This document shows, piece by piece, positions 1 through 64,000 of a DNA stretch of 64,000 nt (position 1 is its first letter; the number at the start of each line of letters is the position of its first letter). The stretch covers positions 62,001 to 126,000 of the forward strand of contig JAHHGX010000079.1 of assembly GCA_019359675.1 (NCBI GenBank). The letters run 5' to 3'. Source of the DNA: Calothrix sp. FI2-JRJ7. GTDB taxonomy: Bacteria > Cyanobacteriota > Cyanobacteriia > Cyanobacteriales > Nostocaceae. A program made the translations under genes and the position numbers. The notes beneath the pieces are model-generated. The model worked only from the letters and a program-made list of their open reading frames with translations. It did not search any database and was not told the origin of the DNA.

Positions 1-39
1 AAAATGATTAGTGAAGCATAGCTCAAAGAACAAAAATAC

Positions 40-75
40 TGTAGGTTGGGTCTCGTTCTTCGACACCAACCTACA
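40..75. repeat. Intergenic inverted repeat downstream of rca
   Basis: The arms TGTAGGTTGG (40-49) and CCAACCTACA (66-75) are perfect complements around a 16 nt loop. A related hairpin with TAGGTTGGGT arms lies at 53935-54019, so this belongs to a dispersed family. It lies 3' of rca and could end that transcript, but there is no clear T-tract. Confidence 0.6.
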
Positions 76-165
76 AAACGGTATTGTAGCGAAAGATTAT
101 AACGTTACAGGTGGGAGCCAAAACCAGCAAAAATAGGACTGATACCAACAGGTAATTTTTACAAA

Positions 166-2103
166 TTATTTAGCTCCATTTGGACGCTGAATAATTGTCT
201 CCATGACTCGGCGCCGATTTGTTGGGTCAATAGCAACTAATCTGATGTATTCATTGTTAAGTTCGCTCAAACACGACTCAATAGCGGAAATAACGTCAGA
301 CTCGGCACCAATCTCTCCAACTGCAAAACTTTGCCATGAACCCATTCTAAAACGTCGCTCGTCAACGTGTTCAATACCTATTTTGTGACCTTGAGACAAG
401 ATTTGGCGAACTAGTTCTTGAGTTTCTAAGGTGAGATGAGTGCCAGGTGCTAGCTGTGCATTCTCTGTGTATTCCTTGTAGTATCCGCCGTTATTTACTA
501 CGGGTGTTATGGCTTGGTTTATAGATGATGGTGAAGAAGGTGAATGAAATGGTGTGCCAACTGGCAGTTTAGGCGCCGACTTACTTAACATTCCAACACC
601 AGCTACAACTGGCGCCATAATCGGTGCGTGATGAGTTGGTTCCTCAACTACCTCTACAACATGTTGTTTGTATGGTGTGCCAAGAGGCGTTGCAGCAGGC
701 GCCTTAAATGGTGTACCAGCTGGCAAAGGCGCCGACTTAGCTAGCATTCCAACACCAGCTACAACTGGCGCCATAATCGGCGCGTGATGAGTTGGTTCCT
801 CAACTACCTCTACAACATGTTGTGTGTATGGTGTTCCAAGAGGCGTTGCAGCAGGTTGTCTGTATGGTGTGCCAGATGGTAGTTTAGGCGCCGAATTAGC
901 TAGCATTCCAACACCAGCTACAACTGGTGCCATAATCGGCGCGTGATGAGTTGGTTCCTCAACTACCTCTACAACATGTTGTGTGTATGGTGTTCCAAGA
1001 GGCGTTGCAGCAGGTTGTCTGTATGGTGTGCCAGATGGTAGTTTAGGCGCCGAATTAGCTAGCATTCCAACACCAGCTACAACTGGTGCCATAATCGGCG
1101 CCGACCTATCTGGTGCTACAGTTGGTGTTTTAACTGTTGTTGTTACAACTTCTGTAACAGCCACATCATTACTGTAAATTGGCGCTGGTAATGCTTCTAC
1201 CCTAGATACAGCTTTACGCGAAAACAATCCACGATTATATTCTTCTACTAATTTAGAATTTTGTACGCGCTGTTGTTCTCCGACCATCAGATTACCCATT
1301 TCAATCAGGTACGGTAATTTAAAGTTGGGTTTTTTAAATTGTGGCGGACCTTCAACACTGTTAACTACCCGCTGCGATACCTTCTCTATACCAATTTCAT
1401 GAATAAAGTGGCGGATTTGTTCGTCGTAGATGCGAGAACGTAACGCGCTGAAAAAGTCAACAGACTGATTAATAAAGGTATCAACAAACTGTTCAATTTC
1501 ACGACGCGATAATCCATCAGGCTCATAAATTCCCCCGACAATGCCAACTTTGTCATCACGGTCAGGTTCCCAATAGAACTTCTCCATGCGTCCATCGCGT
1601 ACTAAAGGCGCATACAGCGTAGAGAAATCATTACCCGTAACAATAATTGGTATTCTAGGTAATGGCGTTGAGTCGTAACTACCCGGAAGTTGTACATCTG
1701 TTGGATTATCCGCAATATTCATTAATGTCGCGTTTACCAACTGCGTATTAACCGTGTACTGCGTCCCTTCATCGAAACGTCCGGCGCCTGCATCCAAATC
1801 ATTAATCATTAGTACGCACATCTTACCGCGTACTTTAGTTAACTCAGCAGTTTCTCGATAACGTAACCGAATCAAACGCGCAGGGTCGCCAGCATCAGGA
1901 CTTTCTAACTCACCCCCAGATATCAGGGTGAATTCAATACCCATTCTCTCAAAAACTAATTCGCATTGGAACGATTTTCCTTCACCCTTACGTCCGTGAA
2001 TACCCAAAATCAACGGAACGCGCACAGCAGGTAGATTTAAGAAATTTTTAGTAATGTGTACAGCAAGTTTATCTAGAAATTTCGGAGCGATGTAATAACC
2101 CAT
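166..2103 (-). CDS. rca: Rubisco activase (AAA+ with C-terminal SSUL domain), repeat-expanded linker
   Basis: An AAA+ remodeller that removes inhibitory sugar phosphates from Rubisco and, through its SSUL domain, can be held in the carboxysome. Seen: Walker A GRKGEGKS at about residues 37-44, Walker B VLMIND at about 97-102, sensor-like IIVTGND at about 153-159, and an arginine-finger region RDGRMEKF at about 169-176. The last ~105 residues (541-645) are a Rubisco-small-subunit-like domain with IGIEHVDERRFRMGSW and IIQRP. Known cyanobacterial activases of this architecture are roughly 410-430 residues. This one is 645 because the Pro/Val-rich linker holds about 3.5 copies of a 52-53 residue repeat. 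It starts with ATG at 2103. No rbcL/rbcS lies beside it. The identification is secure; whether the enlarged linker has a function is unknown. Confidence 0.95.
   Translation of the reverse strand: MGYYIAPKFLDKLAVHITKNFLNLPAVRVPLILGIHGRKGEGKSFQCELVFERMGIEFTLISGGELESPDAGDPARLIRLRYRETAELTKVRGKMCVLMINDLDAGAGRFDEGTQYTVNTQLVNATLMNIADNPTDVQLPGSYDSTPLPRIPIIVTGNDFSTLYAPLVRDGRMEKFYWEPDRDDKVGIVGGIYEPDGLSRREIEQFVDTFINQSVDFFSALRSRIYDEQIRHFIHEIGIEKVSQRVVNSVEGPPQFKKPNFKLPYLIEMGNLMVGEQQRVQNSKLVEEYNRGLFSRKAVSRVEALPAPIYSNDVAVTEVVTTTVKTPTVAPDRSAPIMAPVVAGVGMLANSAPKLPSGTPYRQPAATPLGTPYTQHVVEVVEEPTHHAPIMAPVVAGVGMLANSAPKLPSGTPYRQPAATPLGTPYTQHVVEVVEEPTHHAPIMAPVVAGVGMLAKSAPLPAGTPFKAPAATPLGTPYKQHVVEVVEEPTHHAPIMAPVVAGVGMLSKSAPKLPVGTPFHSPSSPSSINQAITPVVNNGGYYKEYTENAQLAPGTHLTLETQELVRQILSQGHKIGIEHVDERRFRMGSWQSFAVGEIGAESDVISAIESCLSELNNEYIRLVAIDPTNRRRVMETIIQRPNGAK
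544..1101 (-). repeat. In-frame tandem repeat in the rca linker
   Basis: Reading on the minus strand, units start at 1101, 942, 783 and 627, giving periods of 159, 159 and 156 bp. Each unit starts APIMAPVVAGVGML and ends VVEVVEEPTHH. The first two protein copies are identical and differ little at DNA level, the third has lost one codon, and the fourth is partial. All periods are multiples of three, so the reading frame is preserved. This suggests recent, frame-conserving amplification. Confidence 0.9.
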
Positions 2104-2312
2104 GACCTAACCAAGAAATAGCAGTCTTAAGATAATGTTAAGTTGTATCGGCGGCTACCGCTCACTTTATTTTACAAGCACAGGGTTAAGTTATGTTTCT
2201 CTAACCTAAATAATCAACCTGTCATTTACAACAACTGCCAACAGTTAGAGACTTTAAGTAAATATATTATGTCTTCTGGAATAAATATTATTTCTTGTGG
2301 AATGCAGCATGT

Positions 2313-2395
2313 CTTGTGGAATGGGCATCCTTGCCCGTTCCAGACTTAGGATTTAGGGCGGGCAATCTTAAGCCCACCCCACAAGATGCAGTATT
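2313..2395. repeat. Compound intergenic hairpin repeat
   Basis: Two nested hairpins lie here. TGGAATGGGCA pairs with TGCCCGTTCCA, and a GGGCGGGC...GCCCACCCC segment follows, bounded by CTTGTGG and CCCACAAG. A close relative is at about 45729-45757. This is typical of dispersed cyanobacterial intergenic palindromes. The gap 2104-2403 holds nothing else I can support. Confidence 0.5.
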
Positions 2396-2403
2396 TACAA
2401 TTA

Positions 2404-2913
2404 TTAGTTCTGGTTAGCGATTTGACGAACTTGCTCAATTTCTAACTCAGTGATTTCAACAACCTGCTCAACAGCCATACCAAGGTTGAGCAATTTAGCT
2501 GCCATTGCCAGTTTAGTCTTCTGTTCACCTCTTTTTTCGCCAATCTCTCCTCCTTCTTCTAATGCTTCTTGATACACCTTGGTGTTTTTGAGGTCATTGA
2601 GTCCCAACATATCTTCTATCTCCTTTCTGCCCATGTCAGGGAATTTGTAAACAATTACGGTTTCAATTAATTCTATTATGGCTCTCTGAAAGTCAAGGTC
2701 AGGCGCCTCTTGCTTTGCTCTGTCGATTAAAATTCTAGCTTGTTGGGCAACAATATTTTCTCTAACTCCAATCAATCTAAGTACTGATAGGCTTAAAGAT
2801 TGGTCGCTGACTTGCGGATCGAGTTAGTCGAGATAAATTCTTGTGAAGCGAGGACTGTTTTTAAAGTCTTCGTATTGTATGGGTAAACCTGGGTCGAGTC
2901 GCTTTTCGGTAAT
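2404..2913 (-). pseudogene. Decayed DUF2887 / Rpn-type PD-(D/E)XK nuclease gene
   Basis: The remaining open frame (TTG at 2775 to stop at 2404, 123 aa) is the C-terminal half of a DUF2887/Rpn-type protein. It has the family landmarks IELIETVIVYKFP, RKEIEDMLGL, TKVYQEALEEG and a charged helical tail. Upstream in the same frame the reading continues as DPGLPIQYEDFKNSPRF then RIYLD, followed by a TAA at 2824-2826 and LDPQVSDQSLSLSVLRLIG. In intact relatives this stop position carries Glu (RIYLDEL), so a single GAA to TAA change explains it. The N-terminal catalytic part beyond about 2913 is not recognisable. I infer a dead gene with a premature stop and 5' loss. A second decayed member of the family is at 52739-53425. 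Confidence 0.75.
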
Positions 2914-3006
2914 AATTAATATTATCTCATGACAAAATATTTTATTATTTAAATTACAAAGTTAATCTTTGTGAAACTGATACATATACTTTTACTGAGA
3001 AATAAA

Positions 3007-3042
3007 GAAAACGGGTTTCTGCTTAAAAGAAACCCGGTTTTT
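3007..3042. repeat. GAAACC-family palindrome, short form
   Basis: Two halves, one ending ACGGGTTTCT (to 3020) and AGAAACCCGGTTT (3029-3041), face each other with only 8 nt between them. This looks like an internally deleted copy of the dispersed family seen complete at 48544-48645. It lies just 3' of the YciI-like gene and may act as its terminator. Confidence 0.6.
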
Positions 3043-3052
3043 ATAACCGATA

Positions 3053-3322
3053 TTAAAAAGCTTGAATCCACTCTTTAATTGTGTACTCAGTCCAAATGCC
3101 ATTTTTCCAGTATGGGTCATTTTCGACTAATTGACGTACAATGTCTTCGCTTTCAGCTTCGTAAATACCAAAAACTTTTGTGACATCTTTTGTAGGGCCA
3201 ATTGTAATTAGTACACCCGATTCTTTTTGTTGTGCTAGTCCATCGAGATGCGCTTGACGATGTGGCGCCCGTTTTTCTAAAACGTCTTCGCAGTAGCTTC
3301 CCCACATGATATATTTAGTCAT
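3053..3322 (-). CDS. YciI family protein
   Basis: A small 89-residue protein matching the YCII-related ferredoxin-like fold: the start TKYIMWGSYCEDVLEKRAPH, the conserved LITIGPTKD stretch and the ending WTEYTIKEW. Members are often annotated as hydrolase- or dehydratase-like, but for this type no reaction is established, so none is assigned. It starts with ATG at 3322 and has family-typical length. A long inverted repeat (3339-3398) separates it from pheT, which is upstream on the same strand, so it is probably expressed separately. Confidence 0.8.
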   Translation of the reverse strand: MTKYIMWGSYCEDVLEKRAPHRQAHLDGLAQQKESGVLITIGPTKDVTKVFGIYEAESEDIVRQLVENDPYWKNGIWTEYTIKEWIQAF

Positions 3323-3338
3323 GATTCCTAACTCGTAA

Positions 3339-3398
3339 GGTGCGTGACGCTACTATATCACTAACTTCGTTTAATAATTTTTGGTAGCGTCACGCACC
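3339..3398. repeat. Inverted repeat with 15 bp arms between pheT and the YciI gene
   Basis: GGTGCGTGACGCTAC (3339-3353) and GTAGCGTCACGCACC (3384-3398) are perfect complements with a 30 nt AT-rich loop. It begins a few bases after the pheT stop and could terminate pheT. Confidence 0.6.
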
Positions 3399-3401
3399 CT
3401 A

Positions 3402-5843
3402 CTAACTCCTTAAATTAACGCCAAATTTTTCAACCAAAGTGTCACGAACTTTTTGGTGTACAGGTTCGATATCTTTGTCGGTGAGTGTCCGTTCGTTTGA
3501 CCGATATACGAGACGAAATGCTAAACTTCGTTGTCCTGCGGGGACGTTTTCTCCTCGGTATTCGTCGAATAATTCTACTGACTCTAATAAGTTTTTACCT
3601 GATGCTCTAATTGCACGCTCTATTTTTGCAACGGTAAGTTCGATAGGAGCAAAAAAAGCTATATCACGGTCGGATGCTGGGTAGGTTGAGTATGGTTTGA
3701 AGCCTGGAACTAATATTTCTTCACTATCTAATGCATCTAGTAATACATTTAAATCGAGTTGAAATACGTAAACTGCATCTGGTAAGTTCTCTTCTCTACG
3801 TAATTGAGGATGTAGTTGCCCGAATGTACCGAGTCGATTGCTACCAACCCATAGTGAAGCTGTACGTCCAGGATGTAAGCGAGCGTCGCGATTATCTGGT
3901 TGGTATTCGACGTGCAAGCTCATTTGTTGGAAGATATTTTCTAGTACTCCTTTGGCTTCGTACCAAGTTATCGGCACCTCAGAACCTCCACGTGCCCATT
4001 TACCAACGCTAGTATCACCGCCGAGAATTCCACCTATTGCTTCGGCTTCTTGCAACCCGTTTTCTTCTTGCCAGAAAATTTCTCCAATTTCAAACCCATT
4101 AAGGGCACCGTTTCCTTGTTCGAGGTTAAATTGAAACGCATTAATTAAACCATTTATTAAATCGGTTCGCAGTGCTGAATACTCAACAAGTAAAGGATTG
4201 CTTATTACTATTTGACGTTCTTCTCCTGGTTTGACGAGCGAATAATGAATTAACTCAGTTAAACCGGCGCCACGCATTGCATAACGTAATTTGCGTAGCA
4301 TTTCCTGCTCGAACGGCAAATAACCACCTTCGGCTGTTTCTGGCAGAGTATCACAAAAATTATCGTATCCGTAAAGGCGAGCAATTTCTTCAATTAAATC
4401 GATTTCTCGTTCTAAGTCGCGGTAACGATATGGTGGAACGACGACATTCCAAGTTTTATCTCCTGAAACAGTCAACTGACACCCTAACGCTGTTAAAATT
4501 CTTTCTACATCACTCGCTTGTAGTTCGCCACCCATCTCAGCATCGTCACCCGCACGTGTTGGTCCAAGTAACTCATTTACACGGTCTAAACGTAAACTAA
4601 TTGTGTGACTCCATGTTGAAGGGCCTGGGCGAGTATCTACTGTTTTTTGAGCAACAATTGTACCGCCAGCAAGCTCAGTAATCATCGTCAATGCACGACG
4701 GGTAGCTGTTTCTAAACCTGCAAAATTTATACCCCGTTCATAACGTGATGACGCTTCGCTTCTTAACCCCACACTTCGCGAAGACCGACGAATTGCTACG
4801 TTATCGAATAATGCTGCTTCTAAAACGAGGTTTTGCGTACCTTCATAAACTTCGCTTTCCTCACCACCCATTACACCAGCAAGGGCAACAGGTTTATCAC
4901 CAGCAGTAATTAATAAATTTTGTGTGCTGAGAGTGCGGGTTTGTCCGTCGAGGGTTTTAAGAGTTTCACCGGCAGTAGCAAATCTAACTCCAATCGTTAT
5001 GTTGTCACTACCCCCAATTGTTTTTAAGCGTTCGCGGTCAAATGCGTGTAGCGGTTGTCCCCATTCTAGTAATACGTAGTTAGTAATATCTACAACATTA
5101 TTAATTGGGCGTGTACCTGCCGCGCGCAGCTTTTGCTGTAACCAATCAGGTGACGGTGCAATTGTAATGTTTTCTATTACCGTTCCAATATAACTAGGGC
5201 AAGCCTTAGATTCTTCTACCTTTAAATTTAAACCTGCCGCAGCTTTTGCTGTTATCTCAGGTGGTTCGGGTATTGATAGTTTGGCATTTGTAAGGGCAGC
5301 AACTTCGCGTGCAATTCCAACCATACAAAGTGCATCTGCACGGTTAGCTGTTGCCGTCACGTCTAACACGACATCATCAAGTCCCAATAAAGGACGTATA
5401 TCGCTGCCTAACTGTAAAGCTTCGTTTTGGAAAATGTGGATTCCATCTACATCAGTCGGTAATCCCAATTCCTTTAACGAACAAATCATGCCGTTAGAAG
5501 GTACTCCCCGTAACTTTGCAGGCTTTATTTTTAAATTTATATTTGGCAGAAACGTACCAACTACAGCTACTGGTACAAGTATATCGGCACGGACATTTGA
5601 GGCGCCGCAAACAATATTTAAGGTTTCACCCGTACCAATATCAACTTGGCAAACGCTTAATCTATCAGCATCAGGGTGCTGTTCACGTGCTAAAACACGT
5701 CCAACTACCACACCCGATGCCCACGTGCGACGGTCTTCAATATCTTCAACTTCAAACCCTGCCATAGTAAGGGTTTGAGCTAATTCTTCAGGAGTTTGTT
5801 TTATCTCGACTAGTTCCCGTAGCCAATTCAACGAAATACGCAT
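3402..5843 (-). CDS. pheT: Phenylalanyl-tRNA synthetase beta subunit
   Basis: The beta subunit of the alpha2-beta2 PheRS, which charges tRNA-Phe in the cytoplasm. Seen from the N-terminus: [14 protein letters not shown]; an EMAP-type tRNA-binding domain ([32 protein letters not shown]) at about residues 45-155; the B3/B4 editing region ([36 protein letters not shown]); a B5 domain; and a C-terminal FDX-ACB anticodon-binding domain ([11 protein letters not shown] to the end). A further in-frame ATG lies 33 codons upstream at 5942, but homologues begin MRISLNWL, so 5843 is chosen, giving 813 aa, the usual size. pheS is not adjacent, as is common in cyanobacteria. Confidence 0.95.
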
Positions 5844-6097
5844 TTGATTTTGCTTGTGCGATTGGGGTAGCTTTAATATTAAGGCACTGTCTATTTTAAA
5901 ACGATTGGGCAAACGAGCTTCATATGTTTGCATTTTTCGCACGCTTCAAAAGGATTATTTGGCGCCACTCGTTAAGGTAAAAAATTTCACCCTTATTTAC
6001 CACATGAGACGTATTTCACTTTGGATGTCCTTTATCACAAAATTAAATATATATCAAATACAGCGCCTGAATGCCAAAGAGCTACAGGGAGATAAAA

Positions 6098-6937
6098 ATG
6101 GCCAATAAAAAAACAACTAAAGCAAGTACTAAGAGTGATACGCCTAAAGCTGAATCAAAAGCTAGACCAAAGCGAAGCAATACAGCTTCTAAAACTGGTT
6201 CCACAAAGAAGCAAGATGAAATTCAGAAAATTGCTGATGTTGAATCGAGTGACCTTGAAATTACAAAAACACTTGATATAGACGGTAAACGTCCGGTTGC
6301 TGCCAGTTCTTTCGAGGTTGTAGATACTTTCAACGTTGAAGAACGTCCTACAGTTGACTATAAAGCATCATTAGCTACTCAAGATAAAAAAACTACTGAT
6401 ATAGACAATCAACGTCCTGTAGAATCGAGTGACCTTGAAATTACAAAAACGCTTGATATAGATGGTAAGCGTCCGGTAGGTGCTAGTTCTTTTGAGGTTG
6501 TAGGTACTTTTAACGTCGAAGAACGTTCAGCGATTACAACATCGAATGCCAAAAATAGTAAAACTACCAAAGCGAATAAAACTAAAAAAAGTAAAAAAAC
6601 TGCTGATAGTGATTTACAATACAATCATACTATAGATATTGATGGTCGGCGCCCTGTTGACCCAAGTTCTTTCGAGGTACTAGATACTTTTGATGTAGAT
6701 GGTGAACGTCCAATTACCTCGAATAATTCTAAAGTACTAGATACTTTTGATGTAGATGGTGAGCGTCCAATTGTTTCTAGTAATCTTGAATATAATGAAA
6801 CAATAGATATAGATGGTCGGCGCCCAGTAGACCCAAGCAATTTAGAATTGGCAGGCTCTTTGAATATAGATGGCGAACGTCCTGTAGGAGCAAGTCAAAT
6901 TAATGACCAACGTATTACATCTGATTACATAGACTAA
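6098..6937 (+). CDS. Repeat protein of about ten 17-residue IDGxRPV units, function unknown
   Basis: I do not recognise this 279-residue protein. After a Lys/Ser/Thr-rich basic N-terminus (about residues 1-45) it consists almost wholly of a short repeat with the consensus T-[LFI]-[DN]-[IV]-[DE]-G-x-R-P-[VI]-x-x-S-S-x-x-x. I count ten copies, some degenerate (for example FNVEERPTVD), with a second Lys-rich stretch (TTKANKTKKSKK) in the middle. It has no signal peptide and no membrane segment. The ATG at 6098 is preceded by AGGGAG with good spacing and is preferred to the ATG at 6071. It is transcribed away from pheT. Coding is supported by the protein-level periodicity and by synonymous variation between copies. 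A scaffold or surface-binding repeat protein is possible, but that is a guess. Confidence 0.7.
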   Translation: MANKKTTKASTKSDTPKAESKARPKRSNTASKTGSTKKQDEIQKIADVESSDLEITKTLDIDGKRPVAASSFEVVDTFNVEERPTVDYKASLATQDKKTTDIDNQRPVESSDLEITKTLDIDGKRPVGASSFEVVGTFNVEERSAITTSNAKNSKTTKANKTKKSKKTADSDLQYNHTIDIDGRRPVDPSSFEVLDTFDVDGERPITSNNSKVLDTFDVDGERPIVSSNLEYNETIDIDGRRPVDPSNLELAGSLNIDGERPVGASQINDQRITSDYID

Positions 6938-6947
6938 TTGTATTAAA

Positions 6948-7020
6948 AAACCGGGTTTCTTGATTGAAATCTTGCAATAAAAATCACGATTTTGCGTAGA
7001 AACCCGGTTTCTTAACGTAA
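6948..7020. repeat. GAAACC-family MITE core
   Basis: The left half CCGGGTTTCTT and the right half AGAAACCCGGTTTCTTA flank a middle resembling the copy at 48544-48645 (ATTTTGCGTAGAAAC is shared). The right edge AACGTAAGT resembles the GCGTAAGTC end of the full element. It lies between convergent genes. Confidence 0.7.
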
Positions 7021-7024
7021 GTTT

Positions 7025-7387
7025 TTATGAAATTAAAGACTGAATTGCACGTAATAATTCTTGCTTACCAAAAGGTTTTGTTAAGTAAAAATCGGCGCCT
7101 TGACGCATACCCCAAATTTTATCGATGTCACCGTTTTTGGAGCTACAAATGATAATTCTAATGTTTTGAGTAGCTGTGTTTCGCTTCAGAAGGCGACATA
7201 ACTCAAAACCACTCATTCCAGGCATCACAATATCGGTAATTATGATATCAGGTAAATTGTTTAAAGCTTTCTTAAAACCTTCTTTCGCATCGTAAGCTTT
7301 AATAACGTTGTAACCACCGTCTTCTAAATAACAGTTGATTAACTCTAGCTGAGAAGGCGTATCGTCAACAACTAGAAGCGTTGTCAT
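7025..7387 (-). CDS. Single-domain CheY-like response regulator (PilH/PixH type)
   Basis: A 120-residue stand-alone receiver domain. Seen: the acidic pair in LLVVDDT (residues 7-8), the phospho-acceptor Asp in IIITDIVMPGMSGFELC (about residue 51), the conserved Ser/Thr region IIICSSK and the Lys of YLTKPF. It follows the PatA-type regulator gene by 58 bp on the same strand, so the two form an operon. In cyanobacterial chemotaxis-like loci (pil/pix) this PatA-type plus CheY-type order is followed by CheW, MCP and CheA genes. None follows here, so the pair is an orphan. It probably relays a signal to motility or another output. Confidence 0.85.
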   Translation of the reverse strand: MTTLLVVDDTPSQLELINCYLEDGGYNVIKAYDAKEGFKKALNNLPDIIITDIVMPGMSGFELCRLLKRNTATQNIRIIICSSKNGDIDKIWGMRQGADFYLTKPFGKQELLRAIQSLIS

Positions 7388-7445
7388 ATTTACTTATTCC
7401 TTTGATTTTACAATATTGATGACAGGCTGGGAATCAAATTATAAA

Positions 7446-8852
7446 TCAAGTCAAGTGCATGAATACCATTTTGAGTAAATCAGCCTGAGTAAATGGTTTT
7501 GTCAAATACCCTGATGCACCAACTAACCGCGCTTTGACTTTATCTACTAATCCTTTGTTACCTGTCACCATAACAATTGGCGTTTTCTTAAACATCGAGT
7601 TATTGCGAATAATCTTGCACAGTTCGTACCCGTCTATACCATCCATGTTCAAGTCGAGTAAAATCAAGTCTGGCTTGTTACGAATTATCGACATCACTGC
7701 CTTCACTGGGTCGTTAATTGTCACGACTGAGAAGTTCTCATGTTCAAGAAAACGGCTAATCTCTCTCAGAACTGTTGCACTGTCATCAACTGAAACAATT
7801 TTATAGACTTTACGATTAGTCGCTTGAGCAGATGTATTACTAGGCGGTTTGGCGATAGCGCGTGTCTCAGAAACGGGTTGGTTAACTGTTTGCTGGTCTC
7901 GATATAACTGTGTTTTATCTGGAATTATGACGTTGCTACTTCCAGTTAGTCTTTGTGTAACTGTCCCGTTGGTAGTGGTATTTAAGGAAGGCGCCGAACT
8001 TCCTAACTGATTATTAACTACCTCAGTAACATAATTTGCAGTTTGATTTTCGTCTGGAGTAATTAGGGGTAATTTATCGAATGGTGGGTCTGGTTCATGA
8101 AGAACAATTTCTCCACTACTTATATATTGATACAGTTGCCGCGCCATTTCTACTTCGTCTTGGTTGACAATTACAGCTAAATGCCGTAGGCTGAAACCCT
8201 TCATCCAAGTTGCCAAATTTTGATGTATGGCTGAGAGCTGATGTTTGAGTACCTCTGTTGGTACCCGTAGGTAAGGACGTTGATATGGTGATGAAATGTG
8301 AGGAGTTAGCGTCTGCCAACCGCGTAATTGTTGGTCACACATTTCAAGTATTTTTTCTGTATCAATTCTGCAAATAACTGGTAATTTATTTACAATACTT
8401 ATTAATTTGTAATTTCCTGTATTAATTAGTGAAAAAGATTCAAGAACTTCTTTGACCATTTCCTGAATCAAAATAGCAGCTTGAGTTGGATTGATGTGAC
8501 GTTGGCTAACCAACCAGCAAATAGCTTGGTATTCGGCTGGTTGTTCGGGTAATTTGTCTGAATTAGAGTCCCCGCTTAGGTTTGGTGAGTCAGCTTCAAA
8601 CATCAAACGCACTTGAACACGAATCTCTGTGCTTAAAGCACTCAATTGATGGTCTAAACGGCGTAAATGCCTTTCTAGACGGTCAAAAGGTTCGATTGAG
8701 TGGGTCGCATAAATAATTTTTCCCTGTTCTAAGTATATTAGCCAGGTAACTGAATTACTTAATACATGTAAGCAAGTAGTGTCATGACAGTTCGATAAGT
8801 GACGTAATAGACTAAGGGAACGTAATCTGGTGAATGTGCCTAAAATGTTCAT
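7446..8852 (-). CDS. PatA-type response regulator (PATAN domain plus C-terminal receiver)
   Basis: A 468-residue regulator. The first ~290 residues match the PATAN/DUF4388-like domain of the PatA, PilG and PixG family (opening NILGTFTRLRSLSLLRHLSN, with WLIYLEQGKIIYATHS). A Ser/Thr/Asn-rich linker follows at about 290-345, then a receiver domain with VSVDDSA, the phospho-acceptor in LILLDLNMDGIDGYELC, VMVTGNKG and GYLTKPF. It is upstream of the CheY-like gene in one operon. The family controls heterocyst patterning (PatA) or phototaxis and pili (PilG, PixG); sequence alone does not say which branch. It starts with ATG at 8852. Confidence 0.85.
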   Translation of the reverse strand: MNILGTFTRLRSLSLLRHLSNCHDTTCLHVLSNSVTWLIYLEQGKIIYATHSIEPFDRLERHLRRLDHQLSALSTEIRVQVRLMFEADSPNLSGDSNSDKLPEQPAEYQAICWLVSQRHINPTQAAILIQEMVKEVLESFSLINTGNYKLISIVNKLPVICRIDTEKILEMCDQQLRGWQTLTPHISSPYQRPYLRVPTEVLKHQLSAIHQNLATWMKGFSLRHLAVIVNQDEVEMARQLYQYISSGEIVLHEPDPPFDKLPLITPDENQTANYVTEVVNNQLGSSAPSLNTTTNGTVTQRLTGSSNVIIPDKTQLYRDQQTVNQPVSETRAIAKPPSNTSAQATNRKVYKIVSVDDSATVLREISRFLEHENFSVVTINDPVKAVMSIIRNKPDLILLDLNMDGIDGYELCKIIRNNSMFKKTPIVMVTGNKGLVDKVKARLVGASGYLTKPFTQADLLKMVFMHLT

Positions 8853-9459
8853 CTGCTTGGAGTTTTTCCAGTAGATTAGCCACTATATCAGCAATATTGA
8901 TATGTTGCTCGATACAGTTCTTGTAATTTTTATATCTTCCTAGAATGAAATATCAGAGGTTGATATGCATATATGTTACAAGCGACAAAAATGATCGTGA
9001 CTATTGTTTTGTTACATTTTACATAACTACCTTTTTTTTCGCAGTTTGTTAAATTGCAATTTTACGTACTCCAACATCGATATAATAATGGTATCTTGCC
9101 AGCCTACATTACTCATTTCATCAAAGACACAAAGCTTCTATATGAAAAATTTAAACAGTCCAAAGGGAGAAACTAGAAAATTACTGTATTGTAGATGTTT
9201 ATCTGGTCTAATTGCCAAATAGGTTACAACAGAGAACCTTGACAAGAGTTAAATTCTTTTTACTCAAACTATTTATGCTAATTCCGAATGTATCTAGTAT
9301 AATTGTATTGTAAAAATGCGTTTTGCTAGTTGCTTAGTATAAGGCATCCGCGACAATCTATAACAAAACTGTAAATTCGCAGTTTAGGAAAGCTTGCTTA
9401 AATCTGACTATTACACTTGGTAGAACACAATTTTGGACTCTATTATAACACGAAAAGTT
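8853..9459. other. Divergent intergenic region
   Basis: About 600 bp of AT-rich DNA between the PatA-type operon (minus) and the vWA operon (plus). I see no gene, no strong hairpin and no convincing RNA, only short low-quality open frames. It must hold both promoters. Confidence 0.5.
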
Positions 9460-10134
9460 ATGTCTGATACATTAAGGCTTGATGAAGTTGTGGAATTCGC
9501 TGAGAACCCAGAACCAAGGTGTCCGTGTGTACTGTTACTCGATACTTCTGGCTCTATGCAAGGCACAGCGATTAATGCTCTCAACGAAGGATTACAAACT
9601 TTTAAAGAAGAGTTAGTAAAGAATAGCCTAGCTGCCCGAAGAGTCGAAGTTGCAATAGTAACATTTGATAGCAACGTAAATATTGTACAAGATTTTGTCA
9701 CGGCTGATTTATTCAGTCCACCAACGTTGTCTGCACAGGGTCTTACAACTATGGGCGCCGGAATTCATAAAGCCTTAGACTTGATAACAGAGCGTAAGAA
9801 TTTATACCGTACCAATGGAGTTGCATACTACCGTCCTTGGATATTCATGATTACCGATGGAGAACCACAAGGAGAATTTGAAGACGTTGTAGAACAAGCA
9901 TCGTTACGTTTACAAGCAGATGAAGCCTCAAAGCGTGTTGCTTTTTTTACCGTCGGCGTGGAAAATGCTAATATGATGCGGTTGGGTCAAATTGGAGTCC
10001 GAAGTCCTTTAAAACTGCAAGGCTTGAATTTTGTGGAAATGTTTGTATGGCTGTCGGCAAGTATGTCAGCGGTATCACAGTCGAAAGTGGATGATCAGGT
10101 TGCACTACCACCTATTGGCTGGGGTACTGTTTAG
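9460..10134 (+). CDS. von Willebrand factor A domain protein, TerY-like
   Basis: A 224-residue single vWA domain. The metal-binding MIDAS motif is seen as LLLDTSGSM (about residues 26-34), with the further MIDAS positions in TTMGAGIHKAL and MITDGEPQGEF. The length and whole-protein match fit TerY-type proteins. An in-frame TTG lies at 9433, but the ATG at 9460 gives the normal start MSDTLRLDEV. It is followed by a PP2C phosphatase (39 bp gap) and a kinase-TPR protein (66 bp gap), the gene trio known as the TerY-P triad. In that scheme the vWA protein is the phosphorylated adaptor. The role is inferred from family and context. Confidence 0.85.
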   Translation: MSDTLRLDEVVEFAENPEPRCPCVLLLDTSGSMQGTAINALNEGLQTFKEELVKNSLAARRVEVAIVTFDSNVNIVQDFVTADLFSPPTLSAQGLTTMGAGIHKALDLITERKNLYRTNGVAYYRPWIFMITDGEPQGEFEDVVEQASLRLQADEASKRVAFFTVGVENANMMRLGQIGVRSPLKLQGLNFVEMFVWLSASMSAVSQSKVDDQVALPPIGWGTV

Positions 10135-10173
10135 TTATATTTATTAGCTAAACTTACACAGCTGTCAGCGCAC

Positions 10174-10968
10174 GTGAATAACAATATGAGTAGTACTTTA
10201 AAGCAAATGGTTCACTGGCGGGTTGTTGCCGCTTCTGTATGTGGCACGAGTCATGTAAAGAACGAGCAGCTGTGTCAAGATGCACATAATTGGCAGGTTT
10301 TACCTGATAATATTTTAGTAGCCGCTGTTGCAGATGGCGCCGGCTCTGCCAAATTAGGTAAAGTTGGATCGATGATCGCTACTACCGCTGCTGTAGAAAG
10401 TATTTCTCAGCATGAAATTAGCCGACGCGCTCTTAGTAGTGATGATTTTGTTCGTTCGCTTCTAACGAATGCGATGGTGGCAGCTAAAAAAGCAGTCGAG
10501 GAAGAAGCAGAAGCAACCTCATCATCATATGATGACCTAGCGACAACTTTGATAGTAATGGTCGCAACACCTGAAGGAGTGGCTGTAGCTCAAATAGGTG
10601 ATGGAGTTGCCGTAGCTCGTGATTACCAGGGAAACTTACTCGCACTTACCATGCCCGATAGTGGTGAATATATTAATGAAACCACTTTTTTAACGTCGTT
10701 TGATTCTATCGATAACGCACAACTCCGTTTGTGGCGCCAGCCAATTGTTAATGTTGGTGTACTAACTGATGGACTACAAATGTTAGCTATTAACATGGCA
10801 GTAGGCGCCCCGCATAAACCATTCTTTTTTCCGCTATTTGAATTTGTCGCGAATATCGACGATAAATCAGTCGCGAAAGAACAGTTAGTAAAGTTTTTGC
10901 GTTCGGAGCGAATCACGCAACGTACTGACGACGATTTGACGCTGGTTTTAGCGGCGTTGCATGAGTAA
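10174..10968 (+). CDS. PP2C-family Ser/Thr protein phosphatase of the vWA-kinase triad
   Basis: A 264-residue metal-dependent phosphatase (PPM/PP2C). Seen: WRVVAASVCGTSH at the N-terminus, QDAHNW (metal-binding Asp region), VAAVADGAGSAKLG (the DGxGS hallmark), ATTLIVMVATPEG, VAQIGDGVAVA and the terminal DDDLTLVLA. The GTG at 10174 is given; an ATG at 10186 is equally possible, and neither has a strong ribosome site. As the middle gene of the vWA/PP2C/kinase operon it probably reverses the phosphorylation made by the downstream kinase. The substrate could be the vWA protein; this is inferred. Confidence 0.85.
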   Translation: MNNNMSSTLKQMVHWRVVAASVCGTSHVKNEQLCQDAHNWQVLPDNILVAAVADGAGSAKLGKVGSMIATTAAVESISQHEISRRALSSDDFVRSLLTNAMVAAKKAVEEEAEATSSSYDDLATTLIVMVATPEGVAVAQIGDGVAVARDYQGNLLALTMPDSGEYINETTFLTSFDSIDNAQLRLWRQPIVNVGVLTDGLQMLAINMAVGAPHKPFFFPLFEFVANIDDKSVAKEQLVKFLRSERITQRTDDDLTLVLAALHE

Positions 10969-11034
10969 TAATACTACTCTAAGTAACACGTTCCAGCACC
11001 ATATTAAAATTATTCCCCTATTGTAATCCTCGAA

Positions 11035-13230
11035 ATGCAGGTAATACGTTGTCTTCCCAACCAACAAAATCTTACTATTAACCTCACCGTAAGTTTGGGG
11101 CGTGGCGGTGAAGCATGTATCTACACGGTACCAACCGATGCGAACCTAGTGGCTAAGATTTATCACAAACCTAAAGACGCTCAGGATAACAAGCTATCTG
11201 TAATGCTTGCTCATCCTCCAGAAAACCCCACAGCTTGTTTAGGTCATATATCTATCGCTTGGCCAACTGAACTGTTGCACTCAACAGATGGTAGTAACCG
11301 CATCACTGGGTTTTTAATGCCGCGCATTCGAGGAATGCGACCCATTATAGATTTTTATAATCCTAGAACCCGTCGTCAGCATTGCCCCTTATTTAGCTAT
11401 CAATATTTAATCCGTACTGCACGCAATTTAGCAGCAGCTTTCGCAGCACTCCATGCACGGGGTTATTGTGTTGGAGATGTCAATGAATCAAATATTTTGG
11501 TTAGCGATACAGCACTGGTAACACTCGTTGACACTGACTCGTTCCAAGTTCGTGACCCAAACAGTAAGACAGTCTATCGCTGCCCTGTTGGTAAACCAGA
11601 ATTTACTCCCCCAGAGTTACAAAATAAAACATTTGCTGAGTGCGACCGCATCGCTGCTCATGACTTATTCGGGTTAGGAGTTTTGATTTTCCAACTGTTA
11701 ATGGAAGGTACACACCCATTTTCAGGTATCTTTCAAGGTATTGGCGAACCACCAACGTATGAATCACGAATTGCAAGTGGGCATTTTACCTATAGTCAAA
11801 GAACTCGTGTCCCATACATCCCTACTCCCATTGCTCCAGCGTGGGAGATGTTACATCCAGCGTTACAAGAATTATTTCGTCGCTGCTTTGAGGAAGGACA
11901 TCACAATCCTTTAATGCGTCCAAGCGCTGCAACTTGGCTTTTAACTCTTACAGAAGTAGAAGAATCTTTAATTACCTGTACCGTTAATCCTCAGCACCGC
12001 TATAGCAGTCACCTTCATAGTTGTCCTTGGTGCGAGCGCACTTTACGTCTGGGAGGTCGAGATCCATTTCCATCGCAGCGAGCAATAGCAGCGAAAGAAC
12101 ATTTAGCTGCTCATATTCCTCGTAAGAAACCTCGTCCGACTGCCGTACCTCGCGTCGCCAAAACGCCTCTTCCACTTAACTCTCTTAACTATCGCCAACC
12201 AAATACTGCTTATAATTATCCTTATTATAAGTTTTCAAATAAGTCTTCAAAAAAACAAAGGTATTATCCAGTAGTTTTTTGTTTGCTAGCGTTTGGCTTG
12301 CTAGGCTATCTGGATGTGATGATCAAATTTACAAGTCGTCCTTTTAATGCCGAAAACTCTTACACCCAAACACTTGTTACTCCACAGCAAGTAGCCAGAG
12401 ACAACCTCAGTTTTGATGATTACTATAAACAAGGTCATGCCTCTTACACCGTCAAAAACTACGAGGAAGCGATTCGGAAATTTACCAAAGCTATTCAAAA
12501 ATTACCTTCCTACGCAAAAGCTTACGTCAACCGAGGCAATGCTCACTTCAACCTGAAACAGTACGAAGCAGCTTTGTCTGACTATAATCAAGCCATTAAA
12601 ATCAATCCTTCAGAAACCAAAGCTTATGTAAGTCGCGGTAACACTCGTTTAATCCTTGCTGAATACAGTAGCGACCCTGATAAAGATTATAGAGGCGCCA
12701 TTTCTGACTTTAACGATGCCATCCGCCTGAATCCGAGTGAAATTGAAGCTTTGATTCGACGTGGAATTGTCCGCGCACAAGTAGCTAAGTACAGCGGTGA
12801 ATCGCAAGACGACTACCGAAAAGCAATCCAAGACTTCGACCAAGCGCTCAGTCTTAACCCATCGCGAGCAGAAGCTTACTATCAACGCGGCTTAATTAGG
12901 TATCAAATAGCACAGTATAGTAGCGAATTTGAGAAAGAATATCGAGGCGCCATTTCTGATTTTAATCAAGCTCTAAGTATAAATCCGCAAATGGCGAAAG
13001 TTTACCTCAAGCGTGGAATTGTACGCTACGAACTTTCACAATATGGAGGTAAAGAATCTAGTCGATACCGAATGCAGGCAGTAGAAGATTTACAGCGTGC
13101 CGCCAAAATCTCTCTAAAGCAAGAAGACATGGATAACTACCAGCAAGCTTTGAGCAGTATTTGTGTAGTCATCGAAAATAAATGCGATGCATTCTTCCAA
13201 CACTCAAACATCATAGATAAAACAAATTAA
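11035..13230 (+). CDS. Ser/Thr protein kinase with zinc-knuckle, TM helix and TPR repeats
   Basis: A 731-residue fusion. The kinase domain at about 18-312 shows the Gly loop LGRGGEACIY, the ATP-binding Lys in LVAKIYH (residue 41), a catalytic loop YCVGDVNESNIL (the HRD position is VGD; Asp148 and Asn153 kept) and VDTDSF in place of DFG. Next is a small metal-binding knuckle, CTVNPQHRYSSHLHSCPWC, at about 315-333. One predicted membrane helix (VVFCLLAFGLLGYLDVMI) lies near 415-432. A C-terminal array of about five TPRs follows, several carrying an unusual insert of the type YSSxxxxDYR between the helices. It is the last gene of the triad operon. It most likely phosphorylates the vWA partner, with the TPR end recruiting targets across the membrane. 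The architecture is seen; the partner is inferred. Confidence 0.85.
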   Translation: MQVIRCLPNQQNLTINLTVSLGRGGEACIYTVPTDANLVAKIYHKPKDAQDNKLSVMLAHPPENPTACLGHISIAWPTELLHSTDGSNRITGFLMPRIRGMRPIIDFYNPRTRRQHCPLFSYQYLIRTARNLAAAFAALHARGYCVGDVNESNILVSDTALVTLVDTDSFQVRDPNSKTVYRCPVGKPEFTPPELQNKTFAECDRIAAHDLFGLGVLIFQLLMEGTHPFSGIFQGIGEPPTYESRIASGHFTYSQRTRVPYIPTPIAPAWEMLHPALQELFRRCFEEGHHNPLMRPSAATWLLTLTEVEESLITCTVNPQHRYSSHLHSCPWCERTLRLGGRDPFPSQRAIAAKEHLAAHIPRKKPRPTAVPRVAKTPLPLNSLNYRQPNTAYNYPYYKFSNKSSKKQRYYPVVFCLLAFGLLGYLDVMIKFTSRPFNAENSYTQTLVTPQQVARDNLSFDDYYKQGHASYTVKNYEEAIRKFTKAIQKLPSYAKAYVNRGNAHFNLKQYEAALSDYNQAIKINPSETKAYVSRGNTRLILAEYSSDPDKDYRGAISDFNDAIRLNPSEIEALIRRGIVRAQVAKYSGESQDDYRKAIQDFDQALSLNPSRAEAYYQRGLIRYQIAQYSSEFEKEYRGAISDFNQALSINPQMAKVYLKRGIVRYELSQYGGKESSRYRMQAVEDLQRAAKISLKQEDMDNYQQALSSICVVIENKCDAFFQHSNIIDKTN

Positions 13231-13263
13231 AAAATCAATTTACATTTTTAAAAAATTACATGT

Positions 13264-13287
13264 AGAGACGTGATTTATCACGTCTCT
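13264..13287 (+). terminator. Probable terminator hairpin of the vWA-PP2C-kinase operon
   Basis: AGAGACGTGA (13264-13273) pairs with TCACGTCTCT (13278-13287) over a 4 nt loop, 34 bp past the kinase stop and followed by ATTTCACG. Similar GAGACGT hairpins occur elsewhere (36100-36119; a related one at 23691-23712), so it also belongs to a dispersed family. Confidence 0.5.
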
Positions 13288-13805
13288 ATTTCACGTCTTT
13301 ACATTTATTTTATATATTTCAAATATATCGTTCAAGTCTTAACAATATCTTTATAAACTAACTAACTACGTCAAGGTAAACTTTTGAGTTGTAAGTAATT
13401 TATGTTACCGAATAGTATAGAGTAACAAACAAATATTATTTATAAACAAAGAGTTTGCTTATATTATCACCTAATAAATACTGAATATGTTAGTAATAAA
13501 AATAATTGTATCTATCTAAGATTATTAGTGGCGCTAGTATGAATAAAGATTCATATAGTTTAGATAATTGTTTATTAACGATGAAGTAATAACAATGAAT
13601 ATTTCGCCATAAAAAACTTTTCCATTTTTTCATAGATAAAACTGGTTAATTTATCTTGGCTTTACATGCAAGCGTAGAAATACGGTTAGATTATATACTT
13701 AGAAATTAAAAAAAATTAGCTGTTCTAGATTTGATAAGCGCTTCATCAAAGTGCAATCAATATTACAATATCCAATCAATTTACCTGAAATTTTAGAGGG
13801 ATTTC
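13288..13805 (+). other. Long leader / promoter region of the HEP-like island
   Basis: About 520 bp of very AT-rich DNA with no gene ahead of rfbF, the first island gene. It holds one NtcA-type palindrome (13395-13408). The sequence TTTTAGAGGGATTTC immediately before the rfbF ATG contains the ribosome site GAGGG. Confidence 0.5.
13395..13408 (+). promoter_or_regulatory. Candidate NtcA-binding site (GTAN8TAC)
   Basis: GTAATTTATGTTAC is a perfect GTAN8TAC palindrome, about 400 bp upstream of rfbF. A TAN3T box occurs about 25 bp downstream (TATTAT, 13434-13439), slightly longer than the usual 20-24 bp for NtcA-activated promoters. Such palindromes also arise by chance in AT-rich DNA, so this is suggestive only. 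Nitrogen control of this island would agree with its known relative in Anabaena. Confidence 0.3.
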
Positions 13806-14579
13806 ATGAAAGCAGTGATTTTGGCGGGGGGACTTGGGACACGTTTAAGTGAAGAAACAAGTGTAAGACCGAAGCCAATGGTGGAAATCGGGGGCAAGCC
13901 AGTTTTATGGCATATTATGAAAATCTATTCTGCCCACGGCATCAATGATTTCATAATTTGCTGTGGTTATAAAGGATATGTCATTAAAGAGTATTTTGCT
14001 AATTATTTCTTACACATGTCAGATGTAACATTTGATATGCGTTTTAACCAAATGAATGTACATGCAGGGAATGCAGAACCTTGGCGTGTCACCTTGGTTA
14101 ATACTGGCGACAATACTATGACGGGTGGAAGATTAAAACGAGTTCGCGAACATGTTGGTAACGAAACTTTTTGTTTTACCTACGGTGACGGTGTTAGCGA
14201 TGTAAATATTACAGAATTGGTTAAATTCCATAAAGAGCAAAAAACTTTAGGGACACTAACTGCAGTTCAACCACCAGGACGTTTTGGTGCGATTGTACTT
14301 GGACAGGAACAAACAAAAATTTCAAGCTTCCGTGAGAAACCCGAAGGTGATGGAGCTTGGATTAATGGTGGATATTTTGTATTAGAACCAGAGGTTATTG
14401 ACTTAATTGCAGACGACAACACAGTTTGGGAGCAAGAACCTTTAGAAAAGTTAGCCGAAAAAGAGCAACTTTCTGCTTTCAAGCATAATGGTTTCTGGCA
14501 ACCTATGGATACTTTACGCGACCGCAACTACCTTGAAGATTTATGGAATAAAAACAAGGCGCCTTGGAAAGCCTGGTAA
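13806..14579 (+). CDS. rfbF: Glucose-1-phosphate cytidylyltransferase
   Basis: Makes CDP-glucose from glucose-1-phosphate and CTP, the entry to CDP-sugar synthesis. The 257-residue length is standard. Seen: the nucleotidyltransferase signature [36 protein letters not shown], the metal-binding FTYGDGVSD region, [16 protein letters not shown] and [11 protein letters not shown]. It has GAGGG just before the ATG. It is the first gene of the HEP-like island. Notably no CDP-glucose 4,6-dehydratase (RfbG) of the ordinary type follows; the SDR enzyme at 16025 may take that place. Confidence 0.93.
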
Positions 14580-14683
14580 TCATATTTAGTTATGAGTTAT
14601 GAGATGCAGAATCTGCAATAAAACATTTGTAGCTACATGAGTTTATTGTTTAAACCTTGTTCTTAATACAAAACACAATAAAA

Positions 14684-14739
14684 ACTCCCAACTCCCAACT
14701 CCTAACTCCTAACACCTAACTCTTAACACCTAACTCTTT
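14684..14739. repeat. Eight tandem 7 bp units (ACTCCTA type)
   Basis: Eight consecutive heptamers run from ACTCCCA through ACTCCTA, ACACCTA and ACTCTTA to ACTCTTT. This is a short tandemly repeated repetitive (STRR) element of the sort common between genes in heterocystous cyanobacteria. It lies between rfbF and the oxidase gene and does not enter either. Confidence 0.85.
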
Positions 14740-14769
14740 TCACTTTATTTTAGTTACAGGGTTATATCA

Positions 14770-15984
14770 ATGTACGATTTTGCTATTATCGGTGGGGGCA
14801 TTGTCGGTCTTTCTACCGCAATGACTTTAGGGAAACGTTATCCCGATGCTCAAATTTTGGTTCTTGAGAAGGAAAGCACCTGGGCATTCCACCAAACAGG
14901 AAACAATAGCGGTGTTATTCACTCTGGTGTCTACTACAAACCAGGAAGTTTCAAAGCTAAGTTTTGTCGCGATGGCGCCACTTCGATGGTGCAATTCTGC
15001 CAAGAACATAATATCGACCACGAGGTTTGTGGTAAAGTCATAGTTGCTACAAATGAACAAGAACTGCCTCGTCTCGAAAACCTCTACAACCGTGGTTTAG
15101 AAAATGGTATTAAGGTAAAGCGAATTACCCCAGAAGAAGTTAAAGAAGTTGAGCCTCATGTTAAGAGTGTGGGCGGAATTCGTGTTTACTCCACGGGTAT
15201 AGTAAATTACAAGCAAGTTTGTTTAAAGTACGCTGAAATCATCCAAAAGCAAGGTGGAGATTTGCGACTTAATACTAAGGTGTTACGGATTGTACCCAGT
15301 GGTCAAAATCAGGTACTTGAAACTAACAACGGAAACTTTGAGACAAAGTTTGTAATTAACTGTGCGGGATTACATAGTGACCGTATTGCCAAACTCAATA
15401 ATGTTGACCCGAAAGCGAAAATAGTACCTTTCCGTGGTGAATATTATGAACTTGTTCCAGAAAAGCGGTATTTAGTCAAGACTTTAATCTATCCCGTCCC
15501 AAATCCAGATTTTCCGTTTTTGGGTGTACACTTTACACGTATGATTGACAACAGTGTTCACGCAGGACCGAACGCAGTTCTTAGTCTCAAGCGCGAAGGC
15601 TACACCAAAACTGACTTTGATTTAAGAGATTTTGCTGAGGTTATGACTTATCCAGGTTTCTGGAAACTTGCAGCAAAACATGCCGATGAGGGTATTAAAG
15701 AAATCATTCGTTCTTTTAGCAAAGCAGCGTTTGTAAAAAGCTTACAGCAACTTATCCCAGAAGTTCAGGCTTCTGACGTAATTCCAACTCATGCAGGTGT
15801 ACGCGCACAAGCATTAATGGATGACGGCAAACTTGTGGATGACTTTTTGATTATTCATGGTCAAAACAGTATCAATGTATGTAATGCTCCTTCACCTGCT
15901 GCTACATCTTCACTCGAAATTGGAAAAGCAATTGTTGCTCAAATTCCCGAACAGTCTCATTTAACCGCAGCAGTCACAGCATAA
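14770..15984 (+). CDS. lhgO: L-2-hydroxyglutarate oxidase (LhgO)-family FAD enzyme
   Basis: A 404-residue DAO-type flavoprotein. It opens MYDFAIIGGGIVGLSTAM (dinucleotide-binding GGGIVG at residues 8-13). It shows HQTGNNSGVIHSGVYY, VPFRGEYYEL, the HAGPNAVLSL segment and the terminal GQNSINVCNAPSPAATSS, all of the LhgO family. LhgO oxidises L-2-hydroxyglutarate to 2-oxoglutarate. Its placement inside a polysaccharide island, 190 bp after rfbF and 40 bp before an SDR gene, raises the possibility that it oxidises a sugar-derived hydroxy acid or an island intermediate; that is inference. A stable position in the cluster would be needed to exclude chance linkage. Confidence 0.88.
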   Translation: MYDFAIIGGGIVGLSTAMTLGKRYPDAQILVLEKESTWAFHQTGNNSGVIHSGVYYKPGSFKAKFCRDGATSMVQFCQEHNIDHEVCGKVIVATNEQELPRLENLYNRGLENGIKVKRITPEEVKEVEPHVKSVGGIRVYSTGIVNYKQVCLKYAEIIQKQGGDLRLNTKVLRIVPSGQNQVLETNNGNFETKFVINCAGLHSDRIAKLNNVDPKAKIVPFRGEYYELVPEKRYLVKTLIYPVPNPDFPFLGVHFTRMIDNSVHAGPNAVLSLKREGYTKTDFDLRDFAEVMTYPGFWKLAAKHADEGIKEIIRSFSKAAFVKSLQQLIPEVQASDVIPTHAGVRAQALMDDGKLVDDFLIIHGQNSINVCNAPSPAATSSLEIGKAIVAQIPEQSHLTAAVTA

Positions 15985-16024
15985 ACATTTATTACTCTTA
16001 CTACTAATAAGGAATCAACCGAAC

Positions 16025-17056
16025 ATGAAAGTACTTGTCACAGGCACCGAAGGTTATTTAGGGTCTTTACTTCCTGCTCTGCTTCATGAACGTGGACACG
16101 AAGTTCTCGGAGTAGATACTGGCTACTACAAAGTTGGCTGGTTATATAACGGTACAGAGATTACCGCTAAAACCCTTAACAAAGATATTCGCCATATTAC
16201 CGCCGAAGATTTAGAAGGGGTTGAAGCAATTGTTCACATGGCGGAACTATCGAATGACCCAGCAGGCCAACTTGCACCTAACATAACTTACGATATTAAC
16301 CATAAAGGCTCGGTACGTCTTGCCAAGTTGGCAAAAGATGCTGGTATACGCCGTTTTGTTTACATGTCTTCATGTAGTGTTTACGGAGTGGCGACAGCAG
16401 GAGATGTAACCGAAGAGTCTCCAGTTAATCCTCAAACTGCTTATGCTGAGTGCAAAACTTTAGTTGAGCATGATTTGGCGCCAATGGCTTCAGACGACTT
16501 TTCGCCAACATTCATGCGGAATGCAACAGCTTTCGGCGCCTCACCTCGGATGCGGTTTGACATTGTATTGAACAACTTGTCAGGACTGGCATGGACAACT
16601 AAAGAAATTAAGATGACCAGTGATGGTACTCCTTGGCGCCCACTGGTTCATGCTCTTGATATTTGTAAAGCAATTGTTTGCGCGCTTGAAGCACCTCGCG
16701 ATATTGTTCACAACCAAATATTTAATGTTGGTGATACCTCTAACAATTACCGCGTTAAAGAAATTGCTGAAATCATCGCCGATGTCTTTAAAGGTTGTAA
16801 ATTGAGCTTTGGTGATAATGGCGCCGATAATCGTAGCTACCGTGTGTCGTTCGATAAAATTAATACTGTTTTACCTGGTTTCAAATGCGATTGGAACGCT
16901 CAACGCGGCGCCGAGCAATTATACGATTTATTTCAACGTATTGACATGACCGAAGAAACTTTTACTTCAAGAGGATTTACTAGATTAAAACAGCTTGAGT
17001 ATTTGATTCGGACGGCTCAAATTGATCAAGACTTTTTCTGGGCAAAAAACAGCTAA
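16025..17056 (+). CDS. NAD-dependent epimerase/dehydratase (extended SDR)
   Basis: A 343-residue extended short-chain dehydrogenase. Seen: the Rossmann motif VTGTEGYLGSLL (GxxGxxG), an SSCSVYG active-site Ser strand, and the catalytic YAECK pair (Tyr/Lys; YxxxK). RPLVHALDICKAI and the NVGDTSNNYRV stretch are typical of nucleotide-sugar epimerases and dehydratases. The GAATC stretch ahead of the ATG is a poor ribosome site. It is co-directional with and close behind the LhgO gene. It may act on a CDP- or dTDP-linked sugar in the island. The exact substrate and whether it epimerises or dehydrates cannot be read from sequence. Confidence 0.85.
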   Translation: MKVLVTGTEGYLGSLLPALLHERGHEVLGVDTGYYKVGWLYNGTEITAKTLNKDIRHITAEDLEGVEAIVHMAELSNDPAGQLAPNITYDINHKGSVRLAKLAKDAGIRRFVYMSSCSVYGVATAGDVTEESPVNPQTAYAECKTLVEHDLAPMASDDFSPTFMRNATAFGASPRMRFDIVLNNLSGLAWTTKEIKMTSDGTPWRPLVHALDICKAIVCALEAPRDIVHNQIFNVGDTSNNYRVKEIAEIIADVFKGCKLSFGDNGADNRSYRVSFDKINTVLPGFKCDWNAQRGAEQLYDLFQRIDMTEETFTSRGFTRLKQLEYLIRTAQIDQDFFWAKNS

Positions 17057-17144
17057 TTTCAAAACTTTGTAACACGGTTGTAATCAGTTCGTTATAAGGT
17101 CGTAATATGTTTGTAGTAAGTTATGAATAAGCACTCGTTGTAAG

Positions 17145-17350
17145 CACTTCAGTGCTTCACTTACTACAACTCGTTTAGAGAAGCAAATTTAAAAGTACTG
17201 TTAGGCGCCTTACGTAGATGGCCTCTCTACACGCTTCAAATAGTGATTCCTTTTTGGCGTTTAGTAGCAGTATCAGCATTTGATTTAATGAAGCTTAACA
17301 AACAAGTCGATAAAACTTTACATCCAATAGAAACCGGGTTTCTTAGTTGA
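17145..17350 (+). pseudogene. Remnant of an unidentified gene, cut off by a repeat
   Basis: An open frame without a start reads protein-like for ~50 residues: LLGALRRWPLYTLQIVIPFW, then RLVAVSAFDLMKLNKQVDKT, then LHPIE. It then runs into the GAAACC-family repeat at 17329, whose sequence supplies the stop (ETGFLS, TGA at 17348-17350). It reads in the direction of the island. I infer a C-terminal remnant of an island gene that has lost its 5' part and whose end was replaced by the repeat. The family is not recognised. Confidence 0.4.
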
Positions 17351-17395
17351 ATATTGTAATAAAAACGATGATTTTGCGTAGAAACCAGGTTTCTA
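17329..17395. repeat. GAAACC-family MITE core
   Basis: The left half AGAAACCGGGTTTCTTAG and the right half AGAAACCAGGTTTCTA flank a middle with ATTTTGCGTAGAAAC, as in the copies at 6948 and 48544. No extended outer arms are visible. Confidence 0.75.
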
Positions 17396-17447
17396 ATAAA
17401 TGAGTAATAGTACTGAAGAACATATCACTTTGAGGTAATATTTTTTT

Positions 17448-17999
17448 ATGATTTTGAAAGAAACCGAGCTACAAGGCGCCTTCGTTGTTGACCTAGAAGA
17501 AAAGCACGACCATCGTGGCTTTTTTGCTCGCACATTCTGTGGAAAAGAATTTGAACAGCACGGCTTGAAGCCTGTTGTTGCTCAGTGTAACTTATCCTAC
17601 AACTATAAAAAAGGAACGTTACGGGGAATGCATTATCAAATCGCACCAGCAGCAGAAACCAAGTTAATACGGTGTACAAAAGGTGCTATCTACGATGTGA
17701 TTATTGACATGCGTCCAGAGTCCCCAACGTTTTTACAGCATTTTGGCGTGGAACTAAGCGCAGATAACCGACGTGCGTTGTATGTTCCAGAAATGTTTGC
17801 TCATGGTTATCAAGCACTTACCGATGATGCAGAAGTTGTCTACCAAGTTGGAGAATTTTATACTCCTGGGTACGAGCGCGGTTTACGTTACAATGACCCC
17901 TTTTTCAATATTCAATGGCCGCTTGAAGTTACTGAAATTTCCGAGAAGGATATGAATTGGCCTCTTTTACGCGCCACAGTTGTAGGTGGCACAGTTTAG
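17448..17999 (+). CDS. rfbC: dTDP-4-dehydrorhamnose 3,5-epimerase family protein
   Basis: A 183-residue cupin epimerase. Seen: GAFVVDLEEKHDHRGFFART, the conserved Gln/Asn segment VAQCNLSYNYKKGTLRGMHY with the catalytic His of RGMHYQ, TKLIRCTKGAIYDVIIDMR, and the MFAHGYQAL region. RmlC/RfbC converts dTDP-4-keto-6-deoxyglucose to the 4-keto-rhamnose form. The genes for the earlier rhamnose steps (rmlA, rmlB) are not in the window, so the substrate could instead come from the CDP-sugar branch started by RfbF. It starts with ATG at 17448, preceded by TGAGGTAA. Confidence 0.85.
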   Translation: MILKETELQGAFVVDLEEKHDHRGFFARTFCGKEFEQHGLKPVVAQCNLSYNYKKGTLRGMHYQIAPAAETKLIRCTKGAIYDVIIDMRPESPTFLQHFGVELSADNRRALYVPEMFAHGYQALTDDAEVVYQVGEFYTPGYERGLRYNDPFFNIQWPLEVTEISEKDMNWPLLRATVVGGTV

Positions 18000-18090
18000 T
18001 TAGTGTCCCAATAAAGAATTTCTTGTGGTAGGCATCCCACAAGAGAGTTAATTACTAGAGTTCATGCAATAAGTCAATCAGGGGTAGGAA

Positions 18091-18455
18091 ATGTTAAGAA
18101 TAACGAATAAAGTTAGTAATTTGTTCTCTTTAGTGTCTCGGAAAATTAACGCTCGACTTGAGTATATCCGGTTCTTAGCTACGAAACAGGCGCCAACGTG
18201 TATGATTTTGGAGTAATTCTTAAAGATTGCTCAATTCAAAATATTCAAGCAGCCATTCAGTTCGTATCCAATCGACCAACAGAAGAACTCAAAACCATGT
18301 CACGCAAAGCATGGGAATACGCCAGAAATAATCATACTAAAGAATGTTTTGCTTACTCTTACCGCAATGCAGTACTGGACATTATCAAAAATCGGAGTAC
18401 AAAAGAATTGACTACAAACGTTGATAAACAACTAGCAAGTGCCATAGCTGGGTAA
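18091..18455 (+). pseudogene. Broken glycosyltransferase remnant in two frames
   Basis: Two overlapping frames lie here. From the ATG at 18091 (with GGGGTAGG before it) a 41-codon frame reads MLRITNKVSNLFSLVSRKIN and ends at 18216. In a different frame, open from 18162 to 18455, the reading YETGANVYDFGVILKDCS followed by MSRKAWEYARNNHTKECFAY is clearly the C-terminal end of a GT4-type glycosyltransferase. Most of the enzyme, including the sugar-nucleotide site, is absent. I infer a large internal deletion that fused a start to the wrong frame of a tail. The origin of the 5' piece is unknown. Confidence 0.6.
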
Positions 18456-18493
18456 ACGCAATATTAATTTCACAATAAACGGAGTAATTGAAC

Positions 18494-19807
18494 ATGATAA
18501 TTATTGATACCGCATTAAAAGCACGTCAAGAAGCTGGTAATCCGGTCAAAGTCGCAATGATTGGCGCCGGATTTATGGGAAGAGGAATAGCAAATCAAAT
18601 TGCTAACTCAGTTCCGGGTATGGAATTGGTGGCAATTTCAAACCGTAATCTTGATGCAGCCAAGCGCGCGTATTCAGAAGCGGGAATTGAAAATTTTCAA
18701 ACAGTAACAACTGTAACCGAATTAGAAGACACTATTGCACGTGGTAGTTATGCAGTTACCGAAGACGCGATGTTATTGTGTCGTGCTGAAGGAATTGATG
18801 CGCTTATTGAAGTAACTGGCGCCGTCGAATTTGGCGCCCATATAGTTATGGAAGCAATAGCAAATCATAAGCATGTAGTGATGATGAATGCCGAACTCGA
18901 TGGAACTATTGGCGCGATTTTAAAAGTTTACGCTGATAAAGCTGGTGTTATTCTAACAGCTTGCGACGGGGATCAACCGGGAGTACAACTAAATTTATAC
19001 CGTTTTGTTAAAAGTATCGGCTTAACTCCTTTATTGTGCGGCAACATCAAAGGTTTGCAAGACCCATATCGTAACCCAACTACTCAAGAAGCTTTTGCGA
19101 AACGCTGGGGTCAAAAACCCAGCATGGTGACAAGCTTTGCTGATGGAACCAAAATCTCATTCGAGCAAGCTATTGTTGCTAATGCCACAGGAATGAAAGT
19201 TGCCAAGCGAGGAATGTTTGGTTATGACTTCACTGGTCACGTCGATGAAATGACGAATATGTATGATGTTGACCAACTCAAAGAATTGGGAGGCATCGTT
19301 GACTATGTTGTTGGCGCCAAACCTGGGCCAGGTGTATTTGTGTTTGGTTCACATGATGACCCAAAACAGCAACATTACTTAAACCTTTATAAATTGGGTG
19401 AGGGACCACTTTACAGTTTCTACACACCTTATCACCTTTGTCACTTTGAAGTTCCGCTCTCTGTTGCGCGTGTTGTTCTTTTCGGTGACTATATATTGGC
19501 GCCGCAAGGAAAACCACTTGTCGATGTTGTTACCACCGCGAAAATTGACCTGAAAGCAGGTGAAACACTAGATGGTATCGGTTATTACATGACATACGGG
19601 CAGTGCGAAAATTCGGACATTACTCAACAGCAGAAACTATTACCAATGGGTTTAGCAGAAGGATGTCGTCTCAAGCGTGATATCGCTAAAGACCAAGTAT
19701 TGACTTACGATGACGTGGAATTGCCCAGTGGTAGACTTTGCGACAAACTGCGTGCGGAACAAGATGCATATTTTGCTCCAATGAAAGCAATGGCAGCAGT
19801 TGGATAG
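18494..19807 (+). CDS. NAD(P)-dependent oxidoreductase with C-terminal SAF domain
   Basis: A 437-residue protein with a homoserine-dehydrogenase-like N-terminal half: the Rossmann motif VAMIGAGFMGRGIANQ at about residues 20-35, a long insert, and IEVTGAVEFGAHIVMEAI. The middle holds ACDGDQPGVQLNLYRFVKS and KGLQDPYRNPTTQEAFAKRW. The last ~70 residues match a SAF domain (GLAEGCRLKRDIAKDQVLTY). Such proteins are common in polysaccharide clusters and are thought to act in unusual sugar synthesis; the reaction is not established. The ATG at 18494, preceded by GGAG, is preferred to an in-frame TTG two codons earlier. Confidence 0.82.
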   Translation: MIIIDTALKARQEAGNPVKVAMIGAGFMGRGIANQIANSVPGMELVAISNRNLDAAKRAYSEAGIENFQTVTTVTELEDTIARGSYAVTEDAMLLCRAEGIDALIEVTGAVEFGAHIVMEAIANHKHVVMMNAELDGTIGAILKVYADKAGVILTACDGDQPGVQLNLYRFVKSIGLTPLLCGNIKGLQDPYRNPTTQEAFAKRWGQKPSMVTSFADGTKISFEQAIVANATGMKVAKRGMFGYDFTGHVDEMTNMYDVDQLKELGGIVDYVVGAKPGPGVFVFGSHDDPKQQHYLNLYKLGEGPLYSFYTPYHLCHFEVPLSVARVVLFGDYILAPQGKPLVDVVTTAKIDLKAGETLDGIGYYMTYGQCENSDITQQQKLLPMGLAEGCRLKRDIAKDQVLTYDDVELPSGRLCDKLRAEQDAYFAPMKAMAAVG

Positions 19808-20272
19808 TAGTCTCATGTAATTCGCGTTGATTTTATGCAGTAATAGCAAATTTTTACATTTGGTAGTCTAAGTTTGAAATGTCTGTAAAAATATTGCAAA
19901 GAGCAGCCTCAAATACTTGAAGTACCCATATGATAATTAAACAGCTATTTACTAAACGTCTTTTGGGATAACTCCGGTTGGGTTACGCGCTTCGCGTAAC
20001 CCAACACAAACCCATAACCGTATCTTTATTAAAAACTTTTATTAAACAAGGAAAGTTTATGCTTGTACTAAAACATGTAAAATTCTAATTGATAAATTTA
20101 TACAATCTTTACAAGGCATTTATTAAATATAGTATTGAATATTGTATACAAAAAATGCTTGAGTAATCTTATTAATCAATTAAACGTATAAAAGCGCTAT
20201 CAAATGTATGTATTGTTTCAGACTTTGTGATATTAATCAAAACACAAATTATACAAATATCAGGGAAATATT
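19808..20272. other. Intergenic region with a 13 bp-arm hairpin
   Basis: No gene is visible. A perfect palindrome (GTTGGGTTACGCG at 19977-19989 with CGCGTAACCCAAC at 19993-20005, 3 nt loop) is the main feature and may terminate the upstream gene. The remaining ~270 bp is very AT-rich and probably carries a promoter for the GT4-Wzc part of the island. Confidence 0.6.
19977..20005. repeat. Perfect hairpin, 13 bp arms
   Basis: GTTGGGTTACGCG and CGCGTAACCCAAC flank the 3 nt loop CTT. It belongs to the GGGTTACGCG...CGCGTAACCC class of dispersed cyanobacterial palindromes. It lies 170 bp past the SAF oxidoreductase stop. Confidence 0.75.
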
Positions 20273-21376
20273 ATGAAAATTGCTCTTGTCCATGACTACT
20301 TGACCCAGTGCGGTGGGGCAGAGCGTGTGTTTGAGTTACTGTGTAAACGCTATCCAGAAGCCGATATTTTTACTTCTGTATATGACCGCGAACAAACGAT
20401 AGACCTGGGTTCTAGAGTTGTTAACACGACTTTTTTACAAAATATTCCTGGTGCCGCAAAATACTTTCGACTTATGGCGCCTTTATATTTTCCAGCATTT
20501 CGTTCTTTAGATTTAGAATCATACGATTTAATTATTAGTAGTAGTACAAGTTTTGCAAAAGCAGTTCGTAAAAGACCAGGAGCGCGTCATGTTTGCTTTT
20601 GCCATAACGTCACCAGATTTTTGTGGGATACCGAAACTTATTTACGTGAGTATGGTGATTATCGGTATTTTGCCCCAATAATCGAACAAATTTTTGACAT
20701 GATGCGTCGTGTTGACTTGACATACGCACAAGAACCAGACCTTTATATAGCGAATTCGAGTGTAGTAGCTCGTCGAATTCAAAGCATCTACGGAAAAAGA
20801 GCAATAGTCATCAATTATCCAATCGACACAGGCAAGTTTCTGTTCTCGAATAGTAAAGATGATTACTATCTTGCTTCAGCCAGGATGATTAGCTACAAGC
20901 GCCTTGATATAATAGTCGAAGCCTTTAACTGGTTAGGATGGCGCCTGTTGATATCAGGCAACGGTCCAGAGCGGGAGAGGTTAAAATCGAAAGCGCTCTC
21001 AAATATTGAGTTTGTCGGACACGTTACCGATGTACAACGCACTCAGTTGTTTGCCAACGCAAAATCGGTTATCGTTGCAGCATTAGAGGATTATGGATTA
21101 GTTCCAGTCGAAGCGAATGCTAGCGGAACTCCTGTAATTGCTTTTGGTGCTGGTGGAGTATTAGATACTCAAGTACCAGGTAAAACAGGTGTATTCTTTA
21201 AACGGCAAACGCCAGAGTCCTTACAAACAGCGCTTTTAGAATCCAGGGAAATCTATTGGGACTACGAAGATATCCGTGAACACGCGGTGTCTAATTTTTC
21301 AGAACAAGCGTTTTTTAGCAAGGTCGAAAAAGTTATCGACCAAGCATGTTCGTATCAATTATCTAATTGTATTTAA
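20273..21376 (+). CDS. Glycosyltransferase family 4 (WbaZ-like)
   Basis: A 367-residue GT-B enzyme. Seen: MKIALVHDYLTQCGGAERVF (N-terminal acceptor domain with the glycine turn), the HVCFCHNVTRFLWD region, ISYKRLDIIVEAFNWL, and the sugar-nucleotide site LLISGNGPER, ALEDYGLVPVEANASGTPVI (the EX7E motif runs through EDYGLVPVE) and GGVLDTQVPGKTGVFF. It adds a sugar from an activated donor to the lipid-linked island polysaccharide. It is followed after 28 bp by the Wzc-like gene on the same strand, so the two are probably co-transcribed. Confidence 0.9.
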   Translation: MKIALVHDYLTQCGGAERVFELLCKRYPEADIFTSVYDREQTIDLGSRVVNTTFLQNIPGAAKYFRLMAPLYFPAFRSLDLESYDLIISSSTSFAKAVRKRPGARHVCFCHNVTRFLWDTETYLREYGDYRYFAPIIEQIFDMMRRVDLTYAQEPDLYIANSSVVARRIQSIYGKRAIVINYPIDTGKFLFSNSKDDYYLASARMISYKRLDIIVEAFNWLGWRLLISGNGPERERLKSKALSNIEFVGHVTDVQRTQLFANAKSVIVAALEDYGLVPVEANASGTPVIAFGAGGVLDTQVPGKTGVFFKRQTPESLQTALLESREIYWDYEDIREHAVSNFSEQAFFSKVEKVIDQACSYQLSNCI

Positions 21377-21404
21377 TTGATTTGTTCGCTGAGGGGAAGC
21401 AAAC

Positions 21405-23657
21405 GTGATACAGACCACAGTTAATCCAATTTTCAATTCACCACCTCCTGACAATAATGACCCAGGATATGGGCAGTTGTTAGCGGTTTTAATTCGCAGA
21501 CTTCCTTGGTTTTTAGCGGTGTTTTTATCATCGCTAGCCATTACTGCTTTTATCACCAAAAACGCATCACCTACTTATAAAAGTTCGATGCAATTTTTGG
21601 TCGAACCAAACTATCAAGGAAAAACGCCACAAGGTGGTGGCACACAAACACAAGAAAACCAATTTACAGACCCCAGTGTTCAGGTAGATACTGCAACACA
21701 GCTTAATTTGATGCGAAATTCCGAGCATATTGAAAAAGCTGCGAAAGAATTAGACCGTGAATATCCAGGTATTACTATTGGAGATATTAGAAAAGCTTTA
21801 GTGCTTTCTCAAGTCAAGGAAAAAGATGATAACCTTGCCACGAAAATTTTTCAGATAGAATACAGTGATAAAGATAAAATTAAAACACAGCGCGTTTTAG
21901 AAGTGCTGCAAAAAGTGTATCTTGATTATAATAAAGAGCAGCAAAAAGACCGTTTGAAGAGAGGTTTAAAAGTAATCAACGAACAGTTAGAAAAAGTCCG
22001 TAAAGAACTAGCTGATTCGGAAAGCAGGCTTTTAAGGTTCCGCAAAACTCAAAATTTGACTGACCCAGAATCTGAAGTCAAAACTCTGGAACAATCTTTA
22101 ACAAGTATTCAGCAAGACGGACGTAACATTCGCGCGCAGTATCAAGAAGCTGTTGCGCGTTACGAGTCTTTGCAACAACAACTCAAGCGGACACCTCAAA
22201 ACGCTCTTGTTTCTGCACGGTTGAGTCAGTCTACTCGTTATCAAGCAATGCTAAACGAAATTCAAAAAACCGATTTAGCACTTGCAAAAGAGCGACTAGT
22301 ATATACAGACGAAGCTCCAAACGTTAGAAAACTAATCGAGCAAAGGCAGCAACAACAGCAGCTTTTACAGCAAGAGGTTGGCTCAACTTTAGGAGGAAAC
22401 GCAAGTGCAGTTAACCTTGACCCACAAAATCTTCGCTCTCAAGGTAACGACAGTCAAATAGACCTAAACTTAGCATCTAAATTAGTTGAATCTCAAACGG
22501 ATATACTAGGTTTACAAGCGCGTTATCAAAGCCTTGGTGAAAAAGAGCAGCAATTACGTAACGATTTAAAGCGGTTCCCAGCACTTTTAGCTGAATACAA
22601 CCGTTTGCAACCCCTGGTACAACTGAACCGTGAACGTTACAACCAACTATTAAAAGCCGAACAGCAAGTGCGGCAAGAGCTTGATAAAGGTCAATTTGAC
22701 TGGAAAGTAGTAGAAAAACCACAACTAGGCGCCTTTATGGGTCCGTTCATGCAACAAAATTTATTGTTGGGTGGAGTTGTAGGATTAATTTTAGGAGGAA
22801 TTGCGGCAGCAGTTCGTGAAGCTTCTGATGATTCGGTACATACTACAGCCGAATTAGAAAAGCAAATCGCTTTACCTTTATTAGGTACAACACCCAAGCT
22901 TCCAGCAGCCAAGAACAGAGAATCTGTTATTAAGTTGCCCTTTGGCAAACCAGAAGTTTTGTCACCTTGGACAATTCAAGTATTACAATCACCTCCACGT
23001 TGGGAATCATTAGATTTAATATTCAAGAATATCGAACTTTTGAACACTGTTGCAGCACTCAAATCATTGATGGTAACTTCCGCGCTACCCGATGATGGAA
23101 AGTCAGCACTGTCATTAGGCTTGGCAATGAGCGCCGCGCGTTTGCACAAACGAGTATTATTAATAGATGCGAATTTGCGCGAGCCAACATTACACAAACA
23201 GCTTAATTTACCCAACGAGCAAGGACTTTCAAGTTTACTTGCAAGCGACGTAGACTTACCATCGCAAATCAGCATCCAAACATCAGGTTCATCGTACATT
23301 GATATTTTAACCGCAGGTCCGGCACCAGCAGACCCAGCTCACCTTTTAAGTTCACCTCGAATGAAACAATTAATGGCAGCATTTGAGGCAAACTACGACT
23401 TAGTACTTGTTGATGCACCACCAGTTTTGGGGTTAGTCGATGCTTTACTAGCTGGTTCTGCCTGCCGCAGCACCGTTATGGTAGCAAGTATCGGTCGAGT
23501 CACTCGCACTCAACTTACCCAAGCAACAGCAATGTTAAACAGATTGAATTTGATTGGGGTTGTCGCAAATGGCGTATCGAGTACCGCAGCTACATACATT
23601 CCATATGCCACTCAACAACAACAGCGTTTAGCTTTAAAACCAGGCGAAGACAATTAA
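21405..23657 (+). CDS. Wzc-type polysaccharide co-polymerase / BY-kinase-like ATPase
   Basis: A 750-residue inner-membrane protein. The N-terminal Wzz domain has a first TM helix (FLAVFLSSLAITAFI, about 38-52), a long coiled-coil periplasmic part and a second TM (LLLGGVVGLILGGIAAA, about 449-465). A cytoplasmic ATPase follows, with Walker A SALPDDGKSAL (about 559-569; Asp-Asp instead of the more usual Gly-Glu before GKS), Walker A' VLLIDANLREP and Walker B LVLVDAPPV. The C-terminal tail has only two tyrosines, so a classical autophosphorylated Tyr cluster is lacking. It controls chain length and export of the island polysaccharide. The start is GTG at 21405 with GAGGGGAAGC before it. Confidence 0.9.
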   Translation: MIQTTVNPIFNSPPPDNNDPGYGQLLAVLIRRLPWFLAVFLSSLAITAFITKNASPTYKSSMQFLVEPNYQGKTPQGGGTQTQENQFTDPSVQVDTATQLNLMRNSEHIEKAAKELDREYPGITIGDIRKALVLSQVKEKDDNLATKIFQIEYSDKDKIKTQRVLEVLQKVYLDYNKEQQKDRLKRGLKVINEQLEKVRKELADSESRLLRFRKTQNLTDPESEVKTLEQSLTSIQQDGRNIRAQYQEAVARYESLQQQLKRTPQNALVSARLSQSTRYQAMLNEIQKTDLALAKERLVYTDEAPNVRKLIEQRQQQQQLLQQEVGSTLGGNASAVNLDPQNLRSQGNDSQIDLNLASKLVESQTDILGLQARYQSLGEKEQQLRNDLKRFPALLAEYNRLQPLVQLNRERYNQLLKAEQQVRQELDKGQFDWKVVEKPQLGAFMGPFMQQNLLLGGVVGLILGGIAAAVREASDDSVHTTAELEKQIALPLLGTTPKLPAAKNRESVIKLPFGKPEVLSPWTIQVLQSPPRWESLDLIFKNIELLNTVAALKSLMVTSALPDDGKSALSLGLAMSAARLHKRVLLIDANLREPTLHKQLNLPNEQGLSSLLASDVDLPSQISIQTSGSSYIDILTAGPAPADPAHLLSSPRMKQLMAAFEANYDLVLVDAPPVLGLVDALLAGSACRSTVMVASIGRVTRTQLTQATAMLNRLNLIGVVANGVSSTAATYIPYATQQQQRLALKPGEDN

Positions 23658-23690
23658 ACAAAAGCAAACAAAATATTTTATATAAATGTA

Positions 23691-23712
23691 GAGACTAAAC
23701 ATGTTTAGTCTC
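23691..23712 (+). terminator. Terminator hairpin after the Wzc-like gene
   Basis: GAGACTAAAC (23691-23700) pairs with GTTTAGTCTC (23703-23712) across a 2 nt loop, followed by TCTTATTTTTTATAAA. It sits 34 bp past the stop. The GT4-Wzc transcript probably ends here, so hepC would have its own promoter. Confidence 0.65.
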
Positions 23713-24274
23713 TCTTATTTTTTATAAACCCTAGAAACCCGGTTTCTGAATATTAAAAAATAACTAGAAAACTAGATATTTGATATAGGAATTGTAAATA
23801 TCCGCTTAAATTACCATATAGACAACTAACATTTCAATGGTCATATTATTTTGCTATGCTAGAATAATAGAATTACTTAAGTAAATATGATGAAGCGAAA
23901 AAAGAGTTCATCATAGCTTAATAAATAAGGCGAAAAGCCCCTATATGTTTAAAGAATAAATGAAGAATTGGTTTGTAATCTAGTTATCTCTACGGATTAT
24001 TATATACTAGAGATTAAATCTACTCAAGAAACAATAAGAGCGAACTGACTAGAATTATCTAAAATTTTTGTATTCGCATTTTATACATACTTATTCGATA
24101 TATACCTATTTATAAAATGCTTTAATAATGTGGTTCTAAGAGGTTGTTTTAATCATCTCTCACTTTAGCACCTGTGGTTTTTGGTAGTTTCTCAGTTTGC
24201 ACTCTTCTGCAACTGGCGCCTCGTTGGCACCACTTGCCTTATCACAACAACCTACCACGATTAAAAAAATCGTT
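23713..24274 (+). other. hepC upstream region
   Basis: About 560 bp without a gene ahead of hepC. It holds a single half of the GAAACC palindrome (AGAAACCCGGTTTCT, 23733-23747) and otherwise AT-rich sequence. The corresponding hepA/hepC upstream DNA in Anabaena is a developmental control region; no specific factor site can be called here. Confidence 0.45.
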
Positions 24275-25087
24275 ATGACAATATCTACTATTCGGAATTT
24301 AGAAAATAGTTTTACCGAAGCTAGTCTTGAGCAACAGAAGAACTCACCTTACTGTACACTTACTTGGCGCCGTGGTAAGTTACTAGTAAGACCTGTTGGA
24401 CAGCAAAAGCAACCTTACTTGCCAGCGACAAATAACAAAGAATCTTTAGTTGAGTGTCTTGAACACTCCCCCGTAAATTTAGTATTGATAGACCCAGAAC
24501 TGGGTTTTTCAAAAGTCAAATTATGGGCCGATGCAACGAGTGCCGCAGGCAAATCTATATACTTAAGTATCCCATCACTTGAAACATCAAAGCGAAACCC
24601 TTGGGAATGGTGTCAAGTTATTCTTAACTGGATTGTCGCGTTCATTCTTTTAATGGTATTGAGTCCGGTTGCATTAGGACTAACTATATTAATGCGTGTT
24701 TATTCACCTGGTTCCTTATTTACACGTGAGTGGTATGTTGGGAAGCGAGGCAAATTATTTCAAGTCGTTAAGTTCCGCACAACTGCTATCAATAAAAATG
24801 TAGTTGACGATTTCTGTTACCAAAATAATTTACTTAATACCTTAGACACAAATTATACATTAATTGGTAACTTGATGCGTAAATACGGATTAGATAACAT
24901 ACCTCTATTGCTAAACATATTGCGTGGTGAAATTAATCTGTTTGGGCGCCAGTCTATTAAGTTAGAAGATGCCGTAAAATTCAATCCAGAAAAATTAAGG
25001 CAACTTAACAAAGCTCCAGGAATTGCAGGTTTGTGGCAAACCGCATCAGAATCAAAACTACTGCATTTAGATAGCCAACCTCTATAG
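24275..25087 (+). CDS. hepC: HepC-type sugar transferase (lipid-carrier priming glycosyl phosphotransferase)
   Basis: Belongs to the bacterial sugar transferase family that moves a sugar-phosphate onto undecaprenyl phosphate to start a repeat unit. Seen: one TM helix (VAFILLMVLSPVALGLTILM), FTREWYVGKRGKLFQVVKFRT, GNLMRKYGLDNIPLLLNILR, GEINLFGRQSI and the ending APGIAGLWQTASESK. This is a short family member of HepC type with a ~90-residue N-terminal extension. The ATG at 24275 is used; an in-frame TTG at 24197 would add 26 residues, and neither has a good ribosome site. Identification as hepC rests on the match plus hepA directly downstream, as in Anabaena (alr2834-alr2835). Confidence 0.85.
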   Translation: MTISTIRNLENSFTEASLEQQKNSPYCTLTWRRGKLLVRPVGQQKQPYLPATNNKESLVECLEHSPVNLVLIDPELGFSKVKLWADATSAAGKSIYLSIPSLETSKRNPWEWCQVILNWIVAFILLMVLSPVALGLTILMRVYSPGSLFTREWYVGKRGKLFQVVKFRTTAINKNVVDDFCYQNNLLNTLDTNYTLIGNLMRKYGLDNIPLLLNILRGEINLFGRQSIKLEDAVKFNPEKLRQLNKAPGIAGLWQTASESKLLHLDSQPL

Positions 25088-25192
25088 CTAAAATCAAGGT
25101 ATTTAGTGTAAACTATTGCCTTGATTTATTTATGAAAATACTACATCCGAATAGAAACAGTGCGTCTAATTTTGGGAATAATTATTAAATTT

Positions 25193-27052
25193 ATGAATAA
25201 CCAAGCATCTAAATCGAAACGAAGTAAGTTAAATATTTGGTTTAAAGCTAGTAAATTTTGGCAAAATAACTATTTAATATTGCGTGAGTTTAAGCACTTT
25301 CGCAAGATAGCAATTTTAGCTGTAGTTTGTTCTTTTTGTGCGGCATTAATGGAAGGGTTAGGAATTGGATTACTTATATCTTTTTTACAAACATTATTGC
25401 CAAACTCTCAACCCTTACAAACTGGACTAGGATGGTTTGACGATTTAATTTTAGGACTTCACGAATCGCCAACTAATAGATTAATTAGAGTATGTATACT
25501 GATTGCATTAAGCACCTGGATGCGGGCAGGATTTAATTACTTAACAGCAATATATACTGAATTTGCACAGTTCTTGCTTGCTGACCGCTTACGCAAACAA
25601 ATTTTTGAGCAGTTACAGGCATTTCCACTTAGTTATTTTAGTAAAACCCGTTCTGGGGAACTAATAAATATACTCACCACAGAAATTGAAAAAATCAAAA
25701 ATGGCTTTAGCAGTGCTTCGTTTTTGATGACCAGAGCCATGACATTAGCAATATATGCGATGTCGATACTTTGGATATCGTGGGAGATGACAATTACTTC
25801 AATACTTTTATTTAGCCTAATTGCCGTTGCTTTATCAACGTTAAATAGGCGCGTTAGAGAGTTAAGCTTTGAAACTTCGGCAGCCAGTGGTAGATATACA
25901 TCAAGAGCAGTAGAATTTATTAATGGAATTCGGACTGTTCATGCATTTGCTACCCATAATTTGGAACGCGAACGTTTTTATAATGCCAGTGATGATGTAG
26001 TTAAGGCTGGCAAAAAAATAACCGTTGCTTGGTCAATGGTCAAGCCTGCCGCCGATGGAGTTGCTAGTACTGTTTTGGTTGGACTAATTATGTTAGGGTA
26101 CACACAGTTTGTTGTACCTGGAAAAATTCAAGTCTCAGCTTTATTAGGATTTTTGTTTGTATTAGCACGTCTAGTTCCTAACGTTCAAGATATCAATGGA
26201 ACCTTGGCATTTTTAAGTACGTTGCACGGTACTACAGAAACTATAAAGAATTTAATTAGAACAGATGATAAAGTTTATTTTCAAAATGGTTCGATTGAGT
26301 TCCAAGGATTAAAACGTTCTATTGATTTTGTTTCTGTAGATTTTGGCTACGACGAAGAAAATCGAGTGTTGCATAATATTAAGTTATCAATCGAACGAGG
26401 AAAAACGACGGCATTAGTAGGAGGTTCAGGAGCGGGTAAAACCACATTAGCTGATTTGATACCACGCTTTTATGACCCAACCGAAGGTCAAATTTTTATT
26501 GATGGAATTGACATACGGTTGTTTGAAATTAACTCACTGCGTAGCAAAATCGCTGTAGTTAGTCAAGACACGTTTATTTTCAACGCGACCGTTTGGGAGA
26601 ATATTGCTTATGGAACACTAAACGCAACAGAAGCAGAAATTAGAGAAGCTGCTCGGCAGGCAAATGCAATAGAATTTATTGAGAAAATGCCTCAAGGTTT
26701 TGATACTCAGTTAGGAGACCGAGGTGTAAATATATCTGGAGGACAACGGCAACGTCTTGCAATTGCCCGTGCATTGTTACGTGACCCAGAGATTCTGATT
26801 TTGGACGAAGCGACTAGTGCATTAGATGCTGTTTCAGAGCGACTTATTCAAGAATCGCTAGAACAGCTTTCCGTTGGTCGAACTGTAATTGCTATTGCAC
26901 ATAGACTTTCAACTATTGCGAAAGCTGATAAAGTCGTGGTGATGGAAAAGGGACGTATTGTAGAGCAGGGACGGTATCAAGAACTACTCGACCAACAAGG
27001 CGCCCTATGGAAATATCACAAAATGCAGCATGGGACAGGTATGATTAGCTAG
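25193..27052 (+). CDS. hepA: HepA, ABC exporter of heterocyst envelope polysaccharide
   Basis: A 619-residue half-transporter with a six-helix membrane domain followed by an ATPase. Seen: Walker A VGGSGAGKTT (about 410-419), the Q-loop VVSQDTFIF, signature NISGGQRQRLA (about 511-520), Walker B ILILDEATSALD, and the H-loop IAHRLST. The ATG at 25193 is preferred to the GTG at 25160. In Anabaena, hepA is required for the polysaccharide layer that protects heterocysts from oxygen, and the whole gene context here matches that island. It is preceded by hepC (105 bp) and followed by a glycosyltransferase (82 bp). Capsule export in a non-heterocyst context is the alternative. Confidence 0.88.
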   Translation: MNNQASKSKRSKLNIWFKASKFWQNNYLILREFKHFRKIAILAVVCSFCAALMEGLGIGLLISFLQTLLPNSQPLQTGLGWFDDLILGLHESPTNRLIRVCILIALSTWMRAGFNYLTAIYTEFAQFLLADRLRKQIFEQLQAFPLSYFSKTRSGELINILTTEIEKIKNGFSSASFLMTRAMTLAIYAMSILWISWEMTITSILLFSLIAVALSTLNRRVRELSFETSAASGRYTSRAVEFINGIRTVHAFATHNLERERFYNASDDVVKAGKKITVAWSMVKPAADGVASTVLVGLIMLGYTQFVVPGKIQVSALLGFLFVLARLVPNVQDINGTLAFLSTLHGTTETIKNLIRTDDKVYFQNGSIEFQGLKRSIDFVSVDFGYDEENRVLHNIKLSIERGKTTALVGGSGAGKTTLADLIPRFYDPTEGQIFIDGIDIRLFEINSLRSKIAVVSQDTFIFNATVWENIAYGTLNATEAEIREAARQANAIEFIEKMPQGFDTQLGDRGVNISGGQRQRLAIARALLRDPEILILDEATSALDAVSERLIQESLEQLSVGRTVIAIAHRLSTIAKADKVVVMEKGRIVEQGRYQELLDQQGALWKYHKMQHGTGMIS

Positions 27053-27134
27053 TAACTGCGAATAAAAATATACGTAGATAGTTAGCTTTATATATCTAAA
27101 TGTAGCTGCATACTAATTAAATTTAAGGTTATAT

Positions 27135-28292
27135 ATGGCTGATTTCAATCAAAGAGTTTATTTTTATATAGGTTCGGAGCCTGATTTGTCAACGCCTGCC
27201 GAACGTGTTGGTTATCCACACCTATTGATAGCTTTAGCCGAAGGATTAAAAACACTAGGTATGGAAGTTTATGCCAATAATTCATACTGGCGCCTGTCTC
27301 CGGGTTCAGGGGACTTTTTATTCCGTAAAAACGCCTTGATTAGCCATGAAGACTGTTCTATAGTAGTATTTGGTGACATATTTGCTGAAAACTTCATTAC
27401 TCCGGAACAATTATTTCATAAGAACCGTAAATACATTACAGCATCTCTCGATGACTGTGATGGAGGTAAAACTTTTTCATCCAAACCTGAATATCGAAAA
27501 GTTGATTTTGCTTTTAAAACTCATTTCAACAGCAAATTAAAGTTTCCATCTAATGTTTATCCTTGGGCTTTTGGACTATCAGAACGTATTGTTAAAGCTA
27601 CTAGCAATAGTCCAAAGTTTAAAGATAGACAAAGAAAGCTCTTAATTAACTTTAGGCACAATATCCACTTTGCTCATTCAGTTAGAAAAACGGTTGAGAA
27701 AGAAGTAGTTGGTAAATTAGAAAAAATTATATCTTTAGATAAATCGACCGATACTAATCACCCGATAAATCCTTATGATTATTGGTTATGGCAGCGAACG
27801 GGAAGGCGCCATAATCCAAATTATTATCAAAGATTAAAAAATTCGGCTGCATGTGCTACCTTTGGTGGTTTCTTCATTCCTGCATTTCCCAAAGACCCAG
27901 CAAGTCTTATTAGTCGTGCATTCAAGGCTGGTTATAGTCAATTAGGCTTGAAGTCCAATCGAATTATTCAGTGGGATAGTTGGCGATTGTGGGAATCACT
28001 TGCTAGTGGTTGTGCAACATTTCACGTTGACTTTGAAAAATACGGCTTTCAATTACCTGTAATGCCAGAAAACTGGCGCCATTATATTGGTATTGACTTA
28101 GATAACGTAGATGAAGCTATAACTAGAATACGAGATGAACCAGAAATACTAGAAAAAGTTTCGATACAAGGAAAACTTTGGGCACTAGAGCATTACAGCC
28201 CAGTTGCTACTGCTATACGTTTTCTAAAAAGCGTTGGTCACCCTAATGCAAATCATTATACAAAAGGGACTTTCGCTTTTCCTAATCGTTAA
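27135..28292 (+). CDS. Putative glycosyltransferase of the HEP-like island
   Basis: A 385-residue soluble protein. The N-terminus FYIGSEPDLSTPAERVGYPH and LLIALAEGLKTLGMEVYANN suggest a GT-B-like fold. The second half has WDSWRLWESLASGCATFHVD, which resembles the donor-binding Glu region of family-1/exostosin-like glycosyltransferases, then a long C-terminal helix with EILEKVSIQGKLWALEHYSP. No classical GxGP/EX7E motif is seen, so the family cannot be fixed. It is the fourth gene of the run Wzc-hepC-hepA-this, with the same spacing and strand as its neighbours. Confidence 0.7.
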   Translation: MADFNQRVYFYIGSEPDLSTPAERVGYPHLLIALAEGLKTLGMEVYANNSYWRLSPGSGDFLFRKNALISHEDCSIVVFGDIFAENFITPEQLFHKNRKYITASLDDCDGGKTFSSKPEYRKVDFAFKTHFNSKLKFPSNVYPWAFGLSERIVKATSNSPKFKDRQRKLLINFRHNIHFAHSVRKTVEKEVVGKLEKIISLDKSTDTNHPINPYDYWLWQRTGRRHNPNYYQRLKNSAACATFGGFFIPAFPKDPASLISRAFKAGYSQLGLKSNRIIQWDSWRLWESLASGCATFHVDFEKYGFQLPVMPENWRHYIGIDLDNVDEAITRIRDEPEILEKVSIQGKLWALEHYSPVATAIRFLKSVGHPNANHYTKGTFAFPNR

Positions 28293-28342
28293 TAAATTTT
28301 GAGTATTTTTTCAATTTTTTAGAATATCAAATTACAACTCAA

Positions 28343-29326
28343 ATGCGGAAAAACTCAGTTCAGCAGCCTTTAGTAAGCGTCATTACTCCCACTTACAACC
28401 GACCAGAGTATCTAAAGCAAGCTCTCACAAGTGCTGTCAATCAAACATATAGAAATATTGAAATAATCGTCTCTGACAATTGTAGCCCAGAAAGTCCCCA
28501 AGCAATCGTCGAGTCGTTTAATGACCCTAGAATTCGCTTTTATCGTAATTCCAGCAACTTGGGAATGCTGCCAAACACCATTAAGGCATTTAAATTAGCG
28601 CGCGGTAAGTACGTCGCTAGCTTACTCGATGATGACATGTGGGAGCCAGATTATTTAGCAAAAATGGTTCCCCTACTTGAAGGAAATTCTAACGTAGCTT
28701 TAGCTTTTTGCGACCACTACATGATGAATGCTTCAGGTGAAATCGATATGCAGAAGACAGAAGAATGTACACGCGCTTACAAACGTCATAACCTCAAGCA
28801 AGGAATTTATCAACCATTTGCTTTACATGCACTTGTTCATCAGTCAGTATCACCGGCAATTGCTGCTGTAATTAGAAGAGAAATTGTAGATTGGCACGAG
28901 TTTTCTTTAGATATCGCTGGAATGTGGGATGTATACCTCGCGTATGTATGTTGTCGTACTGGTAAAGGAGCATATTATTACCCAGAACGCTTAACCCGCT
29001 ACCGTGAACACGAACAAACTGACACAATGCAAAGTGGAGGTCGCAATTTAGAAGGCAAAATTCGTAAAGCAAAGTCGGAAATATTTTGCTATGGGAAGTT
29101 TCTTCAAGACCAAAATCTAGCTGAATTCCATCCATACTTCGAGCAGAAATGGTTGCACGCTCAGACAACTTTGGGGATTGGCTTGATGCGAAGTAAGCAA
29201 CTTGTCCAAGCGCGCTTTTATCTTAAATGCGCTCTTAGTAAGCAAAAATTTAATACCCGAACATTAGCTGCATTTATGTTAAGTTATATACCACAAACAT
29301 GGACCGACCGATTATTAGATGCATAA
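28343..29326 (+). CDS. Glycosyltransferase family 2
   Basis: A 327-residue GT-A enzyme. Seen: VSVITPTYNRPEYLKQAL, VNQTYRNIEIIVSDNCSPE, the metal/nucleotide DxD region as ASLLDDDMWEPDYL (about residue 97) and a downstream TGKGAYYYPERLTRYREH stretch. It has no TM helix, so it works at the membrane face on lipid-linked intermediates. It starts with ATG at 28343, 50 bp after the previous gene and 63 bp before a second GT2, all in one direction. The donor sugar cannot be told. Confidence 0.9.
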   Translation: MRKNSVQQPLVSVITPTYNRPEYLKQALTSAVNQTYRNIEIIVSDNCSPESPQAIVESFNDPRIRFYRNSSNLGMLPNTIKAFKLARGKYVASLLDDDMWEPDYLAKMVPLLEGNSNVALAFCDHYMMNASGEIDMQKTEECTRAYKRHNLKQGIYQPFALHALVHQSVSPAIAAVIRREIVDWHEFSLDIAGMWDVYLAYVCCRTGKGAYYYPERLTRYREHEQTDTMQSGGRNLEGKIRKAKSEIFCYGKFLQDQNLAEFHPYFEQKWLHAQTTLGIGLMRSKQLVQARFYLKCALSKQKFNTRTLAAFMLSYIPQTWTDRLLDA

Positions 29327-29389
29327 AAATCTAAAAATAATTATGTAAATTCAACATAATTATCTAAATTATTACTATCAAAATAAACA

Positions 29390-30355
29390 ATGTATTTAAC
29401 TGTTATCGTCCCAACTTATCGTCGTCCGCAAGACTTGTCTCAGTGCCTTGAAGCATTGCAGGAGCAAACGCGCATTGCGGATGAAGTCATGGTAGTAGTT
29501 CGAGACATTGATACTGACACTTGGGAGTTCATAAAAACATTCGATCAGAAATCGCTGCCACTAACAATTTGTAAAGTAAGTGTTCCAGGGCAAGTGGCTG
29601 CTTTGAATGCAGCTCTAGATCAAGCTTCTGGAGATATTATTGCCATTACCGATGATGATGCAATGCCACATCGTGATTGGCTTGCCCGTATCGAAAACTA
29701 CTTTCTAAATGATAGTTGTATTGGTGGAGTGGGTGGACGTGACTGGATCTACGAAGGAGACAAACTAGTTTCCGGCGCCAAGCAAATTGTAGGTAAAGTG
29801 CAATGGTTTGGACGAATGATTGGTGAACATCATGTCGGTATTGGTGAAGCACGCGAAGTGGATATTCTCAAAGGTGCGAATATGAGCTATCGTCGAAGCG
29901 CGCTTAAAAATGTTCGCTTCGATACGCGGTTACGAGGAACAGGCGCCCAGGTACATAATGACTTAGCATTTAGTTTATCGGTGCAAAAAGCAGGTTGGAA
30001 GTTAATTTATGACCCAAAAGTAGCAGTAAACCACTACCCAGCACAGCGTTTTGATGAAGATAAGCGCGGTATATTTAATGAGGTTGCTGTAATTAATTTG
30101 GCACATAACGAGACTCTTATTCTACTGGAATATTTACAACCCATCAAACGGTTAATATATATTTTATGGGCTGTGCTAGTGGGAACAAGAGATGCATATG
30201 GAATAGTACAGGTTGTCAGATTCTTCAAGAGTGAAAATACTTTAGCATTAAAGAAATTCGTAGCATCACTAAAAGGACGATGGCAGGGTTGGCAAACATG
30301 GCTCATAGTGCAACCTGAAAAAATAAACTCAGTTAAAAATGTTGAGTGTGGGTGA
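29390..30355 (+). CDS. Glycosyltransferase family 2
   Basis: A 321-residue GT2. Seen: MYLTVIVPTYRRPQDLSQCL, ALNAALDQASGDIIAITDDD (the DxD metal site), GANMSYRRSAL and the acceptor-side ED-like region GAQVHNDLAFSLSVQKAGW. A hydrophobic segment near residues 260-275 (RLIYILWAVLVGT) may anchor it. Its TGA stop at 30355 lies 6 bp before the next ATG (30362), so translation with the membrane polymerase-like gene is probably coupled. Confidence 0.9.
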   Translation: MYLTVIVPTYRRPQDLSQCLEALQEQTRIADEVMVVVRDIDTDTWEFIKTFDQKSLPLTICKVSVPGQVAALNAALDQASGDIIAITDDDAMPHRDWLARIENYFLNDSCIGGVGGRDWIYEGDKLVSGAKQIVGKVQWFGRMIGEHHVGIGEAREVDILKGANMSYRRSALKNVRFDTRLRGTGAQVHNDLAFSLSVQKAGWKLIYDPKVAVNHYPAQRFDEDKRGIFNEVAVINLAHNETLILLEYLQPIKRLIYILWAVLVGTRDAYGIVQVVRFFKSENTLALKKFVASLKGRWQGWQTWLIVQPEKINSVKNVECG

Positions 30356-30361
30356 TTTGCA

Positions 30362-31798
30362 ATGAACGACCAATCGTTATTATCTTATCCGTACCAACAA
30401 CATGCTCCGAAAGAACATTCACCATTGTTCGCATGGCTTGCAATCGGTTCACTAATAGTGTTTTCTATAGCTTGCTATTTCGGCGCCGCAAGCTTATTAA
30501 GACAGGCTTTTCCAATCTTTTCCCTATGTGTTGGTATTTTTCTTTACCTTAGATATCCAGCACTTTACATTGGTTTTAATTGGTGGTTATGGTTTCTTAT
30601 TGCTATAATTAGGCGCCTAATTGATTATAAAAGCGGTTGGGACACCAACGGCTTTATTTTAATTACACCATACTTAGTTACATTAATTACTTTTTGGACA
30701 TTTGTTAAAGAATTGCCCAGGTCACTACGTATAGGTGGCTTTCCGTTTGTTGTGGCAATTATGTCAGTATTTTATGGGATGGCAGTTGGATTAATAAGTT
30801 ACGATAAAGTAGTAGTATTTCGTACAGCACTCGACTGGTTGGTGCCAGTTCTTTATGGATTCCACGTATTTGTAAAGTGGCGTGATTATCCTTCATACCG
30901 CCAAAATATTCAAACAGTATTTCTTTGGTGTGTGCTAATAACTGGCGCATATGGAATATATCAATATTTAGTGGCACCTGAATGGGATAAATTTTGGTTA
31001 ATTCAAACCAAACTGACTACGATGGGAAATCCCAAACCATTAGGAATTCGTGTTTGGAGTACAATGCACTCTCCAGGCCCATTTGCGAACATAATGATGG
31101 TGGGTTTATTAATATTGCTTAATAATGTTCGCCCGATTGGTTTTGCTGCATCAATTGTAGGCTACATATCATTTCTATTAACTGTAGTACGTTCAGCATG
31201 GGGTGGTTGGGTAGTTGGGGTAGTTAGTTTAATAACAAATCTCAGACCTAAGTTACAAATGCGACTTGCAGTCACAGCAATTATACTAGCGCTTTGCGTT
31301 GTCCCACTTGCAACAATCGAACCATTTGGGAAAGTAATAACTGAGCGTATAGAATCTATAAATAACATTGAAAAAGACCAAAGTTTTAACGACCGTTCAA
31401 ATACTTACGACCGTAAATTAGGTATTGCGCTGTCTTCTGTATTTGGTCAAGGCATTGGTGGCACATGGGTAATAGATAAAGATGGTAAGTTAGTGAATAT
31501 CGTTCTCGATAGTGGCATTTTAGATACTTTTTTTGCACTCGGTTGGTTTGGCGCCATTCCATACCTAGGCGCCATGATATTCATTTTATATAACAGCTTT
31601 TTAGGTTCAGAAAATCGTAAAGACTCATTCGCTTGTACCGCGCGTTCAATTAGTCTAGCAATATTCTTTCAAATGATTTTTAGTAGTTTGATGCTTGGAC
31701 TATCAGGCATAACGTTGTGGGGATTTATGGGAATAGCAATGGCAGCTAAGAAATATAACTCTTCACAAATTGCTAATGGTTTTCCGTATCAAAAATAA
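30362..31798 (+). CDS. O-antigen ligase/polymerase-like (Wzy/WaaL) membrane protein
   Basis: A 478-residue polytopic protein with about ten hydrophobic segments. It has the long extracytoplasmic loop typical of Wzy/WaaL proteins between TM blocks (residues ~320-390, with RSNTYDRKLGIALSSVFGQG). The conserved VVRSAWGGWVVGVVSLI stretch, with an Arg at a TM start, is typical of the family. It is the natural polymerase of the island: it would join lipid-linked repeat units, with the Wzc-like protein setting length. Starts tightly after the GT2 gene. It is the last plus-strand gene before a reverse-oriented beta-propeller gene. Confidence 0.8.
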   Translation: MNDQSLLSYPYQQHAPKEHSPLFAWLAIGSLIVFSIACYFGAASLLRQAFPIFSLCVGIFLYLRYPALYIGFNWWLWFLIAIIRRLIDYKSGWDTNGFILITPYLVTLITFWTFVKELPRSLRIGGFPFVVAIMSVFYGMAVGLISYDKVVVFRTALDWLVPVLYGFHVFVKWRDYPSYRQNIQTVFLWCVLITGAYGIYQYLVAPEWDKFWLIQTKLTTMGNPKPLGIRVWSTMHSPGPFANIMMVGLLILLNNVRPIGFAASIVGYISFLLTVVRSAWGGWVVGVVSLITNLRPKLQMRLAVTAIILALCVVPLATIEPFGKVITERIESINNIEKDQSFNDRSNTYDRKLGIALSSVFGQGIGGTWVIDKDGKLVNIVLDSGILDTFFALGWFGAIPYLGAMIFILYNSFLGSENRKDSFACTARSISLAIFFQMIFSSLMLGLSGITLWGFMGIAMAAKKYNSSQIANGFPYQK

Positions 31799-31809
31799 AC
31801 TGTCTATAT

Positions 31810-31834
31810 GTAAGGTGGGCAGTGCCCACCTTAC
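31810..31834. terminator. Bidirectional terminator hairpin between convergent genes
   Basis: GTAAGGTGGGCA pairs with TGCCCACCTTAC as a near-perfect palindrome exactly filling the 39 bp between the polymerase-like gene stop and the beta-propeller gene stop on the other strand. The same element, with one change, is at 38919-38943. Confidence 0.7.
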
Positions 31835-31837
31835 AAA

Positions 31838-34066
31838 TCACCTTAAAGATGCCTTCATTGGCTGAATTTTCTTAGGTAACTGATACATAATTACTTTAGC
31901 TTTCGCATCTTCTTCGACAAAAACTAAATATTCACCATTAGCGCGGCGGAATGCTCTAATACCATAAGGAATATCAATCCAACCGCTTTCATTTGCAACT
32001 TCTGGACCCGGCTTGAACTTAGTAACAAAAGTTCCAGTCGTTTTGTTATATACATATACTTCAGCCTGCTTAACTGTCACAAAAAATACGTAATCACCAG
32101 CTATATCCATCGAGGCTGTGAGAACTTCGGGATTAGCTTTAGTATCATAAGGAACGCCAATTCGCCAGCGTTCTTTGCGGTTTCCCTTACTCCAATTATC
32201 GTAGCGGATGATTTCACTCCCGAATGCTTTGCCATCATCGTAAGCAGCAGGGTATTTTTCTGTGAAGCCAGACAAGTACATTGTATCGGTATCAGGAAAA
32301 TACTGGATTCGACGAATATCTTTGATAATCTCTGGAGTCGCAAATTTTTTCATCGAACTGTAAGTGTAGATAGGATTCCCCTTGGCATCAAGACCTTGCA
32401 AAGGAAAATGCCGAATTCCTTCAGGTATCCGTAAAGTTTTCCACACGTCACCTTTGCTATCTACCCACCATCCACCTTGATAAGGATAATCACGCTTACT
32501 TGCATCAAACTCACCTTTATCAAAGGCGCCATTACCGTTTTTATCTTGCCATATCCAATCTCCAATTTGTGGTTGGTTAGGGGGCCAACTATCTGGCTTT
32601 ACTTTTTCGTCTTGATTTGTAGGTGTTCCTTGAAACATTGCTGATGGAATAGCAACTTCGCCATCCGTGGCAGGATTGAAGCGATATGCATGGAGAAACC
32701 CACCAAACATATCAGTGTAGTAGACAAAAGGTTTACCTTGAATACGACGGAAAAATACTGAACCGTGGGCAACACGTAAGCGTATATCTTGAGGGTATTT
32801 GAAGGGATTTAAAGTATAACCTTTATAATTCCATTGCTTACCAGCAGACTTGCTATAATCCATCACGTAATGGTCATGCATTGTATACACATGTACGCCA
32901 TCAAATTTTGGGTCAGCATCAGCGTTATCTACAAATGGTAAACCAACAACACGCCACTGCATGACACCCGACGGTGAAAATTTTCTGATGTCAGTACCAG
33001 TCTTGACTTGCTGTGTGTTGTCACCTTGGTTGAAACCACTGCTGTTAACGTAGATATTTCCACTCACATCAGCACCAACACCAGTAATTCCGTAAAACTT
33101 TAAATCTCCAATTTCTCCAGGTTTTCCTGCATAAACACCACCTTTGACTCCAAATGTACCAACTTTAACTGGTTGGTTTTTAATGTTATAGATTAAAATT
33201 TGCTGATTTTGACCATTATCTGCAATTAATAATCTATTTTGGCTATCTACCGCAATCGCATTCGCTTTGGGGACATTATTTATTACTTGCGGTAGAAGAT
33301 TTCCTTGTTTTGTATAGCGCAATATGTTAGAGTTTGCGCCCTTGGGATGTTGCATAATCCACAAAGTTTTCTGCTGGTCAACCGCAATTTTTGTTGGACT
33401 CTTAGCTGCGAAACTACGAACTTGTTTTAATGTCTGTGTATCGTACACACGCACTAAATTCTCATCGCGAATTGCAACATATAATTCCGAGTCACTAACT
33501 GCTAATCCAGAAACTTCATTTTTCTCACTCACAATCAACATGCTTTTATCCCAACCTTTACCGTTTGTAAATGGCGCCGGTTTTCCAGATAAATCGAAAC
33601 GTCGCACACAAAACCAAGTAGTTTTAGGTGGAGGATAATCATTATCTTTACCATCCACATGACCTTGTAGCATCGCTACATACATATACTTTTTATCGGC
33701 AGTAACAGCAATACCACCAAATCTTTCCCACCCATGTATATCTTCTGCTCTTGCAATGGCATCTCCATTTTTATAGACTCCAGCTTCTCTACCGGCTTCA
33801 TCCCAAGGACTGTTTGTAAAAACAGTACCATCTGGAGCAACGTACATGTCTAGAACCTGGTTTTGCACCCACTTTTCACCACCACCAAAAGTATTACCAA
33901 TCCAAGAGGTTTTATAACCTTTAGCTGATGTACCACCTGCTACCCAATAGAATATTATTATCAAGACAGCAACTAGCGTTCCAAGCAAGCCAGAATAAAA
34001 TTTCGTGCTTTTAAAAATTCGACTTCTGTTATTTATTATCATTGTTAGGATTACTCTTGAGTTCAT
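31838..34066 (-). CDS. Membrane-anchored NHL-type beta-propeller protein, function unknown
   Basis: A 742-residue protein. A short basic N-terminus is followed by one TM helix (GLLGTLVAVLIIIFYWVAGG, about 27-46), then a large extracytoplasmic domain of blade-like repeats (GLAVSDSELYVAIRDENLVR, then TKIAVDQQKTLWIM, AIAVDSQNRLLIADNGQNQ and GVGADVSGNIYVNSSG). These indicate an NHL/six- or seven-bladed propeller in its first half. A calcium-loop-like DKNGNGAFDKGEFD lies near residue 500. No catalytic family is recognised. It is encoded on the opposite strand inside the HEP-like island, between the polymerase-like gene and the last GT4. It may bind or modify the exported polysaccharide; this is inferred from place only. 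Confidence 0.7.
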   Translation of the reverse strand: MNSRVILTMIINNRSRIFKSTKFYSGLLGTLVAVLIIIFYWVAGGTSAKGYKTSWIGNTFGGGEKWVQNQVLDMYVAPDGTVFTNSPWDEAGREAGVYKNGDAIARAEDIHGWERFGGIAVTADKKYMYVAMLQGHVDGKDNDYPPPKTTWFCVRRFDLSGKPAPFTNGKGWDKSMLIVSEKNEVSGLAVSDSELYVAIRDENLVRVYDTQTLKQVRSFAAKSPTKIAVDQQKTLWIMQHPKGANSNILRYTKQGNLLPQVINNVPKANAIAVDSQNRLLIADNGQNQQILIYNIKNQPVKVGTFGVKGGVYAGKPGEIGDLKFYGITGVGADVSGNIYVNSSGFNQGDNTQQVKTGTDIRKFSPSGVMQWRVVGLPFVDNADADPKFDGVHVYTMHDHYVMDYSKSAGKQWNYKGYTLNPFKYPQDIRLRVAHGSVFFRRIQGKPFVYYTDMFGGFLHAYRFNPATDGEVAIPSAMFQGTPTNQDEKVKPDSWPPNQPQIGDWIWQDKNGNGAFDKGEFDASKRDYPYQGGWWVDSKGDVWKTLRIPEGIRHFPLQGLDAKGNPIYTYSSMKKFATPEIIKDIRRIQYFPDTDTMYLSGFTEKYPAAYDDGKAFGSEIIRYDNWSKGNRKERWRIGVPYDTKANPEVLTASMDIAGDYVFFVTVKQAEVYVYNKTTGTFVTKFKPGPEVANESGWIDIPYGIRAFRRANGEYLVFVEEDAKAKVIMYQLPKKIQPMKASLR

Positions 34067-34167
34067 TCAGCTTATTAAACAAGTAGCACGATTATTGAAA
34101 AATAATTTACATTTTCAAGCTACACATTAATCATTGGATAATTAATTAGCTATAGATATATTCATGT

Positions 34168-34399
34168 CTGAGGGGGTGACGAAAACCTCTGAACCTGAGA
34201 CACAGCAATAGTTATAAGCGCGCGTGCCATAAAAAGATAAACACCATTTTTATACTTTATTGATTCTATTATCAATAAGCTTCGTACAAAAGTCTTATTT
34301 TTCGTTGGACTTGGTTCTAATTTATTTTTATCTTTCAAGCGACCACTCATCTATAACCTTTACTACATAAGGCTTTTAAGCTAGTTCGTCACCCCCCAG
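34168..34399. mobile_element. 232 bp insertion element with 9 bp target duplication
   Basis: The ends CTGAGGGGGTGACGAA (34168-34183) and TTCGTCACCCCCCAG (34385-34399) are imperfect inverted repeats differing by one base/indel. They are flanked by a perfect 9 bp direct repeat TATTCATGT (34159-34167 and 34400-34408). A 62-codon open frame on the minus strand (34162-34350) runs through most of it and out past the left end; it may be a transposase remnant but is not recognised. I infer a non-autonomous (MITE-like or deleted IS) element. A 9 bp duplication points to an IS4/IS256/ISAs1-like transposase, without deciding which. Confidence 0.8.
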
Positions 34400-34408
34400 T
34401 ATTCATGT

Positions 34409-34889
34409 ATAAAATAATCATGTTAATGAAATTCATTTTTAGAATAGAGATATTTGTACGTAAATTAGCAAAAATATTTGCGAGCCGTTCAAAATTTACT
34501 AAAACTTTATATAGATAATACTAAAGCTTAAAATTAAATAATTTAAAATTACATTGGGTAAAGAATATTTTATGTGAAGTGGCTTTTGTTTTTTAATTGC
34601 GTTATAAAAATTATAGACGAAATACTTTTTGTGATTAATACAACTTACGTAGGCGCCCGTAGCGTGAGATGTATTAATATGAGTGTGCGTTTATTTTAAG
34701 TTCAACGCTAACGAGTTCATTAGAAATGATAGGTGCTAAGAAACCCGGTTTCTTTGTTGAAATCTGTTATGAAAATGAAGATTTTGCGTAGAAACAGGGT
34801 TTATAGAAAGTATAAAGTAGTACATAGTGGTAAAAACTATTCACTACATAATTAGCTGTAAATATTTAATCTCACACTTAGGCTCTATT
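34409..34889. other. AT-rich upstream region of the last island glycosyltransferase
   Basis: About 480 bp without a gene. It carries the repeat at 34739-34804 and otherwise AT-rich sequence that presumably includes the promoter of the GT4 gene. Confidence 0.45.
34739..34804. repeat. GAAACC-family MITE core
   Basis: AGAAACCCGGTTTCTTTG on the left and AGAAACAGGGTTTA on the right share the middle GAAATCTGTTAT and ATTTTGCGTAG with the full element at 48544-48645. The right half is mutated. Confidence 0.75.
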
Positions 34890-36077
34890 ATGAAATTTTG
34901 TATAGTAACTCCACACGTTATTAAGGGTGATGGTCAAGGTCGGGTCAACTATGAAATTGTCTGGGAAGCTATTCGTCGCGGTCACGAAGTAACTTTAGTA
35001 GCAAGAAAAATAGCCCCAGAGCTTCAGGAACAAAGCTTAGTCAAGTTTATAAATTTTGATGTAGAGAAGTTTCCAACGGCATTAGTTAAAGAAATGATGT
35101 TTTCAAGCCAAAGTGCCGCATGGTTGTATAAACATCGTCACGAGTTTGACTTAGTACAAATTTGTGGTGCAGTAACTTCATTTCCTGCCGATGTAAACAC
35201 CTCGCACTTCGTCCATACATCATGGCGCCGTTCTCATGTACATACTGCCCGTATGAATCTAAATTTTTATGGGCTTTATCATTGGGTTTATAGCACATGC
35301 AACGCTTACTGGGAAAAGCAAGCGTATCGAAAAGCGAAGGTGTCGATTGCAGTATCAGACAAAGTTAAACAAGAATTAATCAATGACGTTAATATAGAAG
35401 CTAAACGCATTCGCGTTATTCATAATGGCGTTGATGTAAATGAATTTTTTCCTGGAGTTAGTGACCGTGAGCAACTTGGGTTGCCAGTTGAGAAAAATTT
35501 GGCACTTTTTGTAGGTGACATTCGCACAAATCGCAAAAACTTGGACACGGTACTGAAAGCTCTTGTTAAAGTACCCTCATTGCATTTGGTTGTTTTGGGA
35601 GATACATCTGGTAGTCCGTATCCTAAAATAGCAGACAATTTGGGATTGAATGACCGCGTATATTTTGCTGGTTTCCGTCGCGATGTTGCAAAAATTATGA
35701 GAGCGGTCGATTTTTTTGTATTACCATCGCGGTATGAAGCATGTACTTTAGTATTGCTTGAGGCAATGGCATCAGGACTTCCTGTCATTACAGCAGCAAG
35801 TGCAGGAGGAGCAGAGCTAGTTACACCCGAATCTGGTTTTGTATTAGCAGACTCGGATGATGTAGAAGGATTAGCGATTGCGCTTAATACTTTAGCTCTG
35901 GATACCGAACTTAAAACTCAAATGGGTGAAACTGCTCGTATAGTAGCTGAACAAAATACCTGGGAAAGTAAAGCGCAGCATTACATCAACTTATTTGAAG
36001 AATTCGTCAATGACGAACATTATCGTAATTGTTGTGATACATCACCTGTTGAGCAGCCTATTATGCTAAAAGCCTAA
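34890..36077 (+). CDS. Glycosyltransferase family 4
   Basis: A 395-residue GT-B enzyme. Seen: MKFCIVTPHVIKGDGQGRVN with the N-terminal glycine loop, VSIAVSDKVKQELINDVNIE, IRVIHNGVDVNEFFPG, NLALFVGDIRTNRKNLDTVL, and the EX7E donor site LPSRYEACTLVLLEAMASGL followed by PVITAASAGGAELV. An in-frame upstream start at 34827 exists, but homologous enzymes begin at the MKFCIV strand, so 34890 is chosen. It is separated from the main island by the beta-propeller gene and the insertion element yet keeps the island direction, and is the last member of the glycosyltransferase set. Confidence 0.9.
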   Translation: MKFCIVTPHVIKGDGQGRVNYEIVWEAIRRGHEVTLVARKIAPELQEQSLVKFINFDVEKFPTALVKEMMFSSQSAAWLYKHRHEFDLVQICGAVTSFPADVNTSHFVHTSWRRSHVHTARMNLNFYGLYHWVYSTCNAYWEKQAYRKAKVSIAVSDKVKQELINDVNIEAKRIRVIHNGVDVNEFFPGVSDREQLGLPVEKNLALFVGDIRTNRKNLDTVLKALVKVPSLHLVVLGDTSGSPYPKIADNLGLNDRVYFAGFRRDVAKIMRAVDFFVLPSRYEACTLVLLEAMASGLPVITAASAGGAELVTPESGFVLADSDDVEGLAIALNTLALDTELKTQMGETARIVAEQNTWESKAQHYINLFEEFVNDEHYRNCCDTSPVEQPIMLKA

Positions 36078-36099
36078 AAGTAGACATTACAAAAACTAG

Positions 36100-36119
36100 A
36101 GACGTTGCATGTAACGTCT
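36100..36119 (+). terminator. Terminator-like hairpin after the GT4 gene
   Basis: AGACGTT (36100-36106) pairs with AACGTCT (36113-36119), 23 bp past the stop, followed by TTACTG. It is related to the GAGACGT hairpin at 13264. Confidence 0.45.
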
Positions 36120-36141
36120 TTACTGTAATACACATAAAAAT

Positions 36142-36183
36142 AAACTGGGTTTCGATTGAGATATTTAAGAAACCCAGGTTTTA
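36142..36183. repeat. Degenerate GAAACC-family repeat
   Basis: AAACTGGGTTTC and AGAAACCCAGGTTTTA face each other with a 14 nt middle. This is a shortened copy of the dispersed family. The rest of the gap up to the TolC gene (36184-36430) shows no gene. Confidence 0.55.
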
Positions 36184-36430
36184 TCATGTTGATTTATACA
36201 TAATTCATATAGCATACATAATTACTACTGTATTTAATAATTGTTTAAAATCTAATAGTTAGCAGCTAACAGTTAACAAAGCCATTTTGAGATTAGCTTA
36301 TAGTTTATTTCGCCTATAAATGTGCATCATTATAAACCAGCAACTAGATTGACTTCAAATGTCGCTACACCTTGAAGTTAGTTTCCATAAGTTCTCCACA
36401 TATTGCTGATACACCCAACACGCACCGTCT

Positions 36431-37999
36431 ATGAATCTATACCGATTTCTGCTGCATTCTTCTTGGGTTGCTATTGCCTTAGCTTTTTTGTTCCCCACAT
36501 CAATTAAAAATGCTGAAGCTAAAACTGTAACAGCAGAGCAAAAAAGTAAAGTTGGGGGAACAGATAGGGATAATATAAAACTCGAAAAAGAACTAATCAA
36601 ACCTATCGCACAAGAAGCAGCAAAACTAGGAGGAATCGTTTCTCTGTCTCCTGCTCCCTCCTTTCCTGATAACCTCCCTGTTCCCTCTACCCCTCCTCTC
36701 CCTGCATCACCTCCTGAGCTACTGTTTCCAACCAAAGCAGAAGAAGTTCAAATTCGACAAAACCAAGCAATAACGCTGACTCAAGCACTCGAAATCGCGC
36801 GTCGAAACAATCCACAACTGCAAACCTCGCTTCTCGAACTTGAGCGCAGTCGAGCATCACTACGAGAGTCGCAAGCTGCACTGTATCCGACCATTGGTAT
36901 AAACGGCAGCATTACAAACAGTAAATCTGCGAGTGACCAACTTTCTGTAGACTCAGGTGTGGCGCCTCCAGGTAGCGATAAAGCGAGAACTGCTTTTAAC
37001 GGCAGAGCCGAAGTTAATTACAACATTTATACTTCAGGTCGCAGAGCAGCAAGCATTCGTCAAGCAGAAGAACAGCTAAGAATTGACGAGTTGAGTGTAG
37101 AAACGCGGTATCAAGAAATTAAGCTGCAAGTAACTAGTCGTTACTACGATTTACAAGCTGCTGATGAACAAGTTCGTATTAGTAGTGCAGCAACAGAAAA
37201 CGCAAGCGCGAGTTTACGTGATGCTCAAGCACTTGAACGTGCGGGTGTTGGTACAAGGTTTGACGTACTGCGTTCGCAGGTAAACTTTGCCAATGCTCAA
37301 CAAGATTTAGCAAACGCGCGTGCTAGACAGCAAATATCACAACGGCAATTAGTTGCACTACTAAACATACCGCAAACGCTCAATATAACCACTGCCGACC
37401 GAGTAGAAATAGCAGGGTTATGGAACCAAAAACTAGAACAAACAATAATCCAAGCGTTTCAAAACAGACCTGAGCTACAGCAGCGTTTAGCAGAACGTAA
37501 TATAGGTGAGCAACGACGTAAATTTGCTTTAGGACAACTTGGCCCACAAGTTGCACTAGTTGCCAGTTACGACGTATTAGACCAGTACAACGACAATGTT
37601 GGCGCCACAGATGGATACTCAGTAGGAGTGCGTGCAAATTGGAATTTATTCGATGGAGGAGCAGCAAGAGCGCAAGCAGCACAAGCAAAAGCAAATATTG
37701 CCATAGCAGAAAGCAACTTTGCAAACCAACGTAACCAAATACGCTTTGAAGTCGAACAATACTATGCTCAATTACAATCAAATTTAGACAACGTGCAAAC
37801 CGCAACAGGAGCAGTAGATCAAGCTGTTGAAGCACTGCGACTCGCACGTTTACGCTTTCAAGCTGGTGTTGGTACCCAAACCGACGTTATCGCAGCAGAA
37901 AACGACCTCACGCGCGCACAAGGTAATCGCATCACTGCTATCTTAGATTACAACCGCGCTTTCGCAAATCTACAACGTTCCGTCTCCGCTAGAACTTAA
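36431..37999 (+). CDS. TolC-family outer membrane efflux protein (HgdD-like candidate)
   Basis: A 522-residue TolC-type channel. It has an N-terminal signal segment (VAIALAFLFPTSIKNAEA), then a Pro/Ser/Leu-rich stretch (about 72-97) and two OEP halves. The first has ITLTQALEIARRNNPQLQTS, the second FALGQLGPQVALVASYD to VGTQTDVIAAENDLTRAQGN. Alpha-helical coiled parts rich in Ala/Gln/Arg are typical of the periplasmic barrel. In Anabaena the TolC protein HgdD exports heterocyst glycolipids; closeness to a HEP-like island makes an HgdD role attractive, but TolC proteins serve many exporters and no partner pump is adjacent. The Pro-rich stretch is encoded by a pyrimidine-rich repeat-like segment. 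Confidence 0.88.
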   Translation: MNLYRFLLHSSWVAIALAFLFPTSIKNAEAKTVTAEQKSKVGGTDRDNIKLEKELIKPIAQEAAKLGGIVSLSPAPSFPDNLPVPSTPPLPASPPELLFPTKAEEVQIRQNQAITLTQALEIARRNNPQLQTSLLELERSRASLRESQAALYPTIGINGSITNSKSASDQLSVDSGVAPPGSDKARTAFNGRAEVNYNIYTSGRRAASIRQAEEQLRIDELSVETRYQEIKLQVTSRYYDLQAADEQVRISSAATENASASLRDAQALERAGVGTRFDVLRSQVNFANAQQDLANARARQQISQRQLVALLNIPQTLNITTADRVEIAGLWNQKLEQTIIQAFQNRPELQQRLAERNIGEQRRKFALGQLGPQVALVASYDVLDQYNDNVGATDGYSVGVRANWNLFDGGAARAQAAQAKANIAIAESNFANQRNQIRFEVEQYYAQLQSNLDNVQTATGAVDQAVEALRLARLRFQAGVGTQTDVIAAENDLTRAQGNRITAILDYNRAFANLQRSVSART

Positions 38000-38020
38000 A
38001 ACCACATTTGTCATTATTTG

Positions 38021-38095
38021 TCATTCTGAGCGAAGCGAAGAATCTTAAACATTTCGAGACTTACGAGATGCTTCACTGCGTTCAGCATGACAATG
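38021..38095. repeat. Dispersed repeat (TCATTCTGAGCGAAGCGAAG type)
   Basis: TCATTCTGAGCGAAGCGAAG at the left and TTCAGCATGACAATGA at the right are imperfect complements, with GAGACTTACGAGATGCTTC in between. It is a typical intergenic repeat past the TolC gene. No gene lies in 38000-38209. Confidence 0.5.
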
Positions 38096-38209
38096 AATAG
38101 ATATTTTTTAATATACTTTTAAAGTATACTTTTAAAGGCGCCCTTAAAACATTTACTGTTTGCAACAAATAATTATTCGTTACAAGAGTACTTATAATTC
38201 ATAAATACT

Positions 38210-38605
38210 ATGCAAGGAGAAACTAATCTTAATATTTTATTAAAATCCATGCAGCCTACTGCTTGTGAAGGTGAGTATGTGTTTTGCAGTGTGAATCACG
38301 AAGATAATGATTATCTAAATCTTAAGCCTATATGTACTTTTATAGAAAATGAGGGGTTAACGCTGATTCTTTCTCGTAATCAAGCTGATACTGCTGAACT
38401 AACTTATACATCTGTGTTTCGCATGATTACTCTCTCAGCACATTCTAGCTTAGAAGCTGTTGGTTTTTTAGCAGCCATTACTAGTAAGTTAGCAGAGCAT
38501 GGTATTAGCGTTAATCCTGTCTCAGCTTATTATCACGACCACTTGTTTGTGCCAATTTTACGGGCTAATGAGGTAATGAAGTTACTTCAAGAGTTTTCAA
38601 GCTGA
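38210..38605 (+). CDS. ACT-domain protein
   Basis: A 131-residue protein consisting of a double ACT-like module. The second half reads FRMITLSAHSSLEAVGFLAA followed by ITSKLAEHGISVNPVSAYYH, the usual small-ligand-binding ACT arrangement, and ends HDHLFVPILRANEVMKLLQE. Proteins like this (ACT_7/CASTOR-like) are thought to sense amino acids; no ligand is assigned. ATG at 38210 follows GAATACTA and has no strong ribosome site. It has no clear operon partner. Confidence 0.75.
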   Translation: MQGETNLNILLKSMQPTACEGEYVFCSVNHEDNDYLNLKPICTFIENEGLTLILSRNQADTAELTYTSVFRMITLSAHSSLEAVGFLAAITSKLAEHGISVNPVSAYYHDHLFVPILRANEVMKLLQEFSS

Positions 38606-38610
38606 AGAAT

Positions 38611-38784
38611 TTAAAAGGCACGCACAGCATCTCTCATTACTGTTTCACGCAAATAACATTTGAGAGAGTCAGGTGTCCCTAAATCGACGCTACAACCAAG
38701 AAGTGTTTCTAAATATCTTTGTAAACCTACAAAAGTGAATAAACCTACAGGTTTGTCAAATTGTACCAGCAAATCAACATTACG
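38611..38784 (-). pseudogene. C-terminal remnant of a MNT-type nucleotidyltransferase
   Basis: The minus-strand frame between stops reads NVDLLVQFDKPVGLFTFVGL, QRYLETLLGCSVDLGTPDSL and KCYLRETVMRDAVRA. This is the typical second half of minimal nucleotidyltransferases (MntA/MNT antitoxin type), which normally begin with a GS..R.. active site followed by SDVDLLV. That N-terminal part is missing: a stop (38785-38787) precedes the fragment. No HEPN partner gene follows. I infer a dead toxin-antitoxin remnant. Confidence 0.65.
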
Positions 38785-38918
38785 CTAGTAGTGCTTTTTA
38801 CCCTCAAGTTCCTATACCACTAAGCGATTTAATATGTGTTATTAATTGTTGTTTGAAACTTTCGCGCGCGTCGTGTATGTCAGAAATAAATCTTGTACAA
38901 CTTAATCCTGGTTGATAG

Positions 38919-38943
38919 TAAGGTGGGCAGTGCCCACCATACA
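38919..38943. repeat. GTGGGCAGTGCCCAC hairpin
   Basis: GTAAGGTGGGCA pairs with TGCCCACCATAC, nearly identical to 31810-31834. It sits just past the P-type ATPase stop on the minus strand and can terminate that gene. Confidence 0.6.
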
Positions 38944-38973
38944 AATGTATACTGCACAGGCGAGATGCCTATG

Positions 38974-41900
38974 CTACATGACAACTGCTGGTTGTAACTC
39001 GTGTTCTTTGGTGGGTGTGTATGTGTAATTGGATTTGTCTTCGCTATCGGGCAGAATTGTAATATATTTGCCGTCGTCTTTGCGATTACGTGATACCAAT
39101 TCTTTACGACCCTCATTAACTAAGAACGGAAGCACTGCACTGGCGCCAATAACCGCGATATCTACTAGATTAATTGGTGAGATTTGCAACAATCCTTTGA
39201 GTCCAGGTACGGTTGCAGCGGCGATTTGTAGCGCGAACGAACCACCCAAGGCAATATTTAGATATTTGTTTTGTGGTAGTTTCTTACCGCTAAATATGCT
39301 GTGGGTTTGCGAACGGCAACTAAGCGCGTACATCAACTGTGCCATTGTCAAGCTCATAAAACCGATGGTGCTGGCAGTAGCTCCTATACCATAACGGTTA
39401 ATAGCATAACCATAGGCGCCCAACGCACTTGCTGACATTATCGCTGACTCGCCAACAATGCGTCGGAAGTCAGAATTTTTGATAATTGGTTCAGATGGGT
39501 CACGCGGTGGCGCCAGTAATACATCTGGTTCTGGAGCTTCCATAGCAAGTCCGAGCGCTGGGAAGATATCTGTTACTAAGTTCAACCACAGTAACTGCAT
39601 AGCTGTCATTGGTTCACCAATACCGGCAGCGGTAGCGGCAAGCATCACCATGATTTCACTGGTGTTGGTTGATAGTAAAAAGTGAACCGATTTACGAATG
39701 TTGTTGTAAATTGTACGTCCATGACTAACGGCTATAATCATGGTTTCGAGGTTGTCGTCTTCGAGTATAATATCCGCGACTTCACGGGCAACATCGGTGC
39801 CACTATGTCCCATTGCAATACCGACATTAGCAGCTTTGAGCGCGGGAGCATCGTTAATTCCATCTCCCGTCATTGCGACGATTTTACCTGTGCTTTGCTG
39901 TGCCTGGACAATTTGCAATTTGTTCGCAGGACTAATACGTGCAAAAACATTTACTCGGTCGCACAGTCCTTTGACAACTTCTGGGTCAACTTGTTCGAGG
40001 TGGCTTGAGTCAAGAATTTCTAGCTGTTTGCCTTGGCTAAGATTTAATTCTTTACCAATAGCATAAGCTGTTGGACTTTGATCCCCAGTAATCATTACGG
40101 TGTTGATACCTGCTGAGTGGAAATCTCCCATCAATTCCTTCACACCTTTACGGATGGGGTCTGCCATTCCCACAAGTCCCAACCAAATTAATTCACTTTC
40201 AGTGTTAATTTCATCCGAATCTTGAATTAAATAAGCAACTCCAAGAACACGCAGTGCTTTACCTGCCATGTCCTCGTTATCGTTCTCAATTAACTGTCTA
40301 TCAGCATCAGTTAAAAGTATTTGCTGACCGTTTTTGAGTTGATGACTACATAGCGCTAATACTTCAGATGGACTACCTTTAACTGCAACGAGTTTTTGAT
40401 TGTTGTCAGGAGTATTGTGCAACGTCACCATGTAATTACGTGCTTGCGAACGGTGACTAATTTTCTGCAACGGATAATTTTCGCGCAGACTATTTACATT
40501 CACCCCAGCATTTATTGCTAAGTCGATAAGCGCGTTCTCTGTTGAAGAACCTTTTACAGTGTAATTGTGTTCTTTGTTTTCCTTTTTCTCTTTAACCTTT
40601 TCCCCTTCTTCGATAATGCTTTCGTTGCAAAGCACCAAGACATGCATTAACTTCAGCACTTGCTCGTTGCTATAAGGATTAATAGACTCATCCCCATCGC
40701 GTAACTTGTCGTCCGCAACATCAATATATCGTCCATCAGCACACAACTCTATAACCGTCATGCGGTTAGCTGTAATAGTGCCAGTCTTATCCATACAGAT
40801 AGTCTGTACCGAACCCAGTGTTTCCACTGCATCAAGGCGCCGGATTAATACGTTGTGCTTCCGCATGTTAGCAATACCAAGCGCTAACGTAGTAGTTGCT
40901 ACCGTTGGTAGTCCTTCTGGTACTGCTGCTACAGCCAAAGAAATTGTTGACTTAAGCATTTGCAGCACACTGTTACCGCGCAATAAACCAATACCAAATA
41001 CAACAGCACAAATGGCGCCGCTAATTACAACAAGCTGACTTCCTGCTTGGTCGAGTTGTTTTTCCATCGGGGTTTCAGGTGTCGAAGCTTCACCAAGCAT
41101 CGCCTGAATTTTACCCATCTCGCTATATTTACCTGTGGCGACAACTACTGCTTTTCCTTGTCCTCCTGTCACCAAAGTACCCATGTAAACCATGTTTACC
41201 CGGTCGCCCAAAGCTACATTCTCATCTTCAAGCGCTACAGTAGACTTACTAACAGGCATACTTTCACCCGTTAGCGCCGACTCATCAATACTCAAACGCT
41301 CTGCTTCAATTAAGCGTGCGTCCGATGGTACATAGCTACCAGGCTTGAGAACTATAATATCGCCGAGAACAATTTCAGTAGCGCTGATTTCAACACTATT
41401 ACCGTCGCGAATAACTACTGCCGTTGGCTTAACTACATTTTGAAGCGAACGAATGATTTTTTCAGAATTGCTCTCAGTAGCATATCCGATTCCCGCATTG
41501 ATTACTACTACCCCCATAATGACAGCAGCATCAAGCAAACCACCTGTAGCAACTGACACTCCTGCCGCTACTGCTAAAAGTCCTACTGGTAGTGATTTAA
41601 ACTGGTCAACAAACATGCTTAACCCCGAACGCGGTTTTGCTTGCGGTAGGGTGTTTAAGCCGTATTTCTTCAGTTTGCGAGCAGCAGAATCACTTGATAG
41701 TCCTAATACATTTGACGTTTGCAACTCATTAATTACGGTCTCTACAGAACGTAAATGCCAAGGTGCAACGGATTGCGCTTTTGTTCCGACAATCTCGCGT
41801 GTTTTTTTTGCTTTTCTCTTAGCTTGGTGCTTGTTTTTTGTTACCAAATTTACAGAATTTTTGTTTTGCTTTTGGTAATCAAAAACCAGACTTTCAATCA

Positions 41901-42144
41901 GCGATGCAAGACCCGACGAACTGCGTGCTGGTTTATAAATTACCAGCATATTTCCTGTGACCGGGTTGGCAGAAACACAACATATATCGTTGTTTTCTGC
42001 CAATCTCAACTCTAGGTATTTCTTAAGAGTATCCGAACCCTGAAGACCATTTACTTTATACCTAGCCCTCCCGCTCACCGCCGTATGTACTTCCTTAACG
42101 ATAGGAATTTGACGGTGCCGGGAGATGTTACAGCTTTTATTCAT
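38974..42144 (-). CDS. Cation-transporting P-type ATPase with N-terminal HMA-like domain
   Basis: A 1056-residue P-type pump. Seen: TGES in ESALTGESMPVSK, the phosphorylated Asp in ICMDKTGTITANRM, TGDQSPTA, VAMTGDGINDAPAL, and AAVPEGLP in TM4, the Ca/secondary-ion (P2A-like) signature. N-terminal to it, about residues 15-75 (VSGRARYKVNGLQGS...TGNMLVIYKP) resemble a heavy-metal-associated domain that has lost the CxxC pair, followed by a Lys-rich linker. This mix is unusual for P2 pumps. The ion is not certain; calcium or another divalent cation is likely. A hairpin (38919-38943) follows the stop. Starts with ATG at 42144, opposite to the deacetylase gene. Confidence 0.88.
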   Translation of the reverse strand: MNKSCNISRHRQIPIVKEVHTAVSGRARYKVNGLQGSDTLKKYLELRLAENNDICCVSANPVTGNMLVIYKPARSSSGLASLIESLVFDYQKQNKNSVNLVTKNKHQAKRKAKKTREIVGTKAQSVAPWHLRSVETVINELQTSNVLGLSSDSAARKLKKYGLNTLPQAKPRSGLSMFVDQFKSLPVGLLAVAAGVSVATGGLLDAAVIMGVVVINAGIGYATESNSEKIIRSLQNVVKPTAVVIRDGNSVEISATEIVLGDIIVLKPGSYVPSDARLIEAERLSIDESALTGESMPVSKSTVALEDENVALGDRVNMVYMGTLVTGGQGKAVVVATGKYSEMGKIQAMLGEASTPETPMEKQLDQAGSQLVVISGAICAVVFGIGLLRGNSVLQMLKSTISLAVAAVPEGLPTVATTTLALGIANMRKHNVLIRRLDAVETLGSVQTICMDKTGTITANRMTVIELCADGRYIDVADDKLRDGDESINPYSNEQVLKLMHVLVLCNESIIEEGEKVKEKKENKEHNYTVKGSSTENALIDLAINAGVNVNSLRENYPLQKISHRSQARNYMVTLHNTPDNNQKLVAVKGSPSEVLALCSHQLKNGQQILLTDADRQLIENDNEDMAGKALRVLGVAYLIQDSDEINTESELIWLGLVGMADPIRKGVKELMGDFHSAGINTVMITGDQSPTAYAIGKELNLSQGKQLEILDSSHLEQVDPEVVKGLCDRVNVFARISPANKLQIVQAQQSTGKIVAMTGDGINDAPALKAANVGIAMGHSGTDVAREVADIILEDDNLETMIIAVSHGRTIYNNIRKSVHFLLSTNTSEIMVMLAATAAGIGEPMTAMQLLWLNLVTDIFPALGLAMEAPEPDVLLAPPRDPSEPIIKNSDFRRIVGESAIMSASALGAYGYAINRYGIGATASTIGFMSLTMAQLMYALSCRSQTHSIFSGKKLPQNKYLNIALGGSFALQIAAATVPGLKGLLQISPINLVDIAVIGASAVLPFLVNEGRKELVSRNRKDDGKYITILPDSEDKSNYTYTPTKEHELQPAVVM

Positions 42145-42321
42145 TTCATGCAGTTGTGAAAAATACTAACTTACTCAGAGTCTTTTATCCTACTGCATAA
42201 AATTAAACATTTTCTACTCCGTCAGGATTATCTTTAAATAACTTATTAAAACCCAAATACCTAATAAATCATACAAGGTTGGAAATCTTACCCTAAATGT
42301 ACTGAAATACCAACCATACCG

Positions 42322-43050
42322 ATGACAGCAAATTTTGCTAGAGTTTTAATAGGCTTGCTTTTTAATTTGGACTCAATGTTGCAATTTGCACCGTTATTTC
42401 CCTTAATTTACCGTGTTCTCCAACCTAGTTTTCCAAACTGTCTATGGACAGGAAACACAAACTGTAAAAAAATCGCTCTAACCTTTGATGATGGGCCTCA
42501 CCGTCATCACACACCCCAACTACTTGAAGTATTAGACCATTACAAAATTCCCGCTAGTTTTTTTTGGTTAGGTGTATGTGTACAACAGGCGCCGCAAATA
42601 GCCAAAATGGTACATGCTCGTAACCACTGGATAGGTTTACACGGTTACGACCACCGAAACTTTCCTATGCTCTCGCCGCAAGAACTTAAAGATAGCCTAG
42701 AAAAAACTCAAGCAGCTATCGAAAGTGCCTGTAATATACCAGCACAACTTATCCGCGATGTCAGACCCCCAAATGGGTTTTTTACCCCCAATACTTTAAA
42801 ACTGTTGAAAAAGTGGGACTACCGTCCGGTTATGTGGAGTGTTGTACCGGAAGACTGGGTACGACCGGGTGTTAACACAGTAACTCAACGAGTATTAAAC
42901 CAAGTTCAAAATGGTTCCATCATAGTTTTGCACGATGGCTACTTCGGTGGTGAAGATGTCGCCGAAACCACAGCAGCTTTAATACCCAAGTTACTAGAAC
43001 AGGGTTACGAGTTCGTCACTATCGATAATCTTTACGAAGTTATAAATTAA
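42322..43050 (+). CDS. Polysaccharide deacetylase family (NodB) protein
   Basis: A 242-residue carbohydrate-esterase-4 type protein. Seen: motif 1 LTFDDGPH (metal Asp), motif 2 HGYDHRNF (metal His pair), motif 3 VRPPNG, the motif 4 Trp region MWSVVPEDW and motif 5 IIVLHDG. A hydrophobic N-terminus (VLIGLLFNLDSMLQFAPLFP) may anchor it in the membrane. It would remove acetyl groups from cell wall or exopolysaccharide N-acetyl sugars. Placed near a polysaccharide island, but its direct role there is inferred. Starts with ATG at 42322. Confidence 0.88.
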   Translation: MTANFARVLIGLLFNLDSMLQFAPLFPLIYRVLQPSFPNCLWTGNTNCKKIALTFDDGPHRHHTPQLLEVLDHYKIPASFFWLGVCVQQAPQIAKMVHARNHWIGLHGYDHRNFPMLSPQELKDSLEKTQAAIESACNIPAQLIRDVRPPNGFFTPNTLKLLKKWDYRPVMWSVVPEDWVRPGVNTVTQRVLNQVQNGSIIVLHDGYFGGEDVAETTAALIPKLLEQGYEFVTIDNLYEVIN

Positions 43051-43051
43051 A

Positions 43052-43078
43052 AGGATTTTGGATTAAATCCAAAATCCT
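43052..43078. terminator. Bidirectional terminator between convergent genes
   Basis: AGGATTTTGGAT (43052-43063) pairs with ATCCAAAATCCT (43067-43078) over a 3 nt loop, filling most of the 36 bp between the deacetylase and XRE stops. Confidence 0.7.
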
Positions 43079-43086
43079 AAATTTAT

Positions 43087-43434
43087 TTATTCCCTAACCC
43101 CTATTTCCTCAGCAACATTTTCTTGCTTAGAAGTATCGGCGCCTGTAGGCTGTTCTGTTCCTAAAAGAGTGCGGATGTCACTCAAAGAACTAGGTTTGCC
43201 CAGTTTCTCTTCTTCGGAGTCGTTTACATACTCAATTAAATCCTCTACCTGGCAGCCAAGAGCCTTACAAAACTTTACTATACGTTCAATATGATCAGAG
43301 CCGGTTCTTCCGCTTTCCCAATTTTGAATGGTACTTTCGGTGACACCGACTAGACGTGATAACTCTAACTGGGTCAAACCAGCTCTTTCACGTAATATTG
43401 CTATCCTTGGTTTCGCTTTCCGTTTCACAGTCAC
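43087..43434 (-). CDS. XRE-family helix-turn-helix regulator
   Basis: A 115-residue protein. The first ~70 residues are a Cro/CI-type HTH (LRERAGLTQLELSRLVGVTE then STIQNWESGRTG); the tail is acidic and unstructured. The GTG at 43434 is the start. Divergent from, and 232 bp away from, the first of four small secreted-protein genes, so it may regulate them. That is context only. Alternatively it controls itself. Confidence 0.8.
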   Translation of the reverse strand: MTVKRKAKPRIAILRERAGLTQLELSRLVGVTESTIQNWESGRTGSDHIERIVKFCKALGCQVEDLIEYVNDSEEEKLGKPSSLSDIRTLLGTEQPTGADTSKQENVAEEIGVRE

Positions 43435-43666
43435 AGCACTCCGACGGTCTAACTTATAGTCGTTTATCGTAACACCAAAAAAAAATTACGCCCAGATTTT
43501 TTAACCAAGACCTTGACACCCTTAAAATCTTTAGTTAAAGTATCTAGGTATAGAGATACAACTTTATGCAATCAGGCGAGTCATCTTTTTTTTAACCCCC
43601 AGCACCCAATATATTAAGTTAAAGAGCTTATAAGTTAATCAAAGACAGTAATTGGAATAACGAATT

Positions 43667-44008
43667 ATGTTGAAAAAATCATTCGCTTTAGGTTTATTAG
43701 CTGCTATTGCAATGGCGCCTGCGGCATTTGCAGATCAAATTCAAGGTAATACTTCTAACATTCAAATTAGAAGTGGTAACGTCGGTTCAAGAAACGTTAC
43801 TGGTATCGATAGCAGCACTTACACAGACCAGTACCAAGGTAAAAACAGCAATCCATTCTGTGCTAGAGGTAATCAAATCCAAGGTAACGCTGCAAACACA
43901 GGTATTAGTAATGCAAATGTTGGCTTCGGCAATATTAGCGGTGTTTCTAATTCGACAGGAACCAGGCAGAGTCAAAACGCTAACTGTTCTTTCCCTTATT
44001 TCCGTTAA
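43667..44008 (+). CDS. Small secreted protein with Asn/Gln-rich repeats
   Basis: A 113-residue protein. It has a clear signal peptide (KKSFALGLLAAIAMAPAAFA, cut after residue 22) and two ~40-residue copies of a module of type QIQGNxxNxxIxxxNVGxxN, rich in Asn, Ser, Gly and Gln with one Cys in each half. The repeated Gln/Asn pattern recalls curlin-like beta strands, but the spacing differs from curlin repeats. First of four small secreted-protein genes in one direction. The function is unknown. An amyloid or surface-matrix role is a hypothesis. Confidence 0.75.
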   Translation: MLKKSFALGLLAAIAMAPAAFADQIQGNTSNIQIRSGNVGSRNVTGIDSSTYTDQYQGKNSNPFCARGNQIQGNAANTGISNANVGFGNISGVSNSTGTRQSQNANCSFPYFR

Positions 44009-44111
44009 GTAAAAAATTAGAAATAAATTTAATAATCTTTTAAAAATCTGGTTAATCGAGTTGTTGAACAACTCGAAACCAGTAACACACAACTAATTAG
44101 GTCTAGAAAAA

Positions 44112-44210
44112 ATGATGAAGAATAAAGTCTACACCTTCGGTTTTCTAGCTGCTGCTCTGATTATAGCAAGAGAAGTGCTGAGTAAAAAGTGCGCTCGTAC
44201 TGAGTATTAA
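44112..44210 (+). pseudogene. Decayed copy of a small secreted-protein gene
   Basis: MMKNKVYTFGFLAAALIIA is a clear signal peptide of the same style as its neighbours. It is then replaced by AREVLSKKCARTEY and a stop, encoded by the AGTGCTGAGT...ACTCAGCACT type intergenic repeat (44172 onward). I infer a sister gene truncated by repeat insertion. The mature part is lost. Confidence 0.5.
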
Positions 44211-44262
44211 ATCAACTCAGCACTTAGCACTTACAACTCAGCACTCACAACTAATTACTAAG

Positions 44263-44604
44263 TTGAGGATGAACGCCATGCCTGCCAAAAAATTAATGTT
44301 TTCGCTGTTCTTGACTGCAATGGTTGCATTACCTGCCGGAATCGCAACTGCTGGTGACTTAGATATTCAAACAAGTAACGTTCAAATGGTGCTTGATGAA
44401 AATGGAGGCATTTTTATTAGAACGGCGCCAGTACCACGAGTAATTGTCAATCCTGCTGCAAATCAAAATATCAATAGAAATCGTCGGATGCGTGTTTTCA
44501 GAGGCAATAATCAAATGAAATGCCGTAATGTTACACAGCGCAGGAATTCTACAAGAGGTGGCAATCAAATTTATACGAGTAATACTACAACCGTCTGTAA
44601 CTAA
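44263..44604 (+). CDS. Small secreted protein, Asn/Arg-rich
   Basis: A 113-residue protein. Signal peptide (MFSLFLTAMVALPAGIATAG) followed by DLDIQTSNVQMVLDENGGIF and an Asn/Arg-rich tail (NINRNRRMRVFRGNNQMKC) with two Cys. The first ATG at 44263 is used; a second ATG at 44278 gives MPAKKLMFSL and is equally good. Unknown function. It shares strand, secretion and Asn richness with 43667 and 44702, so these are probably a functional set. Confidence 0.65.
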   Translation: MRMNAMPAKKLMFSLFLTAMVALPAGIATAGDLDIQTSNVQMVLDENGGIFIRTAPVPRVIVNPAANQNINRNRRMRVFRGNNQMKCRNVTQRRNSTRGGNQIYTSNTTTVCN

Positions 44605-44608
44605 TTCT

Positions 44609-44686
44609 AGAAACCGGGTTTCTACACAAAAGCGTCATTGTTATCACACATTTCAACGAAGAAGCCCGGTTTCTTAGCGTAAGTCT
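44609..44686. repeat. GAAACC-family MITE core with right outer arm
   Basis: AGAAACCGGGTTTCTA on the left and AGAAGCCCGGTTTCTTA on the right, ending GCGTAAGTCT, the same edge as the full element at 48544-48645. It starts four bases after the stop codon of the upstream gene and may end its transcript. Confidence 0.75.
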
Positions 44687-44701
44687 TAAAGTAAATAAAT
44701 C

Positions 44702-45070
44702 ATGAAACTACAATTAATTGCACTTAGCGTGCTTTCATTTTCTGCTATCTCAAGCTTCATTCCTGGTATAACTAACAAAGCTAGCGCTGTATGCGTTCTT
44801 ACAGATGTTGGTGTACAAGTGGCAATTCATGGTAGAGGCACTGTTGCCAACCAAAATAACAATGTTGACCAGCAAGCTAGCAAAAATTGCTACAACAACA
44901 GTGTCACAACTACTGCTGTTCAAGTGTACACAGGCGCCGGCTCAGTAAATCAAAACCGCAATAGTTATCAATACGTCAACGGTGGTAGTAATCCGACTGG
45001 AATTAATATGCCAGCGATTAAAGTGCCAGTACAAATACAAGTTGATGTGCCAGCTTATCCAGAATTCTAA
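44702..45070 (+). CDS. Small secreted protein, Asn/Gln/Val-rich
   Basis: A 122-residue protein. Signal peptide KLQLIALSVLSFSAISSFIP ending near KASA, then GRGTVANQNNNVDQQASKNC and GAGSVNQNRNSYQYVNGGSN and a Val/Pro-rich end. Two Cys are in the mature part. It is not recognised as a known family; related only in style to its neighbours. Likely exported. A small matrix or envelope protein would fit. Confidence 0.65.
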   Translation: MKLQLIALSVLSFSAISSFIPGITNKASAVCVLTDVGVQVAIHGRGTVANQNNNVDQQASKNCYNNSVTTTAVQVYTGAGSVNQNRNSYQYVNGGSNPTGINMPAIKVPVQIQVDVPAYPEF

Positions 45071-45194
45071 GTTTTATACTAGGGGCGGGGCTTGCGATGC
45101 CCGCTCCACAAGAAATTAAATATTTAGCCTGTAAAATAAGTTTTCTATTTTGTTTATATATTTATAACTTACTTATAACAATTGGTATAAAAAT

Positions 45195-45680
45195 ATGCAA
45201 AACCTAATCCTTTATGCGCTTTGCGTTGGGTCTATTATCAGTCTTACTGCTGGATTAACTAACAATTTATCTTATAGTCAAATTCATTCTGAAGCATCAA
45301 GCGATAGTGGCGCCACACAAATATTCACGTCCACTACAAGTGAACAATCAAATTCTGCATCTATCCAAAGAAGTAGTTTAAGTCTAAGTGCTGCAAATTT
45401 AAAACAACCTCAAATTCTAAAAATAAATGCACCAAGCGCGCGGTTACAAGGCGAAATATCCGTTAACGGTAAAGTTGTACAGCGTTTGAACGACAGCAGT
45501 AGTAAGCTAGATTTATCACCGTATTTATCTGTCGGTCAGCAAAAAATTGAAATTTCAGTCCAATATTCACCACCAACTGCTGCGGTCAGCGTAGAAGTAC
45601 AAGGTTCAGGCAATAACATTTCGCAACAAACTAGCGGCAGCGGCACATTAAACTATACTCTAGATTTGGACATCCAGTAA
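45195..45680 (+). CDS. Secreted protein of unknown function
   Basis: A 161-residue protein. A hydrophobic N-terminus (LILYALCVGSIISLTAGL) is followed by a Ser/Thr/Gln-rich stretch. Then comes a beta-rich domain (ARLQGEISVNGKVVQRLNDS and LSVGQQKIEISVQYSPPTAA) that resembles carbohydrate-binding or adhesin-like folds, without a certain match. The last part is VQGSGNNISQQTSGSGTLNY, with the same Gly/Asn/Gln flavour as the upstream genes. It closes the cluster of four small secreted proteins. Followed by a TGGGATGGGCATCCC-type hairpin repeat at about 45731-45757. Confidence 0.65.
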   Translation: MQNLILYALCVGSIISLTAGLTNNLSYSQIHSEASSDSGATQIFTSTTSEQSNSASIQRSSLSLSAANLKQPQILKINAPSARLQGEISVNGKVVQRLNDSSSKLDLSPYLSVGQQKIEISVQYSPPTAAVSVEVQGSGNNISQQTSGSGTLNYTLDLDIQ

Positions 45681-45818
45681 AAGTTAAGTATCTAAAATTA
45701 CCATTATCTTGTAAGCTGAATAACATTATCTTGTGGGATGGGCATCCCTGCCCGTCCCAATTTTAAATGAGTTTGTGAACCACGGTTCACATTTACCCCA
45801 CAAATTCCTCCATTGCCA

Positions 45819-46358
45819 TCAACAAGAATACCTTTCGGTTTTGCTGAAATTAACGGTCGCTTGAAATTGTGCTTCGAGCGATGTACGAGTTAGCAGGTCA
45901 GATACAGACCAAATTAGAAACTTGTTTGGCGCCATCACAAAATCTTGATAGCGATGAGTCACAACTGCGTAGAATTCTTGATACATGGCACACGCATATT
46001 CCACTGCTGACTCAAAATCTTGAATAGGTGACAAACGTGCTTGCTGAAGGACATTTTTATCAACTGTACAAACGTCAACTTTTTCTTTCAACCAATCAAT
46101 CACAACTTGAGCTATGTGTGAATTTTGGAATCTATTTGCATAAGCGCATATTTTCTCCCATCCAAAATCTGTAACATACATTTTTATCAAGGGTTGCGCT
46201 TGGTCAAATAATTCACTAATATCTTCTAATAGCTGGTTTCTGTTCATTAGTAATTCGAGTATTAAATCAGCATCAACCAATATCCCAATCACAGTTAAAT
46301 CCCCCGATTGAAAAACAAATACGTTTATTATGTCTATAAAAGCATTGATATTTCTCAA
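45819..46358 (-). CDS. PIN-domain protein of cyanobacterial type
   Basis: A 179-residue protein. After a ~25-residue leader (NAFIDIINVFVFQSGDLTVI) the PIN motif starts with ILVDADLILELLMNR (first acidic site), with FESAVEYACAMYQEFYAVVT and HRYQDFV further on, which carry later acidic and structural residues. PIN domains are metal-dependent RNases, usually the toxin of VapBC pairs. No small antitoxin gene is seen next to it, and this subfamily is common in cyanobacteria as a stand-alone gene. Start ATG at 46358. The gap 46359-46670 has no recognisable gene. Confidence 0.7.
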   Translation of the reverse strand: MRNINAFIDIINVFVFQSGDLTVIGILVDADLILELLMNRNQLLEDISELFDQAQPLIKMYVTDFGWEKICAYANRFQNSHIAQVVIDWLKEKVDVCTVDKNVLQQARLSPIQDFESAVEYACAMYQEFYAVVTHRYQDFVMAPNKFLIWSVSDLLTRTSLEAQFQATVNFSKTERYSC

Positions 46359-46670
46359 TGCTTTCTTACATTCCTACATGTAACTTATATACAAATCCAA
46401 AAGAACTTATTTCAGATTGGCGCTCACTAAAGGGCTACTATTTCACATCCAAGCATCTACATATTTATCGGCTTTTGTCAATCTGATACACAGTAATCAC
46501 TTCATACGTTACTGCTCTTACTTGAAACGACGAAGCATATTTCCATCAGTTCCGAAGCTCGCAATAATAATTATGTTTAATTCAAGTTTTTATGCAGTTG
46601 AATATCAACAAAAATGTGAAGAAATATATCATATATTTTTTTCAAGTACTAACAATGTTGGATTTGTTAC

Positions 46671-48005
46671 CTAACTTTTTGGTTTAAGCATTAAATAAAA
46701 TAGTTGTCCATGACCAACAGTAACACCCGCGCGTTCGGCTGCAACCTTTCCTGCACCAACAAAGTAATCAACTCTGCCAGCACCTTTAATGGCACCACCT
46801 GCATCTTGGTCGAGTACATAGCGACTAACAACACGGTGTTCCATTTGACCTTGAGTATTAGGAAAAGGAAGGTATGCACGAATTAATGCCAAGGCACCTG
46901 GTGGCATAAGTGATTTATCAGTAGCAATCGAACGGTCGGTCGTAAGAGTGGCTTGAGTAGAACCAGTTGCAGTAACACCATGATTTTCCTTAAAGAATAC
47001 AAAACTAGGGTCACGCGGAATATAAACATTTAATTTCTGCGGATATTTATGAAAATAATCCAAAATCTTAGGCATCGTCATACCCTCCAAGGGTAATTTT
47101 CCATCGTCAGCAAGTGCTTTACCAATGCTTTTATAATTTTGAGCGATGCTGGCAGCATAACCCACCGTAGTCTCAGTACCATCGGTAAGATGAAGTCTTG
47201 CGGAACCTTGAATTTGCATCATGTAAGGTTCAAGACGGTCGCGGAACCAAAATATTTCTAGTCCACGTAATTTACTTTTAGAAGCTTGTAAACCATCTGC
47301 ACCTTCTAAGTCAACACGTTTAGGATGAGGTCTAGGCCAAGAGTCTAAGTCGGGTGGTTCACGATAAATAGGATAACGAAATTCAGCGGTACGTGTGCGA
47401 CTAGCTTCATATATAGGTTCATAATACGAAGTAAACAGTACCCCTCCCTTTTTATCGTGACCAATTGACTGGTAAAGCACAAACTCATTTCTTATTGCAG
47501 CATTGAGTTGTTTAGCTGATTTGCTCGTTTGTACCAACTGCCGAAACCTTTGTAAGCTAGCGATTACACGAGCGCGCGTGATACTAGTTACTGGATAATT
47601 TTCATATGCAGCTTGAGCTTGGGGAGATTGTAAGTACTTTAAACTTTGGTCTATCGACGCTATCAAACCTTTTTGGTCTTTAATAGGTTCGTTTTCACCC
47701 CAAATTTGATTATCTAAACACGAAGCATCACCCTCGCAACAAGTAAGATGTGGTCTAGCTACAAGTACAGGGCGCCGTTTTGATATATTTGGTTGACTTT
47801 TAACTTGTTTTGCAGCTTGAGATAAATTCCACTTTTTTAGCTGACATTGTTGTGGAGCAAGCGCTAAACGTCCCAAAGGTTGTATAAGTAATACATAAGT
47901 TAGTACAAATACAGGTAAGCTTAAAGCAACAGCAATAAGTATTTTTACTGACTTTGGCTTAACTAACTCTCGAAACTTTGCTTTAGATTCACTCTTAATG
48001 CTCAT
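46671..48005 (-). CDS. mltA: Membrane-bound lytic transglycosylase A
   Basis: A 444-residue protein with an N-terminal TM anchor (ILIAVALSLPVFVLTYVLLI). The MltA barrel follows, with GVLFTSYYEPIYEASRTRTA, FRYPIYREPPD and the SARLHLTDGTETTVGYAA stretch. It ends in a 3D domain, YVLDQDAGGAIKGAGRVDYF then VGAGKVAAERAG, where the DxD-like Asp residues form the active site. It cuts peptidoglycan glycan strands with formation of 1,6-anhydro ends and acts at the periplasmic face of the wall. Length is usual for cyanobacterial MltA. ATG at 48005. Confidence 0.92.
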   Translation of the reverse strand: MSIKSESKAKFRELVKPKSVKILIAVALSLPVFVLTYVLLIQPLGRLALAPQQCQLKKWNLSQAAKQVKSQPNISKRRPVLVARPHLTCCEGDASCLDNQIWGENEPIKDQKGLIASIDQSLKYLQSPQAQAAYENYPVTSITRARVIASLQRFRQLVQTSKSAKQLNAAIRNEFVLYQSIGHDKKGGVLFTSYYEPIYEASRTRTAEFRYPIYREPPDLDSWPRPHPKRVDLEGADGLQASKSKLRGLEIFWFRDRLEPYMMQIQGSARLHLTDGTETTVGYAASIAQNYKSIGKALADDGKLPLEGMTMPKILDYFHKYPQKLNVYIPRDPSFVFFKENHGVTATGSTQATLTTDRSIATDKSLMPPGALALIRAYLPFPNTQGQMEHRVVSRYVLDQDAGGAIKGAGRVDYFVGAGKVAAERAGVTVGHGQLFYLMLKPKS

Positions 48006-48200
48006 GAAACGCCCTACTTCAAATATAAAATATAAAATTCATTAAGAATTCTAAAGCCTTACAGTTAGAAAAACGACATTTTTTTACTTGATAATTTACG
48101 TAGAACAGAGACAAAAAGAAACTGTATATCTATACACGATGGCACCAAGCTTAATTATGCCTTCATCAACCGATATTGTTACATTTCGTAATACTCGCTA

Positions 48201-48318
48201 GTCATGCTGAGGTACGTTAACGCAGTTTTCCCGTTATCCGCAGGATACAGGATATCCCGAAGGGTAGGGTAGCATCTACACCCATGTCATGCTGAGGTAC
48301 GTTAACGCAGTTTTCCCG
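48201..48318. repeat. Direct repeat of a 33 bp segment
   Basis: GTCATGCTGAGGTACGTTAA followed by CGCAGTTTTCCCG is present at 48201-48233 and again at 48286-48318. Each copy is followed by a variant of GGGTAGCATCTA. It is intergenic; function not known. Confidence 0.8.
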
Positions 48319-48439
48319 CAGGGTAGCATCTAAAAGATTTTTATGTTGTTTAAAAGTAAAGTTATAAACCGTTTTTAGATAAACATGTATTATCAAGTAG
48401 CGACTGTTACATTATTCTTTCTTAAGATAAGTAATACAA

Positions 48440-49089
48440 ATGAATAAAACATTCAAGATATCTTACTCGTGGGAAAAGTTAAGCGAGTCTGATTATTTTT
48501 TTGAGATAGTAGATGCCACTAAAATATTTACATCCTTAAGCTACAGGACTTACGCATAAAATCCTAGAAACCCGGTTTCTTCTTTGAAATCTGTTATAGA
48601 AATGACGATTTTGCGTAGAAACCGGGTTTCTTAGCGTAAGTCCTGAGCTATTTTCTTTCGCTTTACAAAGGGCAATTTATTGTCAGTGTTCAGGAACATG
48701 ATGCTTGCTTCGACTTGCGTCCTGACCTATCTACTATATTTGAAGATATTCCTCTTGTATTGTCCCAACTCACAAAAGATACACACTCACCAGTCGAGTT
48801 TGACTTTTTTGAACAGGGTACGGATGTGGGAATGTTTATGGAGCGTCAAGGTAATACCATTAAAGTTCGTTTTGAGACAAGTGGCGCCTCTGCTATGAGG
48901 TTTCAGTTTTTGCCAGATACCAGTATATCAGTTTCAGCATGGGAATTTTTAGCACAGTGGCTCCAATTTATTAAAACGATAATAGATGCTTTAGTGGAAC
49001 TTCAACCAGAGCTTGTTTTGGATGAAAGTTACAAAGAGTATGTCACAAGTCTAAAGGTTGTGGAAGAACATATTTCAATACGAATTTAG
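48440..49089 (+). pseudogene. Unknown gene split by a 102 bp MITE
   Basis: From the ATG at 48440 the frame reads MNKTFKISYSWEKLSESDYF then FEIVDATKIFTSLS and hits a TAA at 48557-48559 inside a repeat. The 3' part (48651-49089) reads LSLYKGQFIVSVQEHDACFD then LRPDLSTIFEDIPLVLSQL and continues to VEEHISIRI. Removing the element plus one copy of its AGCTA duplication joins the two parts in frame, giving 180 codons. An in-frame TTG at 48715 could still give a 124-residue remnant. The family is not recognised; there is no signal peptide and the intact protein would be soluble and acidic. Confidence 0.8.
48544..48645. mobile_element. 102 bp MITE, full-length GAAACC family member
   Basis: Terminal inverted repeats CAGGACTTACGC (48544-48555) and GCGTAAGTCCTG (48634-48645) are perfect 12-mers. 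Flanking AGCTA (48539-48543 and 48646-48650) is a 5 bp target duplication. Inside, AGAAACCCGGTTTCTT and AGAAACCGGGTTTCTTA form a second, inner palindrome pair around GAAATCTGTTAT and ATTTTGCGTAG. The inner part matches the repeats at 3007, 6948, 17329, 34739, 36142, 44609 and 52559. It carries no gene, so it would depend on a transposase encoded elsewhere. Confidence 0.88.
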
Positions 49090-49114
49090 ATTTATTGTGA
49101 TAAACAACATAACA

Positions 49115-49144
49115 AAAAGCCCAGCTTTAATTGACTGGGCTTTT
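49115..49144 (+). terminator. Rho-independent terminator
   Basis: AAAAGCCCAG (49115-49124) pairs with CTGGGCTTTT (49135-49144), giving a stem followed by a short T run, 26 bp past the stop of the broken gene. Confidence 0.75.
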
Positions 49145-49332
49145 GTGGAGTAAGTCTCCAAGGTTACATATAGAAGTTCAGTATAGTTTTGTTTAACTTG
49201 ATTAGTACTACCATTGCTAAGAGGGTAGTTTCGGAAAAGAAGAAAAATATTTTTATCGTTGGATTGATGACTGCACAGGCGCTCTCCTGCCTGTGCTACA
49301 TTTACGTGTGGTGTGCATTGTTAGGGAAAATT

Positions 49333-50331
49333 ATGAAAGCTGTTGTGATGACTGCACCTGGTAATCCTGAAGTGCTGCAATTACTAGATTTACCATTGCC
49401 TTCTCTTGGTAGTAGAGAACTATTAGTTAAGCTAAAAGCTGCTGGTGTTAACCCTATTGATACTAAGCTTAGAGGTCGCGGTACTTTTTTTCCAGATAAA
49501 ATGCCTGCGGTTCTTGGTTGTGATGGTGCGGGTGTTGTGGAAGAAGTAGGCGCCAACGTAAGTAAGTTTCGTGTGGGTGATGAGGTATATTTTTGTAATG
49601 GTGGGTTAGGGGGACATCAAGGTAACTACGCAGAATATACAACAGTAGACGAACGCTTTGCTGCGCGTAAACCTAAATATGCTAGTTTTGCAGAAGCTGC
49701 TGCGGCGCCTTTAGTATTAATTACAGCTTGGGAAGCTTTGTACGAACGGGGAAGACTCTCGCCAAATGAACGAGTATTAGTTCATGCTGGTGCTGGAGGT
49801 GTTGGACATGTGGCAATACAACTTGCCAAACTTAAAGGCGCCAGCGTTTGCACTACAATAAGTTCACAAGAAAAAGCACGCTATACTCAAGAACTCGGCG
49901 CTGATTTAGCAATAGACTATAAACAAAACGATTTTGTTAAAGCAGTATTAGACTGGACTAACGGTGAAGGAGTTGACGTAGCATTTGATACTGTTGGTGG
50001 AGACACTCTACAAAAATCTTTTCCAGCGGTGCGAGTATATGGTGATGTAGTCACAATTTTGGAACCAGATAAAAATACTGTATGGAAAGTCGCGCGTAAC
50101 CGCAACCTACGTATTAGTTTAGAGTTGATGCTCACGCCCATGTTACAAGGAATGATAGAAACGCAGCAGCATCAAGCCGAAATATTAGAACAATGTGCTA
50201 CTTGGATAGATGAAGGTAAGCTTAAAATTGACGCGCGTCATCAATTTAAATTATCTGAAGCAGCAAAAGCTCATGAGTTACTCGAAACAGGGTCAATCAC
50301 AGGTAAAATTATCCTACTGACCGAATCATAG
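49333..50331 (+). CDS. Quinone oxidoreductase-type, zinc-independent alcohol dehydrogenase family
   Basis: A 332-residue MDR protein. Seen: MKAVVMTAPGNPEVLQLLDL, a GVNPIDTKLRGRG stretch, LGCDGAGVVEEVGANVSKFR, the NADP-binding VLVHAGAGGVGHVAIQLAKL (AxxGGVG) and the ending LLETGSITGKIIL. The zinc ligands of ADHs are absent, so it belongs to the NADPH:quinone reductase / zeta-crystallin-like branch. An in-frame start at 49189 would add a 48-residue hydrophobic leader coded partly by a GCACAGGCG repeat, so the ATG at 49333 is chosen. The substrate is unknown. A 16 bp gap separates it from the pentapeptide gene, so the two may be co-transcribed. Confidence 0.88.
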   Translation: MKAVVMTAPGNPEVLQLLDLPLPSLGSRELLVKLKAAGVNPIDTKLRGRGTFFPDKMPAVLGCDGAGVVEEVGANVSKFRVGDEVYFCNGGLGGHQGNYAEYTTVDERFAARKPKYASFAEAAAAPLVLITAWEALYERGRLSPNERVLVHAGAGGVGHVAIQLAKLKGASVCTTISSQEKARYTQELGADLAIDYKQNDFVKAVLDWTNGEGVDVAFDTVGGDTLQKSFPAVRVYGDVVTILEPDKNTVWKVARNRNLRISLELMLTPMLQGMIETQQHQAEILEQCATWIDEGKLKIDARHQFKLSEAAKAHELLETGSITGKIILLTES

Positions 50332-50347
50332 AAGATTAGCATCGCAT

Positions 50348-52558
50348 TTGAGTAACTACACAAAAGTCCAGCATCCAGTAATAACAATATTATTAGCCAG
50401 CGCGCTTACCGCTACTTTCTGGTTTATTGGGTTATTTTATATACCTACTTCTCAAGCTCAATCGCAATTAGAACGCACTCCGCTAACTTCAGAAATTCTA
50501 CAACAGCGAGTTCATAACCCAATTTTACGCGAAGGTAATCCTACCGTAGATTTACGGGAAATGACGATAGATTTACGACCAGATAATGCAGCTTTTCGCG
50601 ATGAATTTTATCAAACGCTACGAAAGGAAATAGAGAAGACAGGCGCCAAACCATTCGGTCTAGATTTAAGTAACTCATTAATTCAAGGTGATTTTATCGG
50701 TAGCGACTTGGGACTGCGAACCACAATTTACGCCCAAGCAATTTCTCCAACTTTTACTCCGAGTGAACAAGAACAACTGCAACAGCTACGCGACGTATGT
50801 TTAAAATCACTGAGTATAGGATTCCCAAGTGCAAAAGATTGTAGATCGTTATTACGTCAAGAACCAAATATATCTACTGTAGAGAGCGTTTTTCGCTCGG
50901 CACTCATTATGCAGCAAACGCGGTTTAATGGCGCCGTCCAGTTTGCTAATACATTTTTTCTTCAACCCATTGATGCTCAAGGCGCCGTTTTTAACCAATC
51001 TGTAAATTTTACAGAAGCTCGGTTTGGTAGTACCGTCAGCTTTGCTAATGCGACTTTTCGTAAAGATATTCAGCTATTAAATAGTATATTTTTTAATAAA
51101 GTAGATTTAAAGCAAGCGCAATTCCAGGAAGCTGCTTATTTTCAAGATAGTAGTTTTTCTCTTAGCGCTAACTTTAAAGATGCTATTTTTCGCTCTTTGG
51201 TAAGGTTTAACCGCGCACGCTTTGGTGGGAATGCTGATTTCTCGCAGGTTCGGTTTCTCGGTCAGGTACAGTTTACCGCAGCAGATTTTAATGAATTCCT
51301 TTTACTAACCGAAGCAGCATTCGAGCAAGCTGTAACGTTTCGCGAAGCTAGATTTTATCAACCTGTGACACTAAGAGGCGCCAGCATTCTTAATATAGCT
51401 GACTTCAGCGATGCTATTTTTGCCAGAAATGCTTATTTAAACGTATCAGGACTAGCGTTCAACTCAAATAGCGCTAAAATTTTAGGGAATCCTGGTGAAA
51501 TAGGGAAAATGCTTTATGTGTCATCTTTACAAGGAAATCAAAATGTATTACGGAATTTAATGCAAAATTTCCGCTCGTTGCAGCAAATTAGCGACATTAA
51601 CCAGCTTGAATATACTAAGCAACAATTACGGTTTATAGAATTGAGTCGGCGATTATTTGGTACAAATATAAATAAAGCCTCTACAGAAAAATTAAAAAGT
51701 CTAGGTTTAACACAACTTCAAATAGAAGCAATTATTAATCGTCGTCAACAAGAGCAATTTCGGAACCAAAGCGAACTGTTAGAACTACCCGAAATAGATT
51801 TTGAGACATATATTAGAATACGTGACCAAATAATCGTCGATGAACCTTTGTTACTTGGTGGATGGTTATTAACAGCGTGGAGTTGGTTATTTATTGCCGT
51901 GTTGTTATTACTATCAGGTTACGGTACACAAGTTTGGTTAGTATTTGGTGTTGGCGCCATCGCTATAGCTTACTTCGGATTATTATATTGGCTTATCGAT
52001 AAATATAGGCGCCTGCGTCCAGTTCCAATAGTTCCAACTTGTTATGAAACAAGCTGGATATTAACATCCTATTGTATATTCACATCTATCGGATTACTTG
52101 CTATTTTTCGCAACGCCGAACAACCTTGGTTTACATTAGGGTGTTTAGTATTAATAATTTTACCTATACCTTTAATACTACTAGCCAGACTTTACCAAAT
52201 AGGGCGTTTTCATAACAAAATGGACGTATCCTATTTTACCGAAGATGGCACATTACGTCAGTTGCGTTTGTTAATTGGGCGCCTGCCTGTAATACCCAGA
52301 AACCCATCATTTCGCGAAAGATACATGCCCATATTATGGGACAAACGCTGGAATTGGTTGAATTATTACGACTTTAGCCTAAATAATTTAATGCGATTAG
52401 GCTTTAATGATATTCGTCTACGTGATGAATGTCTCCCAGGAATTATATCAAGCTTGGCATGGTTCCAATGGAGTTTAGGAGTACTTTATATAACTTTACT
52501 CTTATGGACACTATCACGCGCAATCCCAGGGCTTAATTTATTAATTTATTTGAAGTAA
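50348..52558 (+). CDS. Pentapeptide-repeat / helix-hairpin-helix membrane protein
   Basis: A 736-residue protein of unusual composition. Residues 1-38 are a signal or anchor segment. Residues ~185-365 form pentapeptide-like repeats with a central Phe (FANTFF, FNQSVNFTEARF, FRSLVRFNRARF, FTAADF). Residues ~438-490 resemble a helix-hairpin-helix (INKASTEKLKSLGLTQLQIE) as in ComEA-like proteins. The C-terminal third has about five TM helices (first two near 505-550) and an RxxR-rich loop. TTG start at 50348, 16 bp past the previous stop. Pentapeptide proteins have no single role; the coupling with HhH and a membrane part is not one I know, so no function is given. Confidence 0.7.
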   Translation: MSNYTKVQHPVITILLASALTATFWFIGLFYIPTSQAQSQLERTPLTSEILQQRVHNPILREGNPTVDLREMTIDLRPDNAAFRDEFYQTLRKEIEKTGAKPFGLDLSNSLIQGDFIGSDLGLRTTIYAQAISPTFTPSEQEQLQQLRDVCLKSLSIGFPSAKDCRSLLRQEPNISTVESVFRSALIMQQTRFNGAVQFANTFFLQPIDAQGAVFNQSVNFTEARFGSTVSFANATFRKDIQLLNSIFFNKVDLKQAQFQEAAYFQDSSFSLSANFKDAIFRSLVRFNRARFGGNADFSQVRFLGQVQFTAADFNEFLLLTEAAFEQAVTFREARFYQPVTLRGASILNIADFSDAIFARNAYLNVSGLAFNSNSAKILGNPGEIGKMLYVSSLQGNQNVLRNLMQNFRSLQQISDINQLEYTKQQLRFIELSRRLFGTNINKASTEKLKSLGLTQLQIEAIINRRQQEQFRNQSELLELPEIDFETYIRIRDQIIVDEPLLLGGWLLTAWSWLFIAVLLLLSGYGTQVWLVFGVGAIAIAYFGLLYWLIDKYRRLRPVPIVPTCYETSWILTSYCIFTSIGLLAIFRNAEQPWFTLGCLVLIILPIPLILLARLYQIGRFHNKMDVSYFTEDGTLRQLRLLIGRLPVIPRNPSFRERYMPILWDKRWNWLNYYDFSLNNLMRLGFNDIRLRDECLPGIISSLAWFQWSLGVLYITLLLWTLSRAIPGLNLLIYLK

Positions 52559-52626
52559 AGAAACCTGGTTTCTACGCAAAATTGTTATTTTTATTCCATG
52601 CCATCAACAAAGAAACCAGGTTTCTA
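52559..52626. repeat. GAAACC-family MITE core, inverted orientation
   Basis: AGAAACCTGGTTTCTACGCA and AAAGAAACCAGGTTTCTA are the two halves; the family middle is in reverse direction (TACGCAAAATTGTTATTTT). It starts right at the stop codon of the pentapeptide gene and may terminate it. Confidence 0.75.
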
Positions 52627-52738
52627 ATAAAACATGTTCTTTTAAAATAAAGTTTACTTAAAGATATATTCTTATATTTTCCAAAGATATAATAATATTA
52701 GATACTGATTTAAACAGGGTTTGTTATTCTCTAATACA

Positions 52739-53425
52739 ATGAGAAGAGATACAATTTTCTATCAATTATTCTAACTAGTTCCAAGCGTTTTATTTGAACT
52801 AATTGGTGAAGATGCGTCAAAGTACGATAGCTACGAATTTTGAACTAGAGAGGTTAATACCAATTCTGCATAAAGTTGCGCCAAATAAATCCCGTAGAGG
52901 TTGACATGTCAATCTCTACAGTCAGGGATAAAGCGCATCTTCATCGAGAAACGGTATAAAGAGCTATCGTTTCGTTTTGATGGCATATATTTACCCGTCA
53001 CCAATGATTTAGAAAAACTCATTTACTTTGTTGAAGTGCAATACCGTAAGCGAGATAGCTTCTACTGGGACTTATTTGGAGAGATAGGATTATACAACAG
53101 TCAATACCAGCCTAAACAAGATTGGCGTGCAGTTGCAATATTTGCCAAAGAAAGCTTTGACCCAGGCCCACTAAAACAGTATCAAGAGTTTTTCGATAGC
53201 GGACGTGTGTCAATTGTGTACTTAGATAAGCTCTCACAATCTTCACCCTCATCCCTTGGGTTAGGAATGATAGAATTAGTACAAGAGCCAGAAACAAACG
53301 CTGGCAACAAAGCTAGAGAGCTAGCACAACAAACCAGGCAGCAAGTAACATCCTTTGAAACGCAAGATAAAATCTTGGAGCTAATCGATAAAATACTAGT
53401 ATATAAATTTCCTCAACTTAACTAA
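52739..53425 (+). pseudogene. Decayed DUF2887 / Rpn-type nuclease gene
   Basis: From the ATG at 52739 the frame reads MRRDTIFYQLF, then TAA (52772-52774), then LVPSVLFELIGEDASKYDSY EF and TGA (52841-52843), exactly the N-terminal style of the family. About 80 bp of repeat-like DNA (including the hairpin TAGAGGTTGACATGTCAATC) interrupts. The family then resumes with KELSFRFDGIYLP, FVEVQYRKRDSFYWDLFGEI, LYNSQYQPKQDWRAVAIF and SVVYLDK-like VSIVYLDKLS up to ILVYKFPQLN, where a stop cuts off the usual C-terminal part. A 174-residue frame from TTG at 52901 may still be translated. I infer an inactive gene with two stops, an insertion and a lost 3' end. Confidence 0.75.
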
Positions 53426-53435
53426 CAATAAAATC

Positions 53436-53927
53436 ATGCTTAAAAAACTCTTAAGTCCATGTAGCGGCGCCCACACATGGCATTTACTAAATTTAACATT
53501 AGGGATTGGCGCCACATTAGCTATAGCGTCTCCATCATTTGCCCAATCAACAATTATTTACCAACGCACCAATACTTACGATAATTACACTTACCCCCAT
53601 GTTACCCAGTATATCTACGGTAGCCCAATTCCTACTCCTTACCCTGTAAACCCGATTGGAGGACAAAGTTTATTTCCACCCAAGACTAATTTATTTGAGC
53701 AAAATCCCACGAATAGTTTATTCCCTAACAATCCTAGTAATAACATTTTGTTTCCAGAAGTTAGGGTATACAGGCGCCCACATGTTAGGCAGTATGTTAA
53801 TGAATCTACCTTGGTTAATCCGGTGTTGGTAAACCCTAATATTCGGAACTCGACTATTATCAACCCAACAATAATTAATAATCCTTATTATCGGCGCCAG
53901 CCAAGAAGGTTTATGTATAAATATTGA
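53436..53927 (+). CDS. Secreted protein rich in Asn, Pro and Tyr
   Basis: A 163-residue protein. Signal peptide (LLNLTLGIGATLAIASPSFA) then a low-complexity mature part with NTYDNYTYPHVTQYIYGSPI, PTNSLFPNNPSNNILFPE and VNPVLVNPNIRNSTIINPTI, and a basic end YYRRQPRRFMYKY. The alternating Asn/Pro/Ile runs suggest an extended or beta-solenoid-like form. It resembles no family I know. It lies 10 bp after the decayed DUF2887 frame. Confidence 0.6.
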   Translation: MLKKLLSPCSGAHTWHLLNLTLGIGATLAIASPSFAQSTIIYQRTNTYDNYTYPHVTQYIYGSPIPTPYPVNPIGGQSLFPPKTNLFEQNPTNSLFPNNPSNNILFPEVRVYRRPHVRQYVNESTLVNPVLVNPNIRNSTIINPTIINNPYYRRQPRRFMYKY

Positions 53928-53934
53928 TGGATTG

Positions 53935-54019
53935 TAGGTTGGGTGGAGCGCAAGTGCGGAACCCAACACAACATAAATATTCGTCGATTGTTAGGTTCCG
54001 TTCCTCCACCCAACCTACT
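53935..54019. repeat. Long intergenic inverted repeat at the argB 3' end
   Basis: GTAGGTTGGGTGGA (53935-53948) pairs with TCCACCCAACCTAC (54006-54019). An inner pair GGAACCCAAC / GTTAGGTTCC lies within. The argB stop codon (54015-54017) sits inside the right arm, so the element forms the end of that gene and can terminate it and the secreted-protein gene on the other strand. Confidence 0.75.
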
Positions 54020-54908
54020 GTGTAAAATGTGACCCAACGAGCATTGTGCCAATACCAACGTCGGTAAAAATTTCGAGAAGTAGGGAATGGGGTATGCGAC
54101 CGTCTAGGATGTGCGCTGCTTTTACTCCTTGGGCAAGTGAACGAACACAACAATTAACTTTAGGTATCATTCCACCCGCTACTACTCCTGTTCCAATTAA
54201 GTCGCGCGCTTCTTGAATATCAAGTTTGGGAATTAGGGTTGATGGATCTTTATAATTTTCGAGTATTCCACGTGTGTCGGTTAGCAATATTAATTTTTCG
54301 GCGTTAAGCGCAGCAGCTATTTCTCCGGCGACGGTATCGGCGTTGATATTGTATGATTGCCCAGTTTCATCAGCAGCAACGCTGGATACAACTGGAATAT
54401 AACCATTCTCAACTAATGTGTTAAGTATTGTAACGTCAATATTACTTACATCTCCAACAAAACCAATTCCTTCTTGACCTTGAGGACGAGCTTTGATTAA
54501 GTTACCGTCTTTGCCGCATAGTCCCACAGCTTTTCCACCCGCTTGATTAATTAAAGCAACAATTTCTTTGTTGACTCGTCCGACTAATACCATCTCGACA
54601 ACATCCATTGTTGGTGCGTCGGTAACACGTAACCCATTTTTAAACTGTGCTTCGATACCGAGCTTGTCTAACCAGCTATTTATTTCTGGTCCACCACCGT
54701 GAACGACGATGGGACGTAAACCCACACAAGAGAGAAAAACTATGTCACGAATTACTGTATCCTTGAGTTCGCTGTCTTTCATTGCTGCACCACCGTATTT
54801 GACAACTACGGTGCGACCTGCGAATTGCTGGATGTAAGGTAATGCTTCGCTAAGTACTCTAACGCGGGTTGCTTCGGCTTGTTTAATATATTCGGTATCG
54901 TTAACCAT
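54015..54908 (-). CDS. argB: Acetylglutamate kinase
   Basis: A 297-residue amino-acid kinase that phosphorylates N-acetyl-L-glutamate in arginine synthesis. Seen: [11 protein letters not shown] (Lys and Gly-rich phosphate loop), [60 protein letters not shown] and the ending [11 protein letters not shown]. In cyanobacteria this kinase is regulated by PII (GlnB), so it links nitrogen status to arginine; the typical length and N-terminal helix are kept. ATG at 54908, preceded by GGGAGGAGC on the reverse sense. The other arg genes are not in the window. Confidence 0.95.
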
Positions 54909-55112
54909 TGGGAGGAGCTATATTTTGAATGAGTTTAAGAAAGTTTTACACTTTCAACAATTTCTCACAAGACGGTATCAAACCTACACTTAAGTGTTTA
55001 AAATTTGTAAAAAACGATAGTTATAGAGAGTCTGATGGCGCCAATGAAGATAAAATTTTGCTGTCGTCAAACCCGTAGATAGTTTAAGCTAGCTGAAGAT
55101 TGTTTTAATTTT

Positions 55113-56015
55113 ATGGTAAAAAGAGGCGGTAGTGTGCCTAAAAAAACTGGTTTAATTTCTCTTCTAGTGGTTTGTAGCTTATGGTGTTTGCCTTCGAGTG
55201 CAAATGCACAAGCTTTGATACCCCATACATTGCAACTGGATGCAGCGAAACTTGAAAAACAAGGGTTATCTCTAGCTCAAGAAGCAGCTTCGTTGGGACA
55301 GTTTCAGCAATATGAGCTTGCTTTACCACGCGCGCGCTTGGCATCGCAACTCGCACCGAAAAACGATAAAGTGTGGTTCCTTTTGGGTGGGTTGTATTTA
55401 CAAACGAAAGATTATAATAATGCCATCAGTTCTTTAAGAAAGGCTCAGGGACTCAATCCCAAGAATGCTGACGTTCAGTTTGCTTTGGGTTCTGTCCACT
55501 TTCAACAACAAAAGTATCAAGAAGCTGCCGGATTTTACCAAGCAGGTTTAAGATTAAAACCAAATGACCCCGAAGGACTATTTGACTTGGGCAATGCTTT
55601 TTACATGCTTGGAAAATTGCCTGATGCCATAGCCCAATACAATAAGGCAGTTGCTCAAAATAAAAAATTCTGGCCTGCAATTAACAATATTGGTTTAATT
55701 AAGTACGAACAAGGTGATGCAACTGGCGCCATTAAGCAATGGCAAACTGCTGTATCACTCGATAAACAAGCCGCTGAACCTCTACTGGCACTAGCTGTAG
55801 CATTGCACGCTAAAGGTGACCGACAACAAGCTCTTGCACTTGGAGTACAAGCACTTCGTATTGATAACCGTTATGCTGACCTAGAATTTTTAAAGCAAAA
55901 CCTTTGGGGTACACGCTTACTAGCTGATACGAAAAAATTCATTGAGCTACCTGGTGTTCAAGCAGCAATGGAACAACGCGAAAGTCAGTCGTCGAGACAA
56001 CAAAGACCACAGTAA
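55113..56015 (+). CDS. Secreted tetratricopeptide-repeat protein
   Basis: A 300-residue protein. Signal peptide (LISLLVVCSLWCLPSSANA) followed by about five TPRs: NDKVWFLLGGLYLQTKDYNN, NADVQFALGSVHFQQQKYQE, DPEGLFDLGNAFYMLGKLPD, FWPAINNIGLIKYEQGDATG and AEPLLALAVALHAKGDRQQA. Ends in a Gln/Arg-rich tail. A periplasmic or thylakoid-lumen scaffold is likely; its partner is unknown. Divergent from argB. ATG at 55113. Confidence 0.88.
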   Translation: MVKRGGSVPKKTGLISLLVVCSLWCLPSSANAQALIPHTLQLDAAKLEKQGLSLAQEAASLGQFQQYELALPRARLASQLAPKNDKVWFLLGGLYLQTKDYNNAISSLRKAQGLNPKNADVQFALGSVHFQQQKYQEAAGFYQAGLRLKPNDPEGLFDLGNAFYMLGKLPDAIAQYNKAVAQNKKFWPAINNIGLIKYEQGDATGAIKQWQTAVSLDKQAAEPLLALAVALHAKGDRQQALALGVQALRIDNRYADLEFLKQNLWGTRLLADTKKFIELPGVQAAMEQRESQSSRQQRPQ

Positions 56016-56016
56016 A

Positions 56017-56049
56017 TTGTAGGATAGGCGCGGAGCGCCTGTCCTACAA
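56017..56049. repeat. Intergenic hairpin, 15 bp arms
   Basis: TTGTAGGATAGGCGC (56017-56031) pairs with GCGCCTGTCCTACAA (56035-56049), with one non-Watson-Crick position. It starts immediately past the TPR-gene stop, which it may terminate. Confidence 0.7.
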
Positions 56050-56159
56050 CCCTCTCCAAATTTTAAATTCCCTATTGCAAGATTACGCACAATACAGTAC
56101 ATATATATTGTAAAGAATAAAAAGCAATAGCTTGACTCATAAAAGTCAAGCTACTGTTC

Positions 56160-56255
56160 TTAAAAGGTGATATTTTGGGATAGTTCTAACACGGCTTGTA
56201 AGATTTGTTGCCAGGAGAAAGGGTTTTCCTTTTCAAGCGCAAGGTTTTCAAGCAT
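56160..56255 (-). CDS. Possible 31-residue protein coupled to the response regulator
   Basis: On the minus strand an ATG (56255) overlaps the last codons of the response-regulator gene and its TGA (8 nt overlap). It reads MLENLALEKENPFSWQQILQ then AVLELSQNITF and a stop at 56160. It is short, but the overlap is of the kind used for translational coupling and the peptide has a normal amphipathic composition. Unknown function. It may be chance. Confidence 0.3.
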   Translation of the reverse strand: MLENLALEKENPFSWQQILQAVLELSQNITF

Positions 56256-56655
56256 TATCATCTTTGGGTAAGAGTGCCACTATTTGGTCTACAAACTGTT
56301 GATGGTCAACGACAGGCTTAGAAATGTAGCCATCTGCACCACTCTGCTTAAGGAAATTCTCACGGTCACCTTCCATAGCATGTGCCGTTACCAAAATAAT
56401 TGGTAAAGACGAAGTTTGTGGGTCGGATTTCAACATTTGTGTAATTTTGATACCATCAACAGACTTACCCTGGTAAACACTTCGAGATAGCGAAACATCC
56501 ATCAGAATAATGTCGGCATCTCCTGATTGGGCAATTTTCATTACCTCTTCCACATTTTCCGTGTGTTTGACGTCTAAGCCGCCCCGCTTGGTCAAAATCT
56601 TGGAAAAAACGCGAGCGTTAATCAGATCGTCTTCGACAATCAATACAGTTTTCAT
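56248..56655 (-). CDS. Single-domain response regulator
   Basis: A 135-residue CheY-like receiver. Seen: VLIVEDDLINARVF (acid pair at residues 8-9), the phospho-acceptor Asp in DIILMDVSL (about residue 53), a short insert SRSVYQGKSVDG, LPIILVTAHAMEG and the Lys in GYISKPV. The insert after the phospho-Asp is characteristic of a conserved cyanobacterial group often encoded near hybrid histidine kinases. No kinase is adjacent. ATG at 56655, divergent from the topoisomerase gene. Confidence 0.88.
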   Translation of the reverse strand: MKTVLIVEDDLINARVFSKILTKRGGLDVKHTENVEEVMKIAQSGDADIILMDVSLSRSVYQGKSVDGIKITQMLKSDPQTSSLPIILVTAHAMEGDRENFLKQSGADGYISKPVVDHQQFVDQIVALLPKDDNA

Positions 56656-56902
56656 GCGAATTTAACTTGTAGGGTGAAAGGGATGACTACCTGACTTTTC
56701 AGTTATACGTCTCCTTGTTTATTAATCCATACGTTTCTCCATCATCAAGGATAATACTACTGTTTTTTATCCTGTCTTGTATCAAAATTGTGTTTCAATG
56801 TGCTGCCTTGACTGCGAATGCTTACGTATTACATAAAGGCGCCTTGATTACAAAAACTAAAACTTTGTTTGTATAGATTAGATAGATATCAGGTAAAAAC
56901 TC

Positions 56903-59410
56903 ATGGCAAAACAGTTAAACCTTCTCTCAGGGGGACAGGTAATCACCACAGCCTTGCACACCGAGATGCAACGGTCTTATCTTGAATATGCCATGAGTGT
57001 GATTGTCGGGCGAGCGTTACCCGATGTCCGCGATGGCTTAAAGCCTGTTCACCGTCGTATTTTATACGCGATGCATGAATTAGGCTTAACACCTGACCGA
57101 CCCTACCGAAAATGCGCGCGCGTAGTCGGCGACGTTCTGGGTAAATATCACCCACATGGCGACCAATCGGTTTATGATGCATTAGTTCGTTTGGTACAAG
57201 ATTTTTCCAGTCGTTATCCTTTACTCGCAGGTCACGGTAATTTTGGTAGCGTCGATAACGACCCTCCAGCAGCAATGCGGTACACAGAAACTCGTCTTGC
57301 TTCTCTCAGTCATGAGGGAATGTTGACCGAAATTGGCGAAGAAACAGTTGAGTTTATTGGCAACTTTGATAATTCGCAGCAAGAACCAACTGTTTTACCA
57401 GCGCAGTTACCATTTTTAATACTCAATGGTTGTGCGGGTATTGCTGTGGGGATGGCGACGAATATACCCCCGCATAATTTAAATGAAATAGTCGATGGAT
57501 TGGTTGCGCTCATTGATAATCCAGAATTACCCGATAGCAAACTGTTTGAATTAATACCTGGGCCCGATTTTCCAACGGGTGGGGAAATTGTTGGTGATTC
57601 CGGAATTCGCGAGGCTTATACTACGGGTCGGGGTAGTATTGTTTTACGTGGAATTGCCACAATTGAAGAAATCGCAGCAACTAAAGGAACGAAGCGTAAA
57701 ACAGCGATTATTGTAACTGAGTTACCTTATCAGGTAAATAAGGCGGGTTGGATTGAAAAAATTGCCGAACTTGTTAACCAAGGAAAGATAAATGGCATTT
57801 CTGATATCCGTGACGAAAGTGACCGGGATGGGATGCGCGTTGTTATTGAACTTAAACGTGACATTAACCCGCAGGAAATTCTTCAAGCTTTATATCACCA
57901 AAGTGCTTTACAAAGTAACTTCGGCGCCATTTTGCTCGCTTTGGTTGACGGTCAGCCAAGGCAGTTGAGTTTACGTAATTTATTGCTTGAGTTTTTACGT
58001 TTCCGCGAGCAAACCTTAGTACGTCGCTACACTTATGAATTGGGCAAGGCACAAAATCGCTCACATTTGGTAGAAGGTTTACTCAAAGCTTTGTCAAATT
58101 TGGATGAACTTATTAGTATATTGCGACAGGCGCCTGATGGAAGTACGGCAAAAGTTCAAATTGCCAGTCGATTAGAATTGACCGAAGTCCAAGCTGATGC
58201 CATACTCGCTATGCCGTTAAGGCGTTTAACTGGTTTAGAACGACAAAATCTTGAGCAAGAGTTTAACGAACTTAGAGAGCAAATTACCAACCTTCAACGA
58301 TTATTGGGTGACCGCAAGGAGTTACTAAAATCTCTGAAAAAAGATTTTCGATCTTTGAAGAAAAAGTTTGGTGACGAGCGTCGAACTCGTATCGCTGCTG
58401 AAGCGAAGTTTGAGCCACCAAAGGGAGCGAAGAAAAATTCCGACGACGACACAAAATCAAATCCAACTTCAAAACCCGAAGTTAAGAGCGAGGAAACAAT
58501 ACTCGAACTGACTCATCGCGGTTATGTTAGACGTTCCCAACCCAACGGGAAGAAACCCAAGGGCGATAATAATTTATCTGAAAACGATTTTATTCTTCAA
58601 ACGGTAGATACTAATACCGAGAAGGAATTACTTATCATTACTAGTGGCGCCAAAGTTTATCCAATACGAGTTGGTGATATTCCAGTTTCAACCGGACGCA
58701 ACAACGCTCGTGGAACTCCATTAATTACCTTACTCAGCAACACCGCTCAAGGTGCAACTGAAGCAATTATCACTCGGTTCATGCAGCCAGAGAATTCCCA
58801 AAACGATGAAATGATTCTCTTGACTAAGCAAGGACGTATTAAACGATTATCATTGATGGAGTTTAACAACTTATCACGTCGCGGTATTACAATCACTAAA
58901 CTTAAAGACGATGATGAACTGCTATCTACACAGTTTACAAATCCAGGCGCCTCTGTTGTACTGGCTTCTTCTGGTGGGCGCCTGTTAAGATTTGCAATAA
59001 ATGACGAACAGTTGGCAATAATGGGACGCACCGCAATGGGTGTACAAGCAATGCGTCTACGTTTAAACGAGACAATGGCAGGTTTCGTGAGCGTTAAAAA
59101 TTCCACTAATATACTGCTGGTAACTCAAATGGGTTATGCGAAGCAAATTTCACTCTCGAATTTACGACTAGCTAACCGAGGTGATATTGGCACTCAGTCC
59201 TGTAAATTTACAAGTAAAACCGATGCTTTAGCCGGAATTACAAATGCAACACCACGAGGGGAAGTAGCGCTTATCACCAACCAACAGCGATTAGTCCGTG
59301 TGGCAATTGATACTGTTAAGCTTTCAAATCGCGATAGTACGGGTGAAAGTATCCTCCAACTAAATCGTGACGAGAAAATAATCTCAGTCGTTGAAATACC
59401 ACAACCCTAA
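56903..59410 (+). CDS. gyrA: DNA gyrase / topoisomerase IV subunit A family protein
   Basis: An 835-residue type IIA topoisomerase A subunit. Seen: [58 protein letters not shown] and [12 protein letters not shown] with the catalytic Tyr127. A C-terminal pinwheel of beta blades follows ([55 protein letters not shown]). A canonical GyrA box (QRRGGRG) is not seen; [13 protein letters not shown] is the nearest stretch. A Lys/Asp/Ser-rich linker near residues 510-530 separates the coiled-coil core from the pinwheel. Nostocales can carry two such proteins, and this may be the ParC-like one. The partner B subunit is not in the window. Confidence 0.85.
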
Positions 59411-59601
59411 TTGCTCCAAGGAATATTCAAAAATTAAACTAACCGAAAATTTATCAATTTGATACGCATGTTGTAGTCTCTACATCATGCAATTTTTGTG
59501 TCTCGTGATACTTAAAGCACAACAAAAATATCAGTAATTTTTATCACATTCTGTCCCAGGTATGATTTTATTAAAGGTGTGTAACAGAAAAGAAAATATT
59601 T

Positions 59602-59617
59602 GTTATATTTATTTACA
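59602..59617 (+). promoter_or_regulatory. Candidate HLR1 (RpaB-type) element upstream of hli
   Basis: GTTATATTTATTTACA matches the HLR1 direct-repeat pattern (two [G/T]TTACA units separated by 4 nt) with one mismatch in the first unit. It lies 40 bp ahead of the hli ATG. RpaB sites are known at hli promoters. Sequence match only, in an AT-rich region. Confidence 0.3.
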
Positions 59618-59657
59618 TAAGACCTTAAGCTTTTAATTCCAGTTTGGAGTACTAATC

Positions 59658-59843
59658 ATGCAAAATACAACAGCAACCAATATTAACGCACCAGTAATGC
59701 AAGACCGTAATGCTTGGCGCTGGGGATTTACTCCACAAGCAGAAATTTGGAATGGTCGTTTAGCAATGATCGGTTTTTTAGCAGCAGCTTTGATTGAAAT
59801 TTTTTCTGGTAAAGGCTTTTTACACTTCTGGGGCATTCTTTAA
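59658..59843 (+). CDS. hli: High-light-inducible protein (HLIP), one-helix chlorophyll-binding
   Basis: A 61-residue thylakoid protein with the chlorophyll a/b-binding helix AEIWNGRLAMIGFLAAALIE (ExxNGRxAMxG, Glu and Asn/Arg binding chlorophyll) and a short tail. It dissipates excess energy and helps photosystem II assembly under high light. GGAG lies 12 bp before the ATG and a hairpin terminator follows. Monocistronic. Confidence 0.95.
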   Translation: MQNTTATNINAPVMQDRNAWRWGFTPQAEIWNGRLAMIGFLAAALIEIFSGKGFLHFWGIL

Positions 59844-59890
59844 GTTCAAATATAACTGTCTTGAATTGATACCCTGTAGATGTTATATAA

Positions 59891-59925
59891 CCTGGGAAGA
59901 TAAGTGCCTATCCTCCCAGGCTTTT
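59891..59925 (+). terminator. Rho-independent terminator of hli
   Basis: CCTGGGAAGATA (59891-59902) pairs imperfectly with TATCCTCCCAGG (59909-59920) and is followed by CTTTTTATATTTTT, 47 bp past the hli stop. Confidence 0.8.
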
Positions 59926-60189
59926 TATATTTTTATATAATATTCTTTACAAAAATCAATTTAAATTTACATTCTTTAACTTTTTGATTAATTTTTTATA
60001 TACAAATTAGACATAAAAATCAAAACCTGGAAGTTAGAAAACACCCAGGTTCATATTATGAAACTAATTAAGAAGTTTACTAGAAGCTTTAACTTGTCAT
60101 TAGTCATGTAGCAAAGAATCTAAAGTTTAACTATACCAGATGCTTCACTACGGGACTCATGACATAAGGGGGACATTTGAAAATATCCT

Positions 60190-61362
60190 TTAACGAATAT
60201 ACTCTTTCAAAACGCTGTTGCGGTTAGGATGGCGCAACTTACGAAGTGCTTTAGCTTCGATTTGGCGAATTCGTTCGCGTGTGACGTTAAAGATTTGTCC
60301 AATTTCTTCTAAAGTTTTCATGCGACCGTCATCTAATCCATATCGTAAACGCAGTACATCACGTTCACGAGGGCTAAGACTATCAAGAACTTTTTCGAGG
60401 TCTTCGCGCAATAAATTCTTAGATACTTGGTCTTCGGGTGTTTCACCATCCGATTCAATAAAGTCGCCTAATCGAGAATCTTCTTCCTTACCGATAGGAG
60501 TTTCTAACGATATAGGTAATTGCGCTGACTTAGCAATAAACCTTAACTTCTCAATAGTCATCTCCATGCGGGTAGCAATTTCTTCCTCAGTAGGTTTGCG
60601 ACCCATTTCTTGAGAAAGTAACTTCGTTGTTTTCTTTATACGCGAAATAGTTTCGTAAAGGTGGACTGGTAAACGAATAGTACGTGATTGGTCGGCAATT
60701 GCGCGTGTAATAGCTTGACGAATCCACCATGTCGCATAAGTTGAGAATTTGTAACCTTTTTCATGGTCAAATTTCTCAGCCGCGCGAATCAAACCAAGAC
60801 TTCCTTCTTGTATCAAATCTTGGAAAGACAGCCCACGATTCATATACTTCTTGGCAATTGAAACCACAAGACGCAGGTTGGACTGCACCATTTTATCTTT
60901 TGCCCGGCGCCCGATGTGCAAACGATAGCGGAATTGTGGTAATGTTAATTGCACAGCCTCAGCCCACTCGCTATCTCTGGGGTCACGGTCTAATTGCTGG
61001 GACAATTTTTCTCGAATTCTTTCCAATTCGAGCAAATCAGCAATTTTACGCGCTAATTCGATTTCTTCATCCGCACGAAGCAAACGAATTCGGCCGATTT
61101 CTTGTAAGTAAAGACGGATCGAATCTTCGGTGTAATGCTTCTTCTTGGACTGTGCCCGACGACGCGATTTAGCGGCTTTTCCAGACTTTGCGTCGTCCTC
61201 ATCAGATGTCGGTTCTAGAAAATCATCGATTTCGCCATCATCGCCAAGTAGCAAGTCCTCTTCATCATCTATTAAGAGTTCCTCTAACTCGAAATCAGGC
61301 TGATTTGTGACTACTAGATCAGGCTGAAATATATTTTCGAGTACGTTATTAGCCTGGTTCAT
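60190..61362 (-). CDS. sigA: Principal RNA polymerase sigma factor SigA (group 1)
   Basis: A 390-residue sigma-70 factor. Seen: an acidic N-terminus ([20 protein letters not shown]), a Lys-rich stretch, region 1.2 [15 protein letters not shown], region 2 [20 protein letters not shown] and [20 protein letters not shown] (-10 recognition), region 3 [16 protein letters not shown] and region 4 [20 protein letters not shown] (-35 recognition). The full-length regions 1.2-4 and the order are those of the essential group 1 factor. ATG at 61362. Its upstream side is a 1.7 kb stretch with no gene. Confidence 0.93.
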
Positions 61363-63077
61363 GCCGCGTTCCTCATGCTCCTTGCAGAATCAATTACTCA
61401 AGACAAAATTGCAGTTGCTCGCGTGAAAGCGAGCTTTGAATATCATCCCTACAACTAGGGTAATGACTAATTTAGCTAAAAAATGTTCAGACATGTTACA
61501 TATTTCATTCTAAAAAAATATGCAAACACATTTCCGAAACTTACCCTACAGCAAGAATGCTTAAAAAGGGTTTTCAATACATACCGCACGCGCTCTATTA
61601 GCTACTGCCGATTAAATACTCATACATTGAGCCTTTCAAGAGAAGTAGCATTGAGTTTGGCATTGTTTATTAAATGAAAAACACTTTTATGTTGCTTCCG
61701 CAACATGCAGTTGCGATTGAATTACCTGTTACAGACCTTCAACCTAAATTACACCTTACAAAAAAACATCTTTACTAATGGGATGAAGATATTTTTTTGT
61801 CAAGACTTTTTAGATTGTAGCCTGTTTCACAAAAATTGCACTTATTTTGTGTAATATCCGTGAAAGAACTTAAATCAACAAAAGCCTGTTATATCAAATA
61901 GAAATTTCGAGCGGCAACCGTACACTTGAACTTTACCCAAATCTTAACTAGAACCACCAAGAAATTGTTATTACTTTCTTTTAAGAGGCACATCAAACTT
62001 TGGGACAGTTCGCACGGATTTGCCAAAACCTCAATTATTTGGTAAGCAAGCGTTCTCATAAGTGGTTTTGTTACCAAAAACTATTTCTAACAGTTTTGCA
62101 TTACACAACAAGCAACATATTTTTGAATGAAATACGGGTGAAAACACATGCCAACGGTAACTACTACTCACTTCTAACTCGCTACGGGATACAGCAGAAC
62201 AAATAAGGGAACGTAACAAAAATTTTCTTGCTGGAAGCCAGAAAACTCGATACTTAGACCCTGGACAAAACATAAATGCTTTAACTAAGCATCTATACTT
62301 GAAGGCGCCTTTTCCTATAGACAAGTGATAGGGAGCAAGTTTGATGCCGCAATCACCGTTCTTTTAGATAACAAGCCAACATTCTAATCAAGTGGCTTCG
62401 CTTGAAATTAAGACAACCAGCAGCAAAAATTCTGCGGGCGTACAGTAAGAATTAGCTATACGTCGCTAATTAATTTAACTCTAGCTTATTTAATTTTAAT
62501 CGCACGAGGACGTGCTACTGAAATGTCAACCCTGTGAGACTTGACAAACTGTTCTTATTGTATACAAGGTATTTTAATCAATTCAAAACGAGTTTGACAC
62601 TCAGGACTAACAATATTAACCCACTTGATACAAAAATGCATAGTGAACCCAAAAAAATACTCACCTCACACACCTCATACCACGCAAATTCTATCTACAG
62701 CAGCTATTCACAGCAGTTAATGCAATACATTTTTTGCGACAGTGGCTCGTTGTATTTAATAAAACAATTGTACTCAAAAGCGCGTTTTTCCCTGTCTACT
62801 TAATACTTCCAACCGAATCACTATCTATATACTGAGATTTCCAAATTGTCAGCTTTTGATGACAATACTACTCATTGTCCTGAGTACATCTACTTTGGAT
62901 TACAAAATGTAAACTTTTATGAAGATAGGTAATTAGATTAAACTAGGATATCAGATTTTGGCAAATCTGCACTATAAGTTAGTGTTATGCATAACTGTGG
63001 TGAAGACTTATGCACAAAACTTTACAAAGTTTAGTAAAATAACCTCATAACAAAAATGAGTATTTTTTCTTATTGAC
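61363..63077. other. 1.7 kb region without a recognisable gene between sigA and ndhD
   Basis: Only short, unlike-protein open frames occur on either strand. Small palindromes are seen (for example GCACGAGGACGTGC at about 62502-62515 and AAACTTTACAAAGTTT near 63017-63032, close to the ndhD start). It must hold promoters of sigA and ndhD. A non-coding RNA or a worn-out gene is possible but nothing supports it specifically. I see no tRNA or known RNA signature. Confidence 0.5.
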
Positions 63078-64000
63078 ATGGCGGAACATTTTCCCTGGCT
63101 AACCGCGATCATCTTCTTACCACTAGTTGCTTCGTTTGCAATTCCATTTTTACCAGATAAAGATGGCAAGCAAGTGCGGTGGTACGCTTTAGGAGTAGGC
63201 ATCGCCGATTTAGTACTGATGTGCTATGCGTTTTGGAAGCACTACGATGCAACTAGCGCGAAATTTCAGCTTGCGGAGAATTATGCCTGGGTACCCCAGA
63301 TAGGTCTGAATTGGGCGGTTTCTGTAGATGGATTGTCAGTTCCGCTGGTACTGTTGGCTGGGTTTGTAACGACACTCGCTATTTTCTCTGCATGGCAGGT
63401 AGACAGGCGCCCACGTTTATTTTATGCGCTGATGCTGGTTCTATATTCGGCGCAGATAGGCGTGTTCGTAGCGCAAGACTTGCTACTGTTCTTCATCATG
63501 TGGGAAGTCGAGTTAGTTCCCGTTTACTTGCTGGTTTCGATTTGGGGTGGACAAAGACGTCGCTATGCAGCAACAAAATTTATATTATATACAGCGGCAG
63601 CATCTATATTTATTCTTGTAGCGGCTCTTGGAATGGGGCTTTACGGTGGTGGCGATTTAACTTTCGATATTGCTGCACTCGCTTTAAAAGATTATCCAAT
63701 TGGTTTAGAACTTTTTTTGTATGCTGGGTTACTGATTGCATTTGGCGTCAAGCTAGCAATTTTCCCGTTACATACTTGGCTACCTGATGCTCACGGTGAA
63801 GCTTCTGCTCCTGTATCAATGATTTTGGCAGGTGTACTCCTCAAAATGGGTGGATACGGGTTGATTCGCATCAATATGGAGCTTCTTGGTGATGCTCATA
63901 TATATTTCGCTCCAGTTTTAGCAATACTGGGTGTTATCAATATTATCTACGGCGCCTTAAATTCGTTGGCTCAAAAGAACATGAAGCGTCGGTTGGCGTA
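63078..64000 (+). CDS. ndhD: NAD(P)H-quinone oxidoreductase subunit 4 (NdhD), 5' part
   Basis: The frame from ATG at 63078 stays open to the window end (307 residues read). It is a membrane subunit of the NDH-1 complex involved in proton pumping, respiration and cyclic electron flow. Seen: [60 protein letters not shown] (with the functional Glu), [20 protein letters not shown], and [19 protein letters not shown] (family Lys and His). The sequence fits the NdhD1-type subunit of the respiratory/photosynthetic complex, but NdhD2 cannot be excluded because the end is missing. Confidence 0.9.

Follow-up and report, generated by a model that had tools for sequence, protein, structure and literature searches.

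The window analysed here is the whole 64,000-nucleotide stretch of contig C79 from the Calothrix sp. FI2-JRJ7 assembly (G000:C79:62001-126000; 8.66 Mb in 91 contigs). At positions 48440-49089, a 180-codon gene is split by a 102-bp element (48544-48645) that has perfect 12-bp inverted ends and is flanked on both sides by a duplicated AGCTA. An earlier, sequence-only reading had described the element, its ends and its target duplication in these terms; the letters match exactly, and two identical copies of the element lie elsewhere in the genome. The features of the locus are listed below.

48440..48543, + strand: 5' part of the gene (codons 1-34 plus two bases, first AGCTA included), from translation; corresponds to residues 1-34 in the uninterrupted homologues
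48539..48543, + strand: target-site duplication, left copy AGCTA, from the sequence; exact 5-bp duplications occur at 41/57 paired ends
48544..48645, no strand: MITE, 102 bp; identical to G000:C91:385707-385808 and G000:C91:329282-329383
48544..48555, + strand: left terminal inverted repeat CAGGACTTACGC, from the sequence; equals the ends of the insertion sequence (IS)
48557..48632, no strand: interior palindromic repeat; the unit is also present in the genome without IS ends
48566..48580, no strand: inner arm AGAAACCCGGTTTCT, complementary to 48617-48631; central base covaries with the other arm
48617..48631, no strand: inner arm AGAAACCGGGTTTCT, pairing with 48566-48580; central-base covariation
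48634..48645, - strand: right terminal inverted repeat CAGGACTTACGC, exact reverse complement of the left one; equals the IS ends
48646..48650, + strand: target-site duplication, right copy AGCTA, from the sequence
48651..49089, + strand: 3' part of the gene (439 nt with the stop), from translation; corresponds to residues 36-180 in the uninterrupted homologues

The interrupted genes and their intact homologues

Joining the two gene parts (104 nt + 439 nt) yields 543 nt, i.e., 181 codons with the stop, and the translation and the empty-site frame agree with the earlier claim that the join reads through without stops. The wording of that claim, an 'exact excision', stands as far as the computed restoration of the frame goes; as a biological event, excision was not seen. 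With the joined frame as the query, matches were obtained in 4 of 41 genomes, including the genome under study, where just the two halves were retrieved. The uninterrupted homologues that the sequence-only reading had anticipated in related genomes do exist: four copies in three other genomes span the join. Two of them belong to Calothrix sp. NIES-4105 (G003; residues 1-180, 79% identity each), one to Calothrix sp. PCC 7716 (G002; residues 1-151, 80%, in a frame that stops early, at 159 codons) and one to G020 (residues 1-174, 61%). A named scan likewise gave four loci—two in Calothrix sp. NIES-4105, one in Calothrix sp. PCC 7716 and one in an uncultured Trichormus MAG—and, when the copies of the search that included G020 are set against these loci, three of the four are the same places in both searches. 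The extra 107 bp, which homologues were not expected to carry, is present in none of the four copies or the four named loci, and matching is continuous across the join; in the alignment, SLSYFLSLYKGQF runs unbroken through L035 and L033 at the position of the MITE in the window.

Pfam searches with the two protein pieces and the NIES-4105 homologue, and NCBIfam searches with the 3' piece and the homologue, returned nothing above cut-off, and we therefore assign no function to the interrupted gene. One NIES-4105 copy sits after two small frames without assigned function, and the neighbours of the two copies in this genome (a 186-codon frame at one, a 165-codon frame at the other) gave no family above cut-off. 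An immunity- or antitoxin-like role of the interrupted genes, considered from their look and neighbours, is not claimed here. Upstream of the gene, between positions 48200 and 48330 of the window, lie two copies of GTCATGCTGAGGTACGTTAACGCAGTTTTCCCG, which by eye resemble a dispersed repeat within the MITEs L072, L073 and L076.

Flanks were also joined computationally at 15 duplication-confirmed sites with long flanks (among L001-L030), and frames of at least 80 codons were sought. Site-spanning frames emerged at four sites: the window copy (180 codons), the sister copy L001 (115), L002 (108, crossed at the fourth codon) and L029 (81); the homologue comparison covered the first two. Eight of 31 genomes, among them the genome under study, match the 115-codon frame split by L001. 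Stop-free, full-length homologues (1-115) occur in NIES-4105 (77%) and G007 (70%), G012 covers 1-94 at 68%, and a paralogue on contig C72 of the same genome covers 1-114 at 72% with one TGA inside. Three weak matches (32-35%) in G002 and G004 also span the join. Further matches in NIES-4105 (42-115, beginning near the join), G005 (66-115) and G026 (57-115) do not cross the join and thus do not test it. Hence two of the three identical copies split frames whose homologues span the join, which bears out the earlier contention that the element can enter genes.

Copies of the element and its probable partner insertion sequence

A BLAST search of the genome with the 102-bp sequence returned at least 43 matches, end-less copies included (scoring covered 40 of the 381 first-look candidates). 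Among the matches listed, three copies are identical over all 102 bp—the window copy, duplicating AGCTA, and two sisters, duplicating ATTAG and AAAGT—and the flanks of the three are unrelated. We then considered 104 loci of this genome, gathered by BLAST and by the end pattern and hence not an unbiased census; they contain 57 end pairs with a spacing of 40-700 bp and no more than two substitutions per 11-bp end. An exact 5-bp duplication is found at 41 of these 57 pairs, and 47 have one with at most one mismatch, while exact repeats of 2, 3, 4, 6, 7, 8 and 9 bp occur at 3, 3, 1, 0, 0, 0 and 0 pairs, respectively; with permuted right flanks, exact 5-bp duplications averaged 1.1 and never exceeded 6 (2000 rounds). 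The other 16 pairings lack an exact duplication, some resembling chance pairings and some older copies. The ends and target-site size that had been read off a single insertion thus hold across many copies. The duplicated targets are 83% A+T, and the interiors of the 41 elements comprise an AAACC repeat with a 16-nt addition (21) or without it (15), a TGAGCG..GAGATTC repeat (2) and others (3). In many older MITEs of this genome, a C end is paired with a T end.

Folded as DNA together with its duplications, the window element forms a single long hairpin of -32.8 kcal/mol (shuffle mean -8.7, z -9.64). It contains no open reading frame of 60 codons or more in the list of frames, all three Rfam matches on 48400-48800 fall below the gathering score, and a plasmid collection searched with the MITE gave no match. 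As strings, CAGGACTTACGC and AAACCCGGTTTCT have no match in open-licence literature texts, from which we claim no absence from print. The element is short and non-coding, carries terminal inverted repeats, duplicates a target of constant length, exists in dispersed copies and has ends matching those of an autonomous element; these properties support its identification as a MITE inserted in a gene, which was the interpretation of the earlier reading. The transposase group, the identical sister copies and the end-less occurrence of the interior were beyond the reach of that reading.

The autonomous counterpart left its mark on the assembly itself. Twenty-one contig ends run into an IS with the ends of the MITE (9 left-end and 12 right-end junctions; L074 was omitted from the latter count, as it does not lie at a contig end), and all of them, e.g., C79:1-125, halt 119-127 bases within the same IS, which is therefore one cause of assembly breaks. 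At least one right junction with a fitting 5-bp flank exists for five of the nine left junctions (7 pairings and four distinct flanks, one of which occurs twice on each side), against one pairing in each of two control comparisons. The locus omitted above, L074 (G000:C68:204121-204165), is a 45-bp near-perfect palindrome of two IS ends in nose-to-nose arrangement with hardly any sequence between them, and it lacks a direct target duplication. No IS body was retrieved from the assembly of the genome under study, and a search of it with NF049921 detected no transposase above cut-off (two weak matches, the best at 2.6e-11 and 44.9 bits versus 250)—presumably because the repeated IS bodies remained unassembled.

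Full-length relatives were found elsewhere, and with them a transposase type for the CAGGACTTACGC ends, which the earlier reading had proposed to look for: IS copies with these ends and 5-bp duplications are present in Calothrix (NIES-4105), Nostoc and Planktothrix. The NIES-4105 IS has the same ends, measures 1392 bp, is flanked by the duplication CATAA and has a right end 93% identical to that in the genome under study; its transposase frame is broken, with the first piece scoring 258 bits with NF049921. The plasmid collection held 35 records with relatives of the IS, three of which were delimited. The Planktothrix agardhii copy, annotated as ISPlag1 family, spans 1306 bp (duplication TTCAA), the Nostoc sp. 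ATCC 53789 copy spans 1248 bp (ATAGT) and the Nodularia copy has TAGGACTTACGCAACTGGCA ends, with no target duplication found; the intact transposases of all three score 408-418 bits against the NF049921 (transpos_IS701_2) cut-off of 250. More distant members, L175 and L176 (in G006 and G025), are IS701_2 elements that have T- in place of C- at their outer ends (TAGGACTTACGCATTGAC) and are flanked by 5-bp duplications; a second NIES-4105 element has similar ends, with no duplication found. According to a passage in PMC2266710, almost all IS701 members generate a target duplication of exactly 4 bp. The NIES-4105, Planktothrix, Nostoc, G006 and G025 copies have 5 bp instead, and we therefore speak of an IS701_2/ISPlag1 type and not of a classical IS701 member.

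The interior repeat and the possible origin of the MITE

A MITE insertion of the ISPlag1-type family is an event of a known kind; less expected is the interior of the element, which is a repeat also found without IS ends and not an IS remnant. The interior (48557-48632) consists of two 15-bp palindromes flanking a spacer. Across 63 sequences picked by length, with pairs counted on a consensus fold, the two palindromes covary at their central base (U-A 20, C-G 16 and G-C 14 of 62). Two-sided changes fill 39 cells, against a mean of 14.6 and at most 31 in shuffles that ignore relatedness, and 31 of the 39 come from the central-base column. L100 and one copy in L004, which lie on a long tree branch, carry the spacer between the inner palindromes in the opposite orientation with respect to the outer ends, as recombination between the inverted arms might produce. 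L172 (G000:C75:124000-124500) holds the interior repeat as a tandem array whose period, judged by eye, is about 52 bp.

Two accounts of how such an interior came to lie between IS ends have to be weighed. We consider it possible, at somewhat less than even odds, that ISPlag1-type ends repeatedly captured free-standing palindromic repeats to form MITEs: at least the AAACC-N-GGTTT and the TGAGCG..GAGATTC repeats, the former perhaps more than once, with the recent 102-bp element of the window separate from the bulk of older MITEs. The alternative, which we regard as unlikely, is that the MITE arose from an ISPlag1-type IS by plain internal deletion (or is an old MITE) and that the free-standing interiors are MITEs that lost their ends. 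One 496-bp element of the same genome, L083, does appear to be an internally deleted IS, with a pair of ends similar to those of the IS and a 5-bp duplication. For the window element, deletion sits poorly with the comparison to the NIES-4105 IS, with which the MITE has the outer 13-14 bp at each end in common and, inside, words of 7-8 bp at most.

The distribution of the ends likewise argues against gradual loss. Of the 95 interior matches from this genome and its relatives, both ends are present in 64, one in 8 and neither in 23; one element in L004 was entered twice, once per strand, so that the first count is at most 63. Mismatches at the left end number 0-3 in 65 copies and 5-8 in 30, with none at 4, and chance flanks give 5-9; gradual decay would fill this gap, and most end-less copies are therefore unlike a decaying tail. 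Right-end mismatches, from a wider offset search than that of the left end and without a control, number 0-3 in 66 copies, 4 in two and 5-8 in 27. Moreover, the interior nearest to that of the window among the 95 copies is the end-less L006 (93.4%), with the best both-ends copy outside the identical trio at 90.7% over 75 bases. The flanks of one end-less copy are shared between the genome under study and G005 (L014, L049).

In the poorly resolved tree of interiors, the three identical copies fall in an open 16-row fork (both ends in 7 rows, one end in 2 and none in 7), separate from a 46-row fork that holds the bulk of this genome's MITEs. As drawn, the tree requires 12 or more changes of the label 'both ends' (shuffled mean 26.3), while the starred branches force two. 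For the label 'no ends', the starred branches force a single change, so that a single origin of the end-less copies would also fit this tree, in which 61 of the 85 inner branches are open; the end-less copy L171 lies among the MITE bulk. With so few forced changes and so many open branches, repeated capture of the AAACC repeat is suggested rather than demonstrated.

A second type of interior enlarges the picture. L072 (154 bp) and L073 (152 bp) have the same ends around the TGAGCG..GAGATTC repeat, an interior with at least 35 matches in the genome (40 of 63 candidates scored). Of the 30 matches fetched, two are L072 and L073; among the remaining 28, a loose test for an IS end within about 250 bp was negative for 23. 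In our opinion, this possible capture of free-standing repeats by IS ends deserves to be followed. If it is true, a MITE would be born by the acquisition of ends around an existing hairpin repeat and not exclusively by internal deletion of an IS, and this genome would be one in which such a birth can be traced copy by copy—from the bare repeat, to the repeat with IS ends, to recent identical offspring.

Insertion into the gene and comparison with known elements

Taken as a whole, the locus is best read as the recent insertion, at AGCTA, of a non-autonomous MITE served in trans by an IS701_2/ISPlag1-type transposase, a reading to which we assign a probability of roughly 92%. According to this model, full-length IS with the same ends would supply a DDE transposase of this type in trans, which would recognise CAGGACTTACGC(A), move the 102-bp unit and duplicate 5 bp of the target. 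The MITE would recently have entered AGCTA in codons 34-35 of the 180-codon gene, shifting the frame such that a stop is met a few codons into the element, and the gene would be inactive as a result. Mobilisation in trans by the ISPlag1-type transposase is probable, judging from the common ends. The insertion is also probably recent, since three copies are identical and both gene parts are still open, and the function of the gene has presumably been lost, given the predicted frameshift and the stop inside the element.

It is improbable that a shortened protein is still translated from the 3' part, beginning at an internal TTG at 48715: an open frame of 124 codons does exist from this position, but in the four homologues inspected the frame begins with an ATG that corresponds to the upstream start of the interrupted gene. 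Still far less probable is a reversible on/off switch through precise excision of the MITE at a useful rate, since open frames on both sides—restored exactly upon removal of the element and one AGCTA—are expected of any recent insertion, the second state was not seen in the one assembly examined and the three identical copies have unrelated flanks. The preferred reading, a MITE inserted through a transposase acting in trans, provides a homologue-proven cyanobacterial example of genes split by a MITE, together with the type of transposase that is its probable mobiliser.

Dispersed palindromes of several kinds invite comparison with the interior. REPINs have inverted tags. In the MITE interior, TAG precedes each palindrome (GTAG the right one), and these tags stand in direct and not inverted orientation, so that the interior differs from a REPIN in this respect. 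By description, the interior can be likened to the REP or GTAG-tagged repeats treated in a passage of PMC3733652 (with families such as GTAG-12, -15 and -16), both being dispersed palindromes; the interior repeat likewise occurs outside IS ends and, at one locus, in tandem. The GTAG-15 dimers reported there within long palindromes of A. variabilis offer a further parallel, namely palindromic repeats nested in another inverted-repeat unit; unlike for the MITE, the passage in question does not describe the outer palindrome as consisting of IS ends with target duplications. Nezha, a cyanobacterial MITE (Zhou et al. 2008, as cited in passages of PMC3733652 and PMC10969869), is by description a small non-autonomous element like the 102-bp MITE. 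A passage of PMC9366434 reports ISPlag1 itself as the most abundant IS group, by copy number, in 13 Planktothrix genomes and as known for inactivating and deleting the mcy cluster. The MITE differs from an ISPlag1-type IS in having neither a transposase gene nor, in comparison with the NIES-4105 copy, the IS interior; with ISPlag1 and its relatives of the IS701 group, it has in common the outer ends CAGGACTTACGCA and the 5-bp target duplication.
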